Shown one piece after another: positions 1 to 64,000 of a stretch of 64,000 bases of DNA. Where the stretch lies: positions 434,001-498,000 of the forward strand of contig NZ_VHIB01000008.1 of NCBI RefSeq assembly GCF_008087345.1. Direction: 5' to 3'. The translations under genes and the position numbers were made by a program. The notes under the pieces were generated by a model. That model was not told where the DNA came from. It did not search any database and saw only the letters and a list, made by a program, of their open reading frames with translations. This stretch comes from Nocardioides caldifontis (lineage in GTDB: Bacteria; Actinomycetota; Actinomycetes; Propionibacteriales; Nocardioidaceae). Each line of letters begins with the position of its first letter. The first letter of the stretch is position 1.

Positions 1-616
1 TGGTGCCGAGGAACTCCGCGCGCCGGGCCAGCACGTTCGGTGGCTCGGGCTCCCCCTCCAGCAGGTGCCGGTAGAGCACTGCCATCCGGTACCGGAGCGC
101 CGCCGACATGGGCGCGTCCACGATCCCCTGGGCGTCGCGCAGCCCCGAGGCGCCCGAGTCGATCGTGCTGTCGACCGCGTAGGCGATCCGCTGGTCGTCG
201 AGCCGGCGGCTGCGGATGCTGACCGACACCGCGAACGGCTTGTCCAGCCCGCTCCACTGCAGCCGGTGCTCCCCGCGCTGGAGCATCACGACCGCGCCCG
301 GCTTCCAGGTGGCCGCACCGCCCTGCACCCAGTCGTTCTCGACCTGCATCCGCACCCGCGAGGCGTTGGTGACCAGCCACCCGTCGGGCACGGCGGTGAA
401 GCACGCCAGCTCGGCCGGCGCCCACGGCGCCGGGAAGACCAGCCCGTGTCGCTCCCGTCGGCCGACCGTGGCGGTCGTGCGCCGGGGCAGCCGCCACTGG
501 CGACCGGAGGCCCCGCCACCCCGCACGACGACGAGCCCCACCAGGTGCGGCAGCGCGGGAGCCGACGAAGGTCCGGGCAGCGCAGCACGCGGCGCGGCGA
601 CGGTGGCGGACCTCAT
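1..616 (-). CDS. FHA-like domain protein, 3' end cut by window edge
   Basis: The reading frame opens with ATG at 616 and runs off the left edge after 205 codons, so the C-terminus is missing. Residues about 25-125 look like a beta-sandwich of the FHA type (a run of short beta-strands with WRLPRR, TVGRRERHG and DGWLVTNAS). From about residue 150 the pattern MSAALRYRMAVLYRHLLEGEPEP resembles the start of the helical DNA-binding or helix-turn-helix segment that follows FHA-like domains in many actinobacterial proteins. It lies upstream of nothing on the same strand within the window. The function is unknown; a phosphothreonine-reading or regulatory role is inference from fold resemblance only. 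Confidence 0.55.
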   Translation of the reverse strand, partial: MRSATVAAPRAALPGPSSAPALPHLVGLVVVRGGGASGRQWRLPRRTTATVGRRERHGLVFPAPWAPAELACFTAVPDGWLVTNASRVRMQVENDWVQGGAATWKPGAVVMLQRGEHRLQWSGLDKPFAVSVSIRSRRLDDQRIAYAVDSTIDSGASGLRDAQGIVDAPMSAALRYRMAVLYRHLLEGEPEPPNVLARRAEFLGT

Positions 617-746
617 GCCCCACCCATCGGCAGCCCCGCGGGGGAGCTGAGGGCTCAGCCACCTGGGCGGTAACCGCAACTGGTGGAGGACGACACGTCT
701 GCCCGCCCCGAACCTGTCGTTCCTTACCAGTTCCCGTCGGCGACGC

Positions 747-1313
747 TCAGCCGGTGGGCAGCGGGTCGTCGTCGAAGGCGGGGAGCCCGTCGATGCTGGT
801 GCGGTTCTTCTTGCGGCGGTACTCGACGACCCCGTCCGGCCCGCGCCGCTCCATGTTCGGGGTGAGGATGTCCCGCTCCCCCACCGGCTCGAGGAGCGGC
901 AGGGAGTAGCCGCACGACGACGACACCCGGGTGACGTCCACGACGATCACCGCGCGGGCGGCCGGGTTGTCGGGGAACCGCGGCGCCCACGCGGCGTACT
1001 CCTCGTCGTAGATCGTGACGACGCGACCCCGTCCGTGCAGCCGTACGACGTTGGGCGACCGCGAGAACGAGCAGAACATCAGGACGATCCGGCCGTTCTC
1101 GCGCACGTGGGCGATCGTCTCCGCGCCGCTGGCCGTGAGGTCGAGGTAGGCGACCGTGTGGTCGTCGACCACCGTGAAGGTGTCTGCCAGCCCCTTGGGC
1201 GAGATGTTGACGTGCCCGTCGGAGCCGGCGGGCGCCGTGCCCACGAAGAACACCTGCTGCTCGGCGATGAACGACCGCAGCCGCTCGTCGATCCGGTCGT
1301 GGACCTTGCCCAT
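747..1313 (-). CDS. pyridoxamine 5'-phosphate oxidase family protein (PPOX/FMN-binding split barrel)
   Basis: The 188-residue product starts MGKVHDRIDERLRSFIAEQQ and carries the typical PPOX N-terminal strand pattern (VFFVGTAPAGSDGHVNISPKG, then AYLDLTASGAETIAHVRENGRIVLMFCSF). Members of this family bind FMN or F420 and reduce small molecules or act on pyridoxal vitamers; which applies here cannot be read from the sequence. The ATG at 1313 was chosen because the longer frame upstream overlaps the preceding gene and lacks family similarity. It is the third gene of an ilvD-led operon, 10 nt after the preceding stop codon. Confidence 0.8.
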   Translation of the reverse strand: MGKVHDRIDERLRSFIAEQQVFFVGTAPAGSDGHVNISPKGLADTFTVVDDHTVAYLDLTASGAETIAHVRENGRIVLMFCSFSRSPNVVRLHGRGRVVTIYDEEYAAWAPRFPDNPAARAVIVVDVTRVSSSCGYSLPLLEPVGERDILTPNMERRGPDGVVEYRRKKNRTSIDGLPAFDDDPLPTG

Positions 1314-1323
1314 GCGCCTCTCC

Positions 1324-1917
1324 TCAGCCGTCGGCCCGAGTGAACACCAACCCCGCGGCCAGCGCGTCGGCGGTGTCGCAGAACCGGTGGTCCCCCTGCC
1401 CCTCCCAGGCGAGCTGGTGCCAGACCACGTCGCCGTCGGGAGCGCGGAAGAGGTGGCCCACCGCCTCGATCCTCGCCCCCGTGTCGGGGTCCACCTCGCC
1501 CTCCTGGTGCACCCGGAGCGCAGGGCCCACCGGGAGCTGCTCCTCCGTGACCTCGGCGGCGGCACCGGCGAGGTACTCCTCCACCCAGGCCTGCAACGAC
1601 CTCCGTCGCGGCCACCCCGACAGGCTCATCGTCAGCAGCGCCTCGACCGGCCCGTCGAACTCGGTCCGCAGCACGGCTGCGTCGACGACGCCGGGCATCT
1701 CCTCCACGACGTCGCACCACCCGGTGACCTCGGCGGCCAGGCGGCCCGCCTCGTCGGCCGGCATCGGGCGACCGAGCGCGGCCGGGGCACCGTCGGCGAG
1801 GAACGTCGCGACGGCGGCGCGGAGGTCGTCGCGGTCGGAGCCGACGGGGAGCGGGTACCACTCGGGACCCAGCTCACCGCCGACGCTCCAGCCGCGGCGC
1901 CTCCTCCGGCCGAGCAA
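1324..1917 (-). CDS. conserved hypothetical protein downstream of ilvD
   Basis: This 197-codon frame begins with TTG at 1917, only 5 nt after the ilvD stop; no in-frame ATG or GTG lies near the GGAGGAGG at its start, so the true start is uncertain. The protein is acidic and soluble, with no signal peptide or membrane segment, and alternating hydrophobic strands (EWYPLPVGSDRDDLRAAVAT, VWHQLAWEGQGDHRFCDTA). I do not recognise the family. Codon use matches its neighbours and the gene is wedged between ilvD and the PPOX gene, so it is very likely translated as part of that operon. Confidence 0.65.
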   Translation of the reverse strand: MLGRRRRRGWSVGGELGPEWYPLPVGSDRDDLRAAVATFLADGAPAALGRPMPADEAGRLAAEVTGWCDVVEEMPGVVDAAVLRTEFDGPVEALLTMSLSGWPRRRSLQAWVEEYLAGAAAEVTEEQLPVGPALRVHQEGEVDPDTGARIEAVGHLFRAPDGDVVWHQLAWEGQGDHRFCDTADALAAGLVFTRADG

Positions 1918-1922
1918 CGGCG

Positions 1923-3650
1923 TCAGCCGCAGACCGCGCCGTGGGCCGCGGACTGCACGACCTTGGCGTACTTGCCGAGCACCCCGCGGTCGTACTTCGG
2001 CGGCCGGGGCGCCCAGCCCTCCTTGCGGGCGGCCAGCTCGTCCTCGGGGACGTCGACGTCGAGCAGCCCGTTGGCCACGTCGAGCCGCACGCGGTCGCCG
2101 TCGCGGAGGAACGCGATGGGGCCGGCGTCGACCGCCTCGGGCGCGATGTGGCCGACGCAGAGCCCTGTCGTGCCGCCGGAGAAGCGGCCGTCGGTGATCA
2201 GCAGGACGTCCTTGCCGAGCCCCGCGCCCTTGATGGCGCCGGTGATCGCGAGCATCTCGCGCATCCCCGGGCCGCCCTTGGGCCCCTCGTAGCGGATCAC
2301 CACGACGTCGCCGTGCTGGATCTCGCCCTTCTCCAGGGCGTCCATCGCGGCGCGCTCGCCGTCGAAGACCCGGGCCGGTCCCTCGAAGACCTCGTCGTCG
2401 AAGCCGGCGCTCTTCACCACCGCGCCCTCGGGGGCCAGCGACCCCTTGAGGATGGTGATCCCGCCGGTGCGGTGGATCGGCTCGGAGAGCGACCGGATGA
2501 TGTCGCCGTCGGCGGCCGGGGGGCTCAGCTCCTCGAGGTTCTCGGCCATCGTCTTGCCGGTAACCGTGAGCGTGTCGCCGTTCAGCAGCCCCGCGTCGAG
2601 GAGCAGCTTCATGACCACGGGGATCCCGCCGATCTTGTCGACGTCGTTCATGACGTAGCGGCCGAACGGCTTGAGGTCACCGAGGTGCGGCACCTTCGCG
2701 CCGATCCGGGTGAAGTCGTCGAGGGTGAGGTCGACCTCCGCCTCGCGCGCGATCGCGAGCAGGTGGAGCACCGCGTTCGTCGAGCCGCCGAGCGCCATGA
2801 CGACGGCGATGGCGTTCTCGAACGCCGGCTTGGTCATCACCTGTCGGGCCGTGATCCCCTGGCGGAGCATGTTGACGACGGCGGCACCGGAGCGGTGCGC
2901 GAACCCGTCGCGGCGGCGGTCGACGGCCGGCGGAGCCGCCGAGCCCGGAAGCGACATGCCGATCGCCTCGGCGACCGACGCCATCGTGTTGGCGGTGTAC
3001 ATCCCGCCGCAGGCGCCCTCGCCCGGGCAGATCGCGCGCTCGATGCGGTCGACCTCCTCGCGGCTGATCCGGCCGGCGAGGCAGGCGCCGACGGCCTCGA
3101 ACGCGTCGATGATCGTGACGTCCTGGCCGTCGACCTGGCCGGGCATCGTGGAGCCGGCGTACAGGAAGACCGACGCGAGGTCGAGCCGCGCCGCGGCCAT
3201 CAGCATCCCGGGCAGCGACTTGTCGCAGCCCGCGAGGAGCACCGAGCCGTCGAGCCGCTCGGCCATCATCACGGTCTCGACGGAGTCGGCGATCACCTCA
3301 CGGGAGACCAGGGAGAAGTGCATCCCCTCGTGGCCCATCGAGATGCCGTCGGACACCGAGATCGTGCCGAACTCGAGCGGGTAGCCGCCGGCCGCGTGGA
3401 CGCCGTTCTTGACCGCCTTCGCGAGCCGGTCGAGCGAGAGGTTGCACGGGGTGATCTCGTTCCACGACGAGGCCACGCCGATCTGCGGCTTGGCGAAGTC
3501 CTCGTCGCCGAGCCCGACGGCGCGGAGCATGCCCCGGGCGGCGGCCCGCTCGAGGCCGTCCGTCACGTCGCGGGAGCGCGGCTTGATGTCCACGCCGGGG
3601 GCAGCGCCGTCAGAGCTCGGGCGCGCGTCGAGACCGGGAGTGTCAGGCAT
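1923..3650 (-). CDS. ilvD: dihydroxy-acid dehydratase
   Basis: IlvD dehydrates 2,3-dihydroxy-isovalerate and 2,3-dihydroxy-3-methylvalerate to the 2-oxo acids in valine, leucine and isoleucine synthesis (cytoplasm). The 575-residue protein has the family's usual length and its iron-sulfur cysteines: C69 ([10 protein letters not shown]), C142 followed by the conserved K144 ([10 protein letters not shown]), and C214 ([13 protein letters not shown]). The C-terminal half carries [22 protein letters not shown] at 3650 is favoured because a TAGAAT hexamer ends 6 nt upstream, suggesting a leaderless transcript. Two small genes follow closely on the same strand. Confidence 0.97.
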
Positions 3651-3656
3651 GAGGGG

Positions 3657-3734
3657 ATTCTACGAGCGCCGCGACGGGCGAGCGCCCCGCGTCCGCGGCG
3701 ACCGGCAGCACCGGGCCGCCGTTTCCCGTAGCGT
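3657..3734. promoter_or_regulatory. divergent leaderless-type promoters of ilvD and the cyclase gene
   Basis: On the minus strand TAGAAT (3657-3662) ends 6 nt before the ilvD ATG; on the plus strand TAGCGT (3729-3734) ends 6 nt before the GTG at 3741. Neither gene has a Shine-Dalgarno sequence. This is the arrangement of -10 elements of leaderless actinobacterial transcripts (inference). Confidence 0.5.
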
Positions 3735-3740
3735 CCCCCT

Positions 3741-5276
3741 GTGGTCGGCGGCGTGACGTGGTGGCGCGGGCTGGCGAAGGACTGGTACACCTCCCTGCCC
3801 GTCTGGCAGGTCCGGGTGGCGCTGGGTGTCCTCCTCGCCGGCTCCAACGCCGTGGGCATCGGCGTCGCCTACACGCTGCTGTTCCTCGTCGTACCGATGC
3901 CGGACGTGGACCGCGGCCAGCTGACCGAGTGGGACAACCTGGCGCTCGCGGGGGCATACGTCCTCGTCGCCGGCGGGCTCGGGATCCGCCAGGCCTGGCG
4001 GACGCTCCACCCGGTCGTCACGATGCTCCGGCCCGGCCACGCGCCGACCCCGGACGACCGCCGCGACGTGCTCGCCGCGCCCCGGCGGGTCTTCGTCTAC
4101 CAGGCCTCGCTCTGGGCGATCGGCTCGCTGGTCTTCTTCGGCAGCAACCTCCGCCACTCGGTCGACCTGGCGTTGTCGGTGCTGTTCGTCGTCGGTCTCG
4201 CCGGCTGGACCACGAGCTGCCTGACCTACCTGTTCGCCGAGCGGGCGCTGCGGCCGGTGGCGCGACGCGTGCTTTCGCAGGGGTTCCCGAGCCGGCGGTA
4301 CGTGCGCAGCGTCGCCGGCCGCACCCTCTTCGCCTGGGCGCTGGGCTCGGGCGTCTCGATGCTGGGAGTCGTGACGGTCGGGATCACCACGGCCGTCGAG
4401 CCCCGACCGGTCACCGCCATGGACCTCGCGATCTCGGTGATCGTGCTGGGCGGGATCGCCCTGCTGGTCGGCTTCCTGACGATCTTCGTCGCCGCCCGCG
4501 CGAGCAGCGAACCGATCCGCAACCTCCGCGAGGCGGTGGCCCGCGTCGAGCGCGGCGACCTCGACGTCGAGGTCGGCATCTACGACGGCACCGAGATCGG
4601 GATGCTCCAGTCCGGCTTCAACCGGATGGTGCAGGGGCTCCGCGAGCGCGAGGAGATGCGTGACCTGTTCGGCCGCCACGTCGGGGCCGACGTCGCGCGG
4701 CGGGCCCTCGAGGGCGGCGTGCGGCTCGGTGGGGAGTCCCGCGACATCGCGGTGCTCTTCGTCGACATCATCGGCTCGACGTCGCTCGCCGAGAACCGGC
4801 CGCCGGAGGAGGTGGTCGGGCTGCTCAACCGGTTCTTCGAGGTGGTGATCGACGTCGTCCACGAGCACGACGGGTGGATCAACAAGTTCGAGGGCGACGC
4901 CGCGCTCGCGGTCTGGGGCGCCCCGGCCGAGCTCGAGGACAAGCACACCGCGGCGCTGGCGGCCGCGCGGGTGATGAGCCGGCGGTTGGCCGACGAGGTG
5001 CCGGAGATCGCCGCCGGCATCGGCGTCTCCTGCGGTACGGCGGTCGCCGGCAACGTCGGGACGCACGAGCGCTACGAGTACACCGTCATCGGCGACCCGG
5101 TGAACGAGGCGGCCCGGCTGACCGGCCACGCCAAGAAGGTGCCCGCCCGGGTGGTCGCCAACTGCGGGCTCGTCGGCTCCGCCGCCCCCGAGGAGGCGCG
5201 GCACTGGCGCGAGCTCGAGCCGATCACGGTCCGGGGCCGGAGCGAGCCGACCCGGATCGCGACGCTGGCGTCCTAG
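3741..5276 (+). CDS. membrane-bound class III adenylate cyclase with HAMP domain
   Basis: The 511-residue protein has about six hydrophobic segments in residues 20-250, a HAMP linker (about 230-285, ending VGIYDGTEIGMLQSGFNRM) and a C-terminal cyclase domain (about 330-500). The catalytic set is present: metal-binding D342 in FVDIIGST, the lysine and second aspartate in NKFEGDAALAVWG, an adenine-selecting aspartate in YTVIGDPVNEAAR, and the N-R pair of the same motif. It should therefore make cAMP from ATP. The layout matches the mycobacterial Rv1318c-Rv1320c/Rv3645 type. GTG at 3741 fits the leaderless promoter; a second GTG lies 12 nt on. Confidence 0.9.
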   Translation: MVGGVTWWRGLAKDWYTSLPVWQVRVALGVLLAGSNAVGIGVAYTLLFLVVPMPDVDRGQLTEWDNLALAGAYVLVAGGLGIRQAWRTLHPVVTMLRPGHAPTPDDRRDVLAAPRRVFVYQASLWAIGSLVFFGSNLRHSVDLALSVLFVVGLAGWTTSCLTYLFAERALRPVARRVLSQGFPSRRYVRSVAGRTLFAWALGSGVSMLGVVTVGITTAVEPRPVTAMDLAISVIVLGGIALLVGFLTIFVAARASSEPIRNLREAVARVERGDLDVEVGIYDGTEIGMLQSGFNRMVQGLREREEMRDLFGRHVGADVARRALEGGVRLGGESRDIAVLFVDIIGSTSLAENRPPEEVVGLLNRFFEVVIDVVHEHDGWINKFEGDAALAVWGAPAELEDKHTAALAAARVMSRRLADEVPEIAAGIGVSCGTAVAGNVGTHERYEYTVIGDPVNEAARLTGHAKKVPARVVANCGLVGSAAPEEARHWRELEPITVRGRSEPTRIATLAS

Positions 5277-5300
5277 AGCGTCGCTGGCCTCCTAGAGCGT
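5263..5300. repeat. 19-bp tandem duplication spanning two convergent stop codons
   Basis: Positions 5263-5281 and 5282-5300 are the same 19-mer with one mismatch (18/19). Each copy holds the palindrome CTAG. The first copy gives the TAG stop of the cyclase gene on the plus strand and the second gives the TAG stop of the facing BNR-repeat gene on the minus strand, so the duplication separates the two genes. Confidence 0.9.
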
Positions 5301-6377
5301 CGCCGCCCGCACGCAGAGCACGTCCGGGAGGTGCTCGATGACCGGCACCCAGGTCTCCCCCTCGTCCGGGCTGGCGTAGACGCTGCCGTCGCGGCTGCCG
5401 ATGTAGACCCCGACCGGGTCGCCGTCGTCGACGCACATCGCGTCCCGCATCACCCCGGCGAAGAAGGTGTCGGGCAGCCCCTTGCCCTGCTCCTGCCAGG
5501 TCTCCCCCGCGTCGGTCGAGCGCCAGACCCGGCAGGCCCGGTCGGGCGGGAACCGACGGTAGGAGCTCTCCAGGGGGAACAGCCAGACCGTGCCGTCGAC
5601 CCGCGGGTGGGCGACCACGGGGAAGCCGAACTCCGCCGGGAGCCCGTCGGCGATCGACGTCCAGGACGTCCCCTCGTCGTCGCTGCGGTAGACGCCGCCG
5701 TGGTTCTGGGCGTAGAGCACCTCGTGGCGGGTGGCCGACCGTGCCACCTTGTGGACGCACTGCCCCCACTCGGGGTAGCTCACCTCGTCGGGCATGAACT
5801 CGGCCTTGATCCCCTTGTTGGCCGGCTCCCACGACGCCCCGCCGTCGGTGGTGCGGTAGACCCCGCCCGTCGACATCGCGACGTGCACCCTCGCCGGGTC
5901 GGTGGGGTGCGGCAGCAGCGTGTGGATCGCCTGGCCGCCGCCCCCGGGCTCCCACTGCGGGCGGTGCGGGTGGTCCCAGAGGCCGCGCACCAGCTCGAAG
6001 GTCTCGCCCCGGTCGGTCGACCGCCAGAGTGCCGAGGGCTCGGTGCCGGCGTACACGACGTCGGGCTCGGCCGCAGACGGCGCCAGCGCCCAGATCGCGG
6101 CCACCGCCGTGTCCGTGTCCGGCGGGAAGACGACGCCGCCGGTCGGGGCGGCCTGCCAGCTCTCGCCCAGGTCGTCGGAGTGCTGCACCTGCGGCCCGAT
6201 GTGCCAGTGGCGGCTGGACATCAGCAGCCGCGGGGTGGCGCCGCGCTTGTCGATCGCGACCGCGTGCACCTCGCCCATCACGTCGTCGGGACCCGAGACG
6301 TCCCAGCGCTCGCGGTCCTCGCTGCGGGCCACCCACAGCCCCTTGCGCGTCCCGATCATCAGCACGGTCCCCGGCAT
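5292..6377 (-). CDS. BNR/sialidase-like beta-propeller protein
   Basis: The 361-residue product contains repeated BNR (Asp-box) signatures of the S-x-D-x-G-x-x-W kind: SDDLGESWQ, STDRGETFE, TTDGGASWE, SDDEGTSWT, STDAGETWQ and SPDEGETWV, which build a sialidase-like or YCF48/exo-alpha-sialidase-type propeller. There is no signal peptide, so it is probably cytoplasmic and the substrate is unknown; the name does not imply sialidase activity, because no catalytic arginine triad can be assigned. ATG at 6377 is supported by GGAGG five to nine bases upstream. It converges with the adenylate cyclase gene. Confidence 0.8.
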   Translation of the reverse strand: MPGTVLMIGTRKGLWVARSEDRERWDVSGPDDVMGEVHAVAIDKRGATPRLLMSSRHWHIGPQVQHSDDLGESWQAAPTGGVVFPPDTDTAVAAIWALAPSAAEPDVVYAGTEPSALWRSTDRGETFELVRGLWDHPHRPQWEPGGGGQAIHTLLPHPTDPARVHVAMSTGGVYRTTDGGASWEPANKGIKAEFMPDEVSYPEWGQCVHKVARSATRHEVLYAQNHGGVYRSDDEGTSWTSIADGLPAEFGFPVVAHPRVDGTVWLFPLESSYRRFPPDRACRVWRSTDAGETWQEQGKGLPDTFFAGVMRDAMCVDDGDPVGVYIGSRDGSVYASPDEGETWVPVIEHLPDVLCVRAATL

Positions 6378-6502
6378 GGCTCCTCCACGGCTCTTCTCGG
6401 CGCGGCCCGCCCCGGGTGCGAGGGCTCCGCACGACGCTACGCCCGCCCCCGGACCCGTGCCACCCCTCGACGGAGGGCAGTTCACGCAACCGTCACGTCG
6501 CG

Positions 6503-6534
6503 TTGACACCTCGGCAGCGTGCGGTGCCTAGCGT
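6503..6534 (+). promoter_or_regulatory. probable promoter of the 68-residue ORF
   Basis: A perfect TTGACA (6503-6508) is followed by TAGCGT (6529-6534) at a wide 20-bp spacing. A GGAGGAG Shine-Dalgarno sequence stands just before the ATG at 6586, so this transcript would have a leader of about 45 nt, unlike many genes in the window. Confidence 0.4.
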
Positions 6535-6585
6535 CGTCGGCGAGCCGGACCCCACTCCCGGACCGGCGGTCTCGGAGGAGAGAGC

Positions 6586-6792
6586 ATGACGTCACCGCGA
6601 TCGCTCGTCCGGTGGGCCCTCGCCTGGCCGGTGCAGAGCCAGCAGCAGGCCCGCCGCAACGCCCTGGTCGCCGGCACCGCGCTCGCTCGGGTGCGTCAGG
6701 AGCGCGACGAGGTCGAGGAGTTCCTGGAGGCACTGGCGCGGCAGCGGGCCGCCGACACCCGTGCGCCTGCCCGTCAGGCCGTCGGAGGGTGA
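6586..6792 (+). CDS. small hypothetical protein (68 aa)
   Basis: A short helical, arginine- and glutamine-rich protein (WPVQSQQQARRNALVAG, then RVRQERDEVEEFLEALARQR, a likely amphipathic helix or short coiled coil). A strong GGAGGAG ribosome-binding site lies about 7 nt before the ATG, and a TTGACA-type promoter stands upstream, so it is more likely real than a shadow. No family is recognised. It precedes the alpha/beta hydrolase gene by 72 nt on the same strand, but that gene appears to have its own leaderless promoter. Confidence 0.55.
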   Translation: MTSPRSLVRWALAWPVQSQQQARRNALVAGTALARVRQERDEVEEFLEALARQRAADTRAPARQAVGG

Positions 6793-6851
6793 GCCCGACC
6801 CACCACGCGTGATCTCGCGCACCAATCACGTGAGAACCAGGTCGGTCGGGG

Positions 6852-6857
6852 CACACT
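6852..6857 (+). promoter_or_regulatory. leaderless-type -10 element
   Basis: CACACT ends 7 nt before the ATG at 6865 of the hydrolase gene and no Shine-Dalgarno sequence is present. Confidence 0.35.
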
Positions 6858-6864
6858 GTCGAGC

Positions 6865-7836
6865 ATGTCCGTCGTGTCCGGCCTCCCCGGCGAGCCGCGT
6901 GCGTCTTCGCCCGTGTCGTCGCAGCGGCTCGGGCGACCCCGGCTGAAGCCAGCCCCGAGCCGGAAGCGCGTCCGCTTCCACAAGGTGCGCAGCGCCGACG
7001 GCACCCTCGTCGAGGCGTGGACGAACGGCGCCGACGGCCCCACGGTGCTGGTCTGCAACGGGCTCGGCACGAACCCCTACGCCTGGCCCGAGCTCCTCTC
7101 CCCCGACTGCGGCCTCCGCGTCATCTCCTGGAACCACCGCGGCGTCGGGCGCAGCGCCCGCCCCGAGGACGAGTCCCGGGTCGGTGTCGACGCCTTCGTC
7201 GAGGACGCGATCGCGGTGCTCGACGACGCCGGCGTCGACACCTGCGTCGTCGCGGGCTGGTCGATCGGCGTGAACACCGCGTTCGAGCTCGCCGTCCGCC
7301 ACCCCGAGCGGGTCTCCGGGCTGTTCGCGGTCGCAGGGGTGCCGGGCGGCACGTTCGCCTCGATGGGTGCTCCGCTGCTCATCCCCCGTCCGCTGCGGGA
7401 GCCGATCGTCAAGGGCGTCGCGCACGGCATGCGGCTCGGCGGTCCGGTGCTGACCCCCGTCGTACGACGGCTGCCGATCGGTCCGGTGACCTCGACGGTG
7501 CTGCGCTACAGCGGGTTCATGTTCCCCTCGGCCAAGGGTGCCGACGTGCGCCGGGCGGTGCGGGAGTTCCTGACCACGCCGGTCGACTGGTACGGCCACC
7601 TCGCGCTCGCCGCCGCGGAGCACGGCCGGGTGTCGCTGTCCGGCATCGACGTCCCCGCCGCGTTCGTCGCCGGCCGGTTCGACCTGATGGCCTCCCACCA
7701 CGACATGCGTACGGCGGCCGAGCGGATGGGCGACGCCGAGTACACCAACCTCCTCGGCAGCCACTTCCTCACCCTCGAGCGGCCGGAGCTCGTGGCGAGG
7801 CTGCTCCGCGAGTTCGTCGAGCGCGTCGAGGGCTGA
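6865..7836 (+). CDS. alpha/beta hydrolase
   Basis: The 323-residue protein has the alpha/beta-hydrolase order: oxyanion region around VLVCNGLGTNPYAW, HRGVGRS after strand 4, nucleophile S133 in AGWSIGVN, acid in FVAGRFDLMA and catalytic His in LLGSHFLTLERP. The long basic N-terminal 40 residues are not a clear signal peptide, so a cytoplasmic enzyme is likely. Substrate unknown; esterase, lipase or C-C hydrolase are all possible. It converges with the PLP-lyase gene, 10 nt between the two stop codons. Confidence 0.85.
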   Translation: MSVVSGLPGEPRASSPVSSQRLGRPRLKPAPSRKRVRFHKVRSADGTLVEAWTNGADGPTVLVCNGLGTNPYAWPELLSPDCGLRVISWNHRGVGRSARPEDESRVGVDAFVEDAIAVLDDAGVDTCVVAGWSIGVNTAFELAVRHPERVSGLFAVAGVPGGTFASMGAPLLIPRPLREPIVKGVAHGMRLGGPVLTPVVRRLPIGPVTSTVLRYSGFMFPSAKGADVRRAVREFLTTPVDWYGHLALAAAEHGRVSLSGIDVPAAFVAGRFDLMASHHDMRTAAERMGDAEYTNLLGSHFLTLERPELVARLLREFVERVEG

Positions 7837-7846
7837 CCCCTCCTTG

Positions 7847-9271
7847 TCAGCGCCGGTTCGGGCGCTGGAGCCGGTCGAGGAACGCCTTGAGCACCGCCTC
7901 GCGGAGCTCCGGCGACGCCAGGTCGAGCAGCGCGTTGACCTCGGCCATCCGGTCCGGGACGACGGAGGAGCCCGCCGGGTCCAGCCCGGCGGCGGCGAGC
8001 AGCCCGTCGAACTCCTCGTCGCCGAGGTGGTCCGGGTCGAGCGCGGCGACGACCTCCGCGACGCCGGGGTCGACCTGCACCGGCCCCCGCTCGCGGGCCA
8101 CCGCGACCGCGTCGGCGAACGCCGCGAGGAGCTCGTCGAGGCTGTCGGTCGTGGCCGCCGACAACGTGAGGTGGAGGTTCGGCGGGTGGCCGGCGAACCG
8201 CATCTGCGGCTGCACGAACCAGCCCCGCGCGGCCATCTCGTCGGCGATCGTGAAGACGTCGCAGCTGCCGTCGGTCTCCACCGCCACCAGCGTCGAGTCA
8301 GGGCGCACCGGGAGCCGCAGCCCCTCGATGGCGCCCAGCCCCTCCACCAGCCGGTCGACGCCGTCGAGGACCCGGGTCGTGAGCCGCTCGTACCCTGCGT
8401 CGCCGATGGTCCTCACCACCGCCCAGGCCGCGGCCAGCGGCGCACCTGACCTCGTGGACTGCATCGTGGAGTTCAACATCGTGTAGCCGGGCCAGCGGGC
8501 GCTGGCGAAGAGCTGCGAGCGGCGGTGCGCCGGGCTGCGGTGCAGCAGCAGCGAGGCGCCCTTCGGGGTGTAGCCGTACTTGTGCAGGTCGACCGAGATG
8601 CTCGTGACGCCGTCGACCGCGAACGTCCACGGCGGCACCGAGCGTCCGAGCCGCGCCGCGTACGGCAGCACCCAGCCGCCGATGCACGCGTCGACGTGGC
8701 AGCGCACGCCCCGCTCCTGCGCGGCCGCGGCGACGTCCGCGACGGGGTCGACGACCCCGTGGGCGTACGACGGGGCCGAGACCGCGACCAGGACGGTGGA
8801 GCCGTCGATCGCGTCGGCCATCGCCGCGGGGTCGGGGCGGAAGTCGTCGCCGACGTCGACCAGCACCGGCTCGACGCGGAAGTAGTGCGCGGCCTTGTGG
8901 AACGCCGCGTGCGCCGTCGACGGGATCACCATGCGCGGGCGGTCCACGTCGGGCCGGGAGTCGCGGGCGCTCTGGACGGCGAGCAGGACCGACTCCGTGC
9001 CGCCGCTGGTGACCGAGCCGACGACGGTGTCGGGCGCGTCGAGGAGGTCGGCGGCGAAGCCGACGAGGTCGTTCTCCATCTCCCGCAGGGACGGGAAGGC
9101 CGTCGGGTCGAGGCCGTTGGAGTCGGCGAACGCCGCCACCGCCTGGCGGGCCACGTCGTCGGCGTCGGCGAGCCCGCTGTCGTAGACGTAGGCGAGGGTC
9201 CGGCCGCCCTTCGTGGGCAGGTCGCCCTCCTGGAGCGTGCGGAGCCGGGCGAGGACGTCGCTGGGCGTCAT
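7847..9271 (-). CDS. PLP-dependent lyase of the sphingosine-1-phosphate lyase / group II decarboxylase type
   Basis: The 474-residue enzyme has a fold-type-I PLP signature: SGGTES phosphate-binding turn at about 89-94, D194 in CHVDACIGGW, and the Schiff-base lysine K231 in SVDLHKYGYTPKG, where the tyrosine-rich motif after HK is characteristic of sphingosine-1-phosphate lyases and related glutamate/tyrosine decarboxylases. The PFPSLREMEND segment also fits. The last 80 residues form a helical extension. Its ATG overlaps the stop of the upstream GPH transporter gene by 4 nt, so transporter and enzyme are probably made together and act on one imported compound. Whether it cleaves a phospho-amino alcohol or decarboxylates an amino acid cannot be decided here. 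Confidence 0.85.
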   Translation of the reverse strand: MTPSDVLARLRTLQEGDLPTKGGRTLAYVYDSGLADADDVARQAVAAFADSNGLDPTAFPSLREMENDLVGFAADLLDAPDTVVGSVTSGGTESVLLAVQSARDSRPDVDRPRMVIPSTAHAAFHKAAHYFRVEPVLVDVGDDFRPDPAAMADAIDGSTVLVAVSAPSYAHGVVDPVADVAAAAQERGVRCHVDACIGGWVLPYAARLGRSVPPWTFAVDGVTSISVDLHKYGYTPKGASLLLHRSPAHRRSQLFASARWPGYTMLNSTMQSTRSGAPLAAAWAVVRTIGDAGYERLTTRVLDGVDRLVEGLGAIEGLRLPVRPDSTLVAVETDGSCDVFTIADEMAARGWFVQPQMRFAGHPPNLHLTLSAATTDSLDELLAAFADAVAVARERGPVQVDPGVAEVVAALDPDHLGDEEFDGLLAAAGLDPAGSSVVPDRMAEVNALLDLASPELREAVLKAFLDRLQRPNRR

Positions 9272-10647
9272 GCGGTGGGTTCCTCCTGGTGGGAGTGGGC
9301 AGCCAGGGCCGCCTCGACGTCGCGTGCGGTCAGGGAGTAGCGGCTCAGCCACCCCAGCGAGAGCAGGACGAGCGCGGCCGGCAGCAGCGAGAAGCCGAGG
9401 GTGACGGCCGTGACCGCGGAGTCCGGCTGCACGGCGGTGCCCTCGGTGGAGGAGACGTAGCCGCCGGCGGCGAGCACGAGCGCGAACACACCCGGCCCGA
9501 GCGCGAGGCCGAGCGTCTCCCCCGCCGTCCACACGCCGGTGTAGACGCCGGCCCGGTTCTCCCCCGTGCGGTGGGCGTCGACAGCGGCGGCGTCGGGGAG
9601 CATCGCCATCGGGAACACCTGCGCGCCGGCGTACCCGACACCGACCAGCCCGGTGGCGACGTACACGAGGGCCGGCGGGAGCCCCTGGGCGCCGACGAGG
9701 AGGAGCGCGCCCGCGGCGAGCACCACCGACGCGGCGACGTACCCGGCCTTCTTGCCTAGCCGCGCGCCGACCCGCTCCCAGACCGGGGTGAGGAGCAGCG
9801 CCGGCCCCACGAAGCAGACGAACAGCACGGTCGCCGCGCCCTCGCGCTCGAGGACCACCCGCGCCACGTAGTCGACACCGGCGAGCATCGCGCCGACCGC
9901 CAGCGCCTGCACGACGAAGGTGGTGAGCAGCAGCCGGAAGTCGCGCGCCGACGCGACGACCTTGAGCTGGTCGCGGAGCGAACCGCCGGCCGGCTGCACC
10001 GTGCCGGTGGGCGCGCTGCGGGTGCCGCGGTGGACGCCGACCACCCCGACCACGATCACCAACGCGACGGCGACGCCCATCAGCCGGTAGCCGTCGCGAC
10101 CACCGACCGCGTCCCGGATCGCCGGTGCGCTGGCGCCGGTGAGCAGGATCGTCAGGGCGAGCAGCGCGACGCGCCACGTCATCAGCCGCGTGCGCTCCTC
10201 GTAGCTGTCGGTGATCTCCGCCGGCATCGCGACGAACGGCACCTGGAAGAACGCGTACGCCGTCGCGCAGGCGAGGAAGAGCACCAGCACCCAGACCGTG
10301 TCGAGCGCCTGCGACCCGAGTGGCGGTCCGGCGAAGAGCAGGGCGAAGCAGGCGGCGAGGGCGAGCCCGGCCTTGAGCAGGTAAGGGCGACGGGGACCGC
10401 GGGGGTCGGTGCTGCGGTCGCTGATCCGGCCGGCGATCGGGTTGAGCACCACGTCCCAGGCCTTCGGCAGGAACACGACCACCCCGGCGAGCGCCGCCGC
10501 GACCCCGAGCGTGTCGGTCAGGTACGGCAGCAGCATCAGCCCCGGCACCGTGCCGAACGCGCCTGTCGCCACCGACCCGGACCCGTAGCCGATCCGCACG
10601 CCGGTGGGCAGCGGTGCGGTCGCGCGCACGGCGCCCGGGGAGGTCAC
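9268..10647 (-). CDS. GPH-family (MFS_2) sodium/solute symporter
   Basis: The 459-residue protein has about twelve hydrophobic segments and the glycoside-pentoside-hexuronide hallmark KAWDVVLNPIAGRISDRS after helix 2, plus EERTRLMTWR in the loop after helix 5. MelB-like sugar symporters and MFSD2-type lysolipid transporters share this family. GTG at 10647 follows a TAGATT hexamer by 6 nt. It is the first gene of a two-gene unit with the PLP lyase; the pairing suggests import of the lyase substrate (inference), which need not be a sugar. Confidence 0.85.
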   Translation of the reverse strand: MTSPGAVRATAPLPTGVRIGYGSGSVATGAFGTVPGLMLLPYLTDTLGVAAALAGVVVFLPKAWDVVLNPIAGRISDRSTDPRGPRRPYLLKAGLALAACFALLFAGPPLGSQALDTVWVLVLFLACATAYAFFQVPFVAMPAEITDSYEERTRLMTWRVALLALTILLTGASAPAIRDAVGGRDGYRLMGVAVALVIVVGVVGVHRGTRSAPTGTVQPAGGSLRDQLKVVASARDFRLLLTTFVVQALAVGAMLAGVDYVARVVLEREGAATVLFVCFVGPALLLTPVWERVGARLGKKAGYVAASVVLAAGALLLVGAQGLPPALVYVATGLVGVGYAGAQVFPMAMLPDAAAVDAHRTGENRAGVYTGVWTAGETLGLALGPGVFALVLAAGGYVSSTEGTAVQPDSAVTAVTLGFSLLPAALVLLSLGWLSRYSLTARDVEAALAAHSHQEEPTA

Positions 10648-10653
10648 GGAGGC

Positions 10654-10685
10654 AATCTAGACGGTCAGGGCGTCTTCCCTAGGCT
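10654..10685. promoter_or_regulatory. divergent leaderless-type promoters (transporter / sugar dehydrogenase)
   Basis: The two start codons are only 44 bp apart. TAGATT (minus strand, 10654-10659) ends 6 nt before the GTG at 10647; TAGGCT (plus strand, 10680-10685) ends 6 nt before the ATG at 10692. Neither gene has a Shine-Dalgarno sequence. Confidence 0.5.
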
Positions 10686-10691
10686 GCATGC

Positions 10692-11837
10692 ATGAAGGCG
10701 TTGTCGGTCCTCGCGCTCGTCATCGCGCTGCTGCTCGCCGCGTGCTCCTCCGACGAGCCGGTCGGCGACCCCGACGCGCTCGGCTCCGCACCCTCCGCTC
10801 CCCAGCCCTCGACCAGGACCGCGGAGCCGCAGCAGACGCTGGAGGCCTCTCCCTCGGTCGGCCGCCCGACCGTGGTGCGGACCGTGGCCTCCGGGCTGGA
10901 GGCTCCGTGGGGGCTGGCGTTCCTCCCCGACGGCACGGCGCTGGTCAGCGAACGCGACACCGCGCGGATCCTCGCGCTCGAGGGGCCGCGCAACAACCGG
11001 GTGCGCGAGGTCGGCACGGTCGACGACGCCAGCCCGCAGGGCGAGGCCGGCCTCCTCGGGCTCGCCGTCTCCCCGTCGTACGACGAGGACCGGCTGGTGT
11101 ACGCCTACGTCAGCACCGCCGACGACAACCGCGTCGTCCGGATGGAGTACGACGGTCGCCGGCTCGGCACCCCCGAACCGGTGCTGACCGGGATCCCCAA
11201 CGGGTTCACCCACGACGGCGGCCGGCTGCTCTTCGCAGACGACGCCACCCTCTTCGTCTCCACCGGCGAGTCGGGCGAGCCGTCGTTGTCGCAGGACGCC
11301 GACTCGCTCGGCGGGAAGGTCCTGCACATCACGACCGACGGCGACCCCGCGCCCGACAACCCGCGGGACGGCTCGCCGGTGTGGTCGATGGGCCACCGCA
11401 ACGTGCAGGGGCTCGCGTTCGACGACGACGGCCGGCTGTGGGCGACCGAGTTCGGCCAGAACACCTGGGACGAGCTGAACCTCGTGGAGAAGGCCCGCAA
11501 CTACGGCTGGCCGCTGGTCGAGGGGCGCGGCGAGGGCGACGACTACCGCAACCCGCACGTCACCTGGCGCACCACGGAGGCCTCGCCCTCGGGGCTGGCG
11601 TTCGCCAACGGCTCCCTGTGGGCCGGCGCGCTCCGGGGCGAACGGCTCTGGGAGGTCCCGGTCACCGCGGACGGCACCGGCAAGCCGACCGACTGGTTCG
11701 TCGGGAGCTACGGCCGGGTGCGGACGGTCGTGGTCGCCCCGAACGGCAACCTCTGGATCACGACGAGCAACCGCGACGGCCGCGGCGACCCGGCCCCGCA
11801 GGACGACCGGATCCTCGAGGTCGCCCTCCCCGACTGA
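10692..11837 (+). CDS. PQQ-dependent sugar dehydrogenase-like lipoprotein
   Basis: The first 17 residues are a lipoprotein signal peptide ending LLLAAC, with C18 the lipidated residue, followed by a Ser/Pro/Thr-rich linker to about residue 55. The rest is a glucose/sorbosone dehydrogenase beta-propeller (LEAPWGLAFLPDG, GEAGLLGLAVSP, YAYVSTADDNRVVR, GHRNVQGLAFD, WATEFGQNTWDELN). Such proteins oxidise sugars with pyrroloquinoline quinone and calcium at the outer face of the membrane; many actinobacterial members are uncharacterised and not all bind PQQ. No PQQ synthesis genes are in the window. Confidence 0.88.
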   Translation: MKALSVLALVIALLLAACSSDEPVGDPDALGSAPSAPQPSTRTAEPQQTLEASPSVGRPTVVRTVASGLEAPWGLAFLPDGTALVSERDTARILALEGPRNNRVREVGTVDDASPQGEAGLLGLAVSPSYDEDRLVYAYVSTADDNRVVRMEYDGRRLGTPEPVLTGIPNGFTHDGGRLLFADDATLFVSTGESGEPSLSQDADSLGGKVLHITTDGDPAPDNPRDGSPVWSMGHRNVQGLAFDDDGRLWATEFGQNTWDELNLVEKARNYGWPLVEGRGEGDDYRNPHVTWRTTEASPSGLAFANGSLWAGALRGERLWEVPVTADGTGKPTDWFVGSYGRVRTVVVAPNGNLWITTSNRDGRGDPAPQDDRILEVALPD

Positions 11838-11849
11838 CCCGCCGCCCTG

Positions 11850-11950
11850 CCGACCCGTCGCATCTTCATCCGGTTCAAGCGCCGAGTCGTCGCATCTTCA
11901 CCGCTCTCAAGCGCCGAGCCGTCGCATCTTCACCGCTCTCGGGTGCCGAG
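11850..11950 (-). repeat. 32-bp tandem repeat array, left arm
   Basis: Three repeats with the core GTCGCATCTTC begin at 11857, 11889 and 11921, an exact 32-bp period; the surrounding consensus is CCGAGCCGTCGCATCTTCAC plus about 12 variable bases. The same unit recurs three times in opposite orientation at 12022-12113, so the two arrays together form a long imperfect inverted repeat around about 75 bp of unique sequence. Confidence 0.9.
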
Positions 11951-12021
11951 GCGGCGCGTCCTCCCCGGGATCGCGGGCCGGGCCGCGACCACGACGCAGG
12001 ATGTGCCGACTAGACGGCATT

Positions 12022-12113
12022 CCGCGTGAAGATGCGACGGCTCGGCGGGAAGTCGGCGTGAAGATGCGACGGCTCGGCGGCAAACCGGCGTGAAGATGCG
12101 ACGGGTCGGCGGT
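12022..12113 (+). repeat. 32-bp tandem repeat array, right arm
   Basis: Three copies of GAAGATGCGAC start at 12028, 12060 and 12092, again exactly 32 bp apart, each followed by GGCTCGGCGG or GGGTCGGCGG. This is the reverse complement of the left array. The last copy touches the stop codon of the GNAT gene (12113-12115). Confidence 0.9.
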
Positions 12114-12625
12114 CAGGGGGCGAGGACCTGGAAGAGCAGGTGGTCCTGCCAGCGCCCGGCGATGCTGAGGTACGCCGGCGCCATCCCGATCCGGACGAAC
12201 CCGTTCCGCTCCAGCACCTTCTGGGACGCGGTGTTGTGGAGCAGCGTCGCCGCCTGGAGGCGGTGCAGCCCGAGCTCGCCGAACGCCAGCTCCTTCGCCG
12301 CCGCGACGGCCGAGGTGGCCAGACCGCGGCCGTTCGCCGACTGCGCGATCCAGTAGCCCAGGTTGGCCGACTGGAAGGCCCCTCGCACGATGCCGGTGAC
12401 GTTGAGCCGGCCGACGATCTCGCCGTCGTCGTCGAGGACCACAAGCGGGTGGCCCAGCCCCAGCTCGTGCTCGGTCAGCGCGGCGCGGAGCGCGGCGAGC
12501 TGCCCCTCCTCGGTGAAGAACGAGTCCGGTCGCACGGGCTCCCACGGTGTGAGGAACTCGCGGTTGGCGCGCAGCAACGAGGCGATCGGCCCGGCGTCGT
12601 CGGGCGTGACGAGCCGGACCCGCAC
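12113..12625 (-). CDS. GNAT N-acetyltransferase of the RimJ/RimL type
   Basis: The 170-residue protein follows the RimJ/RimL pattern: an N-terminal MRVRLVTPDDAGPIASLLRANREFL, the middle strand GRLNVTGIVRGAFQSANLGYWIAQS, the acetyl-CoA loop NGRGLATSAVAAAKELAF (Q/R-x-x-G-x-A site), and HNTASQKVLERNGFVRIGMAPAYLSIAGRWQDHLLF. It should acetylate an alpha- or side-chain amino group; the substrate is unknown. GTG at 12625 sits 2 nt after the gatB stop, so it is co-transcribed with gatCAB. Confidence 0.85.
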   Translation of the reverse strand: MRVRLVTPDDAGPIASLLRANREFLTPWEPVRPDSFFTEEGQLAALRAALTEHELGLGHPLVVLDDDGEIVGRLNVTGIVRGAFQSANLGYWIAQSANGRGLATSAVAAAKELAFGELGLHRLQAATLLHNTASQKVLERNGFVRIGMAPAYLSIAGRWQDHLLFQVLAP

Positions 12626-12627
12626 GG

Positions 12628-14130
12628 TCAGCTCAGCTTCTCGACGATGAGCTCGCGCACCCGGCCGGCGTCGGCCTGGCCGCGCATCTCCTTCATCACC
12701 GCACCGATGAGCGCACCAGCCGCCTGCACCTTGCCGCCCCTGATCTTCTCGGCGACGTCAGGATTGGCGGCGATCGCACGGTCGACCGCCTCGGAGAGCG
12801 CCCCCTCGTCGGAGACGACCGCAAGCCCACGCTTCTCGACCACCTCGTCCGGCTCGCCCTCGCCGGCGAGCACGCCGTCGAAGACCTGCCGGGCGAGCTT
12901 GTCGTTGATCTTCCCCTCGTCCACGAGCGCCTGGATCCGGGCCACCTGCGCGGGAGTGATCGCGAGCGCCGACAGCTCGACGCCCTGCTCGTTGGCCCGC
13001 CGCGCCAGCTCGGAGAGCCACCACTTGCGAGCCGCCTGCGGCGACGCACCTGAAGCAATTGTCGATGCGACAAGATCGAGCGCACCCGCGCCTACGGTGT
13101 CGCGCATCTCGAGGTCTGAGAACCCCCACTCGGCCTGCAGCCGACGGCGGCGCTCGGCGGGCGGCTCGGGCAGCGTCGCCCGCAGCTCCTCCACCCACTC
13201 GCGCGACGGGGCCACCGGAGCGAGGTCGGGCTCAGGGAAGTAGCGGTAGTCCTCGGCGTCGGACTTCTCCCGCCCCGGGGACGTCGTCCCGGTGTCCTCG
13301 TGGAAGTGGCGGGTCTCCTGCACCACCCGCTGGCCCGAGTCGAGGATCCCGGCGTGCCGGCTGACCTCGTAGCGGACCGCCCGCTCCACCGAGCGGAACG
13401 AGTTGACGTTCTTGGTCTCGCTGCGGGTGCCGAGGGTCGTCACGCCGTGCGGCCGCAGGGACAGGTTCACGTCGGCGCGCAGGGACCCCTGGTCCATCCG
13501 CACGTCGGAGACGTCGAGGGCCAGCATCAGGTCGCGCAGCTGCTGGACGTACGCCCGGGCCACCGCCGGCGCCTTGCCGCCCGGCACGAAGATCGGCTTG
13601 GTGACGATCTCGATCAGCGGGATCCCGGCCCGGTTGTAGTCGAGCAGCGAGTGCTCCGCCCCGTGGATCCGCCCGGTCGCGCCGCCGACGTGGGTGGACT
13701 TGCCGGTGTCCTCCTCCATGTGGGCGCGCTCGATCTCGATCCGGTAGGTCTCCCCGTCGACCTCGACCTCGGTCCACCCGTCGAACGCGATGGGCTCGTC
13801 GTACTGCGAGGTCTGGAAGTTCTTCGGCATGTCCGGGTAGAAGTAGTTCTTCCGCGCGAACCGGCACCATTCCGCGATCTCGCAGTTCAGCGCCAGCCCG
13901 ATGCGGATCGCCGACTCCACCGCCTTGCCGTTCACCACCGGCAGCGAGCCCGGGAGCCCCAGGCACACCGGGCAGACGTGGGTGTTCGGCTCGCCACCGA
14001 ACGTGGTGGGGCAGCCGCAGAACATCTTCGTCGCGGTGTTGAGCTCGACGTGCACCTCGAGCCCCATGACCGGCTCGTAGCGGGTCAGCGCCTGCTCGAA
14101 GGGCACCAGCTCCGGCTGGGTGAGCGTCAT
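12628..14130 (-). CDS. gatB: aspartyl/glutamyl-tRNA amidotransferase subunit B
   Basis: GatB is the kinase/tRNA-binding subunit of GatCAB, which converts Glu-tRNA(Gln) or Asp-tRNA(Asn) to the amidated form. The 500-residue protein opens with [25 protein letters not shown] and [15 protein letters not shown], giving the zinc cysteines, then has [16 protein letters not shown] and [14 protein letters not shown], and ends in the tail (YqeY-like) domain [33 protein letters not shown]. Its ATG overlaps the gatA stop by 4 nt. Confidence 0.97.
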
Positions 14131-15656
14131 GCCGACACCTCCTCGGTGGCCGACGGGGCGAGCAGCGGGCCGCCCCACTTCTCGAGCAGCAGCCGCTCGA
14201 GCGCGGCGGCCGCGTTGTAGAGCCGGTCGTCGGCCTGCAGCGGCGCGAGGAACTGCACCCCCACCGGGAGGCCGTCCTCCGCGAGCCCCGCGGGCAGCGA
14301 GAGCCCCGGCACGCCTGCCAGGTTGGCCGGGATCGTCGCGACGTCCTGGAGGTACATCGCCAGCGGGTCGTCGAGCTTCTCCCCCATCCGGAACGCCGTC
14401 GTCGGCGCGGTGGGCGAGACGAGCACGTCGGCCTGCTCGAAGGCACGGCCGAAGTCGCGCGCCACCAACGCACGGACCTTCTGCGCCGAGCCGTAGTAGG
14501 CGTCGTAGTACCCGCTCGACAGCGCGTAGGTGCCGAGGATGATGCGTCGCTTCACCTCGTCGCCGAACCCGGCGTCGCGGGTCGCGGCCATCACCTGCTC
14601 GGCGCTCGGGTCGTCGACGCCCTCGGGGAAGACCCGCAGCCCGTAACGCATCGCGTCGAACCGCGCGAGGTTCGACGACACCTCGCTCGGCATCACCAGG
14701 TAGTACGCCGCCAGCGCGTGCGCGAAGCTCGGGCACGACACCTCGACGACGGTCGCCCCGGCCTCGGTGAGCAGCTGGACGGACTCCTCGAACCGGGCCT
14801 GCACCCCGCTCTGGAACCCCTCGCCGCCGAGCTCCTTGACCACGCCGATCCTCAGCCCGGCCACGTCCCCACGCCGGGCGGCCTCGACCACCGGCGGCAC
14901 CGGCGCGTCGATCGAGGTCGAGTCGAGCGGGTCGTGGCCGCCGATCACCTCGTGGAGCAGCGCGGCGTCGAGCACGGTCCGGGTCACGGGGCCGGCCTGG
15001 TCGAGGCTGCTCGCCATCGCGACGATGCCGTAGCGCGAGACACCGCCGTAGGTCGGCTTGACGCCGACGGTGCCGGTGAGCGCCCCGGGCTGACGGATCG
15101 AGCCGCCGGTGTCGGTGCCGATCGCGAGCGGCGCCAGCCGCGCGGCGACCGCCGCGGCCGAACCGCCGCCCGAACCACCCGGGGTGCGCTCGGTGTCCCA
15201 CGGGTTCCGGGTCGGGCCGTACGCCGAGTGCTCGGTGGACGAGCCCATCGCGAACTCGTCGAGGTTGGTCTTGCCGAGGATCGGGAGCCCGGCGCGACGC
15301 AGCCGCGTGACCACGGTGGCGTCGTACGGCGGCACCCAGCCCTCGAGGATCCGCGACCCCGCCGTGGTGGGCTGGCCGACGGTGCAGAGCAGGTCCTTCA
15401 CGGCGACCGGGACTCCGTCGAGCGGCGAGGCCGGCGAGGCTGCGGAGCGCCGCTCGTCGGCCTCGGCAGCCGCGGCGAGCGCCCCTTCGGCGTCGACGTG
15501 GAGGAACGAGCCGAGCGTGCCGTCGAGGGCCTCGATGCGGTCGAGGCAGGCGCGCGTCGCCTCGACCGAGGTCGTCTCCCCGGCCGCGAGCGCGTCGGCC
15601 AGCTCGGCCCCGGTCAGCTCGGCCAGGTCAGTGGTGCCGCCCATGCCGGCGCTCAC
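14127..15656 (-). CDS. gatA: aspartyl/glutamyl-tRNA amidotransferase subunit A
   Basis: GatA is the glutaminase subunit that delivers ammonia to GatB. The 509-residue protein carries the amidase signature with the Ser-cisSer-Lys triad: K in [11 protein letters not shown], and [25 protein letters not shown] preceded by [13 protein letters not shown]. GatA ends with [25 protein letters not shown]. Start ATG at 15656 overlaps the gatC stop by 4 nt; a second Met at residue 5 is a possible alternative. It lies in the gatC-gatA-gatB-GNAT operon. Confidence 0.97.
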
Positions 15657-15958
15657 TCCTCACCCAGGATCTTGGGGACCATGAACCGCTGCTCCTCGCT
15701 GGCCGGAGCACCGGCGAGCGCGGCCTCGGGGGTCAGGCACTCGTGCACGACGTCCTCGCGGAACACGTTGCGCAGCGGCGTCGGGTGGCTCATCGGTTCG
15801 ACCTCCCCCGCGCCCTCCAGCGCCTGCGACACGGTGGCCACGGACTCGATGATCTTCGGGAGCTCCTGGCCGAGCCGGTCGAGCTCGTCGTCGTCGAGCT
15901 GGATCCGGGCGAGCCCGGCCAGGTGCGCGACGTCGTCACGGGTGATCTCAACGGACAT
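15653..15958 (-). CDS. gatC: aspartyl/glutamyl-tRNA amidotransferase subunit C
   Basis: GatC is the small belt subunit holding GatA and GatB together. The 101-residue protein has the family pattern [36 protein letters not shown] and [19 protein letters not shown]. The longer frame upstream overlaps the divergent DinB gene, so ATG at 15958 is the start; a TAGGAT hexamer ends 7 nt before it, suggesting a leaderless transcript that begins the gat operon. Confidence 0.96.
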
Positions 15959-15965
15959 GGGCGCC

Positions 15966-15993
15966 ATCCTACGGAGCGCGCCCGTGGTTGGAT
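15966..15993. promoter_or_regulatory. divergent leaderless-type promoters (gatC / DinB gene)
   Basis: The two ATGs are only 42 bp apart. TAGGAT (minus strand, 15966-15971) ends 7 nt before gatC; TTGGAT (plus strand, 15988-15993) ends 7 nt before the ATG at 16001. No ribosome-binding site is present for either gene. Confidence 0.5.
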
Positions 15994-16000
15994 CGGGCGG

Positions 16001-16510
16001 ATGACCGCGCCCCGACCGCCCTCCCCACGCGCCGACGACGCGCTCCTCGACGACGAGCTCACCCAGCTCGAGGCGTTCCTCGAGGACCACCGCGAGGGCA
16101 TCGCGGCGCTGGTCGACGGGCTGACCGAGGACGAGGTACGCCGCAAGCTGGTCCCGTCGCTGACCACGGTGCTCGGGCTGGTCAAGCACGCGGCGTACGG
16201 CGAGCGGACGTGGTTCCAGGTCTCGCTCGAGGGGCGGACCCCTGCGGAGGTCGGCCTCCCGGAGGAGATGGACGACTCGTTCCGGCTCGACGAGGACGAC
16301 ACGATCGCGTCGGTGGTGGCCGACTTCCGGGCCGCCTGCGAGGAGTCACGGGCCGTCGCAGCTGGGCACGGGCTCGACGACGTCGTCGCGCACAACTGGC
16401 GCGACCCGCTGTCGTTCCGGTGGATGCTGCTGCACCTCAACCGGGAGCACGCCCGCCACCTGGGGCACGGAGACATCCTCCGGGAGCAGCTGCTGGCCGG
16501 CCGGTTCTAG
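16001..16510 (+). CDS. DinB-family (DUF664-type) protein
   Basis: The 169-residue four-helix protein has the DinB metal-site histidines: H in LVKHAAYGERTWF (about residue 61) and the pair in MLLHLNREHARHLGHGDILREQL near the C-terminus. Actinobacterial DinB members include mycothiol-dependent S-transferases and isomerases, so a thiol-transfer role with mycothiol is plausible but not shown. It is transcribed away from gatC and converges with the ECF-associated gene. Confidence 0.85.
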   Translation: MTAPRPPSPRADDALLDDELTQLEAFLEDHREGIAALVDGLTEDEVRRKLVPSLTTVLGLVKHAAYGERTWFQVSLEGRTPAEVGLPEEMDDSFRLDEDDTIASVVADFRAACEESRAVAAGHGLDDVVAHNWRDPLSFRWMLLHLNREHARHLGHGDILREQLLAGRF

Positions 16511-16527
16511 CCGGCCGGCCGGGGTGC

Positions 16528-17343
16528 TCAGGGCTGCTCGACGATGCGGATCGCCTCGACCATCGCGTCGACGTCGCGGACCACGTCCTCCGAGCCGCTC
16601 TGCTCGACGTCCACGACGACGCGGTGGCCGGCCACGTCGAGGATCCACAACCGCTGGACCTCCCCGGCGCCGACGAACCGCGGACCGCCGGCCCCGGTCC
16701 GCCAGAGGTCGTACCGGTCGTCCGCGCAGCCGCCCGGCGCCCCTGGCTCCGGCGTGGTCAGCTCGAGGTAGAGGCCGTCGTGCCCGCCGATGGTGACGGG
16801 GGTCGGACTGCTGGCCCGGGTGCGCTCCTGTGCCGCGAGCGCCCGCGCGAGGTCGGCGGCCGACGGGCCGGGATCCTCCCCCAGGTCCCCGCGGTCGCAC
16901 GGGTCCCCCATGACGCGCGTGGCCGTGTAGAGGCCGAGACCCGCGGAGTCACCGGGTTCCAGGACCGCGGAGCCTCCCCACGCTTGGAACCCCGAGGGGA
17001 CCTCGAGGACCGCGCGGGGCGTCGCCGGGCCGCCGCCGTTGAACTGGGCCACGTAGGTGCCCGGTGCGATCCGCCCTTCCCTCGGCAGCGGTGTCGCCCC
17101 CTCCGACCCGGCCGGACCGGGCTCCTCGGTCACCGTCCCGCCCTGCAGGGCGGACGGCAGCCACACGGCCCCGACGGCGACGGCCGCCGCGACCAGTGCT
17201 CCCGCGCCGACGTACCTGACCCGCCGCGCCTTGCGGCGGCGCTGCACCTTCAGCATCACGACCTCCTCGGCGTGCTCGAGTGCAGGTCGGAGCTGCTCGG
17301 TGTTGGCCCGGAGCCCGTGACGGATGCGGTCCTCAACCGACAT
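16528..17343 (-). CDS. single-pass membrane protein paired with an ECF sigma factor
   Basis: The 271-residue protein has a basic N-terminal stretch (MLKVQRRRKARRVRYVG), one transmembrane helix at about 46-64 (AGALVAAAVAVGAVWLPSAL), and a C-terminal domain outside the membrane. Its frame overlaps the end of the sigma-factor gene by 11 nt, so it is co-translated. The position is that of an anti-sigma factor, and the cytoplasmic N-terminal 45 residues (IRHGLRANTEQLRPALEHAEE) could bind the sigma factor. It lacks the H-x3-C-x2-C motif of zinc-binding anti-sigma factors. Function is inferred from context only. Confidence 0.7.
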   Translation of the reverse strand: MSVEDRIRHGLRANTEQLRPALEHAEEVVMLKVQRRRKARRVRYVGAGALVAAAVAVGAVWLPSALQGGTVTEEPGPAGSEGATPLPREGRIAPGTYVAQFNGGGPATPRAVLEVPSGFQAWGGSAVLEPGDSAGLGLYTATRVMGDPCDRGDLGEDPGPSAADLARALAAQERTRASSPTPVTIGGHDGLYLELTTPEPGAPGGCADDRYDLWRTGAGGPRFVGAGEVQRLWILDVAGHRVVVDVEQSGSEDVVRDVDAMVEAIRIVEQP

Positions 17344-17857
17344 CGCCGGCCACCTCCGTCTCCTCCCCGAGCAGCACCGCGAGCCGGGCGCGCGCCCGGT
17401 GGAGGTGCTGCTTCACCGTGGACGGGGACACGTCGAGCAGGAGCGCCACCTCGGCGACCGGGCGGTCCTCGAGGTAGTAGAGGGCCACCGCGGCGCGCTG
17501 CCGTGGTGGCAGTTCCCCCAGGGCGCGGTGGAGGTCGACGTCGACCACCGGGTCGTCGACCGGCCGGTCGTCGAGGTCGACCACCGACGTGGTGCGCCGG
17601 CGTCGTGCCTGGCGCACCGCCATCCGTACCGCGACGGCGTGGACCCATGCCTGCGGCTGCTCGACGGGCTCGATCCCGTCCCACCTCTCGTAGAGCCGGA
17701 CGAACGCGTCCTGGGCGACCTCCTCGGCGAGGCCACGCTCCCGGACGATCACGAACGCGGTGCGGACGACCGCCGGGTAGGTCGTCCTGAAGACCCACTC
17801 GTAGTCCGGGTGCACCGGGTGCTCCACGCCCCGCTCCCTGCCCTCCAACGTCTGCAC
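17333..17857 (-). CDS. ECF-type RNA polymerase sigma factor (SigE family)
   Basis: The 174-residue protein has region 2 (YEWVFRTTYPAVVRTAFVIVRERGLAEEVAQDAFVRLYERW, containing the -10-recognising helices) and region 4 (LPPRQRAAVALYYLEDRPVAEVALLLDVSPSTVKQHLHRARARL, a helix-turn-helix for the -35). It lacks the extra domains of larger ECF groups. The start is uncertain: GTG at 17857, or GTG at 17827, which has GGAGGGCAGGGAG upstream and gives a protein beginning VEHPVHPDYEW. The membrane-protein gene follows with an 11-nt overlap. The 132 bp between this gene and ligA holds its promoter, but no clear element could be assigned. Confidence 0.9.
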   Translation of the reverse strand: MQTLEGRERGVEHPVHPDYEWVFRTTYPAVVRTAFVIVRERGLAEEVAQDAFVRLYERWDGIEPVEQPQAWVHAVAVRMAVRQARRRRTTSVVDLDDRPVDDPVVDVDLHRALGELPPRQRAAVALYYLEDRPVAEVALLLDVSPSTVKQHLHRARARLAVLLGEETEVAGDVG

Positions 17858-17950
17858 ACCAGTGAAGGGCAGCCGGAGGGCGGTGGGGTTGACACCGGGT
17901 GCGATGGTCCAGCCCAGGGCGCCGTCAGCGCAGGGTCTGCAGCCCGCCCG

Positions 17951-17964
17951 GTCCGGCGCCGGAC
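17951..17964 (-). terminator. GC palindrome after ligA, possible terminator stem
   Basis: GTCCGGCGCCGGAC is a perfect 14-bp palindrome 26 nt after the ligA stop. No T-run follows, so if it works as a terminator it does so without a U-tract. Confidence 0.25.
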
Positions 17965-17989
17965 GGCCCGCCGTCGCGTCTTGCTCGGC

Positions 17990-20923
<2,934 letters not shown>

Positions 20924-20990
20924 TGACGGGTTGGCTGGTCCACCGGGAAAAGGGGTGGTCATCCGGCAGGCGCGGGCGTACCTTCTCGAT

Positions 20991-21013
20991 GGAACGAAAC
21001 CGTTCCGTTCTAT
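20991..21013 (+). promoter_or_regulatory. probable TetR operator and -10 of the efflux operon
   Basis: GGAACGAAACCGTTCC (20991-21006) is a 16-bp inverted repeat with perfect 6-bp arms, directly followed by TTCTAT (21008-21013), a -10-like hexamer, upstream of the TetR gene. Overlap of a dyad with the promoter is the usual layout for autorepression by a TetR protein (inference). Confidence 0.6.
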
Positions 21014-21034
21014 CCGAGCCCGCCAGGAGCGCCC

Positions 21035-21643
21035 ATGACCCCGTCCCCCCGCCCCCGCGTCGCCGGGGACCGCGAGGGCGAGATCCTCGAGGCCTGCGTC
21101 GAGGAGCTCCTCGAGGTCGGCTACGACCGGCTCACGATGGACGGCGTCGCCCAGCGGGCACGGGCGTCGAAGGCGACCCTCTACCGCCGGTGGAGCTCCA
21201 AGCAGGCCCTCGTCGTCGACGCGGTGATCCGCCGCAAGCAGGTGGTCCCCCAGGACCCGCCCGACACCGGCACCCTGCGCGGTGACCTGCTGGCGGTCTT
21301 CTGCAGCCCCACCGGGTTGCGCGACCAGCAGGGCATGCGGGTGCTGGGCAGCGTGCTCACCGCCCTCCAGACCGACCCGGAGTTCGCCACGACCTTCCGG
21401 GAGAAGCACATCGACCCGCGGCGGGCCGGCGTCGTCGACGTGTTCCGCCGCGCCGAAGCCCGGGGCGAGCTCGCCCCCGGCGTCGACCCCACCCTCCTCG
21501 GCCCCGCCCTGGTCGGGATCCTCCTGCACCGCGCGTTCGTGCTCGGGGACCCGGTCACCTCCGACCTCATCGAGCGGGTCGTCGACCAGATCATCCTCCC
21601 GGCCGCGACCAGCGGCCCCCGCCAGCCCCAGGAGTCCTCGTGA
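21035..21643 (+). CDS. TetR-family transcriptional regulator
   Basis: The 202-residue repressor has an N-terminal helix-turn-helix (ILEACVEELLEVGYDRLTMDGVAQRARASKATLYRRWSSKQALVVDAV) and a C-terminal ligand domain of the TetR_C type. ATG at 21035 follows an AGGAGC ribosome-binding site. Its stop overlaps the start of the DHA2 exporter gene (GTGA), so it very likely represses its own operon through the dyad at 20991-21006 and is released by an exported drug or metabolite (inference). Confidence 0.93.
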   Translation: MTPSPRPRVAGDREGEILEACVEELLEVGYDRLTMDGVAQRARASKATLYRRWSSKQALVVDAVIRRKQVVPQDPPDTGTLRGDLLAVFCSPTGLRDQQGMRVLGSVLTALQTDPEFATTFREKHIDPRRAGVVDVFRRAEARGELAPGVDPTLLGPALVGILLHRAFVLGDPVTSDLIERVVDQIILPAATSGPRQPQESS

Positions 21644-23217
21644 CCGCCACCGACGTCCCCACCGCCGCACCACGCGCCCGCCACGCCGGCTGGGCACTGG
21701 CCCTGATCTGCGTGGCGCAGCTGATGGTGATCCTCGACGCGACGATCGCCAACATCGCGCTGCCCTACATCCAGGCCGACCTCGAGGTCTCCGACCATGC
21801 CCTGACGTGGGTGATCACGGCGTACGCCCTCACCTTCGGCGGCTTCCTCCTGCTCGGCGGGCGCTGCGGCGACCTGTTCGGGCGGCGCCGCGCCTTCACG
21901 TTCGGGCTCGTGCTCTTCGCGGTGGCCTCGCTCGTCGGCGGCTTCGCACAGAACGAGGCGATGCTGCTCGGCTCCCGGGCCGCGCAAGGGCTCGGCGCCG
22001 CGTTCGCCTCTCCCAACGCGCTCGCGCTGATCACCACGACGTTCGAGCCGGGACCCAGGCGGAGCAGGGCGTTCGCCGTCTACGGGATGATGTCCGGCCT
22101 CGGCGCGGCCGTCGGGCTGCTGCTCGGCGGCTGGCTCACCGGCCTCGACCCCACGTGGTTCGGCATCGACGTCGCCGGCTGGCGGCTGACGTTCCTGATC
22201 AACGTGCCCATCGGCATCGCCGGCGCCCTCGCGGCCCCGCGGCTCCTCGCCGAGAGCGACACCCACGCCGGCCGGCTCGACGTCCCCGGCGCACTCACCG
22301 CGACCAGCGGCCTGCTCGCCCTCGTCTACGGGATCACCCGGGCCGGTGACGAGTCGCACGGCTGGGGCGAGCGGTGGACGGTCGTCTCGCTGGTCACCGG
22401 GGTCGCGCTGCTCGTCGTGTTCGCCCTGGTCGAGCGCGGCGTCCGCGCGCCGATGCTCCCCGGACGGATCCTCGCGAGCCGGGACCGGATGGCCAGCTAC
22501 GCCGTGATGGCCCTGATCCCGGCCGCCATGTTCACGATGTTCTTCTTCCTCACGCTCGTCCTGCAGAACGTCCTCGGCGAGACGCCGATGCGCACGGGGC
22601 TGATGTTCCTGCCGTTCAGCATCGTGATCATCTCCGCCGCGATGGTGGTCTCCCGGCTCGTCCAGCGGGTCGACCCCGGCCGCCTCTCGGCGCTCGGCGC
22701 GACGATCGCCGCGGTCGCGGTCTTCGGCTTCAGCCGGCTCCCGTACGACGACCGGGCCGGCCAGGTCGCGGTGGAGATCAGCTACTGGACCGACGTGTTC
22801 CCCTACATCGTGCTGATGCCGATCGGGATGTCGCTGGTGTTCATCCCGATGACGATGTCGGTCGTCCACGGGGTCGCGCCCGCCGACTCCGGCATCGCCT
22901 CCGGGGTGCTCAACACGATGCAGCAGGTCGGCGGCGCGCTCGGGCTGGCGACCCTCAGCACCATCGCGCTCAACGCGGCGACGTCGAAGGGCGAGGAGCT
23001 GTGCCGGGAGGCCGTCACCGCCGGCGGCAGCTGCGCCGACCCCGCCTTCGGGGCGGTCGCGTTCACCCACGGCGCGAACGTCGGGTTCCTGTGGTGCTCG
23101 GCGATGCTGCTGGCGGGCGGGGTGATCGCGCTGCTCTTCAACCGGCTCCGCCACCAGGACCTCGCGGTCGGTGGCCCGGGAGCCCCGGCGGCGGCACCCG
23201 CCCCGGCGGCGCACTGA
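21640..23217 (+). CDS. DHA2-family MFS drug exporter (EmrB/QacA type)
   Basis: The 525-residue protein has about 14 hydrophobic segments and the DHA2 signature around helix 1 (QLMVILDATIANIALPYIQADL, the D-x-T motif C) and motif A GGRCGDLFGRRRAF. A cytoplasmic tail ends in an Ala/Pro-rich run. It exports lipophilic or cationic compounds by proton antiport in the family's usual manner; the substrate is unknown. It is translationally coupled to its TetR repressor and converges with the MetE-like gene. Confidence 0.92.
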   Translation: MTATDVPTAAPRARHAGWALALICVAQLMVILDATIANIALPYIQADLEVSDHALTWVITAYALTFGGFLLLGGRCGDLFGRRRAFTFGLVLFAVASLVGGFAQNEAMLLGSRAAQGLGAAFASPNALALITTTFEPGPRRSRAFAVYGMMSGLGAAVGLLLGGWLTGLDPTWFGIDVAGWRLTFLINVPIGIAGALAAPRLLAESDTHAGRLDVPGALTATSGLLALVYGITRAGDESHGWGERWTVVSLVTGVALLVVFALVERGVRAPMLPGRILASRDRMASYAVMALIPAAMFTMFFFLTLVLQNVLGETPMRTGLMFLPFSIVIISAAMVVSRLVQRVDPGRLSALGATIAAVAVFGFSRLPYDDRAGQVAVEISYWTDVFPYIVLMPIGMSLVFIPMTMSVVHGVAPADSGIASGVLNTMQQVGGALGLATLSTIALNAATSKGEELCREAVTAGGSCADPAFGAVAFTHGANVGFLWCSAMLLAGGVIALLFNRLRHQDLAVGGPGAPAAAPAPAAH

Positions 23218-23220
23218 GCC

Positions 23221-23271
23221 GATCTGCGGGATCGTCGTCCCGGCGGGCCGCGGACGACGATCTCGCAGATC
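23221..23271. terminator. 51-bp near-perfect inverted repeat between convergent genes
   Basis: Arms 23221-23240 and 23252-23271 pair at 19 of 20 positions around an 11-base loop. It lies between the exporter stop (23217) and the stop of the facing MetE-like gene (23278). There is no T-run on either strand; a bidirectional, U-tract-less terminator or transcript stabiliser is the likely role. Confidence 0.6.
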
Positions 23272-23277
23272 GACGCG

Positions 23278-24267
23278 TCAGCCCGTCAGGTCGGCGGCGG
23301 CGGTGCGGCACAGCTCGAGCGCCCTGCGCGCCCACGCCGCGTCGGCGCCGGCCAACCCGCACGCCGGTGTGAGGACGAGCTCCGCGGTGGGCTCGAGCCC
23401 CACCAGCTCGAGGAACCGCTCCACCTGGCCGACGACGGCCCCGGCGGGCGGGGTCGACGCGGGCGTGGTGGTCGGCACCACGCCGAGCCAGACGCGCCGG
23501 CCGGCCTCGAGCGCCGCGGCCACACCGTCGTGGCCGCTCGCGTCGAGGAGCCCGAGGTCGACGCCCACCCCGGGCGCGCCCACCTTCTCCAGCAGGTCGA
23601 AGGGGACGTCGGGCGCGCAGCAGTGCACCAGCGGGTCGGCGCCCGCCTCGCGCACCGCGCCGAGCACCGCCTCGAGCGCCGGGGCCGCACCCTGGGCGTC
23701 GACCGAACGGTGCCGGCCGAAGCCGGAGGCGGTCGGGACCTTGCCGGCGAGGACGGCAGGGAGCGCCGGCTCGTCGAGCTGGACGACGAGGGTGGCGCCG
23801 GGGACCCGCCGGCGGAGCTCGGCCACGTGGTCGGCCACCCCCTCGGCGAGCGACTCGGCCAGCTCGCGCCGGGCACCGTGGTCGGCGAGGACCCGGTCGC
23901 CGCGGGGCCGCTCGACGGTGGCGGCCAGCGTCCACGGGCCGGTGACCTGGACCTTGAGGAGGCCGGCGTAACCCTGGGTCTGCTCCTCGAGCGCGTCGAG
24001 GTCCTGGCCCAGCAGCGACGCGGCCCGGCGCTGGTCGAGCCCCGGGGTGCTCGACGACGTCAGCCGCCACCCGGCCGGCTGCAGGTCGACGGTCAACCCG
24101 CTGAGCAGCGCCACGGTTCGGCCGGTCATCGTGGCCGCGGCGCCGCGTCCCGGGACCTCGGGGAGGTAGGGGAGGTCGGGCAGCTCGCCGAGCACGGTGC
24201 GCAGCGCCTCGTCGAAGGCGTGCTGGTCGTCACCCGGGTGCGACCCGACGCCACTGGCGAGCGTCAC
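23278..24267 (-). CDS. MetE C-terminal-like (cobalamin-independent methionine synthase family) protein
   Basis: The 329-residue protein corresponds to a single UROD/MetE-like TIM barrel. It opens [14 protein letters not shown] and contains [11 protein letters not shown], the zinc-ligand pair H-x-C in [10 protein letters not shown], and a third ligand cysteine in [13 protein letters not shown]. It lacks the N-terminal half of full MetE, which binds methyltetrahydrofolate polyglutamate, so it may use another methyl donor or acceptor. Orthologues in the same place occur in other actinobacteria (as I recall, near mycobacterial Rv3015c). GTG at 24267 overlaps the mnmA stop by 4 nt, placing it in the iscS-mnmA operon. 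Confidence 0.82.
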
Positions 24268-25376
24268 GGCGCCGTCGACCCGACGCAGACCCGCGCGGTC
24301 GACGCGATCGTGCAGGAGCCGACCACCCGCGTGCCGTCGTAGACCACCGCCGACTGGCCGGGCGCGATGCCTCGCGCGGGGTCGTGGAGCTCGACGGTGA
24401 CCTGCTCCCCCACCACGCTGACCCGGGCGCGGTGCTCCTCGCCGTGCGCCCGCAGCTGCACCGTCCCCTCGAGCGGCTCCTCCGGCGCGTTGCCGCACCA
24501 CCGAGGGCGGATCCCCTCGAGCCGGTCGACGGTGAGCTCCTCCCGCGGACCGACGGTGACCGTCTGCGACACCGGCTCGATGGAGAGCACGTAGCGGGGG
24601 CGGCCGTCGGGCGCGGGCCGGTCGATCCGCAGCCCCCTGCGCTGGCCGACGGTGAAGGCGAACGAGCCGTCGTGGGTGCCGAGCACCTCACCGCTGGCGT
24701 GGTCGACGAACGTGCCGGACCCGGCCCCCAGCTTGTCCTTGAGCCAGCCACCGGTGTCGCCGTCGGCGACGAAGCAGATGTCGTGGCTGTCGGGCTTGTC
24801 CGCGACCAGCAGCCCCCGCTCCGCGGCCTCGCGGCGCACCTCCGGCTTCGGGGTGTCACCGAGCGGGAACAGCGCGTGGCGCAGCTGCTCCTGGGTGAGG
24901 ACCCCGAGGACGTAGGACTGGTCCTTGCCGTGGTCGACCGCCCGGTGCAGCTCGACCGAGCCGTCGGGAGCCTCGCGCAGGGTCGCGTAGTGGCCGGTCG
25001 CGAGGGCGTCGAACCCGAGGCCGAGCGCGCGGTCGAGCATCGCGGCGAACTTGATCTTCTCGTTGCAGCGCAGGCACGGGTTGGGGGTGCGGCCGGCGAG
25101 GTACTCCCCCTTGAAGTCCTCGACGACGTCGTCGTGGAACCGCGCGCTCAGGTCCCAGACGTAGAAGGGGATCCCGAGCACGTCGGCTGCGCGCCGCGCG
25201 TCGTTGGCGTCCTCGATCGTGCAGCAGCCGCGCGAGCCGCTGCGGTAGGTGCCGGGGTTGCGTGAGAGCGCCAGGTGCACCCCGGTGACGTCGTGGCCGG
25301 CGTCGACCGCCCGGGCGGCGGCCACGGCGGAGTCCACGCCGCCGGACATCGCGACGACGACCCGCTGCCGGCTCAC
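24264..25376 (-). CDS. mnmA: tRNA-specific 2-thiouridylase MnmA
   Basis: MnmA puts sulfur on U34 of tRNA-Lys, -Glu and -Gln, using ATP and persulfide sulfur delivered from a cysteine desulfurase. The 370-residue protein has the PP-loop [10 protein letters not shown] (about 11-20), the catalytic cysteine C104 in [10 protein letters not shown] and its partner C201 in [10 protein letters not shown], then the C-terminal beta-barrel ([18 protein letters not shown]). Its GTG overlaps the iscS stop by 4 nt, coupling sulfur donor and acceptor. Confidence 0.96.
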
Positions 25377-26548
25377 CGGTTCGCCGCCCTCGCCCGCTCG
25401 ACGGCCGGGCCGATCGCGGTGACCAGGGCGTCGATGTCGGAGGGGTCCGTGGTGCGCCCCAAGGTGAACCGGAGGCTGCTGCGTGCCTCGGCCTCGTCGC
25501 GCCCCATCGCGAGCAGGACGTGGCTCGGCTGGGGCACGCCGGCCGAGCACGCCGACCCGGTCGAGCACTCGATGCCCTGGTGGTCGAGCAGCATCAGCAA
25601 CGAGTCGCCCTCGCAGCCGGGGAAGCTCAGGTGGGCGTAGCCCGGCAGCCTGCGTTCAGGGTCGCCGTTGACCCGGGCGTCGGGGACCAGCTCGAGGACC
25701 CGGGTCACGAGGTCGTCCCGGAGCTCCGAGAGCCGGGCGGCGTGGTCCGCCTGCTCCTTCACCGCGTGCTCGACCGCGGCCGCGAACGCCGCGACCGCCG
25801 GGACGTCGAGGGTGCCGGACCGGACCTGCCGCTCCTGACCGCCCCCGTGGAGCAGCGGGACGAGGGCGAGGTCGCGGCGGACGACGAGCGCGCCGACGCC
25901 GTACGGCCCGCCGAGCTTGTGGGCGGTCAGGCTGAGGGCGTCGAGCCCGCTGGCCCCGAAGTCGACGGGCACCGCGCCGACCGCCTGCACGGCGTCGGAG
26001 TGCACCGGGATGCCGTGGGCGGAGGCGATCGCAACGACCTCGTCGACCGGCTGCACCGTGCCGACCTCGTTGTTGGCCCACATCACCGAGACGAGCGCGA
26101 CCGACCCGGGGTCGGCCTCGATGCGGGCGCGCAGCTCGTCGACGTCGAGCCGGCCGCGGGCGTCCACCCCGATGAGCTCGACCTTCGCGCCCTCCCGCTC
26201 GGCGAGCCACTCGAGCGCGTCGAGCACCGCGTGGTGCTCGACGGCGGACGCGAGGATCCGGACCCGGCCGGGGTCCTGGTCGCGGCGGCACCAGAAGAGC
26301 CCCTTGACCGCGAGGTTGTCGGCCTCGGTCCCGCCGGAGGTGAGCACCACCTCGCCGGGGCGGGCGCCGAGCGCCCGGGCGATGCGCTCGCGCGACTCCT
26401 CGACCACCCGCCGGGCGTCACGCCCGGAGCCGTGCAGGGAGCTCGCGTTGCCGACCACCCGCAGCCTCGCGGTGAGCGCCTCGAACGCGACGTCGACCAT
26501 CGGCGTGGTCGCGGCGTGGTCGAGGTAGACGGTCGGGTGGTCGCTCAT
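25373..26548 (-). CDS. iscS: cysteine desulfurase
   Basis: This class V aminotransferase-fold enzyme takes sulfur from cysteine and passes it as persulfide, here most likely to MnmA. The 391-residue protein has the PLP lysine K211 in [20 protein letters not shown] upstream of it, and the mobile-loop cysteine C334 in [16 protein letters not shown] hexamer ends 7 nt before ATG at 26548, marking the operon start. No iscU or suf genes are adjacent, which supports a tRNA-thiolation rather than Fe-S role. Confidence 0.94.
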
Positions 26549-26555
26549 CCCCTCA

Positions 26556-26561
26556 AGCGTA
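26556..26561 (-). promoter_or_regulatory. leaderless-type -10 element of the iscS operon
   Basis: TACGCT on the minus strand ends 7 nt before the iscS ATG; no Shine-Dalgarno sequence is visible. Confidence 0.45.
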
Positions 26562-26579
26562 CGGCGTGGCGGTGGGCGG

Positions 26580-27464
26580 CTACTCCCGGATGCCGAGCTC
26601 CTGGGACCGGACCATCACCAGGTCGAACTCGATGACCCGGAGCGTCTTGCCGTCACGGGCCACCGGGTAGATCCCGATCGTCTCGAAGCCGGCCTCCTCG
26701 TAGACCCGCAGCTGGTCGGTGAGGAGCGGCGCCCCGTCGTACAACGGGAGGCTGGAGAGCTCGCTCTGCAACGCGACGACGCGGTCGAGGATCTTGCCCG
26801 CACCGGCGAAGACGTGGTGGTCGAACCCCTGGGTGTCCATCTTCAGGAAGGCGCGGACCGGGTCCAGCCCGTCGGCCAGCTCGTCGAGCATCGAGCCGAG
26901 GGTGCGCACCTGCACGGTCTCGGTGGTGGCGGCGGCGATCTTGCTCGACCACTGCTTGCCGAACTCGCTCGCCTCCTGCAGGGAGCTGAGCGGGCCGTCG
27001 GTGAGGTGGAGCTCGGCCTCGCCCTCCTCGGCGCCGAGCGCGCAGTGGTGGACGCTCCACAGCGGGTCGCCCTCGGCGGCCTCGGCGAGCCTCGCGAAGT
27101 GGCGGGAGCCCGGCTCGAAGGAGGCGATCCGACCGCGGTACCCCGCGTTCCGCAGCCGGCGGGCGAACTGCCCGTGGTTCGCACCCACGTCGAGCACGAG
27201 GTTGATCCCGGAGCTCTGCAGCAGCCACGTCACCTGCTCGGCGGAGAAGAACTCCCACAGCTGCTTCTGCACCGGCGCCCAGCCGCGTCGGGTCGCCTTG
27301 GGGTGCACCAGCAGGTTGACGGTCCGTCGGCCGTCACCGACGGTCACTCTCCTGAGTCGGTCACGGCCGCGCTGGACGACGTAGCTCCCCGGCTGGATGC
27401 GGTCGACGGTGAACCCGAGCCGCCTCGCGACGTCGGCCCACCCGGACTTCCTCGGGCTGCGCAC
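26580..27464 (-). CDS. FkbM-family SAM-dependent methyltransferase
   Basis: The 294-residue protein has the FkbM core: SAM loop LVLDVGANHGQFARRLRNAGYRGRIASFEPGS (about 92-122), WSVHHCALGAEEGEAEL, and FLKMDTQGFDHHVFAGAG with the acidic motif IV. Such enzymes O-methylate sugars, lipids or polyketides. The first 70 residues are family-atypical, basic and not a signal peptide. No glycosyltransferases are adjacent, so the acceptor is unknown. GTG at 27464 has TACGCT ending 6 nt upstream. It is divergent from the ABC-F gene. Confidence 0.87.
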   Translation of the reverse strand: MRSPRKSGWADVARRLGFTVDRIQPGSYVVQRGRDRLRRVTVGDGRRTVNLLVHPKATRRGWAPVQKQLWEFFSAEQVTWLLQSSGINLVLDVGANHGQFARRLRNAGYRGRIASFEPGSRHFARLAEAAEGDPLWSVHHCALGAEEGEAELHLTDGPLSSLQEASEFGKQWSSKIAAATTETVQVRTLGSMLDELADGLDPVRAFLKMDTQGFDHHVFAGAGKILDRVVALQSELSSLPLYDGAPLLTDQLRVYEEAGFETIGIYPVARDGKTLRVIEFDLVMVRSQELGIRE

Positions 27465-27470
27465 CCGGGG

Positions 27471-27476
27471 AGCGTA
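27471..27476 (-). promoter_or_regulatory. leaderless-type -10 element of the FkbM gene
   Basis: TACGCT on the minus strand ends 6 nt before GTG at 27464. Confidence 0.4.
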
Positions 27477-27528
27477 ACCCGAGCCCCCGGAGCGTGCCGG
27501 GGGCTGACACTCCGCCGCACAAAACGGG

Positions 27529-27557
27529 TTGAGCGCGAGATCCGCGTCCCGCACACT
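27529..27557 (+). promoter_or_regulatory. promoter of the ABC-F gene
   Basis: TTGAGC (27529-27534) and CACACT (27552-27557) are separated by exactly 17 bp. AAAA (27521-27524) lies just upstream of the -35 in otherwise very GC-rich DNA, a layout like WhiB7-dependent promoters (inference). Transcription would start about 27563-27566, giving a leader of about 90 nt. Confidence 0.55.
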
Positions 27558-27566
27558 GGGTGCGCC

Positions 27567-27578
27567 ATGGAGATGTGA
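27567..27578 (+). CDS. three-codon leader ORF (Met-Glu-Met) before the ABC-F gene
   Basis: ATG GAG ATG TGA directly follows the predicted transcription start and precedes a stem-loop (27587-27619). Antibiotic-resistance ABC-F genes are often controlled by ribosome arrest on short leader ORFs, so this could be a sensor, but three codons may also occur by chance. Confidence 0.3.
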   Translation: MEM

Positions 27579-27586
27579 CCGCGTCC

Positions 27587-27619
27587 GACCTGCGCCCGAG
27601 GCCTCGTGCCCGGCAGGTC
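27587..27619 (+). promoter_or_regulatory. leader stem-loop upstream of the ABC-F gene
   Basis: GACCTGC (27587-27593) pairs perfectly with GCAGGTC (27613-27619), and the interior contains the 10-bp palindrome CGAGGCCTCG (27597-27606). It sits between the mini-ORF and the main start, where an attenuator or start-masking structure would be expected. Confidence 0.45.
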
Positions 27620-27656
27620 CGCCTCCCCCACCGGGGCCCACCCGCGGAGCACCACC

Positions 27657-29303
27657 ATGTCTTCCTCCCTCCCCGTCCTGCCCGTCTTCCGGACCGGGCC
27701 GCGGTCGCTGGTCGCCACCGGACTGACCCGTTCGTACGCCGGCCGCACCGTGCTCGACTGCGTCGACGTCACCGCCTCGCCGGGGACGGTGCTCGCCGTC
27801 GTCGGGGAGAACGGCACGGGCAAGTCGACGCTGCTCCGGCTCCTCGCCGGGCTCGAGCAGCCCGACGGCGGGACGGTCAGCCGCCCCGCTGACGTCGGCC
27901 ACCTCGGTCAGGAGCTCGTCGTCCCGCCCGGCACCACGGTGGGCGACGTGCTCGACGACGCGCTCGCCGCGCAGCACGCCGCCGTGGCCCGGCTCGAGGA
28001 GCTCGCCGACCGGCTCGGTGACGCAGGGGCCGACCACGAGTACGCCGGGCTCCTCGACTGGGCGGTGCTCCACGACGCTTGGGACGCCGACCGGCGGGCG
28101 GAGGAGGCGGCCTCGCGGCTCGGCCTGGCCCGGGTCGACCGGGGCCGGCCGGTGGCCGCGCTCTCCGGCGGGGAGCGGGCCCGGCTCGCCCTCGCCGCCC
28201 TGCTGACCCGCCGCCCCGACTGCCTGCTGCTCGACGAGCCGACGAACCACCTCGACGACGCCGCGGTGGAGTACGTCGAGGAGGTGGTCCGGCAGCTGCC
28301 GGGCGTGGTCGTGGTCGCCAGCCACGACCGGGTGCTCCTCGACCGGGTCGCCGACGCGGTGCTCGACCTCGACCCGACGCACTTCGGTGCCGACGGGCGT
28401 GGCGGCCGGCTCCGCGGCGGCGGGTGGAGCGCGTTCCTCGCCGAACGCGAGCGCGAGCGGCGCCGGTGGGAGCAGAGCTACGCCGAGCAGCAGGAGGAGA
28501 TCGAGCGGGTGCGGGAGGCCGCCGCGACGACCGCCCGCCGGGTCGCACCGGGGCGCGGGCCGCGCGACAACGACAAGTTCATCCACCACTTCAAGGGCGC
28601 CAACGTGCAGCGCACGGTGGCGCGGCGGGTCCGTGACGCAGAGCGCCGGCTCGCGGTCCTCCAGCGTGACCAGGTGCCCAAGCCCCCGGCCCCGTTGACC
28701 TTCACCGGCACGTTGGCCACCGGCTCCGGCGCGGCGGTGCAGGTGCGTGACCTCGACGTGCCCGGGCGGCTCCACCTCGACCGGCTCGACGTGGCCGCGG
28801 GCGAGCGGCTGCTGGTCACGGGCGCGAACGGCTCTGGCAAGTCGACGTTGCTCAGGGTGCTCGCCGGGCGGCTCGCCCCGGCGGCCGGCGAGGTGCACGT
28901 CACCGCCCGGCGCACCGGCTACCTCCCGCAGGACGTCCGGTTCTCACGCCCCGAACGGAGCGCCGCCGTCGTCTACTCCGCGGCGGTCGGCGACGGCAGC
29001 GAGGACCCGGCCGTCCCGCGGTTGGAGTCGCTCGGGCTGGTGCACCCGCGGGACGTGGGGCGTCCCGTGGGCGAGCTCAGCACCGGGCAGCAGCGGCGGC
29101 TCGCGCTCGCCGTGCTGGTCGCACGCCGTCCCGACCTGGTGCTCCTCGACGAACCGACCAACCACCTGTCGCTGGCGCTCGCCGAGGAGCTCGAGGAGGC
29201 GCTGGGGCGCTCACCGGGCACCGTCGTCGTCGCCAGCCACGACAGGTGGCTGCGGCGTCGCTGGGAGGGGTCGAGCCTGGGGCTCAGCCCTTGCGCTGGT
29301 TGA
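27657..29303 (+). CDS. ABC-F protein, possible ribosome-protection factor
   Basis: The 548-residue protein has two ABC cassettes and no membrane segments. Cassette 1: Walker [11 protein letters not shown], signature LSGGERARL, Walker [14 protein letters not shown]-loop ASHDR. Cassette 2: [36 protein letters not shown]. Between them is an arginine/glutamate-rich linker helix pair ([27 protein letters not shown]) that in ABC-F proteins enters the ribosomal E site. Subfamilies either act as translation factors (EttA type) or dislodge ribosome-targeting antibiotics. The short leader ORF and hairpin favour the resistance type (inference). ATG at 27657 was taken over the GTG at 27606, which lies inside the hairpin. 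Its end overlaps the etfA end by 20 bp. Confidence 0.88.
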
Positions 29304-30240
29304 CCTGCTCGGTGACGGCGGGCAGGACGGTGTGCAGGTCGCCGACGACGCCGAAGTCGACGAGCTCGAAGATCGGCGCCTCCTCGTCCTTGTTGACCGC
29401 GACGATCGTCTTGGAGGTCTGCATGCCGGCCCGGTGCTGGATCGCGCCGGAGATGCCGTTGGCCATGTAGAGCTGCGGCGAGACGACCTTGCCGGTCTGG
29501 CCGACCTGGAACGAGTGCGGGTACCACCCCGAGTCCACCGCAGCGCGCGAGGCACCCACCGCAGCACCGAGGGCGTCGGCGAGCTGCTCGACCGGCTCGA
29601 AGTTCCCGCCGGTGCCACGACCACCGGAGACCACGATCGCGGCCTCGGTCAGCTCGGGGCGACCCGAGGCCTTCTTCGGCTCCACCCCGGTCAGCTTCGC
29701 ACCCTTGCCCGCCTCGGAGGTCGCGACCTCCACCGCCTGCACCGCACCGGCGCCGTCGACCTGCTCGGGCTGGGCGGAGTTCGGCTTGACCGCGATGATC
29801 GGGGTGCCCTTGGTGACCTTCGAGGTCACCGTGAAGTTGCCCGCGAACACCGACTGGGTCGCCACCGGACCCCCGTCACCAGCAGCGACGTCCACGGCGT
29901 CGGTGATCACCCCGGAGTCGGTCTTGATCGCCAGCCGCGCCGCGATCTCCTTGCCCTCCGCGGAGGAGGACAGCAGCACCGCCGCCGGCGAAGCCTGCTC
30001 GACCAGGGTGGCCAGCACCTCGGCCTTCGGGGTCACCAGGTAGGGGCCCAGCGGACGCGGGTCGATCGTGTAGATCTTCTCCGCACCGAACCTGCTCAGC
30101 GCCGCCTTGGCGTCCTCGGACAGGTCGCCGATGAACACCGCCGACGGCTCACCGAGGCGGCGCGCCAGGGTCAGCATCTCGTTGGTGGTCTTGCGCACGG
30201 TGCCGCCGACGTGGTCGACGAGGACCAGGACCTCGCTCAT
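29284..30240 (-). CDS. etfA: electron transfer flavoprotein alpha subunit
   Basis: EtfA binds FAD and, with EtfB, carries electrons from acyl-CoA dehydrogenases to the quinone pool. The 318-residue protein has the C-terminal FAD signature region ([71 protein letters not shown]). ATG at 30240 has an AGAGGAAA ribosome-binding site and follows etfB by 42 nt. It fits the fatty-acid and acyl-CoA genes elsewhere in the window. Confidence 0.96.
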
Positions 30241-30282
30241 GATCAGTTTCCTCTGCTGTTGAAGATGGCCGGGTCGGCGGGC

Positions 30283-31077
30283 TCAGACGAACTTCTTCGA
30301 GACCAGGAAGTCCACCAGCGCCTTGGCGCCCGAACCGTCCTCGTCCTTCACGATCTCCCCCGCGGTACGCGGCGGCCGGGCCTGGGTCTCCTCCACCGCG
30401 GTGTACGACGCCTCCAGCCCCACCTGCCCCGCGTCCACGCCGAGGTCGGCCAGCGACCAGGTCTCCACCGGCTTCTTCTTCGCCGCCATGATCCCCTTGA
30501 ACGAGGGGTACCGGGCCTCACCGGACTGGTCGGTCACCGACAGCACCGCCGGCAACGTGGCCTCGACCGTGACCGTCGCGGTGTCGCCGTCACGGCGGAT
30601 CTTCAGCGTCTGCCCGTCCAGCTCGATCGAGGAGCCCAGCGTCGCACCGGGCAGCCCGAGCCGCTCCGAGAGCATCGCCGGCACCACACCCATCCCGCCG
30701 TCGGTCGAGGCCATCCCGCACACGACCAGGTCGTGGGGAAGCTTCTTGACCGCCTCGGCCAGCACCAGCGAGGTCGCGAACGCGTCCGAACCCGCGATCG
30801 CGTCGTCCTGCACGTGCACACCCTTGTCGGCACCCATCTGCAGCGCCTTGCGGATCGCGTCCACCGCACCGGCCGGGCCGATCGTCAGCACCGTGACCTC
30901 GGAGTCCCCGCCGTCACTGCCCAGCTTCTCCTTCAGCTGCAGCGACTGCTCCACCGCGTACTCGTCCAGCTCCGACAACAGCCCGTCCACACCCTCACGG
31001 TCCACCGTGTTGTCCGACTCGAACTTGCGGTCACCGGTCGCGTCCGGCACGTACTTCACACACACGACAATGTTCAT
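30283..31077 (-). CDS. etfB: electron transfer flavoprotein beta subunit
   Basis: The 264-residue protein begins MNIVVCVKYVPDATGDRKF and has the EtfB AMP/FAD patterns (DEYAVEQSLQLKE, VTVLTIGPAGAVDAIRKALQMGAD, VQDDAIAGSDAFATSLVLAEAVKK). It is the partner of EtfA, encoded next on the same strand. AGGAGG lies about 28 nt before the ATG with the palindrome AGGGGCCCCT between them, which may fold to bring the site closer; the 143 bp upstream show no promoter I can assign with confidence. Confidence 0.96.
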   Translation of the reverse strand: MNIVVCVKYVPDATGDRKFESDNTVDREGVDGLLSELDEYAVEQSLQLKEKLGSDGGDSEVTVLTIGPAGAVDAIRKALQMGADKGVHVQDDAIAGSDAFATSLVLAEAVKKLPHDLVVCGMASTDGGMGVVPAMLSERLGLPGATLGSSIELDGQTLKIRRDGDTATVTVEATLPAVLSVTDQSGEARYPSFKGIMAAKKKPVETWSLADLGVDAGQVGLEASYTAVEETQARPPRTAGEIVKDEDGSGAKALVDFLVSKKFV

Positions 31078-31220
31078 GGCAGTGTCGGCCCGCAGAGGGG
31101 CCCCTCCTGTGCACTCGGGTTGACCGGAAGGTTACCTGCGAGTCCCGGACCGGACACCCGGTCCCGAGGTTGCGTTCGTCACGGCAGGGAGGGGTTGTCG
31201 CGGCTCCGCGGAGCCCCTCG

Positions 31221-31703
31221 TCAGGGGCGGATCAGCTTGTCGAGGATCTTGCCGCCGACCAGGTAGGCGACCGCGCAGATCCCCCAGTTGACCAGCACTT
31301 CCTTGGTGCGCGCGTCCTGCACGGCGTCGCGCGAGCGACCCTCGGGCTCGAAGGTCTTCAGCTCGCCGAGCAGGTTGATCCGGTCGGCGGTCTCGGTGAG
31401 GAACTCCACCACGCCGTTGCGGGCGTTGAAGTCCAGCGCCACGACGAGGGCACCGGCCGCGAGCACCAGGGCCGCCAGGACGGCGACGACCCAGACGACG
31501 GTCGCGACAGCGCTGCGGACGGTGTCGAACGACTGCTTCGCCGACCTCGCCGGCTTCCCCTGCTTCGCGGACCTCTCCTGCTTCGCCGCCTGCTTCGCGG
31601 GCTTCTCCGGCGGCCTCCCCGACGCCCCGCTGCCGGGGTCAGGCTCGGTCGCCCCCTGGGCGGAGCCCGTGGCTCCGTGGTCGTCCGGTTTCGCCTCCGC
31701 CAT
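31221..31703 (-). CDS. hypothetical membrane protein with Lys/Ala-rich N-terminus
   Basis: The 160-residue protein has a low-complexity basic first half (KPAKQAAKQERSAKQ, then GKPARSAKQ), a transmembrane helix at about 65-92 (VATVVWVVAVLAALVLAAGALVVAL), a middle region ending in DAVQDARTKEVLVNWG, and a second hydrophobic stretch (ICAVAYLVGGKILDKLI). This basic tail plus two helices resembles small Nocardioides-type membrane proteins of unknown function. It is not in an obvious operon. Confidence 0.6.
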   Translation of the reverse strand: MAEAKPDDHGATGSAQGATEPDPGSGASGRPPEKPAKQAAKQERSAKQGKPARSAKQSFDTVRSAVATVVWVVAVLAALVLAAGALVVALDFNARNGVVEFLTETADRINLLGELKTFEPEGRSRDAVQDARTKEVLVNWGICAVAYLVGGKILDKLIRP

Positions 31704-31799
31704 CGTCTCGCCCCTCGTCCGGTGACTCTCGGTTACACCCGGTGGGCCACCGTAGCCGAACCGAGGCGAACGAGGCAGCGGGCGAGCGACGGTTGCCGG

Positions 31800-32600
31800 T
31801 CAGCGCCCCTCGAAGACCGCCTTGCCGGGGCCGTTCTCGACGAACGAGCGCATCCCGGTCGTGCGGTCCGCGGTGGCGAAGAGCCCGGCGAACTGGAGCC
31901 GCTCGATCTCGAGCCCGGTCTCGAGGTCGACCTCGAGTCCGCGGTCGACGCTCTCCTTGGCGGCGCGCAGCGCGAGCGCGGCGGCGGAGGAGAACTGGCG
32001 CGCCCAGGCGACGGCCTCCTCGTAGACCCGCCCGGGCTCCACGAGCCGGTCGACGAGCCCGATCTCGAGCGCCTCGGCCGCCTTGACGAAACGGCCGGTG
32101 AAGATCAGGTCCTTGGCCTTGCTCGGGCCGACGAGCCGGGTGAGCCGCTGGGTGCCCCCGGCCCCCGGGATGATGCCGAGCAGGATCTCGGGCTGGCCGA
32201 GCGTGGCGTCCTCGGCGGCGAACCGGACGTCGGCGCAGAGCGCGAGCTCGCAGCCGCCGCCGAGGGCGTAGCCGGTGACCGCGGCGACGACCGGCTTCGG
32301 GATCCGGGCGACGGCGTTGAACGCGGACTGCAGGTCGCCGGAGCGGCGGACCATGTCCTGGTAGGACATGTCAGCCATCTCCTTGACGTCGGCGCCGGCG
32401 GCGAACACCCGCTCGCCGCCGTACAGCACGACGGCGCGCACGTCGTCGCGCTCGGTCGCCTCCTGGGCGGCGACCCGGAGCTCCTCCTGCACCTGCACGC
32501 TCAGCGCGTTCATCTTCGGCCGGTCGAGCCGGATGGTGCCGACACCGTCCTCGACCTCGAGCCTGACGAACTCGTTCCGACCGGTCCCTGCACTGCTCAC
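31800..32600 (-). CDS. enoyl-CoA hydratase/isomerase family protein
   Basis: The 266-residue crotonase-fold enzyme has the oxyanion-hole strands VFAAGADVKEMAD and ALGGGCELALCADVRFAAEDA, and the catalytic-region motif LGQPEILLGIIPGAGGTQRLTRLVG, with both glutamates of classical enoyl-CoA hydratases (E in GGGCELAL and in GQPEILLG). It should hydrate 2-enoyl-CoA in beta-oxidation. GTG at 32600 has GGAGGAG about 7 nt before; the longer frame upstream runs into glgX promoter sequence and was rejected. It fits the EtfAB and 3-hydroxyacyl-CoA dehydrogenase genes. Confidence 0.92.
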   Translation of the reverse strand: MSSAGTGRNEFVRLEVEDGVGTIRLDRPKMNALSVQVQEELRVAAQEATERDDVRAVVLYGGERVFAAGADVKEMADMSYQDMVRRSGDLQSAFNAVARIPKPVVAAVTGYALGGGCELALCADVRFAAEDATLGQPEILLGIIPGAGGTQRLTRLVGPSKAKDLIFTGRFVKAAEALEIGLVDRLVEPGRVYEEAVAWARQFSSAAALALRAAKESVDRGLEVDLETGLEIERLQFAGLFATADRTTGMRSFVENGPGKAVFEGR

Positions 32601-32636
32601 GGCTACTCCTCCGGATTGCTCCTGACGACCGGGCGG

Positions 32637-32642
32637 CACAAT
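32637..32642 (+). promoter_or_regulatory. leaderless-type -10 element of glgX
   Basis: CACAAT ends 7 nt before the glgX GTG at 32650. Confidence 0.4.
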
Positions 32643-32649
32643 ACCCACC

Positions 32650-34794
<2,145 letters not shown>

Positions 34795-34827
34795 CGATCG
34801 TCCCTGGCCCGGGAGACCGGTGCTCCC

Positions 34828-34833
34828 TAGCGT
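34828..34833 (+). promoter_or_regulatory. leaderless-type -10 element of the secreted-protein gene
   Basis: TAGCGT ends 7 nt before ATG at 34841. Confidence 0.45.
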
Positions 34834-34840
34834 GCGGGCC

Positions 34841-35707
34841 ATGACCCGGTCGCCGCGTCGGTCCCGTGCCCTGCCGGCCGTGGCCGCGCTCGCGCTGGCG
34901 CTGCTGCCCTGGGCGGGCAGCGCCAGGGCGGCGGAGGCTTCCTGGAGCCGGGTGGGGACCGGCATCCTCCAAGGGGTGAGCGGGCTCGCCCCGCACTCGG
35001 CCGGCGGCTGGGTGATGGTCCGCGACAACAAGTCGTCCGGGCAGAACCGGGTCGCGCTCCTCGGCACCAACGGCTCGGTCCGCGAGCTCAGCTGGCCGGG
35101 GTCGGCGCCGCAGGATCTGGAGGCCATCGACGACGTCCCCGGGCAGCCGGGCCGCTACGCCGTGGTGACCAGCTCGGGTGCCGGCCGGATCATCGCCATC
35201 GAGGGCACGACGCTGCGGGTCGTCCGCTCCTTCACCCTGCCGGCCGGCCGCACCGAGAACGAGGCGTTCGTCCTGGTGCGGTTCGGGACCACGAACGTCG
35301 CCCTCTGGGGCAACCGGGGCTCCTCCAGCACCCCGGGCCGGCTCTTCGCGTCGGTGTTCAACGTCGGCAAGGGCACCTTCGGGACGGTGGTCAACGCCAA
35401 CGTCCGGGTCCCCTACCCGACGGCGAGCGTCCGGCACGTCTCCGACGCCGAGGTGGTCGGCGGGCGGATCATCGTGTCGTCGGCCTCCGACCGCGGGAAC
35501 AACGGCCCGTTCGAGTCCGCGCTGTACGACGTCGGCGGGCTCACCTTCTCCTCCGGCCGGCCCAGGCTGGCGATGCGCACGCCGCTCTCCCTCGCGACCT
35601 ACGCCGGCCACAAGATCGAAGGCATCACCTGCTCCGGCTCGACCGGGCTGATGGGCACCGACGACGAGAACCTCGGCGGGTTCACGGCGCCGGCGCCCTT
35701 CTGCTGA
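34841..35707 (+). CDS. secreted hypothetical protein, beta-propeller-like
   Basis: The first 30 residues are a Sec signal peptide (MTRSPRRSRALPAVAALALA, cleaved about GSARA/AEASW). The mature 258 residues have repeating strands (LAPHSAGGWVMVRDNKSS, QDLEAIDDVPGQPGRYAVVTSSG, NEAFVLVRFGTTNVALWGNRGSS, KIEGITCSGSTGLMGTDDENLGG) similar to five-bladed propeller or esterase-like phytase-type proteins, without assignable catalytic residues. ATG at 34841 was preferred to the upstream start because the leaderless TAGCGT stands 7 nt away. It lies between glgX and glgP; no glucan link is evident. Confidence 0.72.
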   Translation: MTRSPRRSRALPAVAALALALLPWAGSARAAEASWSRVGTGILQGVSGLAPHSAGGWVMVRDNKSSGQNRVALLGTNGSVRELSWPGSAPQDLEAIDDVPGQPGRYAVVTSSGAGRIIAIEGTTLRVVRSFTLPAGRTENEAFVLVRFGTTNVALWGNRGSSSTPGRLFASVFNVGKGTFGTVVNANVRVPYPTASVRHVSDAEVVGGRIIVSSASDRGNNGPFESALYDVGGLTFSSGRPRLAMRTPLSLATYAGHKIEGITCSGSTGLMGTDDENLGGFTAPAPFC

Positions 35708-35723
35708 GCCGCGCCCGAGCGCG

Positions 35724-38309
35724 TCAGGCAGGGGGCAGCGCCACCAGCCCGAGCTCGGCGACCGACGCGAGGTGCGCGTTGCGGGGCACCACGCGGACGG
35801 TGTAGCCGAACGGGCCCGTGGTGGCCAGCGTGACGCTCCCGTCGAACCGGTGCCGGTTCGACTCATAGCTCTCGACCGGCTTCAGCGACGTCGTCTGCAC
35901 CTCGCCGAGCGTGTCCTCGTCACGGACCCGCCCGTGCAGCACCTGCACGTCGACGTCGTCGGGCGACAGCTCGCCGAGCGTGACGAAAGCGTGCACCGAC
36001 ATCGTCGCGCCGACCTCGGGCATGTCGCCGACGCCGGCCGACTCGACGTGGTCGATGCGGACGTCGCGCCAGCCGGACACGATCCGCTTCTTCCAGGAGG
36101 CGAGCTCCTTGGCGCCGACGTACGAGCCGTTGAGGGTCCGCGAAGCCTCGGCCGCCGGGCAGTAGAGCTGGTCGACGTAGTCGCCCACCATCCGGTCGGC
36201 GAGCACCTTGGGGCCGAGCGACTTCAGCGTGTGGCGGACCATCTCGAGCCAGCGGCCCGGGAGCCCGTCGTCGCCGCGGTCGTAGAACCGCGCGGCGACC
36301 TCGTTCTCGATCAGGTCGTAGAGCGCCTCGGACTCGAGGTCGTCACGACGGTCCGGGTCCTCGACGCCGTCGGCCGAAGGGATCGCCCAGCCGTTGTCGC
36401 CGTCGAACCACTCGTCCCACCAGCCGTCGAGGATCGACAGGTTGAGCCCGCCGTTCAGCGCGGCCTTCATGCCGGAGGTGCCGCACGCCTCGTAGGGGCG
36501 CAGCGGGTTGTTCAGCCAGACGTCGCAGCCGGGGTAGAGCGGCTGCGCCATCTCGATGTCGTAGTTCGGCAGGAAGACGATGCGGTGGCGCACGGCCGGG
36601 TCGTCGGAGAACCGGACGATCTCCTGGATCAGCCGCTTGCCGCCCTCGTCGGCGGGGTGCGACTTGCCGGCGATGATCAGCTGGATCGGCCGCTCCGGGT
36701 GGAGCAGGAGCGACTTCAGCCGCTCGGGGTCGCGCAGCATCAGCGTCAACCGCTTGTACGACGGGACGCGGCGGGCGAACCCGATGGTGAGCACGTCGGG
36801 GTCGAGCGCCTTGTCGATCCACTTCAGCTCCGCCGGGCTGGCGCCGCGCGCGATCCAGGAGTCGCGGAGCCGGCGGCGGGCGTCGAGCACGAGCCGCTCG
36901 CGGAGCTGCCGCTTGACCGACCAGATCTTGTCGCCGGGCACCTCGTCGACGACGTCGAAGACGGCGGGCGACGGCGAGGTGCTGGCGCCGGGCTCGGTGT
37001 TCATCCCCTGCTCGCGGGCGAGCTCGAAGACCTCGCGGGCGACCCAGGTGGGCGCGTGCACGCCATTGGTGATCGAGCTGATCGGCCGCTCGTCGGCGTC
37101 GAAGGCCGGCCAGAGCCCGCCGAACATGCCGCGGCTGACCTGGCCGTGGAGCTGGGAGACGCCGTTGGCGCGCTGCGCGAGCCGGAGCCCCATCACCGCC
37201 ATGTTGAAGACGCCGGGGTCACCGCCGTCGAAGCTCTCGGCACCGAGCGCGAGCACCTTCTCGACCGGGACGCCGGCGCTCTCGTTGTCGCCGCCGAAGT
37301 ACTGCTCGACGAGGTCCCTGGGGAACCGGTCGATGCCGGCCGGGACGGGCGTGTGCGTGGTGAAGACGGTGCCCGCGCGGGACACCTCGACGGCGGCGTC
37401 GAACTCGAGCCCGCGGTCCTCGACGAGCTCGCGGATCCGCTCGAGGCCGAGGAAGCCGGCGTGGCCCTCGTTGGTGTGGAAGACCTCCGGCGCCGGGGCG
37501 CCGGTGATCTCGCAGTAGGCGCGGATCGCCCGGACGCCGCCGATGCCGAGCATCATCTCCTGGCGGAGCCGGTGCTCGGTGTTGCCGCCGTAGAGCCGGT
37601 CGGTGATGTCGCGGAGCACCCCGGTGTTCTCCTCCACGTCGGTGTCGAGGAGGAGGAGCGGGACGCGGCCGACCTGGGCGACCCAGATGCGGGCGACCGC
37701 CGTGCCGCCGTCGGGCATCCCGATGCTGATCTTCGCCGCGGCGCCGTCCGCGCCCCGGAGGAGCGAGATCGGCAGCTCGTCGGGGTCGAGCACCGGGTAG
37801 CGCTCCTGCTGCCACCCGTCACGCGAGAGCGACTGGCGGAAGTAGCCGTGGCGGTAGAGCAGCCCGACGCCGACGATCGGGACGCCGAGGTCGCTTGCCG
37901 ACTTCAGGTGGTCGCCGGCGAGGATGCCGAGTCCGCCGGAGTACTGCGGGAGGACGGCGGTGATGCCGAACTCCGGGGAGAAGTAGGCGATCGAGCGGGG
38001 CGCACCGCCGCCGAGCGACTGGTACCACCGGTCGCCGGTCATGTAGGTCCGGAGGTCGGAGTGGACCGACTCGAGCCGGGTCAGGAACGCCCGGTCGGCC
38101 GCGAGCTCCTCGTACCGGGAGGCGGGCACGGTGCCGAGCATCGTCACCGGGTCGTGGCCGCTGCGGTCCCACAGCTCGGCGTCGACCGAGGCGAAGAGGT
38201 CCTGCGTCGGCGGGTGCCACGACCAACGGAGGTTGCCCGCCAGCTCGCCGAGGGCGCTCAGGGTCTCCGGAAGGACGGGGCGGACGGTGAATCGTCGGAT
38301 GGCTCGCAC
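35724..38309 (-). CDS. glgP: alpha-glucan (glycogen) phosphorylase
   Basis: GlgP releases glucose-1-phosphate from the non-reducing ends of glycogen. The 861-residue protein belongs to the actinobacterial/archaeal-type phosphorylase group (N-terminal DUF3417-type segment LGELAGNLRWSWHPPTQDLFASVD), with the PLP region YEACGTSGMKAALNGGLNLSILDGWW and IAYFSPEFGITAVLPQYSGGLGILAGDHLKSASDL. GTG at 38309 has TACGGT ending 6 nt upstream; a longer frame exists but overlaps the divergent glgE promoter. It is transcribed divergently from glgE. Confidence 0.94.
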   Translation of the reverse strand: MRAIRRFTVRPVLPETLSALGELAGNLRWSWHPPTQDLFASVDAELWDRSGHDPVTMLGTVPASRYEELAADRAFLTRLESVHSDLRTYMTGDRWYQSLGGGAPRSIAYFSPEFGITAVLPQYSGGLGILAGDHLKSASDLGVPIVGVGLLYRHGYFRQSLSRDGWQQERYPVLDPDELPISLLRGADGAAAKISIGMPDGGTAVARIWVAQVGRVPLLLLDTDVEENTGVLRDITDRLYGGNTEHRLRQEMMLGIGGVRAIRAYCEITGAPAPEVFHTNEGHAGFLGLERIRELVEDRGLEFDAAVEVSRAGTVFTTHTPVPAGIDRFPRDLVEQYFGGDNESAGVPVEKVLALGAESFDGGDPGVFNMAVMGLRLAQRANGVSQLHGQVSRGMFGGLWPAFDADERPISSITNGVHAPTWVAREVFELAREQGMNTEPGASTSPSPAVFDVVDEVPGDKIWSVKRQLRERLVLDARRRLRDSWIARGASPAELKWIDKALDPDVLTIGFARRVPSYKRLTLMLRDPERLKSLLLHPERPIQLIIAGKSHPADEGGKRLIQEIVRFSDDPAVRHRIVFLPNYDIEMAQPLYPGCDVWLNNPLRPYEACGTSGMKAALNGGLNLSILDGWWDEWFDGDNGWAIPSADGVEDPDRRDDLESEALYDLIENEVAARFYDRGDDGLPGRWLEMVRHTLKSLGPKVLADRMVGDYVDQLYCPAAEASRTLNGSYVGAKELASWKKRIVSGWRDVRIDHVESAGVGDMPEVGATMSVHAFVTLGELSPDDVDVQVLHGRVRDEDTLGEVQTTSLKPVESYESNRHRFDGSVTLATTGPFGYTVRVVPRNAHLASVAELGLVALPPA

Positions 38310-38315
38310 CCGCGA

Positions 38316-38431
38316 ACCGTAACGCAGGTGGATCGTTCCAATCCACGCAAGGGACCGGAAATGGCACAGGACACAGGTCCTGTCTGGGGCCCTCACAGGG
38401 GATGGTTCAGACGAAGGTCCCTGGGTAGTTT
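38316..38431. promoter_or_regulatory. divergent leaderless-type promoters (glgP / glgE)
   Basis: TACGGT on the minus strand (38316-38321) ends 6 nt before the glgP GTG; TAGTTT on the plus strand (38426-38431) ends 6 nt before the glgE ATG. The 128-bp region between the degradative and synthetic genes may hold a shared operator, but no dyad was identified. Confidence 0.45.
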
Positions 38432-38437
38432 CGGGCC

Positions 38438-40419
<1,982 letters not shown>

Positions 40420-40420
<1 letters not shown>

Positions 40421-42105
40421 TGACGACCGAGATGGAGACGCAGCCAGACTGGTTCAAGACCGCCGTCTTCTACGAGGTCCTCGTCCGCTCCTTCCGCGAC
40501 AGCGACGGTGACGGCGTGGGTGACTTCAAGGGGCTGACGGAGAAGCTCGACTACCTGCAGTGGCTCGGCGTCGACTGCCTGTGGGTGCCGCCGTTCTTCA
40601 CTTCCCCCCTGCGGGACGGCGGCTACGACGTCGCCGACTACACCGGCGTGCTGCCGGAGGTCGGCACGATCGACGACTTCCACGAGTTCCTCGACGAGGC
40701 CCACAAGCGCGACATCCGCGTGATCATCGACTTCGTCATGAACCACACCAGCGACCAGCACCCGTGGTTCCAGGAGTCCCGGCAGAATCCGGACGGGCCG
40801 TACGGCGACTTCTACGTCTGGTCCGACACCGACGAGCTCTACCAGGAAGCCCGCATCATCTTCGTCGACACCGAGAGCTCCAACTGGACCTGGGACCCGG
40901 TGCGCCAGCAGTACTTCTGGCACCGCTTCTACAGCCACCAGCCGGACCTCAACTTCGACAACCCCCGGGTCCACGAGGCGATGCTCGAGGCGCTGTCCTT
41001 CTGGCTCGACATGGGCATCGACGGGTTCCGGCTGGACGCCGTGCCCTACCTCTACGAACGGCCGGGCACCAACGGCGAGAACCTCCCGGAGACCCACGAC
41101 TTCCTCAAGAAGGTCCGCAAGTACGTCGACGACAACTACCCCGGCCGCGTGCTGCTCGCCGAGGCCAACCAGTGGCCTGCCGACGTGGTCGACTACTTCG
41201 GCGACTTCGAGTCCGGTGGCGACGAGTGCCACATGTGCTTCCACTTCCCGGTGATGCCCCGCATCTTCATGTCGGTCCGACGAGAAAGCCGGTTCCCGAT
41301 CTCCGAGATCATGGAGCAGACGCCGGAGATCCCGTCCGGCTGCCAGTGGGGCATCTTCCTCCGCAACCACGACGAGCTGACGCTCGAGATGGTGACCGAC
41401 GAGGACCGCGACTACATGTGGGGCGAGTACGCCAAGGACCCACGGATGAAGGCGAACATCGGCATCCGGCGCCGGCTCGCCCCGCTGCTCGACAACGACA
41501 CCAACCAGATGGAGCTGTTCACCGCGCTCCTCCTCTCGCTGCCCGGCTCGCCGGTCCTCTACTACGGCGACGAGATCGGGATGGGCGACAACATCTGGCT
41601 CGGTGACCGCGACGGCGTCCGCACCCCCATGCAGTGGACCGCCGACCGCAACGCCGGCTTCTCCTCGGTGACTCCCGGCAAGCTGCACCTGCCGGTCATC
41701 CAGGACCCGGTCTTCGGCTACCAGCGCGTGAACGTCGAGACCGAGCTGGAGAACACCTCCTCGCTGCTGCACTGGACCCGGCGGATGATCCACGTCCGCA
41801 AGAACCACCCCGCCTTCGGGCTCGGCAGCTTCACCGACCTCGGCGGCTCGAACCCGTCGGTGCTCTCCTACACCCGCGAGCACGACGGCGACACCGTGCT
41901 GTGCGTCAACAACCTCTCGCGGTTCCCGCAGCCGGTCGAGCTCGACCTGCGCCGGTGGGAGGGCGTGACCCCGGTCGAGCTGCTCGGCGGCACGCGGTTC
42001 CCGCAGATCGGCGAGCTGCCCTACCTGCTGACCCTCAGCGGTTACGGCTTCTACTGGTTCCGGATGCCCGCGACCGCCCAGCTCGAGACGGTGATGGCCC
42101 CGTGA
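40420..42105 (+). CDS. treS: trehalose synthase (trehalose-maltose isomerase)
   Basis: TreS interconverts trehalose and maltose, providing maltose for Pep2. The 561-residue GH13_16 protein shows nucleophile D206 ([26 protein letters not shown]), acid/base E248 ([10 protein letters not shown]), third acid in [12 protein letters not shown], and [18 protein letters not shown]. It is not fused to Pep2 as in some genomes; pep2 is separate and overlaps by GTGA. The start ATG at 40420 overlaps the glgE stop. Confidence 0.96.
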
Positions 42106-43517
42106 CCACGCACCCCCTGGCGGAGCGCGACGACCAGCTCCGGACCTTCATCGAGAACGCCCGCTGGTTCGGCGGCAAGGGCCGCCGCTTCCGGGTCGCC
42201 GGCGTCCGGCGCCTCGCCGTGCCCGGCCGCTCCGACGCCGCGACGACCGCCCCCCTCGGGCTGGTCGCCGTGGAGCTGGTCACCCTCGAGTACGACGACG
42301 GCGGGACCGACGTCTACCAGGTCCCGACCTCGTACTACCTCGGTGAGCGGCAGCCGCTCGCGCACGCCCTGATCGGCACCTGGGAGGACGAGCAGTTCGG
42401 CCAGGTCTGGGCCTACGACGCGCTGCACGACCACGCGGCCACTCCCCTGTGGCTGCACGCGTTCGCCGACGGCACCACGACCGACGAGCTGGAGTTCCAC
42501 CGGGTGGGCGACGAGCCGCTCGACCGTGATGCGCGATCGACGCTGCTCAGCGGCGAGCAGAGCAACTCCTCGGTGATGTTCGGCGAGACCGCGCTGATGA
42601 AGCTCTTCCGGCGGATCACTCCGGGGACCAACCCCGACATCGAGATCCTCGCTGCGCTCACGGAAGCCGGCAACGAGCACGTCGCCTCGCTCTTCGGGTG
42701 GGTCGACGCCCGCACCGAGGACGGCGAGCTGCTCCAGCTCGGCATCCTCCAGCAGTTCCTCCGCACCGCGAGCGACGGCTGGGAGCTGGCGCTGGCGAGC
42801 CTGCGCAACCTCTACACGACGGGCGACATCCCGGCCCGCGAGTCGGGCGGCGACCTCGCCTCCGAGGCCTACCGGCTCGGCGAGGCGGTCGCGCACATGC
42901 ACCTCTCGCTGGCCGGGGCATTCCCCGTCGAGCAGTGGGACCGCGACGACCTCGCCCGGCTCGCCGAGACGATGTCGGGCCGGCTCGAACGGGCCGTCCG
43001 GGTGGTGCCGGAGCTGGAGGAGCACGCGGCTGCCCTCCACGCGATCTTCGACTCGGTGCGCCACGTCCCGGCGCCGGTGACCGTCCAACGCGTGCACGGC
43101 GACCTGCACCTGGGTCAGACGCTGCGGACGGTGAAGAACTGGAAGATCATCGACTTCGAGGGCGAGCCGGCGAAGCCGCTCGACGAGCGCCGGCGGCCCG
43201 ACTCCCCGTGGCGGGACGTCGCCGGGATGCTCCGCTCCTTCGACTACGCCGCGGAGGTGTCCCGCCGCGACCACGAGCAGGCGACCGGTGACACCGACTC
43301 CCACGCGCAGGAACGCGCCCGCGAGTGGGCGGCCCGCAACACCACCGCGTTCCTCGCCGGGTACCGCGACGCCACGAGCGCCGACGTCGACCAGGTGCTG
43401 CTCACGGCGTACGCCACCGACAAGGCGGTCTACGAGGCCGTCTACGAGGCACGCAACCGACCCGGCTGGCTGAGCATCCCGCTCGCCGCCCTCGCCCGGC
43501 TCTCGAGCCAGGCCTGA
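42102..43517 (+). CDS. pep2: maltokinase (Pep2/Mak)
   Basis: Maltokinase phosphorylates maltose at C1, giving GlgE its substrate. The 471-residue aminoglycoside-phosphotransferase-like protein has the catalytic [10 protein letters not shown] (H332) and the metal-binding [16 protein letters not shown] (D351), plus an N-terminal cap ([14 protein letters not shown]) typical of Pep2. It starts at the GTG overlapping the treS stop, and glgB follows 24 nt later. Confidence 0.95.
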
Positions 43518-43541
43518 CCCCCACGACAGCAGGAGGCTCAC

Positions 43542-45752
43542 GTGGCCCGATCGAAGCCCCGCACGACCAAGCTGCCGGATCCCCGGCCCGTCTCCCACGA
43601 CCAGCTCGCGCAGCTCGCCGAGGGACGGCACGGTGACCCACACTCCATCCTCGGCGCGCACCCCCACGAGGGCGCCACGACCGTGCGCACCCTCAAGCCG
43701 CTCGCCGAGTCGGTCGTCGTGGTCGCGGGCGACAGCCGCACCGAGCTGAGCCACGAGGCGCACGGCGTCTGGGTCGGCGTCCTGCCGACCGAGCAGCCGC
43801 CGGACTACCGGCTCGAGGTGACCTACGGCGACGGGGTCCCGCACACCGTCGACGACGCCTACCGCTACCTCCCCACGCTCGGCGAGATGGACCTGCACCT
43901 GATCAACGAGGGGCGCCACGAGAACCTCTGGAAGGTGCTCGGCGCCCACGTGCAGCGTTACGAGGGCGCGTTCTCCACGGTCACCGGCACCGCGTTCGCG
44001 GTCTGGGCGCCGCACGCGAAGGCGGTCCGGGTGAAGGGCGACTTCAACAGCTGGGACGGCCGGGAGCACCCGATGCGGCAGATGGGCGTCTCCGGGGTCT
44101 GGGAGCTCTTCGTCCCCGACGTCGGCGACGGCACCCGCTACAAGTACGACGTGCTCGGCGCCGACGACGTGTGGCGCGACAAGGCCGACCCGATGGCCAC
44201 CCGCACCGAGGAGCCTCCCGCGACGAGCAGCGTCGTCCACGAGTCCGACTACGCCTGGGGCGACGAACAGTGGCTGGCCCAGCGCGCGGAGAAGCACGCG
44301 GCCGACGGCCCGATGTCGATCTACGAGGTGCACCTCGGGTCCTGGCGGCGCGGCCGCTCCTACCGCGACCTGGCGACCGAGCTGGTCGACTACGTCCGCG
44401 ACAACGGCTTCACCCACGTCGAGCTGCTCCCGGTGATGGAGCATCCGTTCGGCGGCTCCTGGGGCTACCAGGTGACGTCGTACTTCGCCCCCACGGCGCG
44501 GTTCGGCGACCCCGACGACCTCCGCTTCCTCATCGACTCGCTCCACCAGGCCGGCATCGGCGTGATCCTCGACTGGGTCCCGGCGCACTTCCCGAAGGAC
44601 ACCTTCGCGCTCGCCAACTTCGACGGGACCCCGCTCTACGAGGACCCGAACCCGCTCCGCGGCGAGCACCCCGAGTGGGGCACGCTGATCTTCAACTTCG
44701 GCCGCAAGGAGGTCCGCAACTTCCTGGTCGCGAGCGCGTTGTACTGGCTCGAGGAGTTCCACGCCGACGGGCTCCGCGTCGACGCGGTGGCGAGCATGCT
44801 CTACCTCGACTACGGCCGCGGCGAGGGGCAGTGGCAGCCCAACGTGTACGGCGGTCGGGAGAACCTCGAGGCCGTGCAGTTCCTCCAGGAGATGAACGCG
44901 ACCTGCCAGAAGCGGGTCCCCGGCGTCGTGACGATCGCCGAGGAGTCCACCTCCTGGCCGGGGGTCACCCGCGCCACGCACCTCGGCGGGCTCGGGTTCG
45001 ACCTGAAGTGGAACATGGGTTGGATGCACGACACGCTCAACTACCTGGCCAACGAGCCCGTGCACCGCAGCTACCACCACGGCGAGATGACCTTCTCGAT
45101 GGTCTACGCCTACTCCGAGCGCTACGTGCTCCCGCTCAGCCACGACGAGGTCGTGCACGGCAAGGGGTCGCTGCTGCGCAAGATGCCGGGCGACCGCTGG
45201 CAGCAGCTGGCGAACCTGCGGGCGTACTTCGCCTTCCAGTGGGCGCACCCTGGCAAGCAGCTGCTCTTCATGGGGTGCGAGTTCGCCCAGGACGCCGAGT
45301 GGGCCGAGGCGCGCGAGCTCGACTGGTGGCTGCTCGACTCGCCCTGGCACGACGGGCTGCGGCGGCTGGTCCGCGACCTCAACGCGATCTACACCTCGAC
45401 ACCGGCGCTGCACGCGAAGGACGACGACCCCGAGGGGTTCCGCTGGATCGACGCCAACGACGCGAGCGGCAACGTGCTCTCGTTCGTCCGCAGCGACGGC
45501 CAGGGGTCGCTGGTGGCCTGCGTCGTGAACTTCGCCGGCGTCCCCCACCACGACTACCGCATCGGGCTGCCGGAGGCCGGCACCTGGACCGAGGTCGTCA
45601 ACACCGACGCGGAGACCTACGCGGGCTCCGGCGTCGGGAACATGGGCACCGTGACCGCGGTCGAGCAGGAGTCCCACGGGATGCCGGCGTCGGCGTCGAT
45701 CTCCGTGCCGCCGCTCGGCGCGATCTGGCTGCGGTACGACGGCGTGGGGTGA
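43542..45752 (+). CDS. glgB: 1,4-alpha-glucan branching enzyme
   Basis: GlgB makes alpha-1,6 branches in the GlgE product. The 736-residue GH13_9 enzyme has the two N-terminal domains ([15 protein letters not shown] and the CBM48 [27 protein letters not shown]), nucleophile D414 in [17 protein letters not shown], acid/base E467 in [14 protein letters not shown], and the third acid in [16 protein letters not shown] at 43542 follows AGGAGG by 6 nt. It closes the glgE-treS-pep2-glgB run. Confidence 0.97.
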
Positions 45753-45758
45753 CCCGGC

Positions 45759-45764
45759 TAGGGT
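45759..45764 (+). promoter_or_regulatory. leaderless-type -10 element of the Nudix gene
   Basis: TAGGGT ends 7 nt before GTG at 45772, just after the glgB stop; the Nudix gene may be transcribed both from here and with glgB. Confidence 0.4.
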
Positions 45765-45771
45765 CGACGGC

Positions 45772-46608
45772 GTGAACGCCGAGGACGCCCGGGACACCTC
45801 GCTGGAGGGGCGGCTGAGCCGTCCCGGCGTGCGGCTGGAGTCGGTCGGCAACGGCATCGCCCGGGTCAGCTGGTCCGCGGAGCTGCAGGCCCAGGGGTTC
45901 GAGGCCGCGAGCGCCGCGGTGCGCGACGAGGTGGCGGCCGCCCTCGACGAGCTCAAGCAGGCCCGGGTCGAGGCGCTCGTCGACCCCGACGACCTCCTCG
46001 GCACCCGCATCGCCACCTGGGCCGGCCTGCAGCGCGAGGGGGTCATGCGCGGCGCCCTCGAGCAGGACGGCGAGCTGCGTGACCGGGTCGTCTTCGCGCG
46101 GCTCCGCACCGACGCGCCGATCCACAAGTCACGCGGGTTCCGGGCGCTCCTCAACAGCTTCCTGCCCCGCAAGCGGGCCATCGCGCAGATGCTCGTCCGC
46201 GACGCCGAGGGGCGGGTGCTGCTCTGCAACCTGACCTACAAGCAGGACTGGGACCTCCCTGGCGGGGTCGTCGAGGTCAACGAGGCCCCTCACGTCGCGG
46301 TCGCCCGCGAGGTCGAGGAGGAGCTCGGGCTCGACCTCACGCCCGGCGGGCTCGTCCTCACCGACTGGCTCCCCCCGTGGAGCGGCTGGGACGACGCGGT
46401 CTGCCTCGTCTTCGACGGCGGCGTGCACGAGGCCTCGCTCGCCGAGCGGATCGTCCCGCAGGCCCGGGAGATCAGGACCGCGCGGTTCTGCACCCTCCAG
46501 GAGGTCCACTCGCTCTGCGCGGACTTCACCGCCCGGCGGATCGACTCCGCGCTCGCCAACCTCGACAGCGGCGGCTCGTCGTACAGCGAGTCCGGCCGTC
46601 CCCGCTGA
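45772..46608 (+). CDS. Nudix hydrolase with a degenerate GNAT-like N-terminal domain
   Basis: The C-terminal half (about 125-265) is a Nudix domain with an intact Nudix box at about 164-186: GGVVEVNEAPHVAVAREVEEELGL. The first 110 residues look like the second half of a RimL-type acetyltransferase (RVEALVDPDDLLGTRIATWA then REGVMRGALEQDGELRDRVVFARL), but the acetyl-CoA loop with Q/R-x-x-G-x-G/A is absent, so it is probably not catalytic for acetylation. Nudix enzymes hydrolyse nucleoside diphosphates linked to another group; the substrate is unknown, but the place after glgB would suit an ADP- or nucleotide-sugar (inference). Confidence 0.8.
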   Translation: MNAEDARDTSLEGRLSRPGVRLESVGNGIARVSWSAELQAQGFEAASAAVRDEVAAALDELKQARVEALVDPDDLLGTRIATWAGLQREGVMRGALEQDGELRDRVVFARLRTDAPIHKSRGFRALLNSFLPRKRAIAQMLVRDAEGRVLLCNLTYKQDWDLPGGVVEVNEAPHVAVAREVEEELGLDLTPGGLVLTDWLPPWSGWDDAVCLVFDGGVHEASLAERIVPQAREIRTARFCTLQEVHSLCADFTARRIDSALANLDSGGSSYSESGRPR

Positions 46609-46627
46609 CCCCGCCGACCCGGCTCGC

Positions 46628-47587
46628 TCAGAAGAGCGCGGAGGCGAGGTTCTGGCGGCCCTTGAGGACGCGAGGGTCGTCGTTGCCGACGACCGAGAAC
46701 AGCTCGATGAGGTGCAGCCGGGCCTTGTCGCGCTCGTCCCCGGAGGTACGCCGGACCAGGCCGACGAGCCGGTCGAACGCGTCGGAGACGTGGCCCCCGA
46801 GCAGGTCGAGGTCGGCGACCATGATCTGGGCGTCGACGTCGTCGGGAGCCTCCGCGGCCCGCTTCCGGGCGGTGTTGAGGTCGACCCCCTGGGTGCGCTG
46901 CATCAGCTTCGCGCGCGCGAGCCCGAGCGCGGCCTCGGTGTCGGCGGGGTTGGCGTCGACGAGCTTCTGGTACTCCTCCACCGCCCGCTGCACGTCGCCT
47001 GAGACCAGCGCCTCCTCGGCGGGGGCGTAGCGCGGGTCGGTCTGCTCCTCGTCCGCCCCGGCCTCGGCCGCGGGTCCCCCGCCGAACGGCTGGTGCCGCC
47101 CGGTCATCCCCTGGCTGGTGAGCTGCTGGAGGAGCTGTTGCATCAGGGTCCGCAGCTCGTCGATCGGGGGCGCGTCCTGGAAGAGCGGCGCGAGCCGGCC
47201 CTGCAGCACCATCGCCACGAACGGCACCGACTGCACCTGCATCGCCTGCACGATCCCGGGCTGGGTGTCCGCGTCCACGCGCCCGATCGCGATGCGCCCT
47301 TCGAGCTCCCCGGCCACCGTGGCCAGGTCGTCGGCGAGCTGGGCGCTGGCCGGCATCCGGCTGGGCGAGTACACGACCAGCGCGACGGGAGCCGTCATCG
47401 ACGCCTCGAGCAGCGCCTGGAAGTTCTGCTCGTCCACCTCCACGGCGTACGACGAGCCGCCACCGGAGGAGCCGGCAGGAACCGCCCCACCGGGACCCGT
47501 CGCGGGGCCCGCGGGGCCGGCCGCGGGGGCGGGACGCTTGAGGGCGGACAGGTCGATCGCACCGGGACGCGAGAACGGCATGTTCAT
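46628..47587 (-). CDS. thioredoxin-TPR (CnoX/YbbN-like) protein without CxxC
   Basis: The 319-residue protein has an N-terminal thioredoxin-like domain (about 40-165: EVDEQNFQALLEAS, APVALVVYSPSRMPASAQLADDLATV, GRIAIGRVDADTQPGIVQAMQVQSVPFVAMVLQGRLAPLFQDAPP) and C-terminal tetratricopeptide helices (AEEALVSGDVQRAVEEYQKLVDANPADTEAALGLARAKL and later). The CxxC active site is replaced by a PSRMPA segment, so it is non-redox, as in many YbbN/CnoX co-chaperones. ATG at 47587 (MNMPFSRPGAI) was preferred; GTG at 47614 or ATG at 47596 are alternatives. It follows the PH-domain gene. Confidence 0.8.
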   Translation of the reverse strand: MNMPFSRPGAIDLSALKRPAPAAGPAGPATGPGGAVPAGSSGGGSSYAVEVDEQNFQALLEASMTAPVALVVYSPSRMPASAQLADDLATVAGELEGRIAIGRVDADTQPGIVQAMQVQSVPFVAMVLQGRLAPLFQDAPPIDELRTLMQQLLQQLTSQGMTGRHQPFGGGPAAEAGADEEQTDPRYAPAEEALVSGDVQRAVEEYQKLVDANPADTEAALGLARAKLMQRTQGVDLNTARKRAAEAPDDVDAQIMVADLDLLGGHVSDAFDRLVGLVRRTSGDERDKARLHLIELFSVVGNDDPRVLKGRQNLASALF

Positions 47588-47606
47588 GCCGCCCATCTTC
47601 CCAGGT

Positions 47607-48125
47607 TCAGCCACCCCGCTGTCGCGGGCCCCGGAGCCCGGCCCGCTGCACGACGCCCTGGATGGTGAGGTCGCGCTCGTCCACCCGGGGCACGGAGCGG
47701 ATCTCCCGCAGCCCCTGCTCCTGCGCGGCCGACTCGAAGGTGAAGTGGCCGTACCCCAGCAGCCGGCCGAGCAGCGGCTTGTGCACGGTGATGTCGAGGA
47801 TCCGGCTGAGCGGCATGGTGGCCTGGGTCTGGGAGAGCACCCCGGTCATCCGGAACACCCGCATGTTGGTGACCACGAAGACGTCCATCCGCACCTCTGC
47901 GGCCTTGTAGGCGCCCCAGGCCGCGAGCAGCGCCCCGGGCAGCAGCAGGAACAGCGTGGCCTGGGGGTGGACGAAGAGGCTGGCGACCATGAGCGCGAGC
48001 CCGGCGAGCACCACCAGCACCGGCTTCAGGTAGCAGATCCAGTGGTGGGTGACCTCGTCGATGATCACCTCGTCCTCGGACCGCAGCAGGTGGCTGCCGA
48101 TCTCGGGGGTCGGGAGCAGCCACAT
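47607..48125 (-). CDS. PH-domain (bPH/DUF304-like) membrane protein
   Basis: The 172-residue protein starts MWLLPTPEIGSHLLRSEDEVIIDEVTHHW, has two closely spaced transmembrane helices at about 31-75 (YLKPVLVVLAGLALMVASLFV and LFLLLPGALLAAWGAYKAA), then the bacterial PH-domain strand pattern VFVVTNMRVFRMTGVLSQTQATMPLSRILDITVHKPLLGRLLGYGHFTFESAAQEQGLREIRSVP. Family members are membrane-associated and mostly uncharacterised. Start at ATG 48125; the frame extends upstream but lacks similarity there. It lies between the 55-codon gene and the CnoX-like gene on the same strand. Confidence 0.8.
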   Translation of the reverse strand: MWLLPTPEIGSHLLRSEDEVIIDEVTHHWICYLKPVLVVLAGLALMVASLFVHPQATLFLLLPGALLAAWGAYKAAEVRMDVFVVTNMRVFRMTGVLSQTQATMPLSRILDITVHKPLLGRLLGYGHFTFESAAQEQGLREIRSVPRVDERDLTIQGVVQRAGLRGPRQRGG

Positions 48126-48169
48126 CCGGGTGGCGGCGGAGCGCCGCCGACGAGGCGTCCTCGTCCCGC

Positions 48170-48337
48170 TCACTCGAAGAGGGCGCCGACGAAGTCGATG
48201 ACCGACGACATGACGGTCTGGGTGCCCTCCCACAGCCAGGCGGCGCTGTCCTGGGTGACGTCCGCGAGCTGCTGCGGCGACTGCACCATCCAGTAGCCCA
48301 CGAAGAGGACCACCAGGGCGGCGACAGCTACCTTCAT
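48170..48337 (-). CDS. small membrane protein (55 aa)
   Basis: This gene encodes MKVAVAALVVLFVGYWMVQS followed by PQQLADVTQDSAAW and a second, weaker hydrophobic stretch ending VIDFVGALFE. The N-terminal 18 residues form a membrane helix. It lies 44 nt before the PH-domain gene on the same strand. A 22-codon ORF starting at 48402 ends on the 4-nt overlap with its ATG. No family is recognised; the spacing to its neighbour and the hydrophobic design suggest a real small membrane protein, possibly a partner of the PH-domain protein (inference). Confidence 0.55.
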   Translation of the reverse strand: MKVAVAALVVLFVGYWMVQSPQQLADVTQDSAAWLWEGTQTVMSSVIDFVGALFE

Positions 48338-48402
48338 GGGTCGAGCTCCGTCCGGTGAGGGGAAGTTCCGGGCCGCGTGCCTGCGGGGGCGTGCACAGTC
48401 AT
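48334..48402 (-). CDS. possible 22-codon upstream ORF overlapping the small membrane gene
   Basis: ATG at 48402 opens MTVHAPAGTRPGTSPHRTEL plus two residues and stops in the ATGA overlap with the 55-codon gene. TAGCAA stands 5 nt before its start, roughly the leaderless spacing. This could couple translation of the small membrane protein to a leaderless uORF; there is no independent support that it is translated. Confidence 0.25.
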   Translation of the reverse strand: MTVHAPAGTRPGTSPHRTELDP

Positions 48403-48482
48403 TGCCCTTGCTACCAGAACAGTGCTCCCCGGGACAGGAGGCGCGCGGCTCGGTCCCGCGGTCAGCGGTTCTCCTCCGGTGG

Positions 48483-49613
48483 TCAGCCCGCGGCGAGCAC
48501 GTAGCCCCGCTTCACCACCGTGCGGACCAGCCGCGAGTCGCCCACCGCCTCGCGGAGCGACTCGCGGAGCCGCGCGACCGCGACCTCGGCGGCGTGCGGG
48601 TCGGAGGAGACCCCGGGGAGGGCCTCGAGGAGCTCCTCCCGGGTCACGACGTGGCCGGGCGTCGCCGCCAGCCGGCGGAGGACGGCGGTGCCGCTCGGGG
48701 AGACCGCGATGGGGCGGTGGTCGAGCGTGACGGCCCCGGCCCGGATGCGCAGCCGGCCATGGACGGTGCGGATCGCCTGACGGTCCCCGCCGAGCTCGGT
48801 GATGACCAGCCGGGCGAGCGCCCCCCACCACGGCCGGCACGGCAGCTGCGCCAGCATCCCGGCGAAGGCGAGCGGGGCGGCGGTGACCGGGCCCACGGCC
48901 GCCAGCAGCAGCCGCCCGTCGGAGACGCGGTCGCGCACCTGGTCGGTCGCGCCGGCCCGGTCCAGCGCCTCGAGCCACGCGGCCGCGCCCGGCGCGCTGG
49001 TGAGCACCACGCCGTCGAACCGCCCCGCGCCGCAGCCGGCCGCGGCGCGGTCCACGGACGCCCGGTCGGCGGGCGGGCCCCACCGGTACACGTCCAGAGG
49101 TACGACGGACGCGCCCGCGCGCTCGAGGGCGTCGTCGCTCCCGGTGGTTCCCGCGCCGCCGTGGAGCACCGCGACCCGGAGCCCGCGCACGCCCTCCCCC
49201 ACCAGGAAGTCGACCAGCTCCTGCGAGGTCTCGCACTCCGCCACCCGGTCGGCGACCAGCCCCGCCGCACGCAGGGACCGGCTCGCCCCCGGTCCGCGTG
49301 CGGCGAGCCGCGCGCCTCCCAACGCGCGCACCAGCCCCTCGGCGAGCCCGGCCCGCCCGGCGACGTCGAGCCACCTCTCGAACGCTGTTCCTGTCGTGAC
49401 GACAAGAACGTCCGGTGGGCGGGCGACGAGGGTCCGCGTCCGGCGTACGAGCTGCTGCTGGTCCTCCGGCACGAACCCCAGCAACGGCACGAGCTCCACC
49501 TCCGCGCCGCGCTCCTCCAGCGCCGCACGGAGCTCCGCCCCGCGCCGCTGCGCGGTGACGAGGACGCGACACCCGGTGAGCACGGGCGCGGGAGCCGGAC
49601 ACATGCGGTCCAC
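48483..49613 (-). CDS. uroporphyrinogen-III synthase (HemD)-like protein with winged-helix DNA-binding domain
   Basis: Residues about 10-265 follow the HemD two-domain pattern (GCRVLVTAQRRGAELRAALEERGAEVELVPLL, PPDVLVVTTGTAFERWLDVA, RLAARGPGASRSLRAAGL, DGVVLTSAPGAAAWLEAL, LLLAAVGPVTAAPL). The last ~95 residues are an OmpR-type winged helix (RLRIRAGAVTLDHRPIAVSPSGTAVLRRLAATPGHVVTREELLEALPG, AEVAVARLRESLREAV, RLVRTVVKRGYVLA). Such fusions (e.g. mycobacterial Rv0260c type) are regulators, often tied to nitrite assimilation; whether the HemD part still makes uroporphyrinogen is unclear. GTG at 49613; ATG four codons on is an alternative. Confidence 0.85.
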   Translation of the reverse strand: MDRMCPAPAPVLTGCRVLVTAQRRGAELRAALEERGAEVELVPLLGFVPEDQQQLVRRTRTLVARPPDVLVVTTGTAFERWLDVAGRAGLAEGLVRALGGARLAARGPGASRSLRAAGLVADRVAECETSQELVDFLVGEGVRGLRVAVLHGGAGTTGSDDALERAGASVVPLDVYRWGPPADRASVDRAAAGCGAGRFDGVVLTSAPGAAAWLEALDRAGATDQVRDRVSDGRLLLAAVGPVTAAPLAFAGMLAQLPCRPWWGALARLVITELGGDRQAIRTVHGRLRIRAGAVTLDHRPIAVSPSGTAVLRRLAATPGHVVTREELLEALPGVSSDPHAAEVAVARLRESLREAVGDSRLVRTVVKRGYVLAAG

Positions 49614-49661
49614 CTTCGACCGCGGATGTTGACGCGAGGAGTTCGCGTTGTTACGCCCGTG

Positions 49662-50609
49662 CTACGAGGCCGGCCCCTCGAGCAGCCGGTCGGCCGCAGC
49701 ATAGGGGTCCAGCTCCCCCGCGATGACCTGCGCCGCGAGCCCGTCGAGCCGGCCGCGGTCGGAGACCCCGCCCCAGCGCTTGCGCAGCTCGGTCACGGCG
49801 ATCGTCTCCACCTCGTCGCGGGCGCGGGTCAGCCGGCGCCGGCGCAACGTCCCCTCGGCCTCCGCCCAGGCCAGGTGCTCCTCGAGCGCGTCCGCCACTG
49901 TCGGGACGCCCTCGCCGTCGTTCGCCGTGGTCATCAGCACCGGTGGCCGCCACGCGCCCTCGGGACGCTCGGCGAGCGAGAGCATGCCGCGCAGGTCCCT
50001 GCGGACGGTGCGCGCACCCTCGCGGTCGGCCTTGTTGACGACGTAGACGTCGCCGATCTCGAGGATCCCCGCCTTGGCCGCCTGGATCCCGTCGCCCATC
50101 CCGGGCGCGAGGAGCACGACGGTGGTGTCCGCGGTCCCGGCGACCTCGACCTCCGACTGCCCCACGCCGACCGTCTCGACGAGCACGACGTCGAACCCGG
50201 CCGCGTCCAGGACGCGCAGGGCCTGCGGCGCCGACCAGGCGAGGCCGCCGAGGTGGCCGCGGGCCGCCATCGACCGGATGAAGACGTCGGGGTCGGTGGC
50301 GTGCTCCGACATCCGCACACGGTCGCCGAGCAGCGCGCCTCCGGAGAACGGGGAGGAGGGGTCCACCGCGAGGACCCCGACCCGTTTGCCCCGCCTCCGC
50401 AGCTCGGTGACGAGCGCCGAGGTCGAGGTCGACTTCCCGACCCCGGGGGCACCGGTGATCCCGACGACGTGCGCGTGGCCGGTGTGCGGCGCCAGCGCCG
50501 CCATCACCTCGCGCAGCGCCGGCGACTCGTCCTCGACGAGCGAGATCAGCCGGCCGACCGCTCGCTGCCGGCCGGCGCGGGCCTGCTCGACCAGCTCGGC
50601 AGGGTTCAC
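49662..50609 (-). CDS. meaB: methylmalonyl-CoA mutase-associated GTPase MeaB (ArgK)
   Basis: MeaB is a G3E-family GTPase that loads and protects the B12 cofactor of methylmalonyl-CoA (or ethylmalonyl-CoA) mutase. The 315-residue protein has P-loop GITGAPGVGKSTST (about 50-62), LAVDPSSPFSGGALLGDRVRM, the Mg-binding ETVGVGQSEVEV and base-recognition VVNKADR. GTG at 50609 lies 1 nt after the thiolase stop; the longer frame upstream overlaps the thiolase and is rejected. No mutase gene is in the window. Confidence 0.94.
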   Translation of the reverse strand: MNPAELVEQARAGRQRAVGRLISLVEDESPALREVMAALAPHTGHAHVVGITGAPGVGKSTSTSALVTELRRRGKRVGVLAVDPSSPFSGGALLGDRVRMSEHATDPDVFIRSMAARGHLGGLAWSAPQALRVLDAAGFDVVLVETVGVGQSEVEVAGTADTTVVLLAPGMGDGIQAAKAGILEIGDVYVVNKADREGARTVRRDLRGMLSLAERPEGAWRPPVLMTTANDGEGVPTVADALEEHLAWAEAEGTLRRRRLTRARDEVETIAVTELRKRWGGVSDRGRLDGLAAQVIAGELDPYAAADRLLEGPAS

Positions 50610-50610
50610 C

Positions 50611-51810
50611 TCAGGCGGAGGGGACCTTGACGATGAGCGCGTCACCCTGGCCACCGCCACCGCAGAGGGCCGCGGCGCCGACGCCACCGCCGCGCCGCTT
50701 CAGCTCGAGGGCGAGGTGGAGGACGATGCGGGCGCCGGACATCCCGACGGGGTGGCCGAGCGCGATGGCGCCGCCGTTGACGTTGACCTTGGCGTTGTCG
50801 AGGCCGAGCTCGCGGGCCGAGGAGATGCCGACCGCGGCGAACGCCTCGTTGAACTCCACGAGGTCGAGGTCGGTGGGGGCGATCCCTTCCTTCTCGCACG
50901 CCTTCGCGGTCGCCGCGGAGGGCTGCAGCTGCAGGGTCGAGTCCGGGCCGGCGACCTGGCCGTGCGCGCCGATCTCGGCGAGCCAGGTGAGCCCGAGCTC
51001 CTCGGCCTTCGCCTTGCTCATCACCACGACGGCTGCGGCGCCGTCGGAGATCTGCGAGGAGGAGCCGGCGGTGATCGTGCCCTCCTTGCTGAAGGCGGGG
51101 CGCAGCTTCGCCAGGCTCTCCGCGGTGGTGTCGCCCCGGACGCCCTCGTCCGTGGACACCACGATCGGGTCGCCCTTGCGCTGCGGGATCGAGACCGGCA
51201 CGACCTCCTCGTCGAAGACGCCGTTCTTCCAGGCCACCGCGGCCTTCTGGTGCGACTGGGCCGCGAACTCGTCCTGCTCCTCGCGGGTCAGGTTGGCGCT
51301 CGCCGCGTTGCACTCCTCGGTGAGCAGCCCCATCGCCTGGGAGGTGAACTGGTCGAACAGCGCGTCGTAGGCCATCGAGTCGACGAGCGTCGCGTCGCCG
51401 AACTTCGTGCCCTCGCGCGACTTCGGCAGGAAGTGCGGGGCGTTGGTCATCGACTCCATGCCGCCGGCGACGACGATGTCGTGCTCACCGGCGCGGATCA
51501 GCTGGTCGGCGAGGGCGATCGCGTTGATGCCCGAGAGGCAGACCTTGTTGATGGTGATCGAGGGGACCGACATCGGGACGCCCGCGTTGACCGCCGCCAT
51601 CCGAGCCGGGTTCTGGCCCGCCCCGGCGAGGATGACCTGGCCCATGATCACGTAGTCGACCTGGTCGCCGGAGACACCGGCCTTCTCCAGGGCGCCCTTG
51701 ATGGCGAACCCACCGAGGTCGGCTGCGGAGAAGCTTTTGAGCCCGCCGAGCAGGCGGCCGATCGGGGTGCGCGCCCCCGCGACGATGACGGATCCGGTGC
51801 TGTCGGACAT
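50611..51810 (-). CDS. acetyl-CoA C-acetyltransferase (thiolase)
   Basis: The 399-residue thiolase condenses two acetyl-CoA to acetoacetyl-CoA (or the reverse). It has the acyl-accepting C91 in [12 protein letters not shown], and the C-terminal active-site pair in [14 protein letters not shown] and [15 protein letters not shown] lies 6 nt before ATG at 51810. It is followed by meaB and divergent from the epimerase and crotonyl-CoA carboxylase/reductase genes, placing it as the first step of an ethylmalonyl-CoA route. Resembles mycobacterial fadA4. Confidence 0.94.
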
Positions 51811-51949
51811 GCGACGCCTCCTGGTCGGTTTTGCTGGTCGGAACGGCCGGCCGAGCGGTACCTACGACCTTGGGGACGATACCGGGGTCCCGCCCACCGT
51901 GGAGGTGTCGGACCGGTCACAGTCCCTCGCCGCCCGCTGCGGCGTCGTA

Positions 51950-51955
51950 CACCAT
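51950..51955 (+). promoter_or_regulatory. leaderless-type -10 element of mce
   Basis: CACCAT ends 7 nt before ATG at 51963; no Shine-Dalgarno sequence is visible. Confidence 0.35.
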
Positions 51956-51962
51956 GTGGCGC

Positions 51963-52424
51963 ATGACTGGAGCGCCTCTCACGGACCTGCCCGAGCCGCT
52001 GTTCCTCGCCATCGACCACGTGGGGATAGCCGTGCGCGACCTCGACGAGGCGATCGCGTTCTACCGCGACACCTTCGGCATGCAGGTTCTCCACGAGGAG
52101 ACGAACGAGGAGCAGAAGGTGCGCGAGGCGATGGTCGGCGTCGGCGACCCGGCCGCCCCGCACTCCTGCCTCCAGCTGCTCGCGCCGCTCGACGAGAGCT
52201 CGACGATCGCGAGGTTCCTGGACCGCAACGGCCCCGGCATGCAGCAGCTCGCCTACCGGGTCGCCGACGTGGAGAAGGCCTCGCAGGTGCTCCGGGACCG
52301 CGGCGTCCGCACGCTGTACGACGAGCCGAGGCGCGGGACCGCCGGGAGCCGGATCAACTTCCTCCACCCGAAGGACGCGGGCGGGGTGCTCGTCGAGCTG
52401 GTCCAGCCCGCCGAGGACCACTAG
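51963..52424 (+). CDS. mce: methylmalonyl-CoA epimerase
   Basis: The epimerase interconverts the R and S forms of methylmalonyl-CoA (and ethylmalonyl-CoA). The 153-residue VOC-fold protein has FLAIDHVGIAVRDLDEAIAFYRDTFG with the first metal His, a middle CLQLLAPLDESS, the second half MQQLAYRVADVEKASQVL, and the last ligand in GGVLVELVQP. Start at ATG 51963; an upstream in-frame ATG at 51954 is possible. Named mce here for methylmalonyl-CoA epimerase, not mammalian-cell-entry. Adjacent to ccr on the same strand. Confidence 0.94.
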   Translation: MTGAPLTDLPEPLFLAIDHVGIAVRDLDEAIAFYRDTFGMQVLHEETNEEQKVREAMVGVGDPAAPHSCLQLLAPLDESSTIARFLDRNGPGMQQLAYRVADVEKASQVLRDRGVRTLYDEPRRGTAGSRINFLHPKDAGGVLVELVQPAEDH

Positions 52425-52490
52425 GCCACCGGGCGTCGTACCCCTTCCGCGCTTCCCCCACGCCTGGGTATGACGTCCTCCACATCCACC

Positions 52491-52519
52491 TTCCCACGCT
52501 GGTTACCCGCCGGTAGATT
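52491..52519 (+). promoter_or_regulatory. promoter of ccr
   Basis: TAGATT (52514-52519) is preceded 17 bp upstream by TTCCCA (52491-52496). GGTTACCCGCCGGTA overlaps the -10; its core ACCCGCCGGTA (52505-52515) recurs at 62097-62107 by the 3-hydroxyacyl-CoA dehydrogenase promoter. A leader of about 55 nt with AGGAGC would follow. Confidence 0.4.
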
Positions 52520-52581
52520 CCGCGCCACGCCGCCCGGCGACCACGACCACCACGACTTCCACCACCGACCCAGGAGCTGAC

Positions 52582-53922
52582 GTGCAGCACATCCTCGACG
52601 CGATCATGGCCGGCGACACCTCCCCCGAGGAGTTCGCCGGCCTCGAGCTGCCGGAGTCCTACCGGGCGGTGACCGTGCACAAGGACGAGGTCGACATGTT
52701 CGAGGGGGTCCCGAGCAAGGAGAAGGACCCGCGCAAGTCGCTCCACGTCGACGACGTTCCGGTCCCCGAGCTCGGTCCGGGCGAGGCGCTCGTGGCGGTG
52801 ATGGCGAGCGCGATCAATTACAACACCGTCTGGACCTCGATCTTCGAGCCGGTCTCCACCTTCGGCTTCCTGGAGCGCTACGGCCGGATCTCCCCGCTCG
52901 CGAAGCGCCACGACCTGCCCTACCACGTCGTCGGCTCCGACCTGGCCGGTGTGGTGCTCAAGACCGGCGTCGGCGTGCACAACTGGAAGCCGGGCGACCG
53001 GGTCGTCGCCCACTGCCTCAGCGTCGAGCTGGAGCACCCCGACGGCCACAACGACACGATGCTCGACCCCGAGCAGCGGATCTGGGGGTTCGAGACCAAC
53101 TTCGGCGGGCTCGCCGAGGTCGCCCTGGTCAAGGCCAACCAGCTGATGCCGAAGCCCGAGCACCTCACCTGGGAGGAGGCCGCCTCCCCCGGGCTGGTGA
53201 ACTCCACCGCCTATCGGCAGCTGGTCAGCGCCAACGGCGGCAACATGAAGCAGGGCGACAACGTCCTGATCTGGGGCGCCTCCGGCGGGCTCGGCGGCTT
53301 CGCCACCCAGTATGCCCTCAACGGCGGCGCCACCCCGATCTGCGTGGTCTCCAACGAGGAGAAGGCGCAGATCTGCCGGGCGATGGGCGCGGAGCTGATC
53401 ATCAACCGCTCCGAGGAGGGCTACAAGTTCTGGAACGACGAGGGCACCGAGCAGGACCCGAAGGAGTGGCGCCGCTTCGGCAAGCGGATCCGTGAGCTCA
53501 CCGGCGGCGAGGACATCGACATCGTCTTCGAGCACCCGGGCCGGGAGACCTTCGGCGCCAGCGTCTTCGTGACCCGCAAGGGCGGGGTGATCACCACCTG
53601 CGCCTCGACCAGCGGCTACATGCACGAGTACGACAACCGCTACCTGTGGATGAACCTCAAGCGGATCATCAGCTCGCACTTCGCCAACTACCGCGAGTCG
53701 TGGGAGGCCAACCGTCTGATCGCCAAGGGGATGATCCACCCCACGGTCTCGCGCACCTACCGGCTCGAGGAGACCGGCCAGGCCGCGCTCGACGTCCACC
53801 ACAACAAGCACCAGGGCAAGGTGGGCGTCCTCGCCCTCGCCCCCGAGGAGGGGCTCGGCGTCCTCGACGACGAGCTGCGCGCCCGGCACCTCGACAAGAT
53901 CAACCTCTTCCGGGGCCAGTGA
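52582..53922 (+). CDS. ccr: crotonyl-CoA carboxylase/reductase
   Basis: Ccr reductively carboxylates crotonyl-CoA to ethylmalonyl-CoA with NADPH and CO2, the defining step of the ethylmalonyl-CoA pathway. The 446-residue MDR-family protein has the family's CO2-site residues: N81 in ASAINYNTVW, F170 and E171 in WGFETNFGGL, and H366 in RIISSHFANY, corresponding to the set described for Kitasatospora Ccr (numbers agree closely). NADPH loop WGASGGLGGF. GTG at 52582. It may also supply ethylmalonyl-CoA for polyketides, but none are encoded nearby. Confidence 0.96.
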   Translation: MQHILDAIMAGDTSPEEFAGLELPESYRAVTVHKDEVDMFEGVPSKEKDPRKSLHVDDVPVPELGPGEALVAVMASAINYNTVWTSIFEPVSTFGFLERYGRISPLAKRHDLPYHVVGSDLAGVVLKTGVGVHNWKPGDRVVAHCLSVELEHPDGHNDTMLDPEQRIWGFETNFGGLAEVALVKANQLMPKPEHLTWEEAASPGLVNSTAYRQLVSANGGNMKQGDNVLIWGASGGLGGFATQYALNGGATPICVVSNEEKAQICRAMGAELIINRSEEGYKFWNDEGTEQDPKEWRRFGKRIRELTGGEDIDIVFEHPGRETFGASVFVTRKGGVITTCASTSGYMHEYDNRYLWMNLKRIISSHFANYRESWEANRLIAKGMIHPTVSRTYRLEETGQAALDVHHNKHQGKVGVLALAPEEGLGVLDDELRARHLDKINLFRGQ

Positions 53923-53958
53923 GACCCCTGTGACCAGGGCCGGCGGAGCCGGCCACGC

Positions 53959-54004
53959 GGCGGTGGACCAATCGTGAGACACGACGGGTCCACCGCCTGC
54001 TTTT
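53959..54004 (+). terminator. Rho-independent terminator after ccr
   Basis: GGCGGTGGACC (53959-53969) pairs perfectly with GGTCCACCGCC (53987-53997) around a 17-base loop, followed by TGCTTTT. It is 37 nt after the ccr stop. It is the clearest intrinsic terminator in the window. Confidence 0.8.
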
Positions 54005-54020
54005 CCCCGTGCATCGGTGA

Positions 54021-54040
54021 CACTAGGAGCCACTAGGAGC
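54021..54040 (+). repeat. exact 10-bp tandem duplication
   Basis: CACTAGGAGC is repeated without change, about 50 bp upstream of the DivIVA-like gene; it may alter the promoter or leader there. Confidence 0.8.
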
Positions 54041-54091
54041 ACAGCACGCCCGCTCCACCGAGGACACTGAGCAGATTCGAGGGACCCGCCG

Positions 54092-55201
54092 ATGACCGAG
54101 CGCTCCGGCCTTTCCATCTTCGACGACACCACCGCCACCGAGAGCACTCCGGTCGCCGCCCCGCCCAAGTCGGGCGGCCCGGCCTTCCCCGTCGCCCGCC
54201 GCGGCTACGACACCGCGAGCGTGGACCGCAAGCTCGCCGCGATGACCGCCGAGCGCAGCAAGCTGGCCACCAGCCTCGAGCAGGCGATGCAGCGCACCTC
54301 CGAGCTCGAGGCGGAGGTCGAGCGGCTCCGCGAGCTCACCGACGAGAACTACACCCCCAGCTACGCCCAGCTCGGCGGCCGGGCCAGCGAGCTGCTCCGC
54401 CTCGCCGAGGAGCAGGCCGACGAGGTCATCGCCTCCGCGCGCACCCGCGCGGACGAGATCGTCCGCGCCGCGAACGCCGAGGCCAGCGCCCTCAAGTCGC
54501 ACGCGGCACGGGACGCCGAGGACATGCGGATGGTCCAGCTCAAGGAGCTCGACGAGGCCCGCGCCACCGCGATGAGCGAGGTCGAGCGGATCCGCACCCT
54601 CGCCCGCTCGGAGGCCGACGACCTGCTCGGGTCGGCCCAGCGCGAGGCGTCGCAGCGCCGGCTGGTCGCGGAGCAGGAGGCCAACGCGCTGCTCACCTCC
54701 GCGCGCCGTGAGGCCGAGCAGACCCTCGCGGCCGCCGAGCGGCAGGTCCAGGAGATGCAGCGGACGCTGGCCGTCGAGAAGGAGCGGCTGACCCGCGAGG
54801 CCGCCGAGCACCACAGCAACGCCGTCGCCGAGACCAACGCCCTGGTCCAGGAGGCCGAGGCCCGTGCCGACGCCGCCGAGGAGCGGGCGCGCGAGGCGAT
54901 CGCCCTGGCCACCAGCCACCGGCAGCAGGCCGAGCAGGAGGCCGAGCGGGTCCTCACCCGGGCCCGTCGCGAGGCCGAGCAGGTCGTGGCGACCGCGCAG
55001 ACCCAGGCGGAGAACTTCGTGGCGGCCGGCCACGCGGAGGCCGAGCGGCAGCTCGCCGAGCTGATGGCCGAGGTCGACCGCTACACCAAGCGGCGCGACG
55101 CCGTCGTCGCCCAGCTCGGCGCCCTCCGCGACGTCGTGGCCGGGTTCGCCGACGCCCCGGAGCCGCAGGCCCAGAAGGGTCAGGAGGACGACGCCTCCTG
55201 A
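54092..55201 (+). CDS. DivIVA/FilP-type coiled-coil protein
   Basis: The 369-residue protein has a low-complexity N-terminus, a DivIVA-like lipid-binding motif at about 33-50 (FPVARRGYDTASVDRKLAAM), and then an almost uninterrupted Ala/Glu/Arg-rich coiled coil (residues 50-345). Actinobacterial proteins of this type (DivIVA, Scy, FilP) organise polar growth or cytoskeleton at the membrane. The exact subgroup is uncertain; it is shorter than Scy. A terminator separates it from ccr. Confidence 0.78.
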   Translation: MTERSGLSIFDDTTATESTPVAAPPKSGGPAFPVARRGYDTASVDRKLAAMTAERSKLATSLEQAMQRTSELEAEVERLRELTDENYTPSYAQLGGRASELLRLAEEQADEVIASARTRADEIVRAANAEASALKSHAARDAEDMRMVQLKELDEARATAMSEVERIRTLARSEADDLLGSAQREASQRRLVAEQEANALLTSARREAEQTLAAAERQVQEMQRTLAVEKERLTREAAEHHSNAVAETNALVQEAEARADAAEERAREAIALATSHRQQAEQEAERVLTRARREAEQVVATAQTQAENFVAAGHAEAERQLAELMAEVDRYTKRRDAVVAQLGALRDVVAGFADAPEPQAQKGQEDDAS

Positions 55202-55208
55202 CCTCCGG

Positions 55209-55988
55209 TCAGCGCGGCTGGTCCTTGAAGACCGCCGTGGTGCGGTCGGCGTAGGCGCTCGGGTCGGCGGTCTCCATCGGTCCCTCCCACTCGGTCGGGA
55301 GCGGAACGGAGGCCGCCGGGTTGAGCGCCGCGACCACCTCGTCGAGCACCCGCTCGGCGTCGCCGACCCAGAGGTGCTTCGCACCGTCCACCGCGACCAG
55401 CTCGGCCTGCGGCACCACCGAGAACCGCTCCTTCGCCTCCGGCGGCTGCAGGTAGTCGTCGTGCTCCGGCACGACCACCTTCAGCGGCTTGCCGGACTCC
55501 GCCCACTGCTCCAGGTGGCGCTCCTCGCTGAACCGCAGCGGCGGGCTGAGCAGCACCGCGCCGACCACCGCGGGGTCGTTGCCGTACATCAGCGCGAGGT
55601 CGGTGCCGAACGACCAGCCGACCAGCCAGATCGACGGCAGGTCGTGGAACTCCGCGTACTCCACGGCCGCCGCGACGTCGTACCGCTCTCCCACGGCGCG
55701 GTCGAACGACCCCTGGCTGGTCCCCTGGACGCTGCTGGTCCCGCGGGTGTTGAACCGCAGGACGGCGAGGTCGGCGAGCGCCGGGAGCCGGTAGGACGCC
55801 TTCCGGAAGACCTGGCTGTCCATCATCCCGCCGTGGGTCGGCAGCGGGTGCAGGCAGACCATCGTCGCCACCGGGTCCGACTCGGGCGGCAGCGCGAGCT
55901 CGCCGACGAGCTCGAGCCCGTCGGCGGTGTGCAGCGTGATCGGCTCACGCCGGGCGGGCAGGATCGAGTTGCCGCGGATCTTCGACAT
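55209..55988 (-). CDS. alpha/beta hydrolase
   Basis: The 259-residue protein has VCLHPLPTHGG (oxyanion side), nucleophile S126 in VGWSFGTDLA, acid in VVPEHDDYLQP and the catalytic His in VDGAKHLWVG. It fits the OsmC/YfbB-free group of serine hydrolases close to COG2945 (alpha/beta superfamily of unknown substrate). ATG at 55988 was chosen; the upstream extension overlaps the GH114 gene in another frame. It follows the GH114 gene by 22 nt on the same strand. Confidence 0.85.
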   Translation of the reverse strand: MSKIRGNSILPARREPITLHTADGLELVGELALPPESDPVATMVCLHPLPTHGGMMDSQVFRKASYRLPALADLAVLRFNTRGTSSVQGTSQGSFDRAVGERYDVAAAVEYAEFHDLPSIWLVGWSFGTDLALMYGNDPAVVGAVLLSPPLRFSEERHLEQWAESGKPLKVVVPEHDDYLQPPEAKERFSVVPQAELVAVDGAKHLWVGDAERVLDEVVAALNPAASVPLPTEWEGPMETADPSAYADRTTAVFKDQPR

Positions 55989-56010
55989 GCGTCCATCCTC
56001 CCCCGACGGG

Positions 56011-56802
56011 TCAGCACCAGTCGCGGACGCCCTTCGGGGACAGCGCCCGGTCCCGGCGTACGACGGACAACGACCCCCACTCCGCGCAGGCCACCCGGAA
56101 GTCACGCCGGCGGTACTCGACGACCAGCACCTGGTCGCCGTACACCCGGGTGTAGCCGCCGCACTCCCGGTAGCGGGCGCACTCCTCGGCGAGCGCGAAG
56201 TCGAAGCCGATCCGGCGCCCGGCCTTCCCGAGCTCGACCCAGTTCTTCTGGCCGACCGCGAGCCCGGCCTCGTGGGCGCGGGCGACGAGCAGCCGGGCGT
56301 AGGCCTTGGCGTGCGCCGGGCGCAGGAGCCCGCGGCTGCGGCCGAACGAGTCGAGGTTGTCCAGGTCGACACCCTGGAAGCCGGCGGCTGCGCAGCCGTC
56401 GAGCCACCGGCCGACGATGCGGGTGAGCCGCTTGCGCTTCGCGGCGGTGCGGATGTCGAGCAGCCACTCGCCCCAGTCGGTGTCGACCACCGGCTTCCCG
56501 GCCTTCTTCAGCACCAGCCGCCACCGGGCGGCCGACTGCTTCCAGAAGCGACGCTCGTCCGGCTGGGTCTGGAACCCGTTGACGTAGCAGATGTTGTACT
56601 TCCCGGGCAGCGGCGCGGCCTCGCGGTCCCGGGCCACGACGCCGACGTGGTCGGCCACCGCGGCCGGGCCGCCGAGCTGGTAGTCCCAGTCGGCGTCAGC
56701 CGGGGGTGGGGCCGGCGCGGCCGACGCCGCGGGCGCCAGGATCAGCGCAAGGGTCGTGGCGAGCAGCAGGGTGGCCAGCGGGGTCCCGAGACGGTGCAGC
56801 AC
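56011..56802 (-). CDS. secreted GH114-family glycosidase (endo alpha-1,4-polygalactosaminidase type)
   Basis: The 263-residue product has a Sec signal peptide (VLHRLGTPLATLLLATTLAL, cleaved near ASA/APAP) and a TIM barrel with DWDYQLGGPA, YNICYVNGFQTQPDERRFW, and the acidic motif GFQGVDLDNLDSF at the end of a strand, where the GH114 catalytic aspartates are expected. The family cleaves galactosaminoglycan polysaccharides of capsules or biofilms. GTG at 56802 overlaps the WYL regulator's tail by 107 nt in another frame and has GACAAT ending 6 nt upstream. Confidence 0.82.
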   Translation of the reverse strand: MLHRLGTPLATLLLATTLALILAPAASAAPAPPPADADWDYQLGGPAAVADHVGVVARDREAAPLPGKYNICYVNGFQTQPDERRFWKQSAARWRLVLKKAGKPVVDTDWGEWLLDIRTAAKRKRLTRIVGRWLDGCAAAGFQGVDLDNLDSFGRSRGLLRPAHAKAYARLLVARAHEAGLAVGQKNWVELGKAGRRIGFDFALAEECARYRECGGYTRVYGDQVLVVEYRRRDFRVACAEWGSLSVVRRDRALSPKGVRDWC

Positions 56803-57760
56803 CCCCGGATTGTCTCGCGGACCGGGCGAGCCTGTCCGCGAGTTCGGCGACCGCGGTGGCCAGCGCCGGCGGCTCGAGGACCTCGAACGTCGCACCGACC
56901 CAGCCCAGCTGCACGGCCAGGGCGTCGGCCCGTTCGGCCCCGGTCTCGAGCAGGCAGCTGTCGTCGTCGACCGGCGTGACCGTCGCGGCGGCGGCCGGCA
57001 CCACCGCGCGCACCCGCTCCGCCGGCGCGTGCACCCGCACCCGCGCCCGGACCGGGTAGGCGGAGGTCGAGACCGCGCGCTGCACGTGGCCCGCGGGGTC
57101 CGGGTGGTGCCGTGCGCGGAACCGCCACGTCGTCGTCGCGACGTCGGCCATCCGGTCCAGGCGGAAGACCCGCCAGTCGTTGCGGTCCACGTCCCAGGCG
57201 AGGAGGTACCACCGCCGCCCGGTGGCCACCAGCCGCTCCGGCTCGACCGTGCGGCTGGTCGGGGCGGCGCCGGGAGCGGCGTACTCGAAGCGCACCCGGA
57301 CCGAGTCGCGGCAGGCTCGGGCGAGCCGCTGGAGCACCTCGCCGTCGATCTCGACCGCCGCCCCGGGCAGCAGCTCGGTCGCGTCCTGGATCGCCCGGAC
57401 CTCCGCCCGCAACCGTGGCGGCATCACCTGGTCGAGCTTGGCGAGGGTCCGGAGGGCGGCCTCGCTCGCGCCCGCGACCGTGCCGCCGGCGGCGAGGCGG
57501 AGCGACACCGCGACGGCCACCGCCTCCTCGTCGTCCAGGAGGAGCGGCGGCAGGGCACGGCCCGCGCCGAGCTGGTAGCCGCCGCCCGCTCCCTGGGTCG
57601 CGTTCACCGGGTAGCCGAGCGCCCGGAGCCGCTCGACGTCGCGGCGCACCGATCGGGTGGTGACCCCGAGCCGCTCGGCGAGCTCAGGGCCGGTCCACAC
57701 CGCGCGGGCCTGCAACAGGGTCAGCAGCCGGAGCACCCGCTCCGTCGTCGACTCGGTCAT
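56696..57760 (-). CDS. WYL-domain transcriptional regulator (YafY type)
   Basis: The 354-residue protein has an N-terminal HTH_11 domain (VLRLLTLLQARAVWTGPELAERLGVTTRSVRRDVERLRALG) and a WYL domain (about 140-240; RLVATGRRWYLLAWDVDRNDWRVFRLDRM), then a WCX-like domain ending ELADRLARS. The last ~37 residues (QSGGAAPSRDPAGH and on) are Pro/Gly/Ala-rich, atypical, and run through the start of the GH114 gene. WYL proteins sense a ligand, often nucleic acid or a metabolite, and control a neighbouring gene; the divergent DinB gene is a common partner. Confidence 0.88.
   Translation of the reverse strand: MTESTTERVLRLLTLLQARAVWTGPELAERLGVTTRSVRRDVERLRALGYPVNATQGAGGGYQLGAGRALPPLLLDDEEAVAVAVSLRLAAGGTVAGASEAALRTLAKLDQVMPPRLRAEVRAIQDATELLPGAAVEIDGEVLQRLARACRDSVRVRFEYAAPGAAPTSRTVEPERLVATGRRWYLLAWDVDRNDWRVFRLDRMADVATTTWRFRARHHPDPAGHVQRAVSTSAYPVRARVRVHAPAERVRAVVPAAAATVTPVDDDSCLLETGAERADALAVQLGWVGATFEVLEPPALATAVAELADRLARSARQSGGAAPSRDPAGHPAARHDPCADPGARGVGRAGPTPG
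56809..56814 (-). promoter_or_regulatory. leaderless-type -10 element of the GH114 gene
   Basis: GACAAT on the minus strand ends 6 nt before GTG at 56802, inside the WYL coding sequence. Confidence 0.35.
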
Positions 57761-57766
57761 GGGGAG

Positions 57767-57815
57767 ATCATCGCCGACCTAGCGGACCGATCCTGTCCTC
57801 TTCCACCACCAGCAT
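57767..57815. promoter_or_regulatory. divergent leaderless-type promoters (WYL regulator / DinB gene)
   Basis: GATGAT on the minus strand (57767-57772) ends 6 nt before the WYL ATG; CAGCAT on the plus strand (57810-57815) ends 7 nt before ATG at 57823. The 62-bp gap is where the regulator would bind. Confidence 0.35.
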
Positions 57816-57822
57816 GGTCGTC

Positions 57823-58389
57823 ATGCAGACGACATGGAACGACCGGCTCCTCGAGCAGGTCGAGTGGCACTGGACCCACCAGCTGCGCCCCCGGTTCGAG
57901 GGGCTCGACGACGAGGAGTACTTCTGGGAGCCCGTGCCGGGGTGGAACGTCCGCCCCCGCGGCACCGGGACCGCCCCCGTGCAGGCCGGTTCGGGCGAGT
58001 TCACCATCGACTTCGCCTTCCCGCCGCCCGAGCCGGAGCCGTTCACCACGATCGCGTGGCGGCTGGGCCACGTGATCGTGGGCGTGCTCGGCGTGCGGAA
58101 CGCCGCGCACTTCGGCGGACCGCCGGTCGACTACCCCAGCCACGCCTACGCGGGGACCGCGGCGGAGGCGCTCGCCCAGCTCGACGACCAGTACTCCGCC
58201 TGGACGGCCGGCGTGCGGTCGCTCGGCGACGAGGGGCTCGCGCGGCCCTGCGGCCCGAGCGAGGGTGACTACGCGGAGTGGCCGATGGCCGCGCTCGTGC
58301 TGCACATCAACCGCGAGCTGCTCCACCACGGCGCCGAGATCGCGCTGCTCCGCGACCTCTACCTCCACACCCGCGGCAGGACCCTCTGA
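57823..58389 (+). CDS. DinB-family protein
   Basis: The 188-residue protein starts MQTTWNDRLLEQVEWHWTHQ and has the family histidines: H in RLGHVIVGVLGVRNAAHF and the C-terminal VLHINRELLHHGAEIALLRDLY. It is divergent from the WYL regulator, a frequent arrangement. ATG at 57823 was preferred over 57814 because of the leaderless spacing. It could be mycothiol-dependent (inference). Confidence 0.88.
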   Translation: MQTTWNDRLLEQVEWHWTHQLRPRFEGLDDEEYFWEPVPGWNVRPRGTGTAPVQAGSGEFTIDFAFPPPEPEPFTTIAWRLGHVIVGVLGVRNAAHFGGPPVDYPSHAYAGTAAEALAQLDDQYSAWTAGVRSLGDEGLARPCGPSEGDYAEWPMAALVLHINRELLHHGAEIALLRDLYLHTRGRTL

Positions 58390-58401
58390 CCCCGGCCCGG
58401 C

Positions 58402-58638
58402 TCAGCTGGCGGAGAGCGTCCCCTCGTCGGTGAGGTAGACGAGGCCGTCGGCGACGGCGAGGGCCAGCGCCCGGTCGAACCGGTTCGCCTCCCAGTACGC
58501 CGCGCCCAGGACCTCGGCGAGGCGCTCCTTGGTGAGCGGACCGTTGGCCTCGAGGGCCCGCACGATCTGGCCCATCTCGTGGAACACCTGGCGGTCGCGG
58601 GGCCCTTCGGTGCTGGCCTTGGGCGGGGGCATCGGCAT
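58402..58638 (-). CDS. small winged-helix-like protein (78 aa)
   Basis: The 78-residue product is largely a predicted three-helix winged-helix unit (RQVFHEMGQIVRALEANGPLTKERLAEVLGAAYWEANRFDRALALAVADGLVYLTDEGTL) after a Pro-rich N-terminus. It lies 17 nt after the MFS gene stop, with AGGAGG 8 nt before its ATG, so it is probably co-transcribed with the transporter. It may be a small DNA-binding regulator, but no family assignment is certain. Confidence 0.7.
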   Translation of the reverse strand: MPMPPPKASTEGPRDRQVFHEMGQIVRALEANGPLTKERLAEVLGAAYWEANRFDRALALAVADGLVYLTDEGTLSAS

Positions 58639-58655
58639 GGTCGTGACCCTCCTGG

Positions 58656-60152
58656 TCAGACGGGTTCCGGGGTGCGCTGGTGGTCCTGGCCGGGGCCTCC
58701 GGCCGGCGGCGCGTCGTCCTCGGCGGTCAGCGGCTGGGCGATCGACTCCAGCGACTTGCCCTCCGCCTTCACGCCGAGGAAGGCCTCGACGATCCCACCG
58801 GCCACCATCAGCGCGGCACCGATGAAGTAGCCGATCGCGATGCCGGTGATGTCGCCGCTGCCCGACGCGTCGTCGATCAGCTTGCCGAAGAGCAGCGGCC
58901 CGGAGATACCGCCCGCTGCGGTGCCGATCGCGTAGAAGAACGCGATGCAGAGCGCGCGGGTCTCCATCGGGAAGACCTCGCTCGCGGTGAGGTACGCCGC
59001 GCTCGCGCCCGCGGAGGCGAAGAAGAAGATGATCGCGCCCATCAGCGTCAGGGTCGTCGCGTTCACGTCGCCGAGGAAGAGCCCCGTCCCGGCGAGCAGC
59101 AGCCCCGAGAAGATGTAGGTGAACGAGATCATCCGGACCCGGCCGATCGTGTCGAACAGGTGGCTCAGGGTCAGCGCGCCGGCGAAGTTGCTGGCGGCGA
59201 AGATCGCGAGGTACCACCCGGTCTGCTCGACGTCGAGGAAGGTCGTGAGGGTGTCGCCGTACGTGAAGAAGAAGGCGTTGTAGAGGAACGCCTGGCCGAC
59301 GAAGAGCGAGAAGCAGAGGATCGTCCGCTTCGGGTACATCGTGAAGACGGTCTTCGCGATCAGGGTCAGCGGGATCGTCTTGCGCTGCCGGATGGTGATC
59401 TTGTCGCTGACCGGGCGCAGCTCCTTGCCGCTCTCCTCTCGGACCGTGCGCTCGATGTCGCGCACGATCGCCTCGCCCTCGTCCTCGCGGCCGTGGATGA
59501 AGAGCCAGCGCGGGCTCTCCGGCACGTTCTTGCGGACGATGAGGATGCCGACGGCCAGGATTGCGCCGAGGCCGAAGGCGATCCGCCAGCCCCAGGCCTG
59601 GTCGACGACGGTGGGGTCGAGCAGCGGGATGGTGAGCAGCGAGCCGAGCGCGGCGCCGACCCAGAACGAGCCGTTGATCGCGACGTCGACGCGGCCGCGG
59701 TACTTCGCGGGGATCAGCTCGTCGATCGCGGAGTTGATCGCGGCGTACTCACCGCCGATGCCGGTGCCGGTCAGGAAGCGGCAGACGAAGTACCACGTCG
59801 GGTTCATCGAGAACGCGGTGAGCACGGTGGCGACGGTGTAGACCGCGAGCGTGAGGAGGAACAGCTTCTTGCGGCCGAAGCGGTCGGTGAGCTGGCCGAA
59901 GAACAGCGCACCGAGGCACGCCCCTGCGACGTACGCGGCGCCGGCGAAGCCCACGTCGAAGCTGCTCAGCGCGAGGCCGGTCTCCTCCTCCTGGAGCGCC
60001 GCCGACATCGAGCCGACGATGGTGACCTCGAGCCCGTCGAGGATCCACACCGTGCCCAGCCCGATGACCACCAGCCAGTGCCAGCGTGCCCAGGGCAACC
60101 GGTCCATCCGCGCCGGGATGTCAGTCGTGATCCGGCCCGTCTCCACGGACAT
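58656..60152 (-). CDS. MFS transporter (sugar-porter/aromatic-acid type)
   Basis: The 498-residue protein has 12 hydrophobic segments and MFS motif A twice (GQLTDRFGRKKLF and HLFDTIGRVRM), with the sugar-porter-like PESPRWL after helix 6. RFLTGTGIGGEYAAINSAIDELIPAKYRGRVDV is typical of the SP and AAHS subfamilies. An acid or sugar substrate is likely, but it cannot be named. The start ATG at 60152 has GGAAGGA about 7 nt upstream. A TTGACG (minus strand) at about 60200 may be its -35. Confidence 0.88.
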   Translation of the reverse strand: MSVETGRITTDIPARMDRLPWARWHWLVVIGLGTVWILDGLEVTIVGSMSAALQEEETGLALSSFDVGFAGAAYVAGACLGALFFGQLTDRFGRKKLFLLTLAVYTVATVLTAFSMNPTWYFVCRFLTGTGIGGEYAAINSAIDELIPAKYRGRVDVAINGSFWVGAALGSLLTIPLLDPTVVDQAWGWRIAFGLGAILAVGILIVRKNVPESPRWLFIHGREDEGEAIVRDIERTVREESGKELRPVSDKITIRQRKTIPLTLIAKTVFTMYPKRTILCFSLFVGQAFLYNAFFFTYGDTLTTFLDVEQTGWYLAIFAASNFAGALTLSHLFDTIGRVRMISFTYIFSGLLLAGTGLFLGDVNATTLTLMGAIIFFFASAGASAAYLTASEVFPMETRALCIAFFYAIGTAAGGISGPLLFGKLIDDASGSGDITGIAIGYFIGAALMVAGGIVEAFLGVKAEGKSLESIAQPLTAEDDAPPAGGPGQDHQRTPEPV

Positions 60153-60266
60153 GACGTCGTCCTTCCGCGTCGGACGCCGCCCCTGCCCGGTGCAGTGGGC
60201 GCTACGGCCGACAGGATTCCGTCAACCGTTATGCCCGCCGGACAAGAAATCCAACCGCCGGTCAGG

Positions 60267-62048
60267 TCAGCGGGAGGAGTAGTCGCGGAAGCCGCGCCCC
60301 GTCTTGCGGCCCAGGTAGCCCGCGGTGACCAGGTGCTCGAGCAGCGGCGCAGGTGCGAAGCCGGGCTCGCGGAACTCGAGGTAGAGCTCGCGCTGGATCG
60401 CCAGCGAGACGTCGTTGCCGACGACGTCGAGCAGCTCGAAGGGACCCATCGGGAGGGCGCAGCCGTACTTCATCGCGGTGTCGATGTCGTCGGCCGTGGC
60501 GTAGTGGGCCTGCAGCATCTTGACCGCGTCGTTGAGGTAGGGGAACAGCAGCGCGTTGACGATGAACCCGGCCCGGTCGCCGCAGGAGACCGCGACCTTG
60601 CCGACGTCGGCGCAGAGCGCTCGGGTGGTCTCCGCGACCTTGTCGTCGGTGGCGACGGTCGAGACCACCTCGACGAGCTTCATGATCGGTGCGGGGTTGA
60701 AGAAGTGCATCCCCACGACGTCCTGCGGCCGGTTCGTCGCCTTCGCCAGCGCGATGATCGGCAGGCTGGAGGTCGTGGTCGCGAGGATCGCGCCGGGCTT
60801 GCAGATCTCGTCGAGGTTCTCGAAGAGGACCGACTTGATCTGGAGGTCCTCCGCGATCGCCTCGACGACGACGTCCACGTCGGCGAGGTCGTCGAGCGAG
60901 GTGGTGCCGGTCAGTCGACCGAGCACCTGCTCCTTGGCGGACTCCTCGAGCTTCCCGCGCTGGATCGCCTTGTCGAGCGACTTCTCGATCCCGGCCCGCA
61001 CGCCGGCCACCTTCGCGGCGGAGCGGCCGACGTACTTCACGTCGTAGCCGGCCTTCGCGAAGACCTCGACGATGCCGCTCGCCATCGTGCCGGTCCCGAC
61101 GACACCCACGAGCTTGACGTCGTGGTGCATCCGGGGCTTGTCGTCGGCGGACGGGGTCTGGTCGTCGGGAACGATCTTCGGGCTGTCGGGCGCCTCGTAG
61201 GTGTAGAAGCCCCGGCCGGTCTTCCGGCCGAGGAGCCCGGCGGTCACCATCTGCTTGAGGATCGGGCTGGGCGCGTGGAGCCGGTCGCGCCCCTGCTTGT
61301 ACATCGTGTCGAGGATCTCGTACGCCGTGTCGAGGCCGATGAGGTCGAGCAGCGCCAGCGGGCCCATCGGGTAGCCGCAGCCGTAGCGCATCGCCGCGTC
61401 GATGTCCTCGCGGGAGGCGTAGCGCCCTTCGTACATCGACACCGCGTGGTTGAGGTAGCCGAAGAGCAGCGAGTTCGCGATGAACCCGGCCTTGTCGCCG
61501 CAGACGACCGGGGTCTTCCCGAGCCGCTCGAGCAGGGCGGTCACGTCGTCGAGCACGTCCGGCTCGGTGACGACCGTGCGGACGACCTCGACGAGCTTCT
61601 GGACCGGCGCCGGGTTGAAGAAGTGGATGCCGACCACGCGCCCCGGCTTGGCGGTCGCGGTGGAGATCTCGGTGACCGACAGCGACGAGGTGTTGGTGGC
61701 CAGCACCGCGTCGGGGGCCACGACCCCGTCGAGCCGCTGGAAGACCTCACGCTTCACCGGGAGCTGCTCGATGACCGCCTCGACGACGAGCTGGCACTCC
61801 TTGATGTCGGCGAGGTCGGTGGTGAAGGTGATCCGGTCGAGCAGCTCGCTCTGCTCCTGCTCGCTCAGCTTGCCGCGCTGCACCGCGCGGTTGGTCGAGT
61901 TGAGGAGGTGCTGCCGGCCGCGCTCGAGGGAGTCGTCGGTCAGCTCGATGCCGACCACGGAGAAGCCGTTCCGGGCGAACACCTCGGCGATGCCGGCACC
62001 CATCGTGCCGAGTCCGACCACGCCGACGGAGGTGAAGTCACGAGCCAT
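60267..62048 (-). CDS. 3-hydroxyacyl-CoA dehydrogenase, tandem-fused two-domain form
   Basis: The 593-residue protein is two complete 3-hydroxybutyryl/acyl-CoA dehydrogenases in one chain (about 1-285 and 300-590). Each half has the Rossmann nucleotide loop (GVVGLGTMGAGIAE and GVVGTGTMASGIVE), the catalytic HFFNPAP motif with glutamate in KLVEVV, and the C-terminal YPMGPLALLDLIGLD / LPMGPFELLDVVGND and GRKTGRGFYTY / GRKTGRGFRDYS tails. In the second loop the third glycine of GxGxxG is alanine. It oxidises 3-hydroxyacyl-CoA to 3-ketoacyl-CoA, or the reverse for Ccr. ATG at 62048 has CAGGAT ending 7 nt upstream. Confidence 0.92.
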   Translation of the reverse strand: MARDFTSVGVVGLGTMGAGIAEVFARNGFSVVGIELTDDSLERGRQHLLNSTNRAVQRGKLSEQEQSELLDRITFTTDLADIKECQLVVEAVIEQLPVKREVFQRLDGVVAPDAVLATNTSSLSVTEISTATAKPGRVVGIHFFNPAPVQKLVEVVRTVVTEPDVLDDVTALLERLGKTPVVCGDKAGFIANSLLFGYLNHAVSMYEGRYASREDIDAAMRYGCGYPMGPLALLDLIGLDTAYEILDTMYKQGRDRLHAPSPILKQMVTAGLLGRKTGRGFYTYEAPDSPKIVPDDQTPSADDKPRMHHDVKLVGVVGTGTMASGIVEVFAKAGYDVKYVGRSAAKVAGVRAGIEKSLDKAIQRGKLEESAKEQVLGRLTGTTSLDDLADVDVVVEAIAEDLQIKSVLFENLDEICKPGAILATTTSSLPIIALAKATNRPQDVVGMHFFNPAPIMKLVEVVSTVATDDKVAETTRALCADVGKVAVSCGDRAGFIVNALLFPYLNDAVKMLQAHYATADDIDTAMKYGCALPMGPFELLDVVGNDVSLAIQRELYLEFREPGFAPAPLLEHLVTAGYLGRKTGRGFRDYSSR

Positions 62049-62055
62049 GGTCGGC

Positions 62056-62061
62056 ATCCTG
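62056..62061 (-). promoter_or_regulatory. leaderless-type -10 element of the dehydrogenase gene
   Basis: CAGGAT on the minus strand ends 7 nt before ATG at 62048. An AAGTT/AACTT dyad (62091-62111), containing ACCCGCCGGTA, lies about 40 bp upstream. Confidence 0.4.
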
Positions 62062-62126
62062 CCACCCGTCCCCGGCAGCCGTCCGTGAGCAAGTTCACCC
62101 GCCGGTAACTTCTGGTGCTGGTGGTG

Positions 62127-62172
62127 TGTCGAACCGCCCCTCGTGGCGTGTTGAACCGCCCCTCGTGGCGTG
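62127..62172 (-). repeat. 22-bp tandem repeat of the GCGCGCCACGA family
   Basis: Two 22-bp units, GTGTCGAACCGCCCCTCGTG and GTGTTGAACCGCCCCTCGTG plus GC, stand end to end before nucS. They are the reverse complement of the repeats at 20839-20923. Confidence 0.85.
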
Positions 62173-62181
62173 AGGTAGCGT
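62151..62181 (+). promoter_or_regulatory. promoter of nucS, -35 inside the repeat
   Basis: TTGAAC (62151-62156) lies in the second repeat copy and TAGCGT (62176-62181) follows with 19-bp spacing and ends 7 nt before GTG at 62189, the leaderless layout. Confidence 0.45.
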
Positions 62182-62188
62182 CCGGGCC

Positions 62189-62872
62189 GTGCGTCTCGTG
62201 ATCGCCCGCTGCCAGGTGGACTACGCCGGCCGGCTGACCGCCCACCTCCCGATGGCGACCCGGCTGATCATGGTGAAGAACGACGGCTCGGTGCTGGTGC
62301 ACTCCGACGGCGGCTCCTACAAGCCGCTGAACTGGATGTCCCCGCCGGCCAAGCTCCGCGAGGGCGTGGCGGAGGACGGCCGCGTCGAGTGGACGGTCCA
62401 CGGCAAGGACGGCCCGGACGGCGACACGCTCCGCATCCTCATCGACGAGGTGCTCAGCGACACCACCCACGACCTCGGGGTCGACCCGGGGCTCCAGAAG
62501 GACGGCGTGGAGAAGCACCTCCAGGAGCTGCTCGCCGAGCACCCGTCGACGATCGCCGAGGGGCTCACGCTCGTACGCCGGGAGTACCCGACCGCCATCG
62601 GCCCGGTGGACCTCATGTGCCGCGACTCGGTGAGCGCCTCGGTGGCCGTCGAGATCAAGCGGAAGGCCACGATCGAGTCGGTCGAGCAGCTGACCCGCTA
62701 CCTCGAGCTCCTCAACCGGGATCCCCGGCTCAAGCCCGTGCGAGGCATCCTGGCCGCCCAGTCGATCGTCCCGCAGGCCAGGACCCTCGCCGAGGACCGC
62801 GGGATCGCCTGCGCGGTGGTCGACTACGACGCGCTGCGGGGGCTCGACAGCCCGGAGGACCGGCTCTTCTGA
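62189..62872 (+). CDS. nucS: NucS/EndoMS mismatch-specific endonuclease
   Basis: NucS cuts both strands at mismatches and is the key factor of the non-canonical mismatch repair of actinobacteria lacking MutS and MutL. The 227-residue protein has the N-terminal dimerisation/DNA-binding domain ([37 protein letters not shown]) and a RecB-like nuclease domain with [11 protein letters not shown]-like ([11 protein letters not shown]), [12 protein letters not shown] and QLTRYLELL. It ends in DRLF, fitting the beta-clamp-binding C-terminus described for this family. GTG at 62189. Confidence 0.96.
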
Positions 62873-62909
62873 GCTGGCCGACCAGCCAGCGACTCGATGC
62901 CGGTCGGCC

Positions 62910-63707
62910 TCAGCGCGGGCCGAGTCGGAAGACCGGCCAGCCGATCTCGGTCCGCCACTCCTCGGGGTCCGGCGTGTCCCGCGGACCGACCAGGTAGGTC
63001 TCCCGCACTGGCCCGGCCACGGCCAGCTCGTTGGCCACGACCCAGGCACCGAGCTCGCCGTACGTGACGTCGATGTCGTCGTGCGCGCCGGCATGCGTGG
63101 CGACCGCGAGCTCGACCGCCGGCAGCGTCACCGGGTGCACCCGTCCGCTGCGCGGCGGCACCCGCATCGGCACGTGGACGAGCGCGTGGCCGTGGCCGTC
63201 CTCGAAGAGCTCGTTGTCGTAGAGGCCACCGGGAGCACCGGTCGGCTCGGTGGTGGCCGCGGTCAGCTCGGCCATGGCGCCGGCGTACCAGGCGAGGAGC
63301 TCACCGTGGTCCACGTCGCCCTCGACCGCAGCCACGGTGGTGGCAGCCACGGCGCGCAGCTCGACCGCGATCGGGGGCGGCGCAGGCTGCAGCAGCCGGC
63401 GCAGCGTGGCCACCGCGGAGCGCGTCCGGTCCAGCTCGGACTCCAGCCGCTGGAGGTGTTCGGAGACAAGGGCCGCGCGTACGTCCGGGTCGGGCGACCT
63501 CAAGATGCGTTGCACGTCGGACAGCGGCACGTCGAGCTCGCGGAGCCGCTGGATGACCTGGGCGGTCGGGATCTGGTCGACGCTGTAGTAGCGGTAACCG
63601 CTCGCCGGGTCGACCGCGGCCGGCTCGAGGAGGGCGGCGTCGTGGTAGCGGCGCAACGTGCGCACGCTGAGGTGGCTCAGCCGTGAGAACTCGCCGATCG
63701 TCAGCAC
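62910..63707 (-). CDS. MerR-family regulator with GyrI-like effector domain
   Basis: The 265-residue protein starts VLTIGEFSRLSHLSVRTLRR (MerR winged helix with YHDAALLEPAAVDPASGYRYYSVDQI), has the connecting helix (HLQRLESELDRTRSAVATL), and a GyrI-like ligand domain (about 115-262). GTG at 63707 puts the start at the conserved motif; GTG at 63722 is an alternative. It is divergent from the NTF2-like gene, whose promoter has MerR-type 19-bp spacing and a 21-bp palindrome beside it. Multidrug or small-molecule sensing is likely (inference). Confidence 0.88.
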   Translation of the reverse strand: MLTIGEFSRLSHLSVRTLRRYHDAALLEPAAVDPASGYRYYSVDQIPTAQVIQRLRELDVPLSDVQRILRSPDPDVRAALVSEHLQRLESELDRTRSAVATLRRLLQPAPPPIAVELRAVAATTVAAVEGDVDHGELLAWYAGAMAELTAATTEPTGAPGGLYDNELFEDGHGHALVHVPMRVPPRSGRVHPVTLPAVELAVATHAGAHDDIDVTYGELGAWVVANELAVAGPVRETYLVGPRDTPDPEEWRTEIGWPVFRLGPR

Positions 63708-63720
63708 CGCTGCAGTCTCC

Positions 63721-63741
63721 ACCCTCCCCCGGGGGGAGGGT
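63721..63741. promoter_or_regulatory. MerR operator palindrome
   Basis: ACCCTCCCCC and GGGGGAGGGT (10-bp arms, one central base) form a perfect inverted repeat immediately before the regulator start. A weaker related element, ACCCTCCCGCACGGGA, lies in the spacer of the opposite promoter. Confidence 0.7.
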
Positions 63742-63748
63742 CCACCGC

Positions 63749-63779
63749 TTGACCCTCCCGCACGGGAAGAGCGCACCGT
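63749..63779 (+). promoter_or_regulatory. MerR-type promoter of the NTF2-like gene
   Basis: TTGACC (63749-63754) and CACCGT (63774-63779) are 19 bp apart, the stretched spacing of MerR-activated promoters; the -10 ends 6 nt before ATG at 63786. Confidence 0.55.
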
Positions 63780-63785
63780 GGTGGC

Positions 63786-64000
63786 ATGACCTCACCGACC
63801 GCCATCGATCCCGCCCAGCTCCCCGCCTCGGTCCGCGGCTACCTCGACGCACGCGCCGCGAGCGACGTCGACGCCGCGCTCCGGGCCTTCACCCCCGAGG
63901 CCACGATCACCGACGAGGGTCGGACCTACCGCGGCCCCGAGGAGCTCCTCAAGTTCCTGCAGCACGCCGGAGCCCAGTACCAATTCACGATCGAGCTGGT
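63786..64000 (+). CDS. NTF2-like/SnoaL-type protein, 3' end cut by window edge
   Basis: The frame opens MTSPTAIDPAQLPASVRGYLDARAASDVDAALRAFTPEATITDEGRTYRGPEELLKFLQ and is cut at the right edge after 71 codons. This is the first half of an NTF2-like alpha+beta barrel (helix, then GRTYRG, then GPEELL). These include isomerases, hydrolases and scaffolds with no catalytic residues fixed. It appears to be the target of the divergent MerR regulator. Confidence 0.75.
   Translation, partial: MTSPTAIDPAQLPASVRGYLDARAASDVDAALRAFTPEATITDEGRTYRGPEELLKFLQHAGAQYQFTIEL

Follow-up and report, generated by a model that had tools for sequence, protein, structure and literature searches.

A 32-bp repeat stands in two facing arrays between a sugar-dehydrogenase-like gene and a GNAT acetyltransferase gene of Nocardioides caldifontis, and the locus raises the question of what such a regular structure is doing where two genes converge. 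Extragenic repeats peculiar to a species are familiar chiefly as palindromic REPs, of which many are linked to Y1 transposases. The original prediction on the window (the whole stretch of DNA that was analysed, 64,000 nucleotides) named a transcript structure, a REP-like mobile repeat and a nucleoid-protein site as candidates. We find that the genome has at least 31 such arrays, dispersed and for the most part extragenic, and that the window array is not a local feature. Tentatively, we prefer to read these arrays as helically phased rows of DNA-binding sites for one putative sequence-specific protein, with a separating or bridging role at gene ends.

The window array and its genome-wide family

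The array and its flanking genes are laid out as follows.

10692..11837, + strand: sugar-dehydrogenase-like lipoprotein gene (open reading frame and gene call; the name is that of the original prediction)
11849..11944, + strand: left arm, three 32-bp units starting at 11849, 11881 and 11913, counted from GCCGA
11945..11976, + strand: decayed fourth unit, 63% identical to the first unit
11945..12014: middle between the arms, without a called gene
about 12015..12110, − strand: right arm, three 32-bp units opposed to the left arm
12026-12046, 12058-12078 and 12090-12110, − strand: cores of the right arm
12113..12625, − strand: GNAT acetyltransferase gene (Pfam Acetyltransf_3, E 4e-23)
12628..14130, − strand: gatB-like gene (gene call L055:3829-5331)

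Each left-arm unit consists of the 21-nt core GCCGASYCGTCGCATCTTCAC, whose final base is T in the first unit, and an 11-nt spacer. The shorter word CGTCGCATCTTCA(C/T) occurs six times, at 11856, 11888 and 11920 on the + strand and at 12026, 12058 and 12090 on the − strand, with a spacing of exactly 32 bp in both arms. TRF scores the arms at 147 and 150. The six copies, the spacing, the opposed arms and their coordinates are thus as originally predicted, and the estimate that about 12 of 32 bases vary fits the roughly 11 that are free.

The left arm begins 11 bp past the stop of the dehydrogenase-like gene (end 11837), and the stop of the GNAT gene lies 2 bp from the right arm. Matches to the 14-mer with three mismatches are at chance level in the window, 11 against 9.0 expected. 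Hence the array exceeds chance by its five exact copies, its 32-bp spacing and the genome count, and not by those matches.

Across the genome (4,806,234 bases, 33 contigs), the 12-nt core GTCGCATCTTCA occurs in 106 exact copies, 58 on the + and 48 on the − strand, and its reversed control is absent. The 31 sites fetched from the genome comprise 51 arms of 1–6 units each, 136 units in all. Between sites the 21-nt core is 91% identical, and spacer positions 23-32 are 32% identical where 29% is expected from composition. The 85 steps inside arms are 32 bp in 75 cases, 33 bp in five, 31 bp in three and 64 and 107 bp once each. At core positions 14-18, the five-letter word ATCTT is found in 115 of the 136 units.

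As the spacers are randomised and the core and the period are kept, most units cannot have been copied from each other recently. Neighbouring spacers within an arm have a mean identity of 0.555, and 16 of 85 pairs reach 80% or more, a likeness that points to arm growth via tandem duplication. CRISPR-like growth at one end was considered and rejected, the inner units being no worse than the outer ones (12 vs 10 of 45 arms, p 0.83).

The arms face each other. Among 100 listed of the 106 copies, neighbouring opposite-strand copies within 1.7 kb form 16 inward pairs and no outward pair. By the scan used, both arms are present at 19 of the 31 sites and one arm stands alone at 12. The middle ranges from almost nothing to more than 1 kb and contains a gene at several sites, and the arms often lie 0–20 bp from a stop codon.

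At 14 of 30 sites the flanking genes are convergent, compared with 39 of 217 background junctions taken from ten other stretches of the genome and the window (p 0.001); the other sites are co-directional (12) or divergent (4). These contexts were assigned by hand, with site L059 omitted, from gene calls based on a custom codon score for which the window served as training set. At L059:3038-3215, an array with mostly 33-bp steps lies in an open stretch of 713 codons on the other strand. A second frame is open there for 688 codons, and a real gene is only putative. The 33-bp steps are a whole number of codons, so the reading frame is kept.

The genes between or beside the arms are diverse, including SnoaL-like, Tudor, UDG, dienelactone hydrolase, AbiEi/MTES_1575, GNAT, methyltransferase, AIR synthase, NDK, AAA, ZnuA, ThiS and PNPOx genes. 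The idea that the arms carry transposase or defence cargo was rejected, as these genes are varied and mostly ordinary. No protein cluster is common to the sites, the largest having eight unannotated members over 66 loci. Frame-shifted or truncated DUF222-type genes, 82–96% identical in aligned pieces, each lie by a single arm at L035:3206-4488, L036:669-2888 and L052:3111-3475. DUF222 was rejected as a carrier, since it adjoins arrays at 3 of the 31 own sites and at none of 35 loci of other genomes.

Relatives, shared junctions and further families

The exact core 12-mer is absent from all four genus mates examined. Of 58 genomes searched, 16 contain it, the own one among them, and each of the rest of these has one or two copies. 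A wider pattern, which fixes the scaffold and CAC and leaves the word and spacer letters free so that only these count as free evidence, detects arrays in 10 of the 149 family genomes, spread over 4 of 26 genera, with controls at zero throughout. Its matches number 49 in the own genome, 48 in G001, 16 in G088, 11 in G125, 7 each in G036 and G149, 3 in G118 and 1 each in G119, G147 and G151. A class-wide draw of 246 genomes, 18 other family members included, gives a match in the own genome only. A search of genome and relatives had been proposed originally, on the ground that a unit occurring only here would be a local duplication; the copies elsewhere in this genome and in its relatives speak otherwise.

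The five-letter word changes between these genomes. Among the matches listed, it is TTGTG in 19 of 26 in G001 and 4 of 7 in G149, AAACT in all 11 in G125, ATCTG or AACTG in all 7 in G036, and the own ATCTT in 1 of 3 in G118 and the single one in G147. In G088 the listed words are varied with none dominant, RTCTG making up 7 of 16. Some arms in G001, G149 and G036 have words unlike the usual one of their genome. The word is therefore mostly, not always, species-typical, and some words recur across genera.

The flanks of the own sites were sought in the genus mates G001, G002 and G004 and the orthologous junctions were fetched. Nine junctions have both flanks at one place in G001 (L034, L039, L043, L047, L053, L055, L057, L058 and L060). 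Arrays are present there at three of them, each with TTGTG where the own word is ATCTT, namely the dehydrogenase/gatB junction of the window, L043 (L126 in G001) and L060 (L124), and are absent at the other six (L034, L039, L047, L053, L057 and L058). DNA similar to the dehydrogenase-like gene is present in G001, G002 and G004, where it closely adjoins gatB with no match to the GNAT gene between them. At this junction, G001 has two 32-bp TTGTG units abutting the gatB stop codon.

Facing arms enclose an AbiEi/MTES_1575 endonuclease-like gene in both genomes, at L060:3126-4133 and L124:336-1311. The two genes are 58% identical and on opposite strands relative to the flanking genes, so the segment between the inverted arms has flipped in one lineage. 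An exchanged word at a shared site can stem either from ancestry with word replacement or from arrays arriving more than once at preferred sites. The gene enclosed by the arms at L060 speaks for ancestry.

None of the 15 fetched junctions of G002 and G004 has arrays of the own family. At L042, the aligned flanks are separated by 10 bp in G004 and by 516 bp in the own genome, where the arms and a Tudor-domain gene lie between them. The junction of L060 also has facing arrays in G002, built of another unit with a period of 22. Elsewhere in G001, one array sits between a stop codon and a terminator-like hairpin, and at L084:2593-3228 both arms lie within an acyltransferase gene for which Pfam gives lipoyl, E3-binding and catalytic domains. 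Behind the lipoyl domain, and flanked by Pfam domains on either side, one arm runs in 33-bp steps and encodes an in-frame 11-residue repeat; the other arm has steps of 30 and 32.

The first family is not the only one. A second core, GARCCGCCCCTCG, unrelated to the first, has 194 exact copies in the own genome against 8 of its control. In seven other genomes it has 0–10 copies, no more than the controls except in G004 (10 vs 4). The window holds two of its arrays.

20847..20916, − strand: second-family array, exact copies at 20871 and 20904, 33 bp apart, and a decayed third at 20847, 24 bp off
62131..62165, + strand: second-family array, two exact copies 22 bp apart

For 100 listed of the 194 copies, the 27 steps of up to 110 bp are 22 bp in four cases, 31–33 bp in 20 and 36, 64 and 66 bp once each, with none of 23–30 bp between exact copies; 13 pairs of these listed copies face inward and none outward. 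A third family with the unit GACGCTTCGCGCGTAC occurs in G002 only among the 149 genomes, with 12 matches. All 12 have a period of 22 bp under a pattern that allowed 19–25. Its sites include the facing arrays at L125:286-583 and G002:C1 positions 927074, 2149812, 4060710, 4078234, 4153580 and 4154782.

A motif-free search of ten 20-kb stretches from each of four genomes yields five clusters in G002 (0.2 in shuffles), two in the own genome (0.4), one in G003 (0.4) and none in G012 (0.2). Of the G002 clusters, two consist mostly of coding DNA, and both clusters of the own genome belong to the second family. Three unrelated cores thus have the facing layout, with spacings mostly near two or three helical turns.

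Beyond these genomes, plasmid and phage collections give weak partial matches only, and viral contigs give none. A scan of species genomes, which may omit the own genome and its close kin, returns five stretches. One from Acetobacter (L062) has scattered two-mismatch copies only, and three look, by eye, like repeats in coding DNA. The fifth, L061:187-266, comes from a Burkholderiales MAG and consists of three 33-bp units that contain CGTCGCGTCTTCAA, two bases off the own 14-mer and without the GCCGA scaffold; it is probably coding and unrelated.

Mobile repeat, transcript structure or slippage

The arrays were compared with known repeats. No description of such arrays appeared among the open-licence papers listed by literature searches. 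According to Di Nocera et al. (2013, PMC3733652), REPs are dispersed and intergenic, often less than 20 bp from the stop codons of converging genes and often in inverted pairs; many families are species-specific and some copies lie within genes. CGTC-REPs, which lack a dedicated transposase, are described there as palindromes with an 8–9-bp stem and a terminal tag. Like REPs and BIMEs, the own arrays are high in copy number, mostly extragenic, near gene 3′ ends and in inverted pairs. Unlike CGTC-REPs, they consist of tandem units that follow one another every 32 bp and are separated by random spacers.

The own core forms no stem longer than 3 bp (−1.1 kcal/mol) and folds no more stably than shuffled sequence, and the cores of G001 and G036 form a 4-bp stem in the near-palindrome GCCGAGTCGGC (z −0.4 and −1.3). 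An unpaired GTAG or CGTC at a palindrome end, the REP tag, is missing, the CGTC of the own core being internal. A linked RAYT transposase, suggested originally as a thing to look for, did not appear: the Y1 domain (PF01797) has no match in 16 genomes, and the controls match in 5 of 14. The search covered eight of the ten carriers (G000, G001, G036, G088, G118, G125, G147 and G149, leaving out G119 and G151). With no Y1 transposase and a non-palindromic own core, the arrays are not filed as REPs; they are REP-like in behaviour and yet not REPs. Of the proposed REP-like mobile repeat, then, the dispersal holds (106 copies, mostly intergenic, often near stops and lineage-specific), and the RAYT link, by the 16 genomes searched, does not.

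REPINs, as described by Bertels and Rainey (2011, PMC3116915), consist of two inverted copies around a middle. They are RAYT-linked doublets whose distances peak at 71 or 110 bp, with several families per genome and some ordered tandem clusters. The own genome likewise has inverted copies around a middle and more than one family. It differs in its arms of 1–6 units, its variable middle and the RAYT domain that was not found in it.

The strongest rival is a REPIN-like non-autonomous mobile repeat, in which a facing pair of cores would be moved by a putative non-Y1 transposase or single-strand processing enzyme, and core conservation would reflect recent copying or recognition by that enzyme. 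It accounts for the high copy number, the lineage restriction, the six junctions of nine that are empty in G001 and the stop-codon placement reported for REPs. The closed-up L042 flanks in G004 and the G001 array placed between a stop codon and a terminator-like hairpin also speak for it. The spacers, random between sites, however, are not those of recent copies of a single unit, the 16 genomes have no Y1_Tnp, and three of the nine junctions common with G001 carry arrays of other words. Nor do the own-site flanks show, by reading, a shared direct repeat that would mark a target-site duplication; the reference junctions are too diverged for short duplications. We regard this mobile repeat as possible, though doubtful.

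Another rival holds that the arms pair as RNA in a long hairpin, by which the mRNAs of both converging genes would be terminated or protected. The RNA of the window array indeed folds into one long hairpin of −210.6 kcal/mol (z −13 vs shuffles), so the structure predicted originally can form, and the convergent bias and the arms 0–20 bp off stop codons suit such a role. A very stable fold is, however, expected from any inverted repeat. By reading, no T-run flanks either window arm or follows the hairpin, so that the array does not look like an intrinsic terminator, a hairpin and then a T-run. An Rfam search gives two weak matches, neither above the gathering score. One arm alone at 12 of the 31 sites and the sites between divergent genes likewise do not suit a hairpin shared by converging genes.

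Little or no co-variation is seen between the arms. Indexed from the outer ends, mirrored spacers agree at 0.384 against 0.354 permuted (p 0.09), and the variable bases of mirrored units show no excess match (p 0.46). Indexed from the inner ends, the spacers agree at 0.418 against 0.364 (p 0.014), or at 0.399 against 0.365 (p 0.08) without four sites where the arms meet, and the variable bases again do not match above chance. The innermost words, typed by hand from the fetched sites, are equal between the two arms at 6 of 13 G001 sites where 6.8 are expected. RNA pairing is thus probably not the main constraint on the arrays, although a weak trace of arm pairing or of a common origin of the arms remains in the inner-indexed spacers. 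On balance, we think a transcript structure quite unlikely.

Neutral minisatellites, that is, functionless chance repeats enlarged by slippage, would fit the local arm growth seen in the alike neighbouring spacers but leave unexplained one core at 31 sites, the kept core with random spacers, the period and the inward facing, so this already disfavoured reading is very improbable.

Proposed phased binding arrays

Two further systems help to place the arrays. The TAACTGA repeats of Beggiatoaceae (PMC4679880) are suspected binding sites in sets of 2–6, dispersed between genes with a patchy distribution. They mostly lie a short way upstream of start codons, are direct repeats with few exceptions, and use one heptamer across several phyla. 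The own arrays share the short core in small sets, the intergenic dispersal and the patchiness, whereas they often lie at gene ends, face each other and mostly differ in lettering by species. Neisserial DNA uptake sequences have a constant frame with lineage-specific letters, or dialects, and often form inverted pairs at gene ends, with far more copies per genome; they are not known to form fixed-period tandem arrays. The arrays here share with them the constant frame with lineage letters and differ by their fixed-period tandem order.

CRISPR repeats span 24–48 bp (PMC3733652). With a 21-nt core, an 11-nt spacer, arms of 1–6 units and 31 sites, the arrays do not have the form of CRISPR arrays, in keeping with the original prediction. 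They do have the conserved core, the free spacer and the spacing near whole helical turns of a protein-binding array. Of the candidates put forward originally, the nucleoid-protein site comes nearest to the reading that we prefer.

In the phased binding arrays that we propose, each 21-nt core would be one site for the putative sequence-specific protein. With a 32-bp period, about three helical turns, the proteins on consecutive cores would all sit on the same side of the helix, and because the arms face inward the protein filaments could meet or bridge over the junction. Such a complex at gene ends, above all between convergent genes, may separate two transcription units. Local tandem duplication would lengthen the arms, recombination of the inverted arms would flip the DNA between them, and the protein and its core word would change between lineages.

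We prefer this binding reading because neither a transposon end nor an RNA hairpin need keep the spacer length once its letters are lost. The core is 91% and the spacer 32% identical, yet the step is 32 bp in 75 of 85 cases. Where arrays lie in a frame, at L059 and in one L084 arm, the steps are 33 bp. Moreover, the second and third families share the inward facing and, for the most part, the phased spacing. The bias to convergent junctions and the scant co-variation between arms also speak for binding.

Several results weigh against the binding reading. No protein recurs across the sites among 66 loci, and the atypical words in G001, G149 and G036 and the varied ones in G088 are not what a strict single-specificity protein predicts. 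Tandem duplication passes on the period, so that the steps within an arm are not independent. A decayed second-family copy in the window lies 24 bp from its neighbour, and convergent genes flank only 14 of 30 sites, with four sites divergent and one in an open frame. The inner-indexed spacer likeness (p 0.014, or 0.08 without four sites) also sits poorly with it. REPIN-like spread and protein binding are not exclusive, and both may hold.

In a bolder version of the binding reading, the lineages of this bacterial family would have their own phased facing arrays at gene ends, read by a putative fast-evolving protein. The word would be rewritten genome-wide at fixed sites whenever the specificity of the protein changes, and the inverted arms would also let the genes between them flip. 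We consider this rather unlikely as a whole. If true, the arrays would be chromosome elements of a new type, with dialects that differ by lineage, and not a transposon relic.

The design of the three families differs from that of REPs in several ways. They lack long REP stems in the two of three that were folded, have random spacers where measured, keep about two or three helical turns and point their arms inward, with no Y1 in the genomes searched. One junction can hold different words (own and G001, three junctions) or another family (G002, one junction). This opens to direct test the old question whether extragenic repeats are kept up by selfish copying or by a function for the host: the core can serve as bait for the putative protein, and the period can be varied by mutation.

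Some smaller observations are added here. At three places where the own genome has arrays (L070:1087-1501, L116 and L132), G002 has inverted repeats of another sequence. Position 6 of the unit is C in 16 of 51 outermost, gene-proximal units and in 8 of the 85 others (p 0.002). At four two-armed sites of G125 (L095, L097, L099 and L100), one arm is mostly AAACTCAC and the other mostly AAACTCGC, and this difference between the arms resembles an element with two kinds of end.
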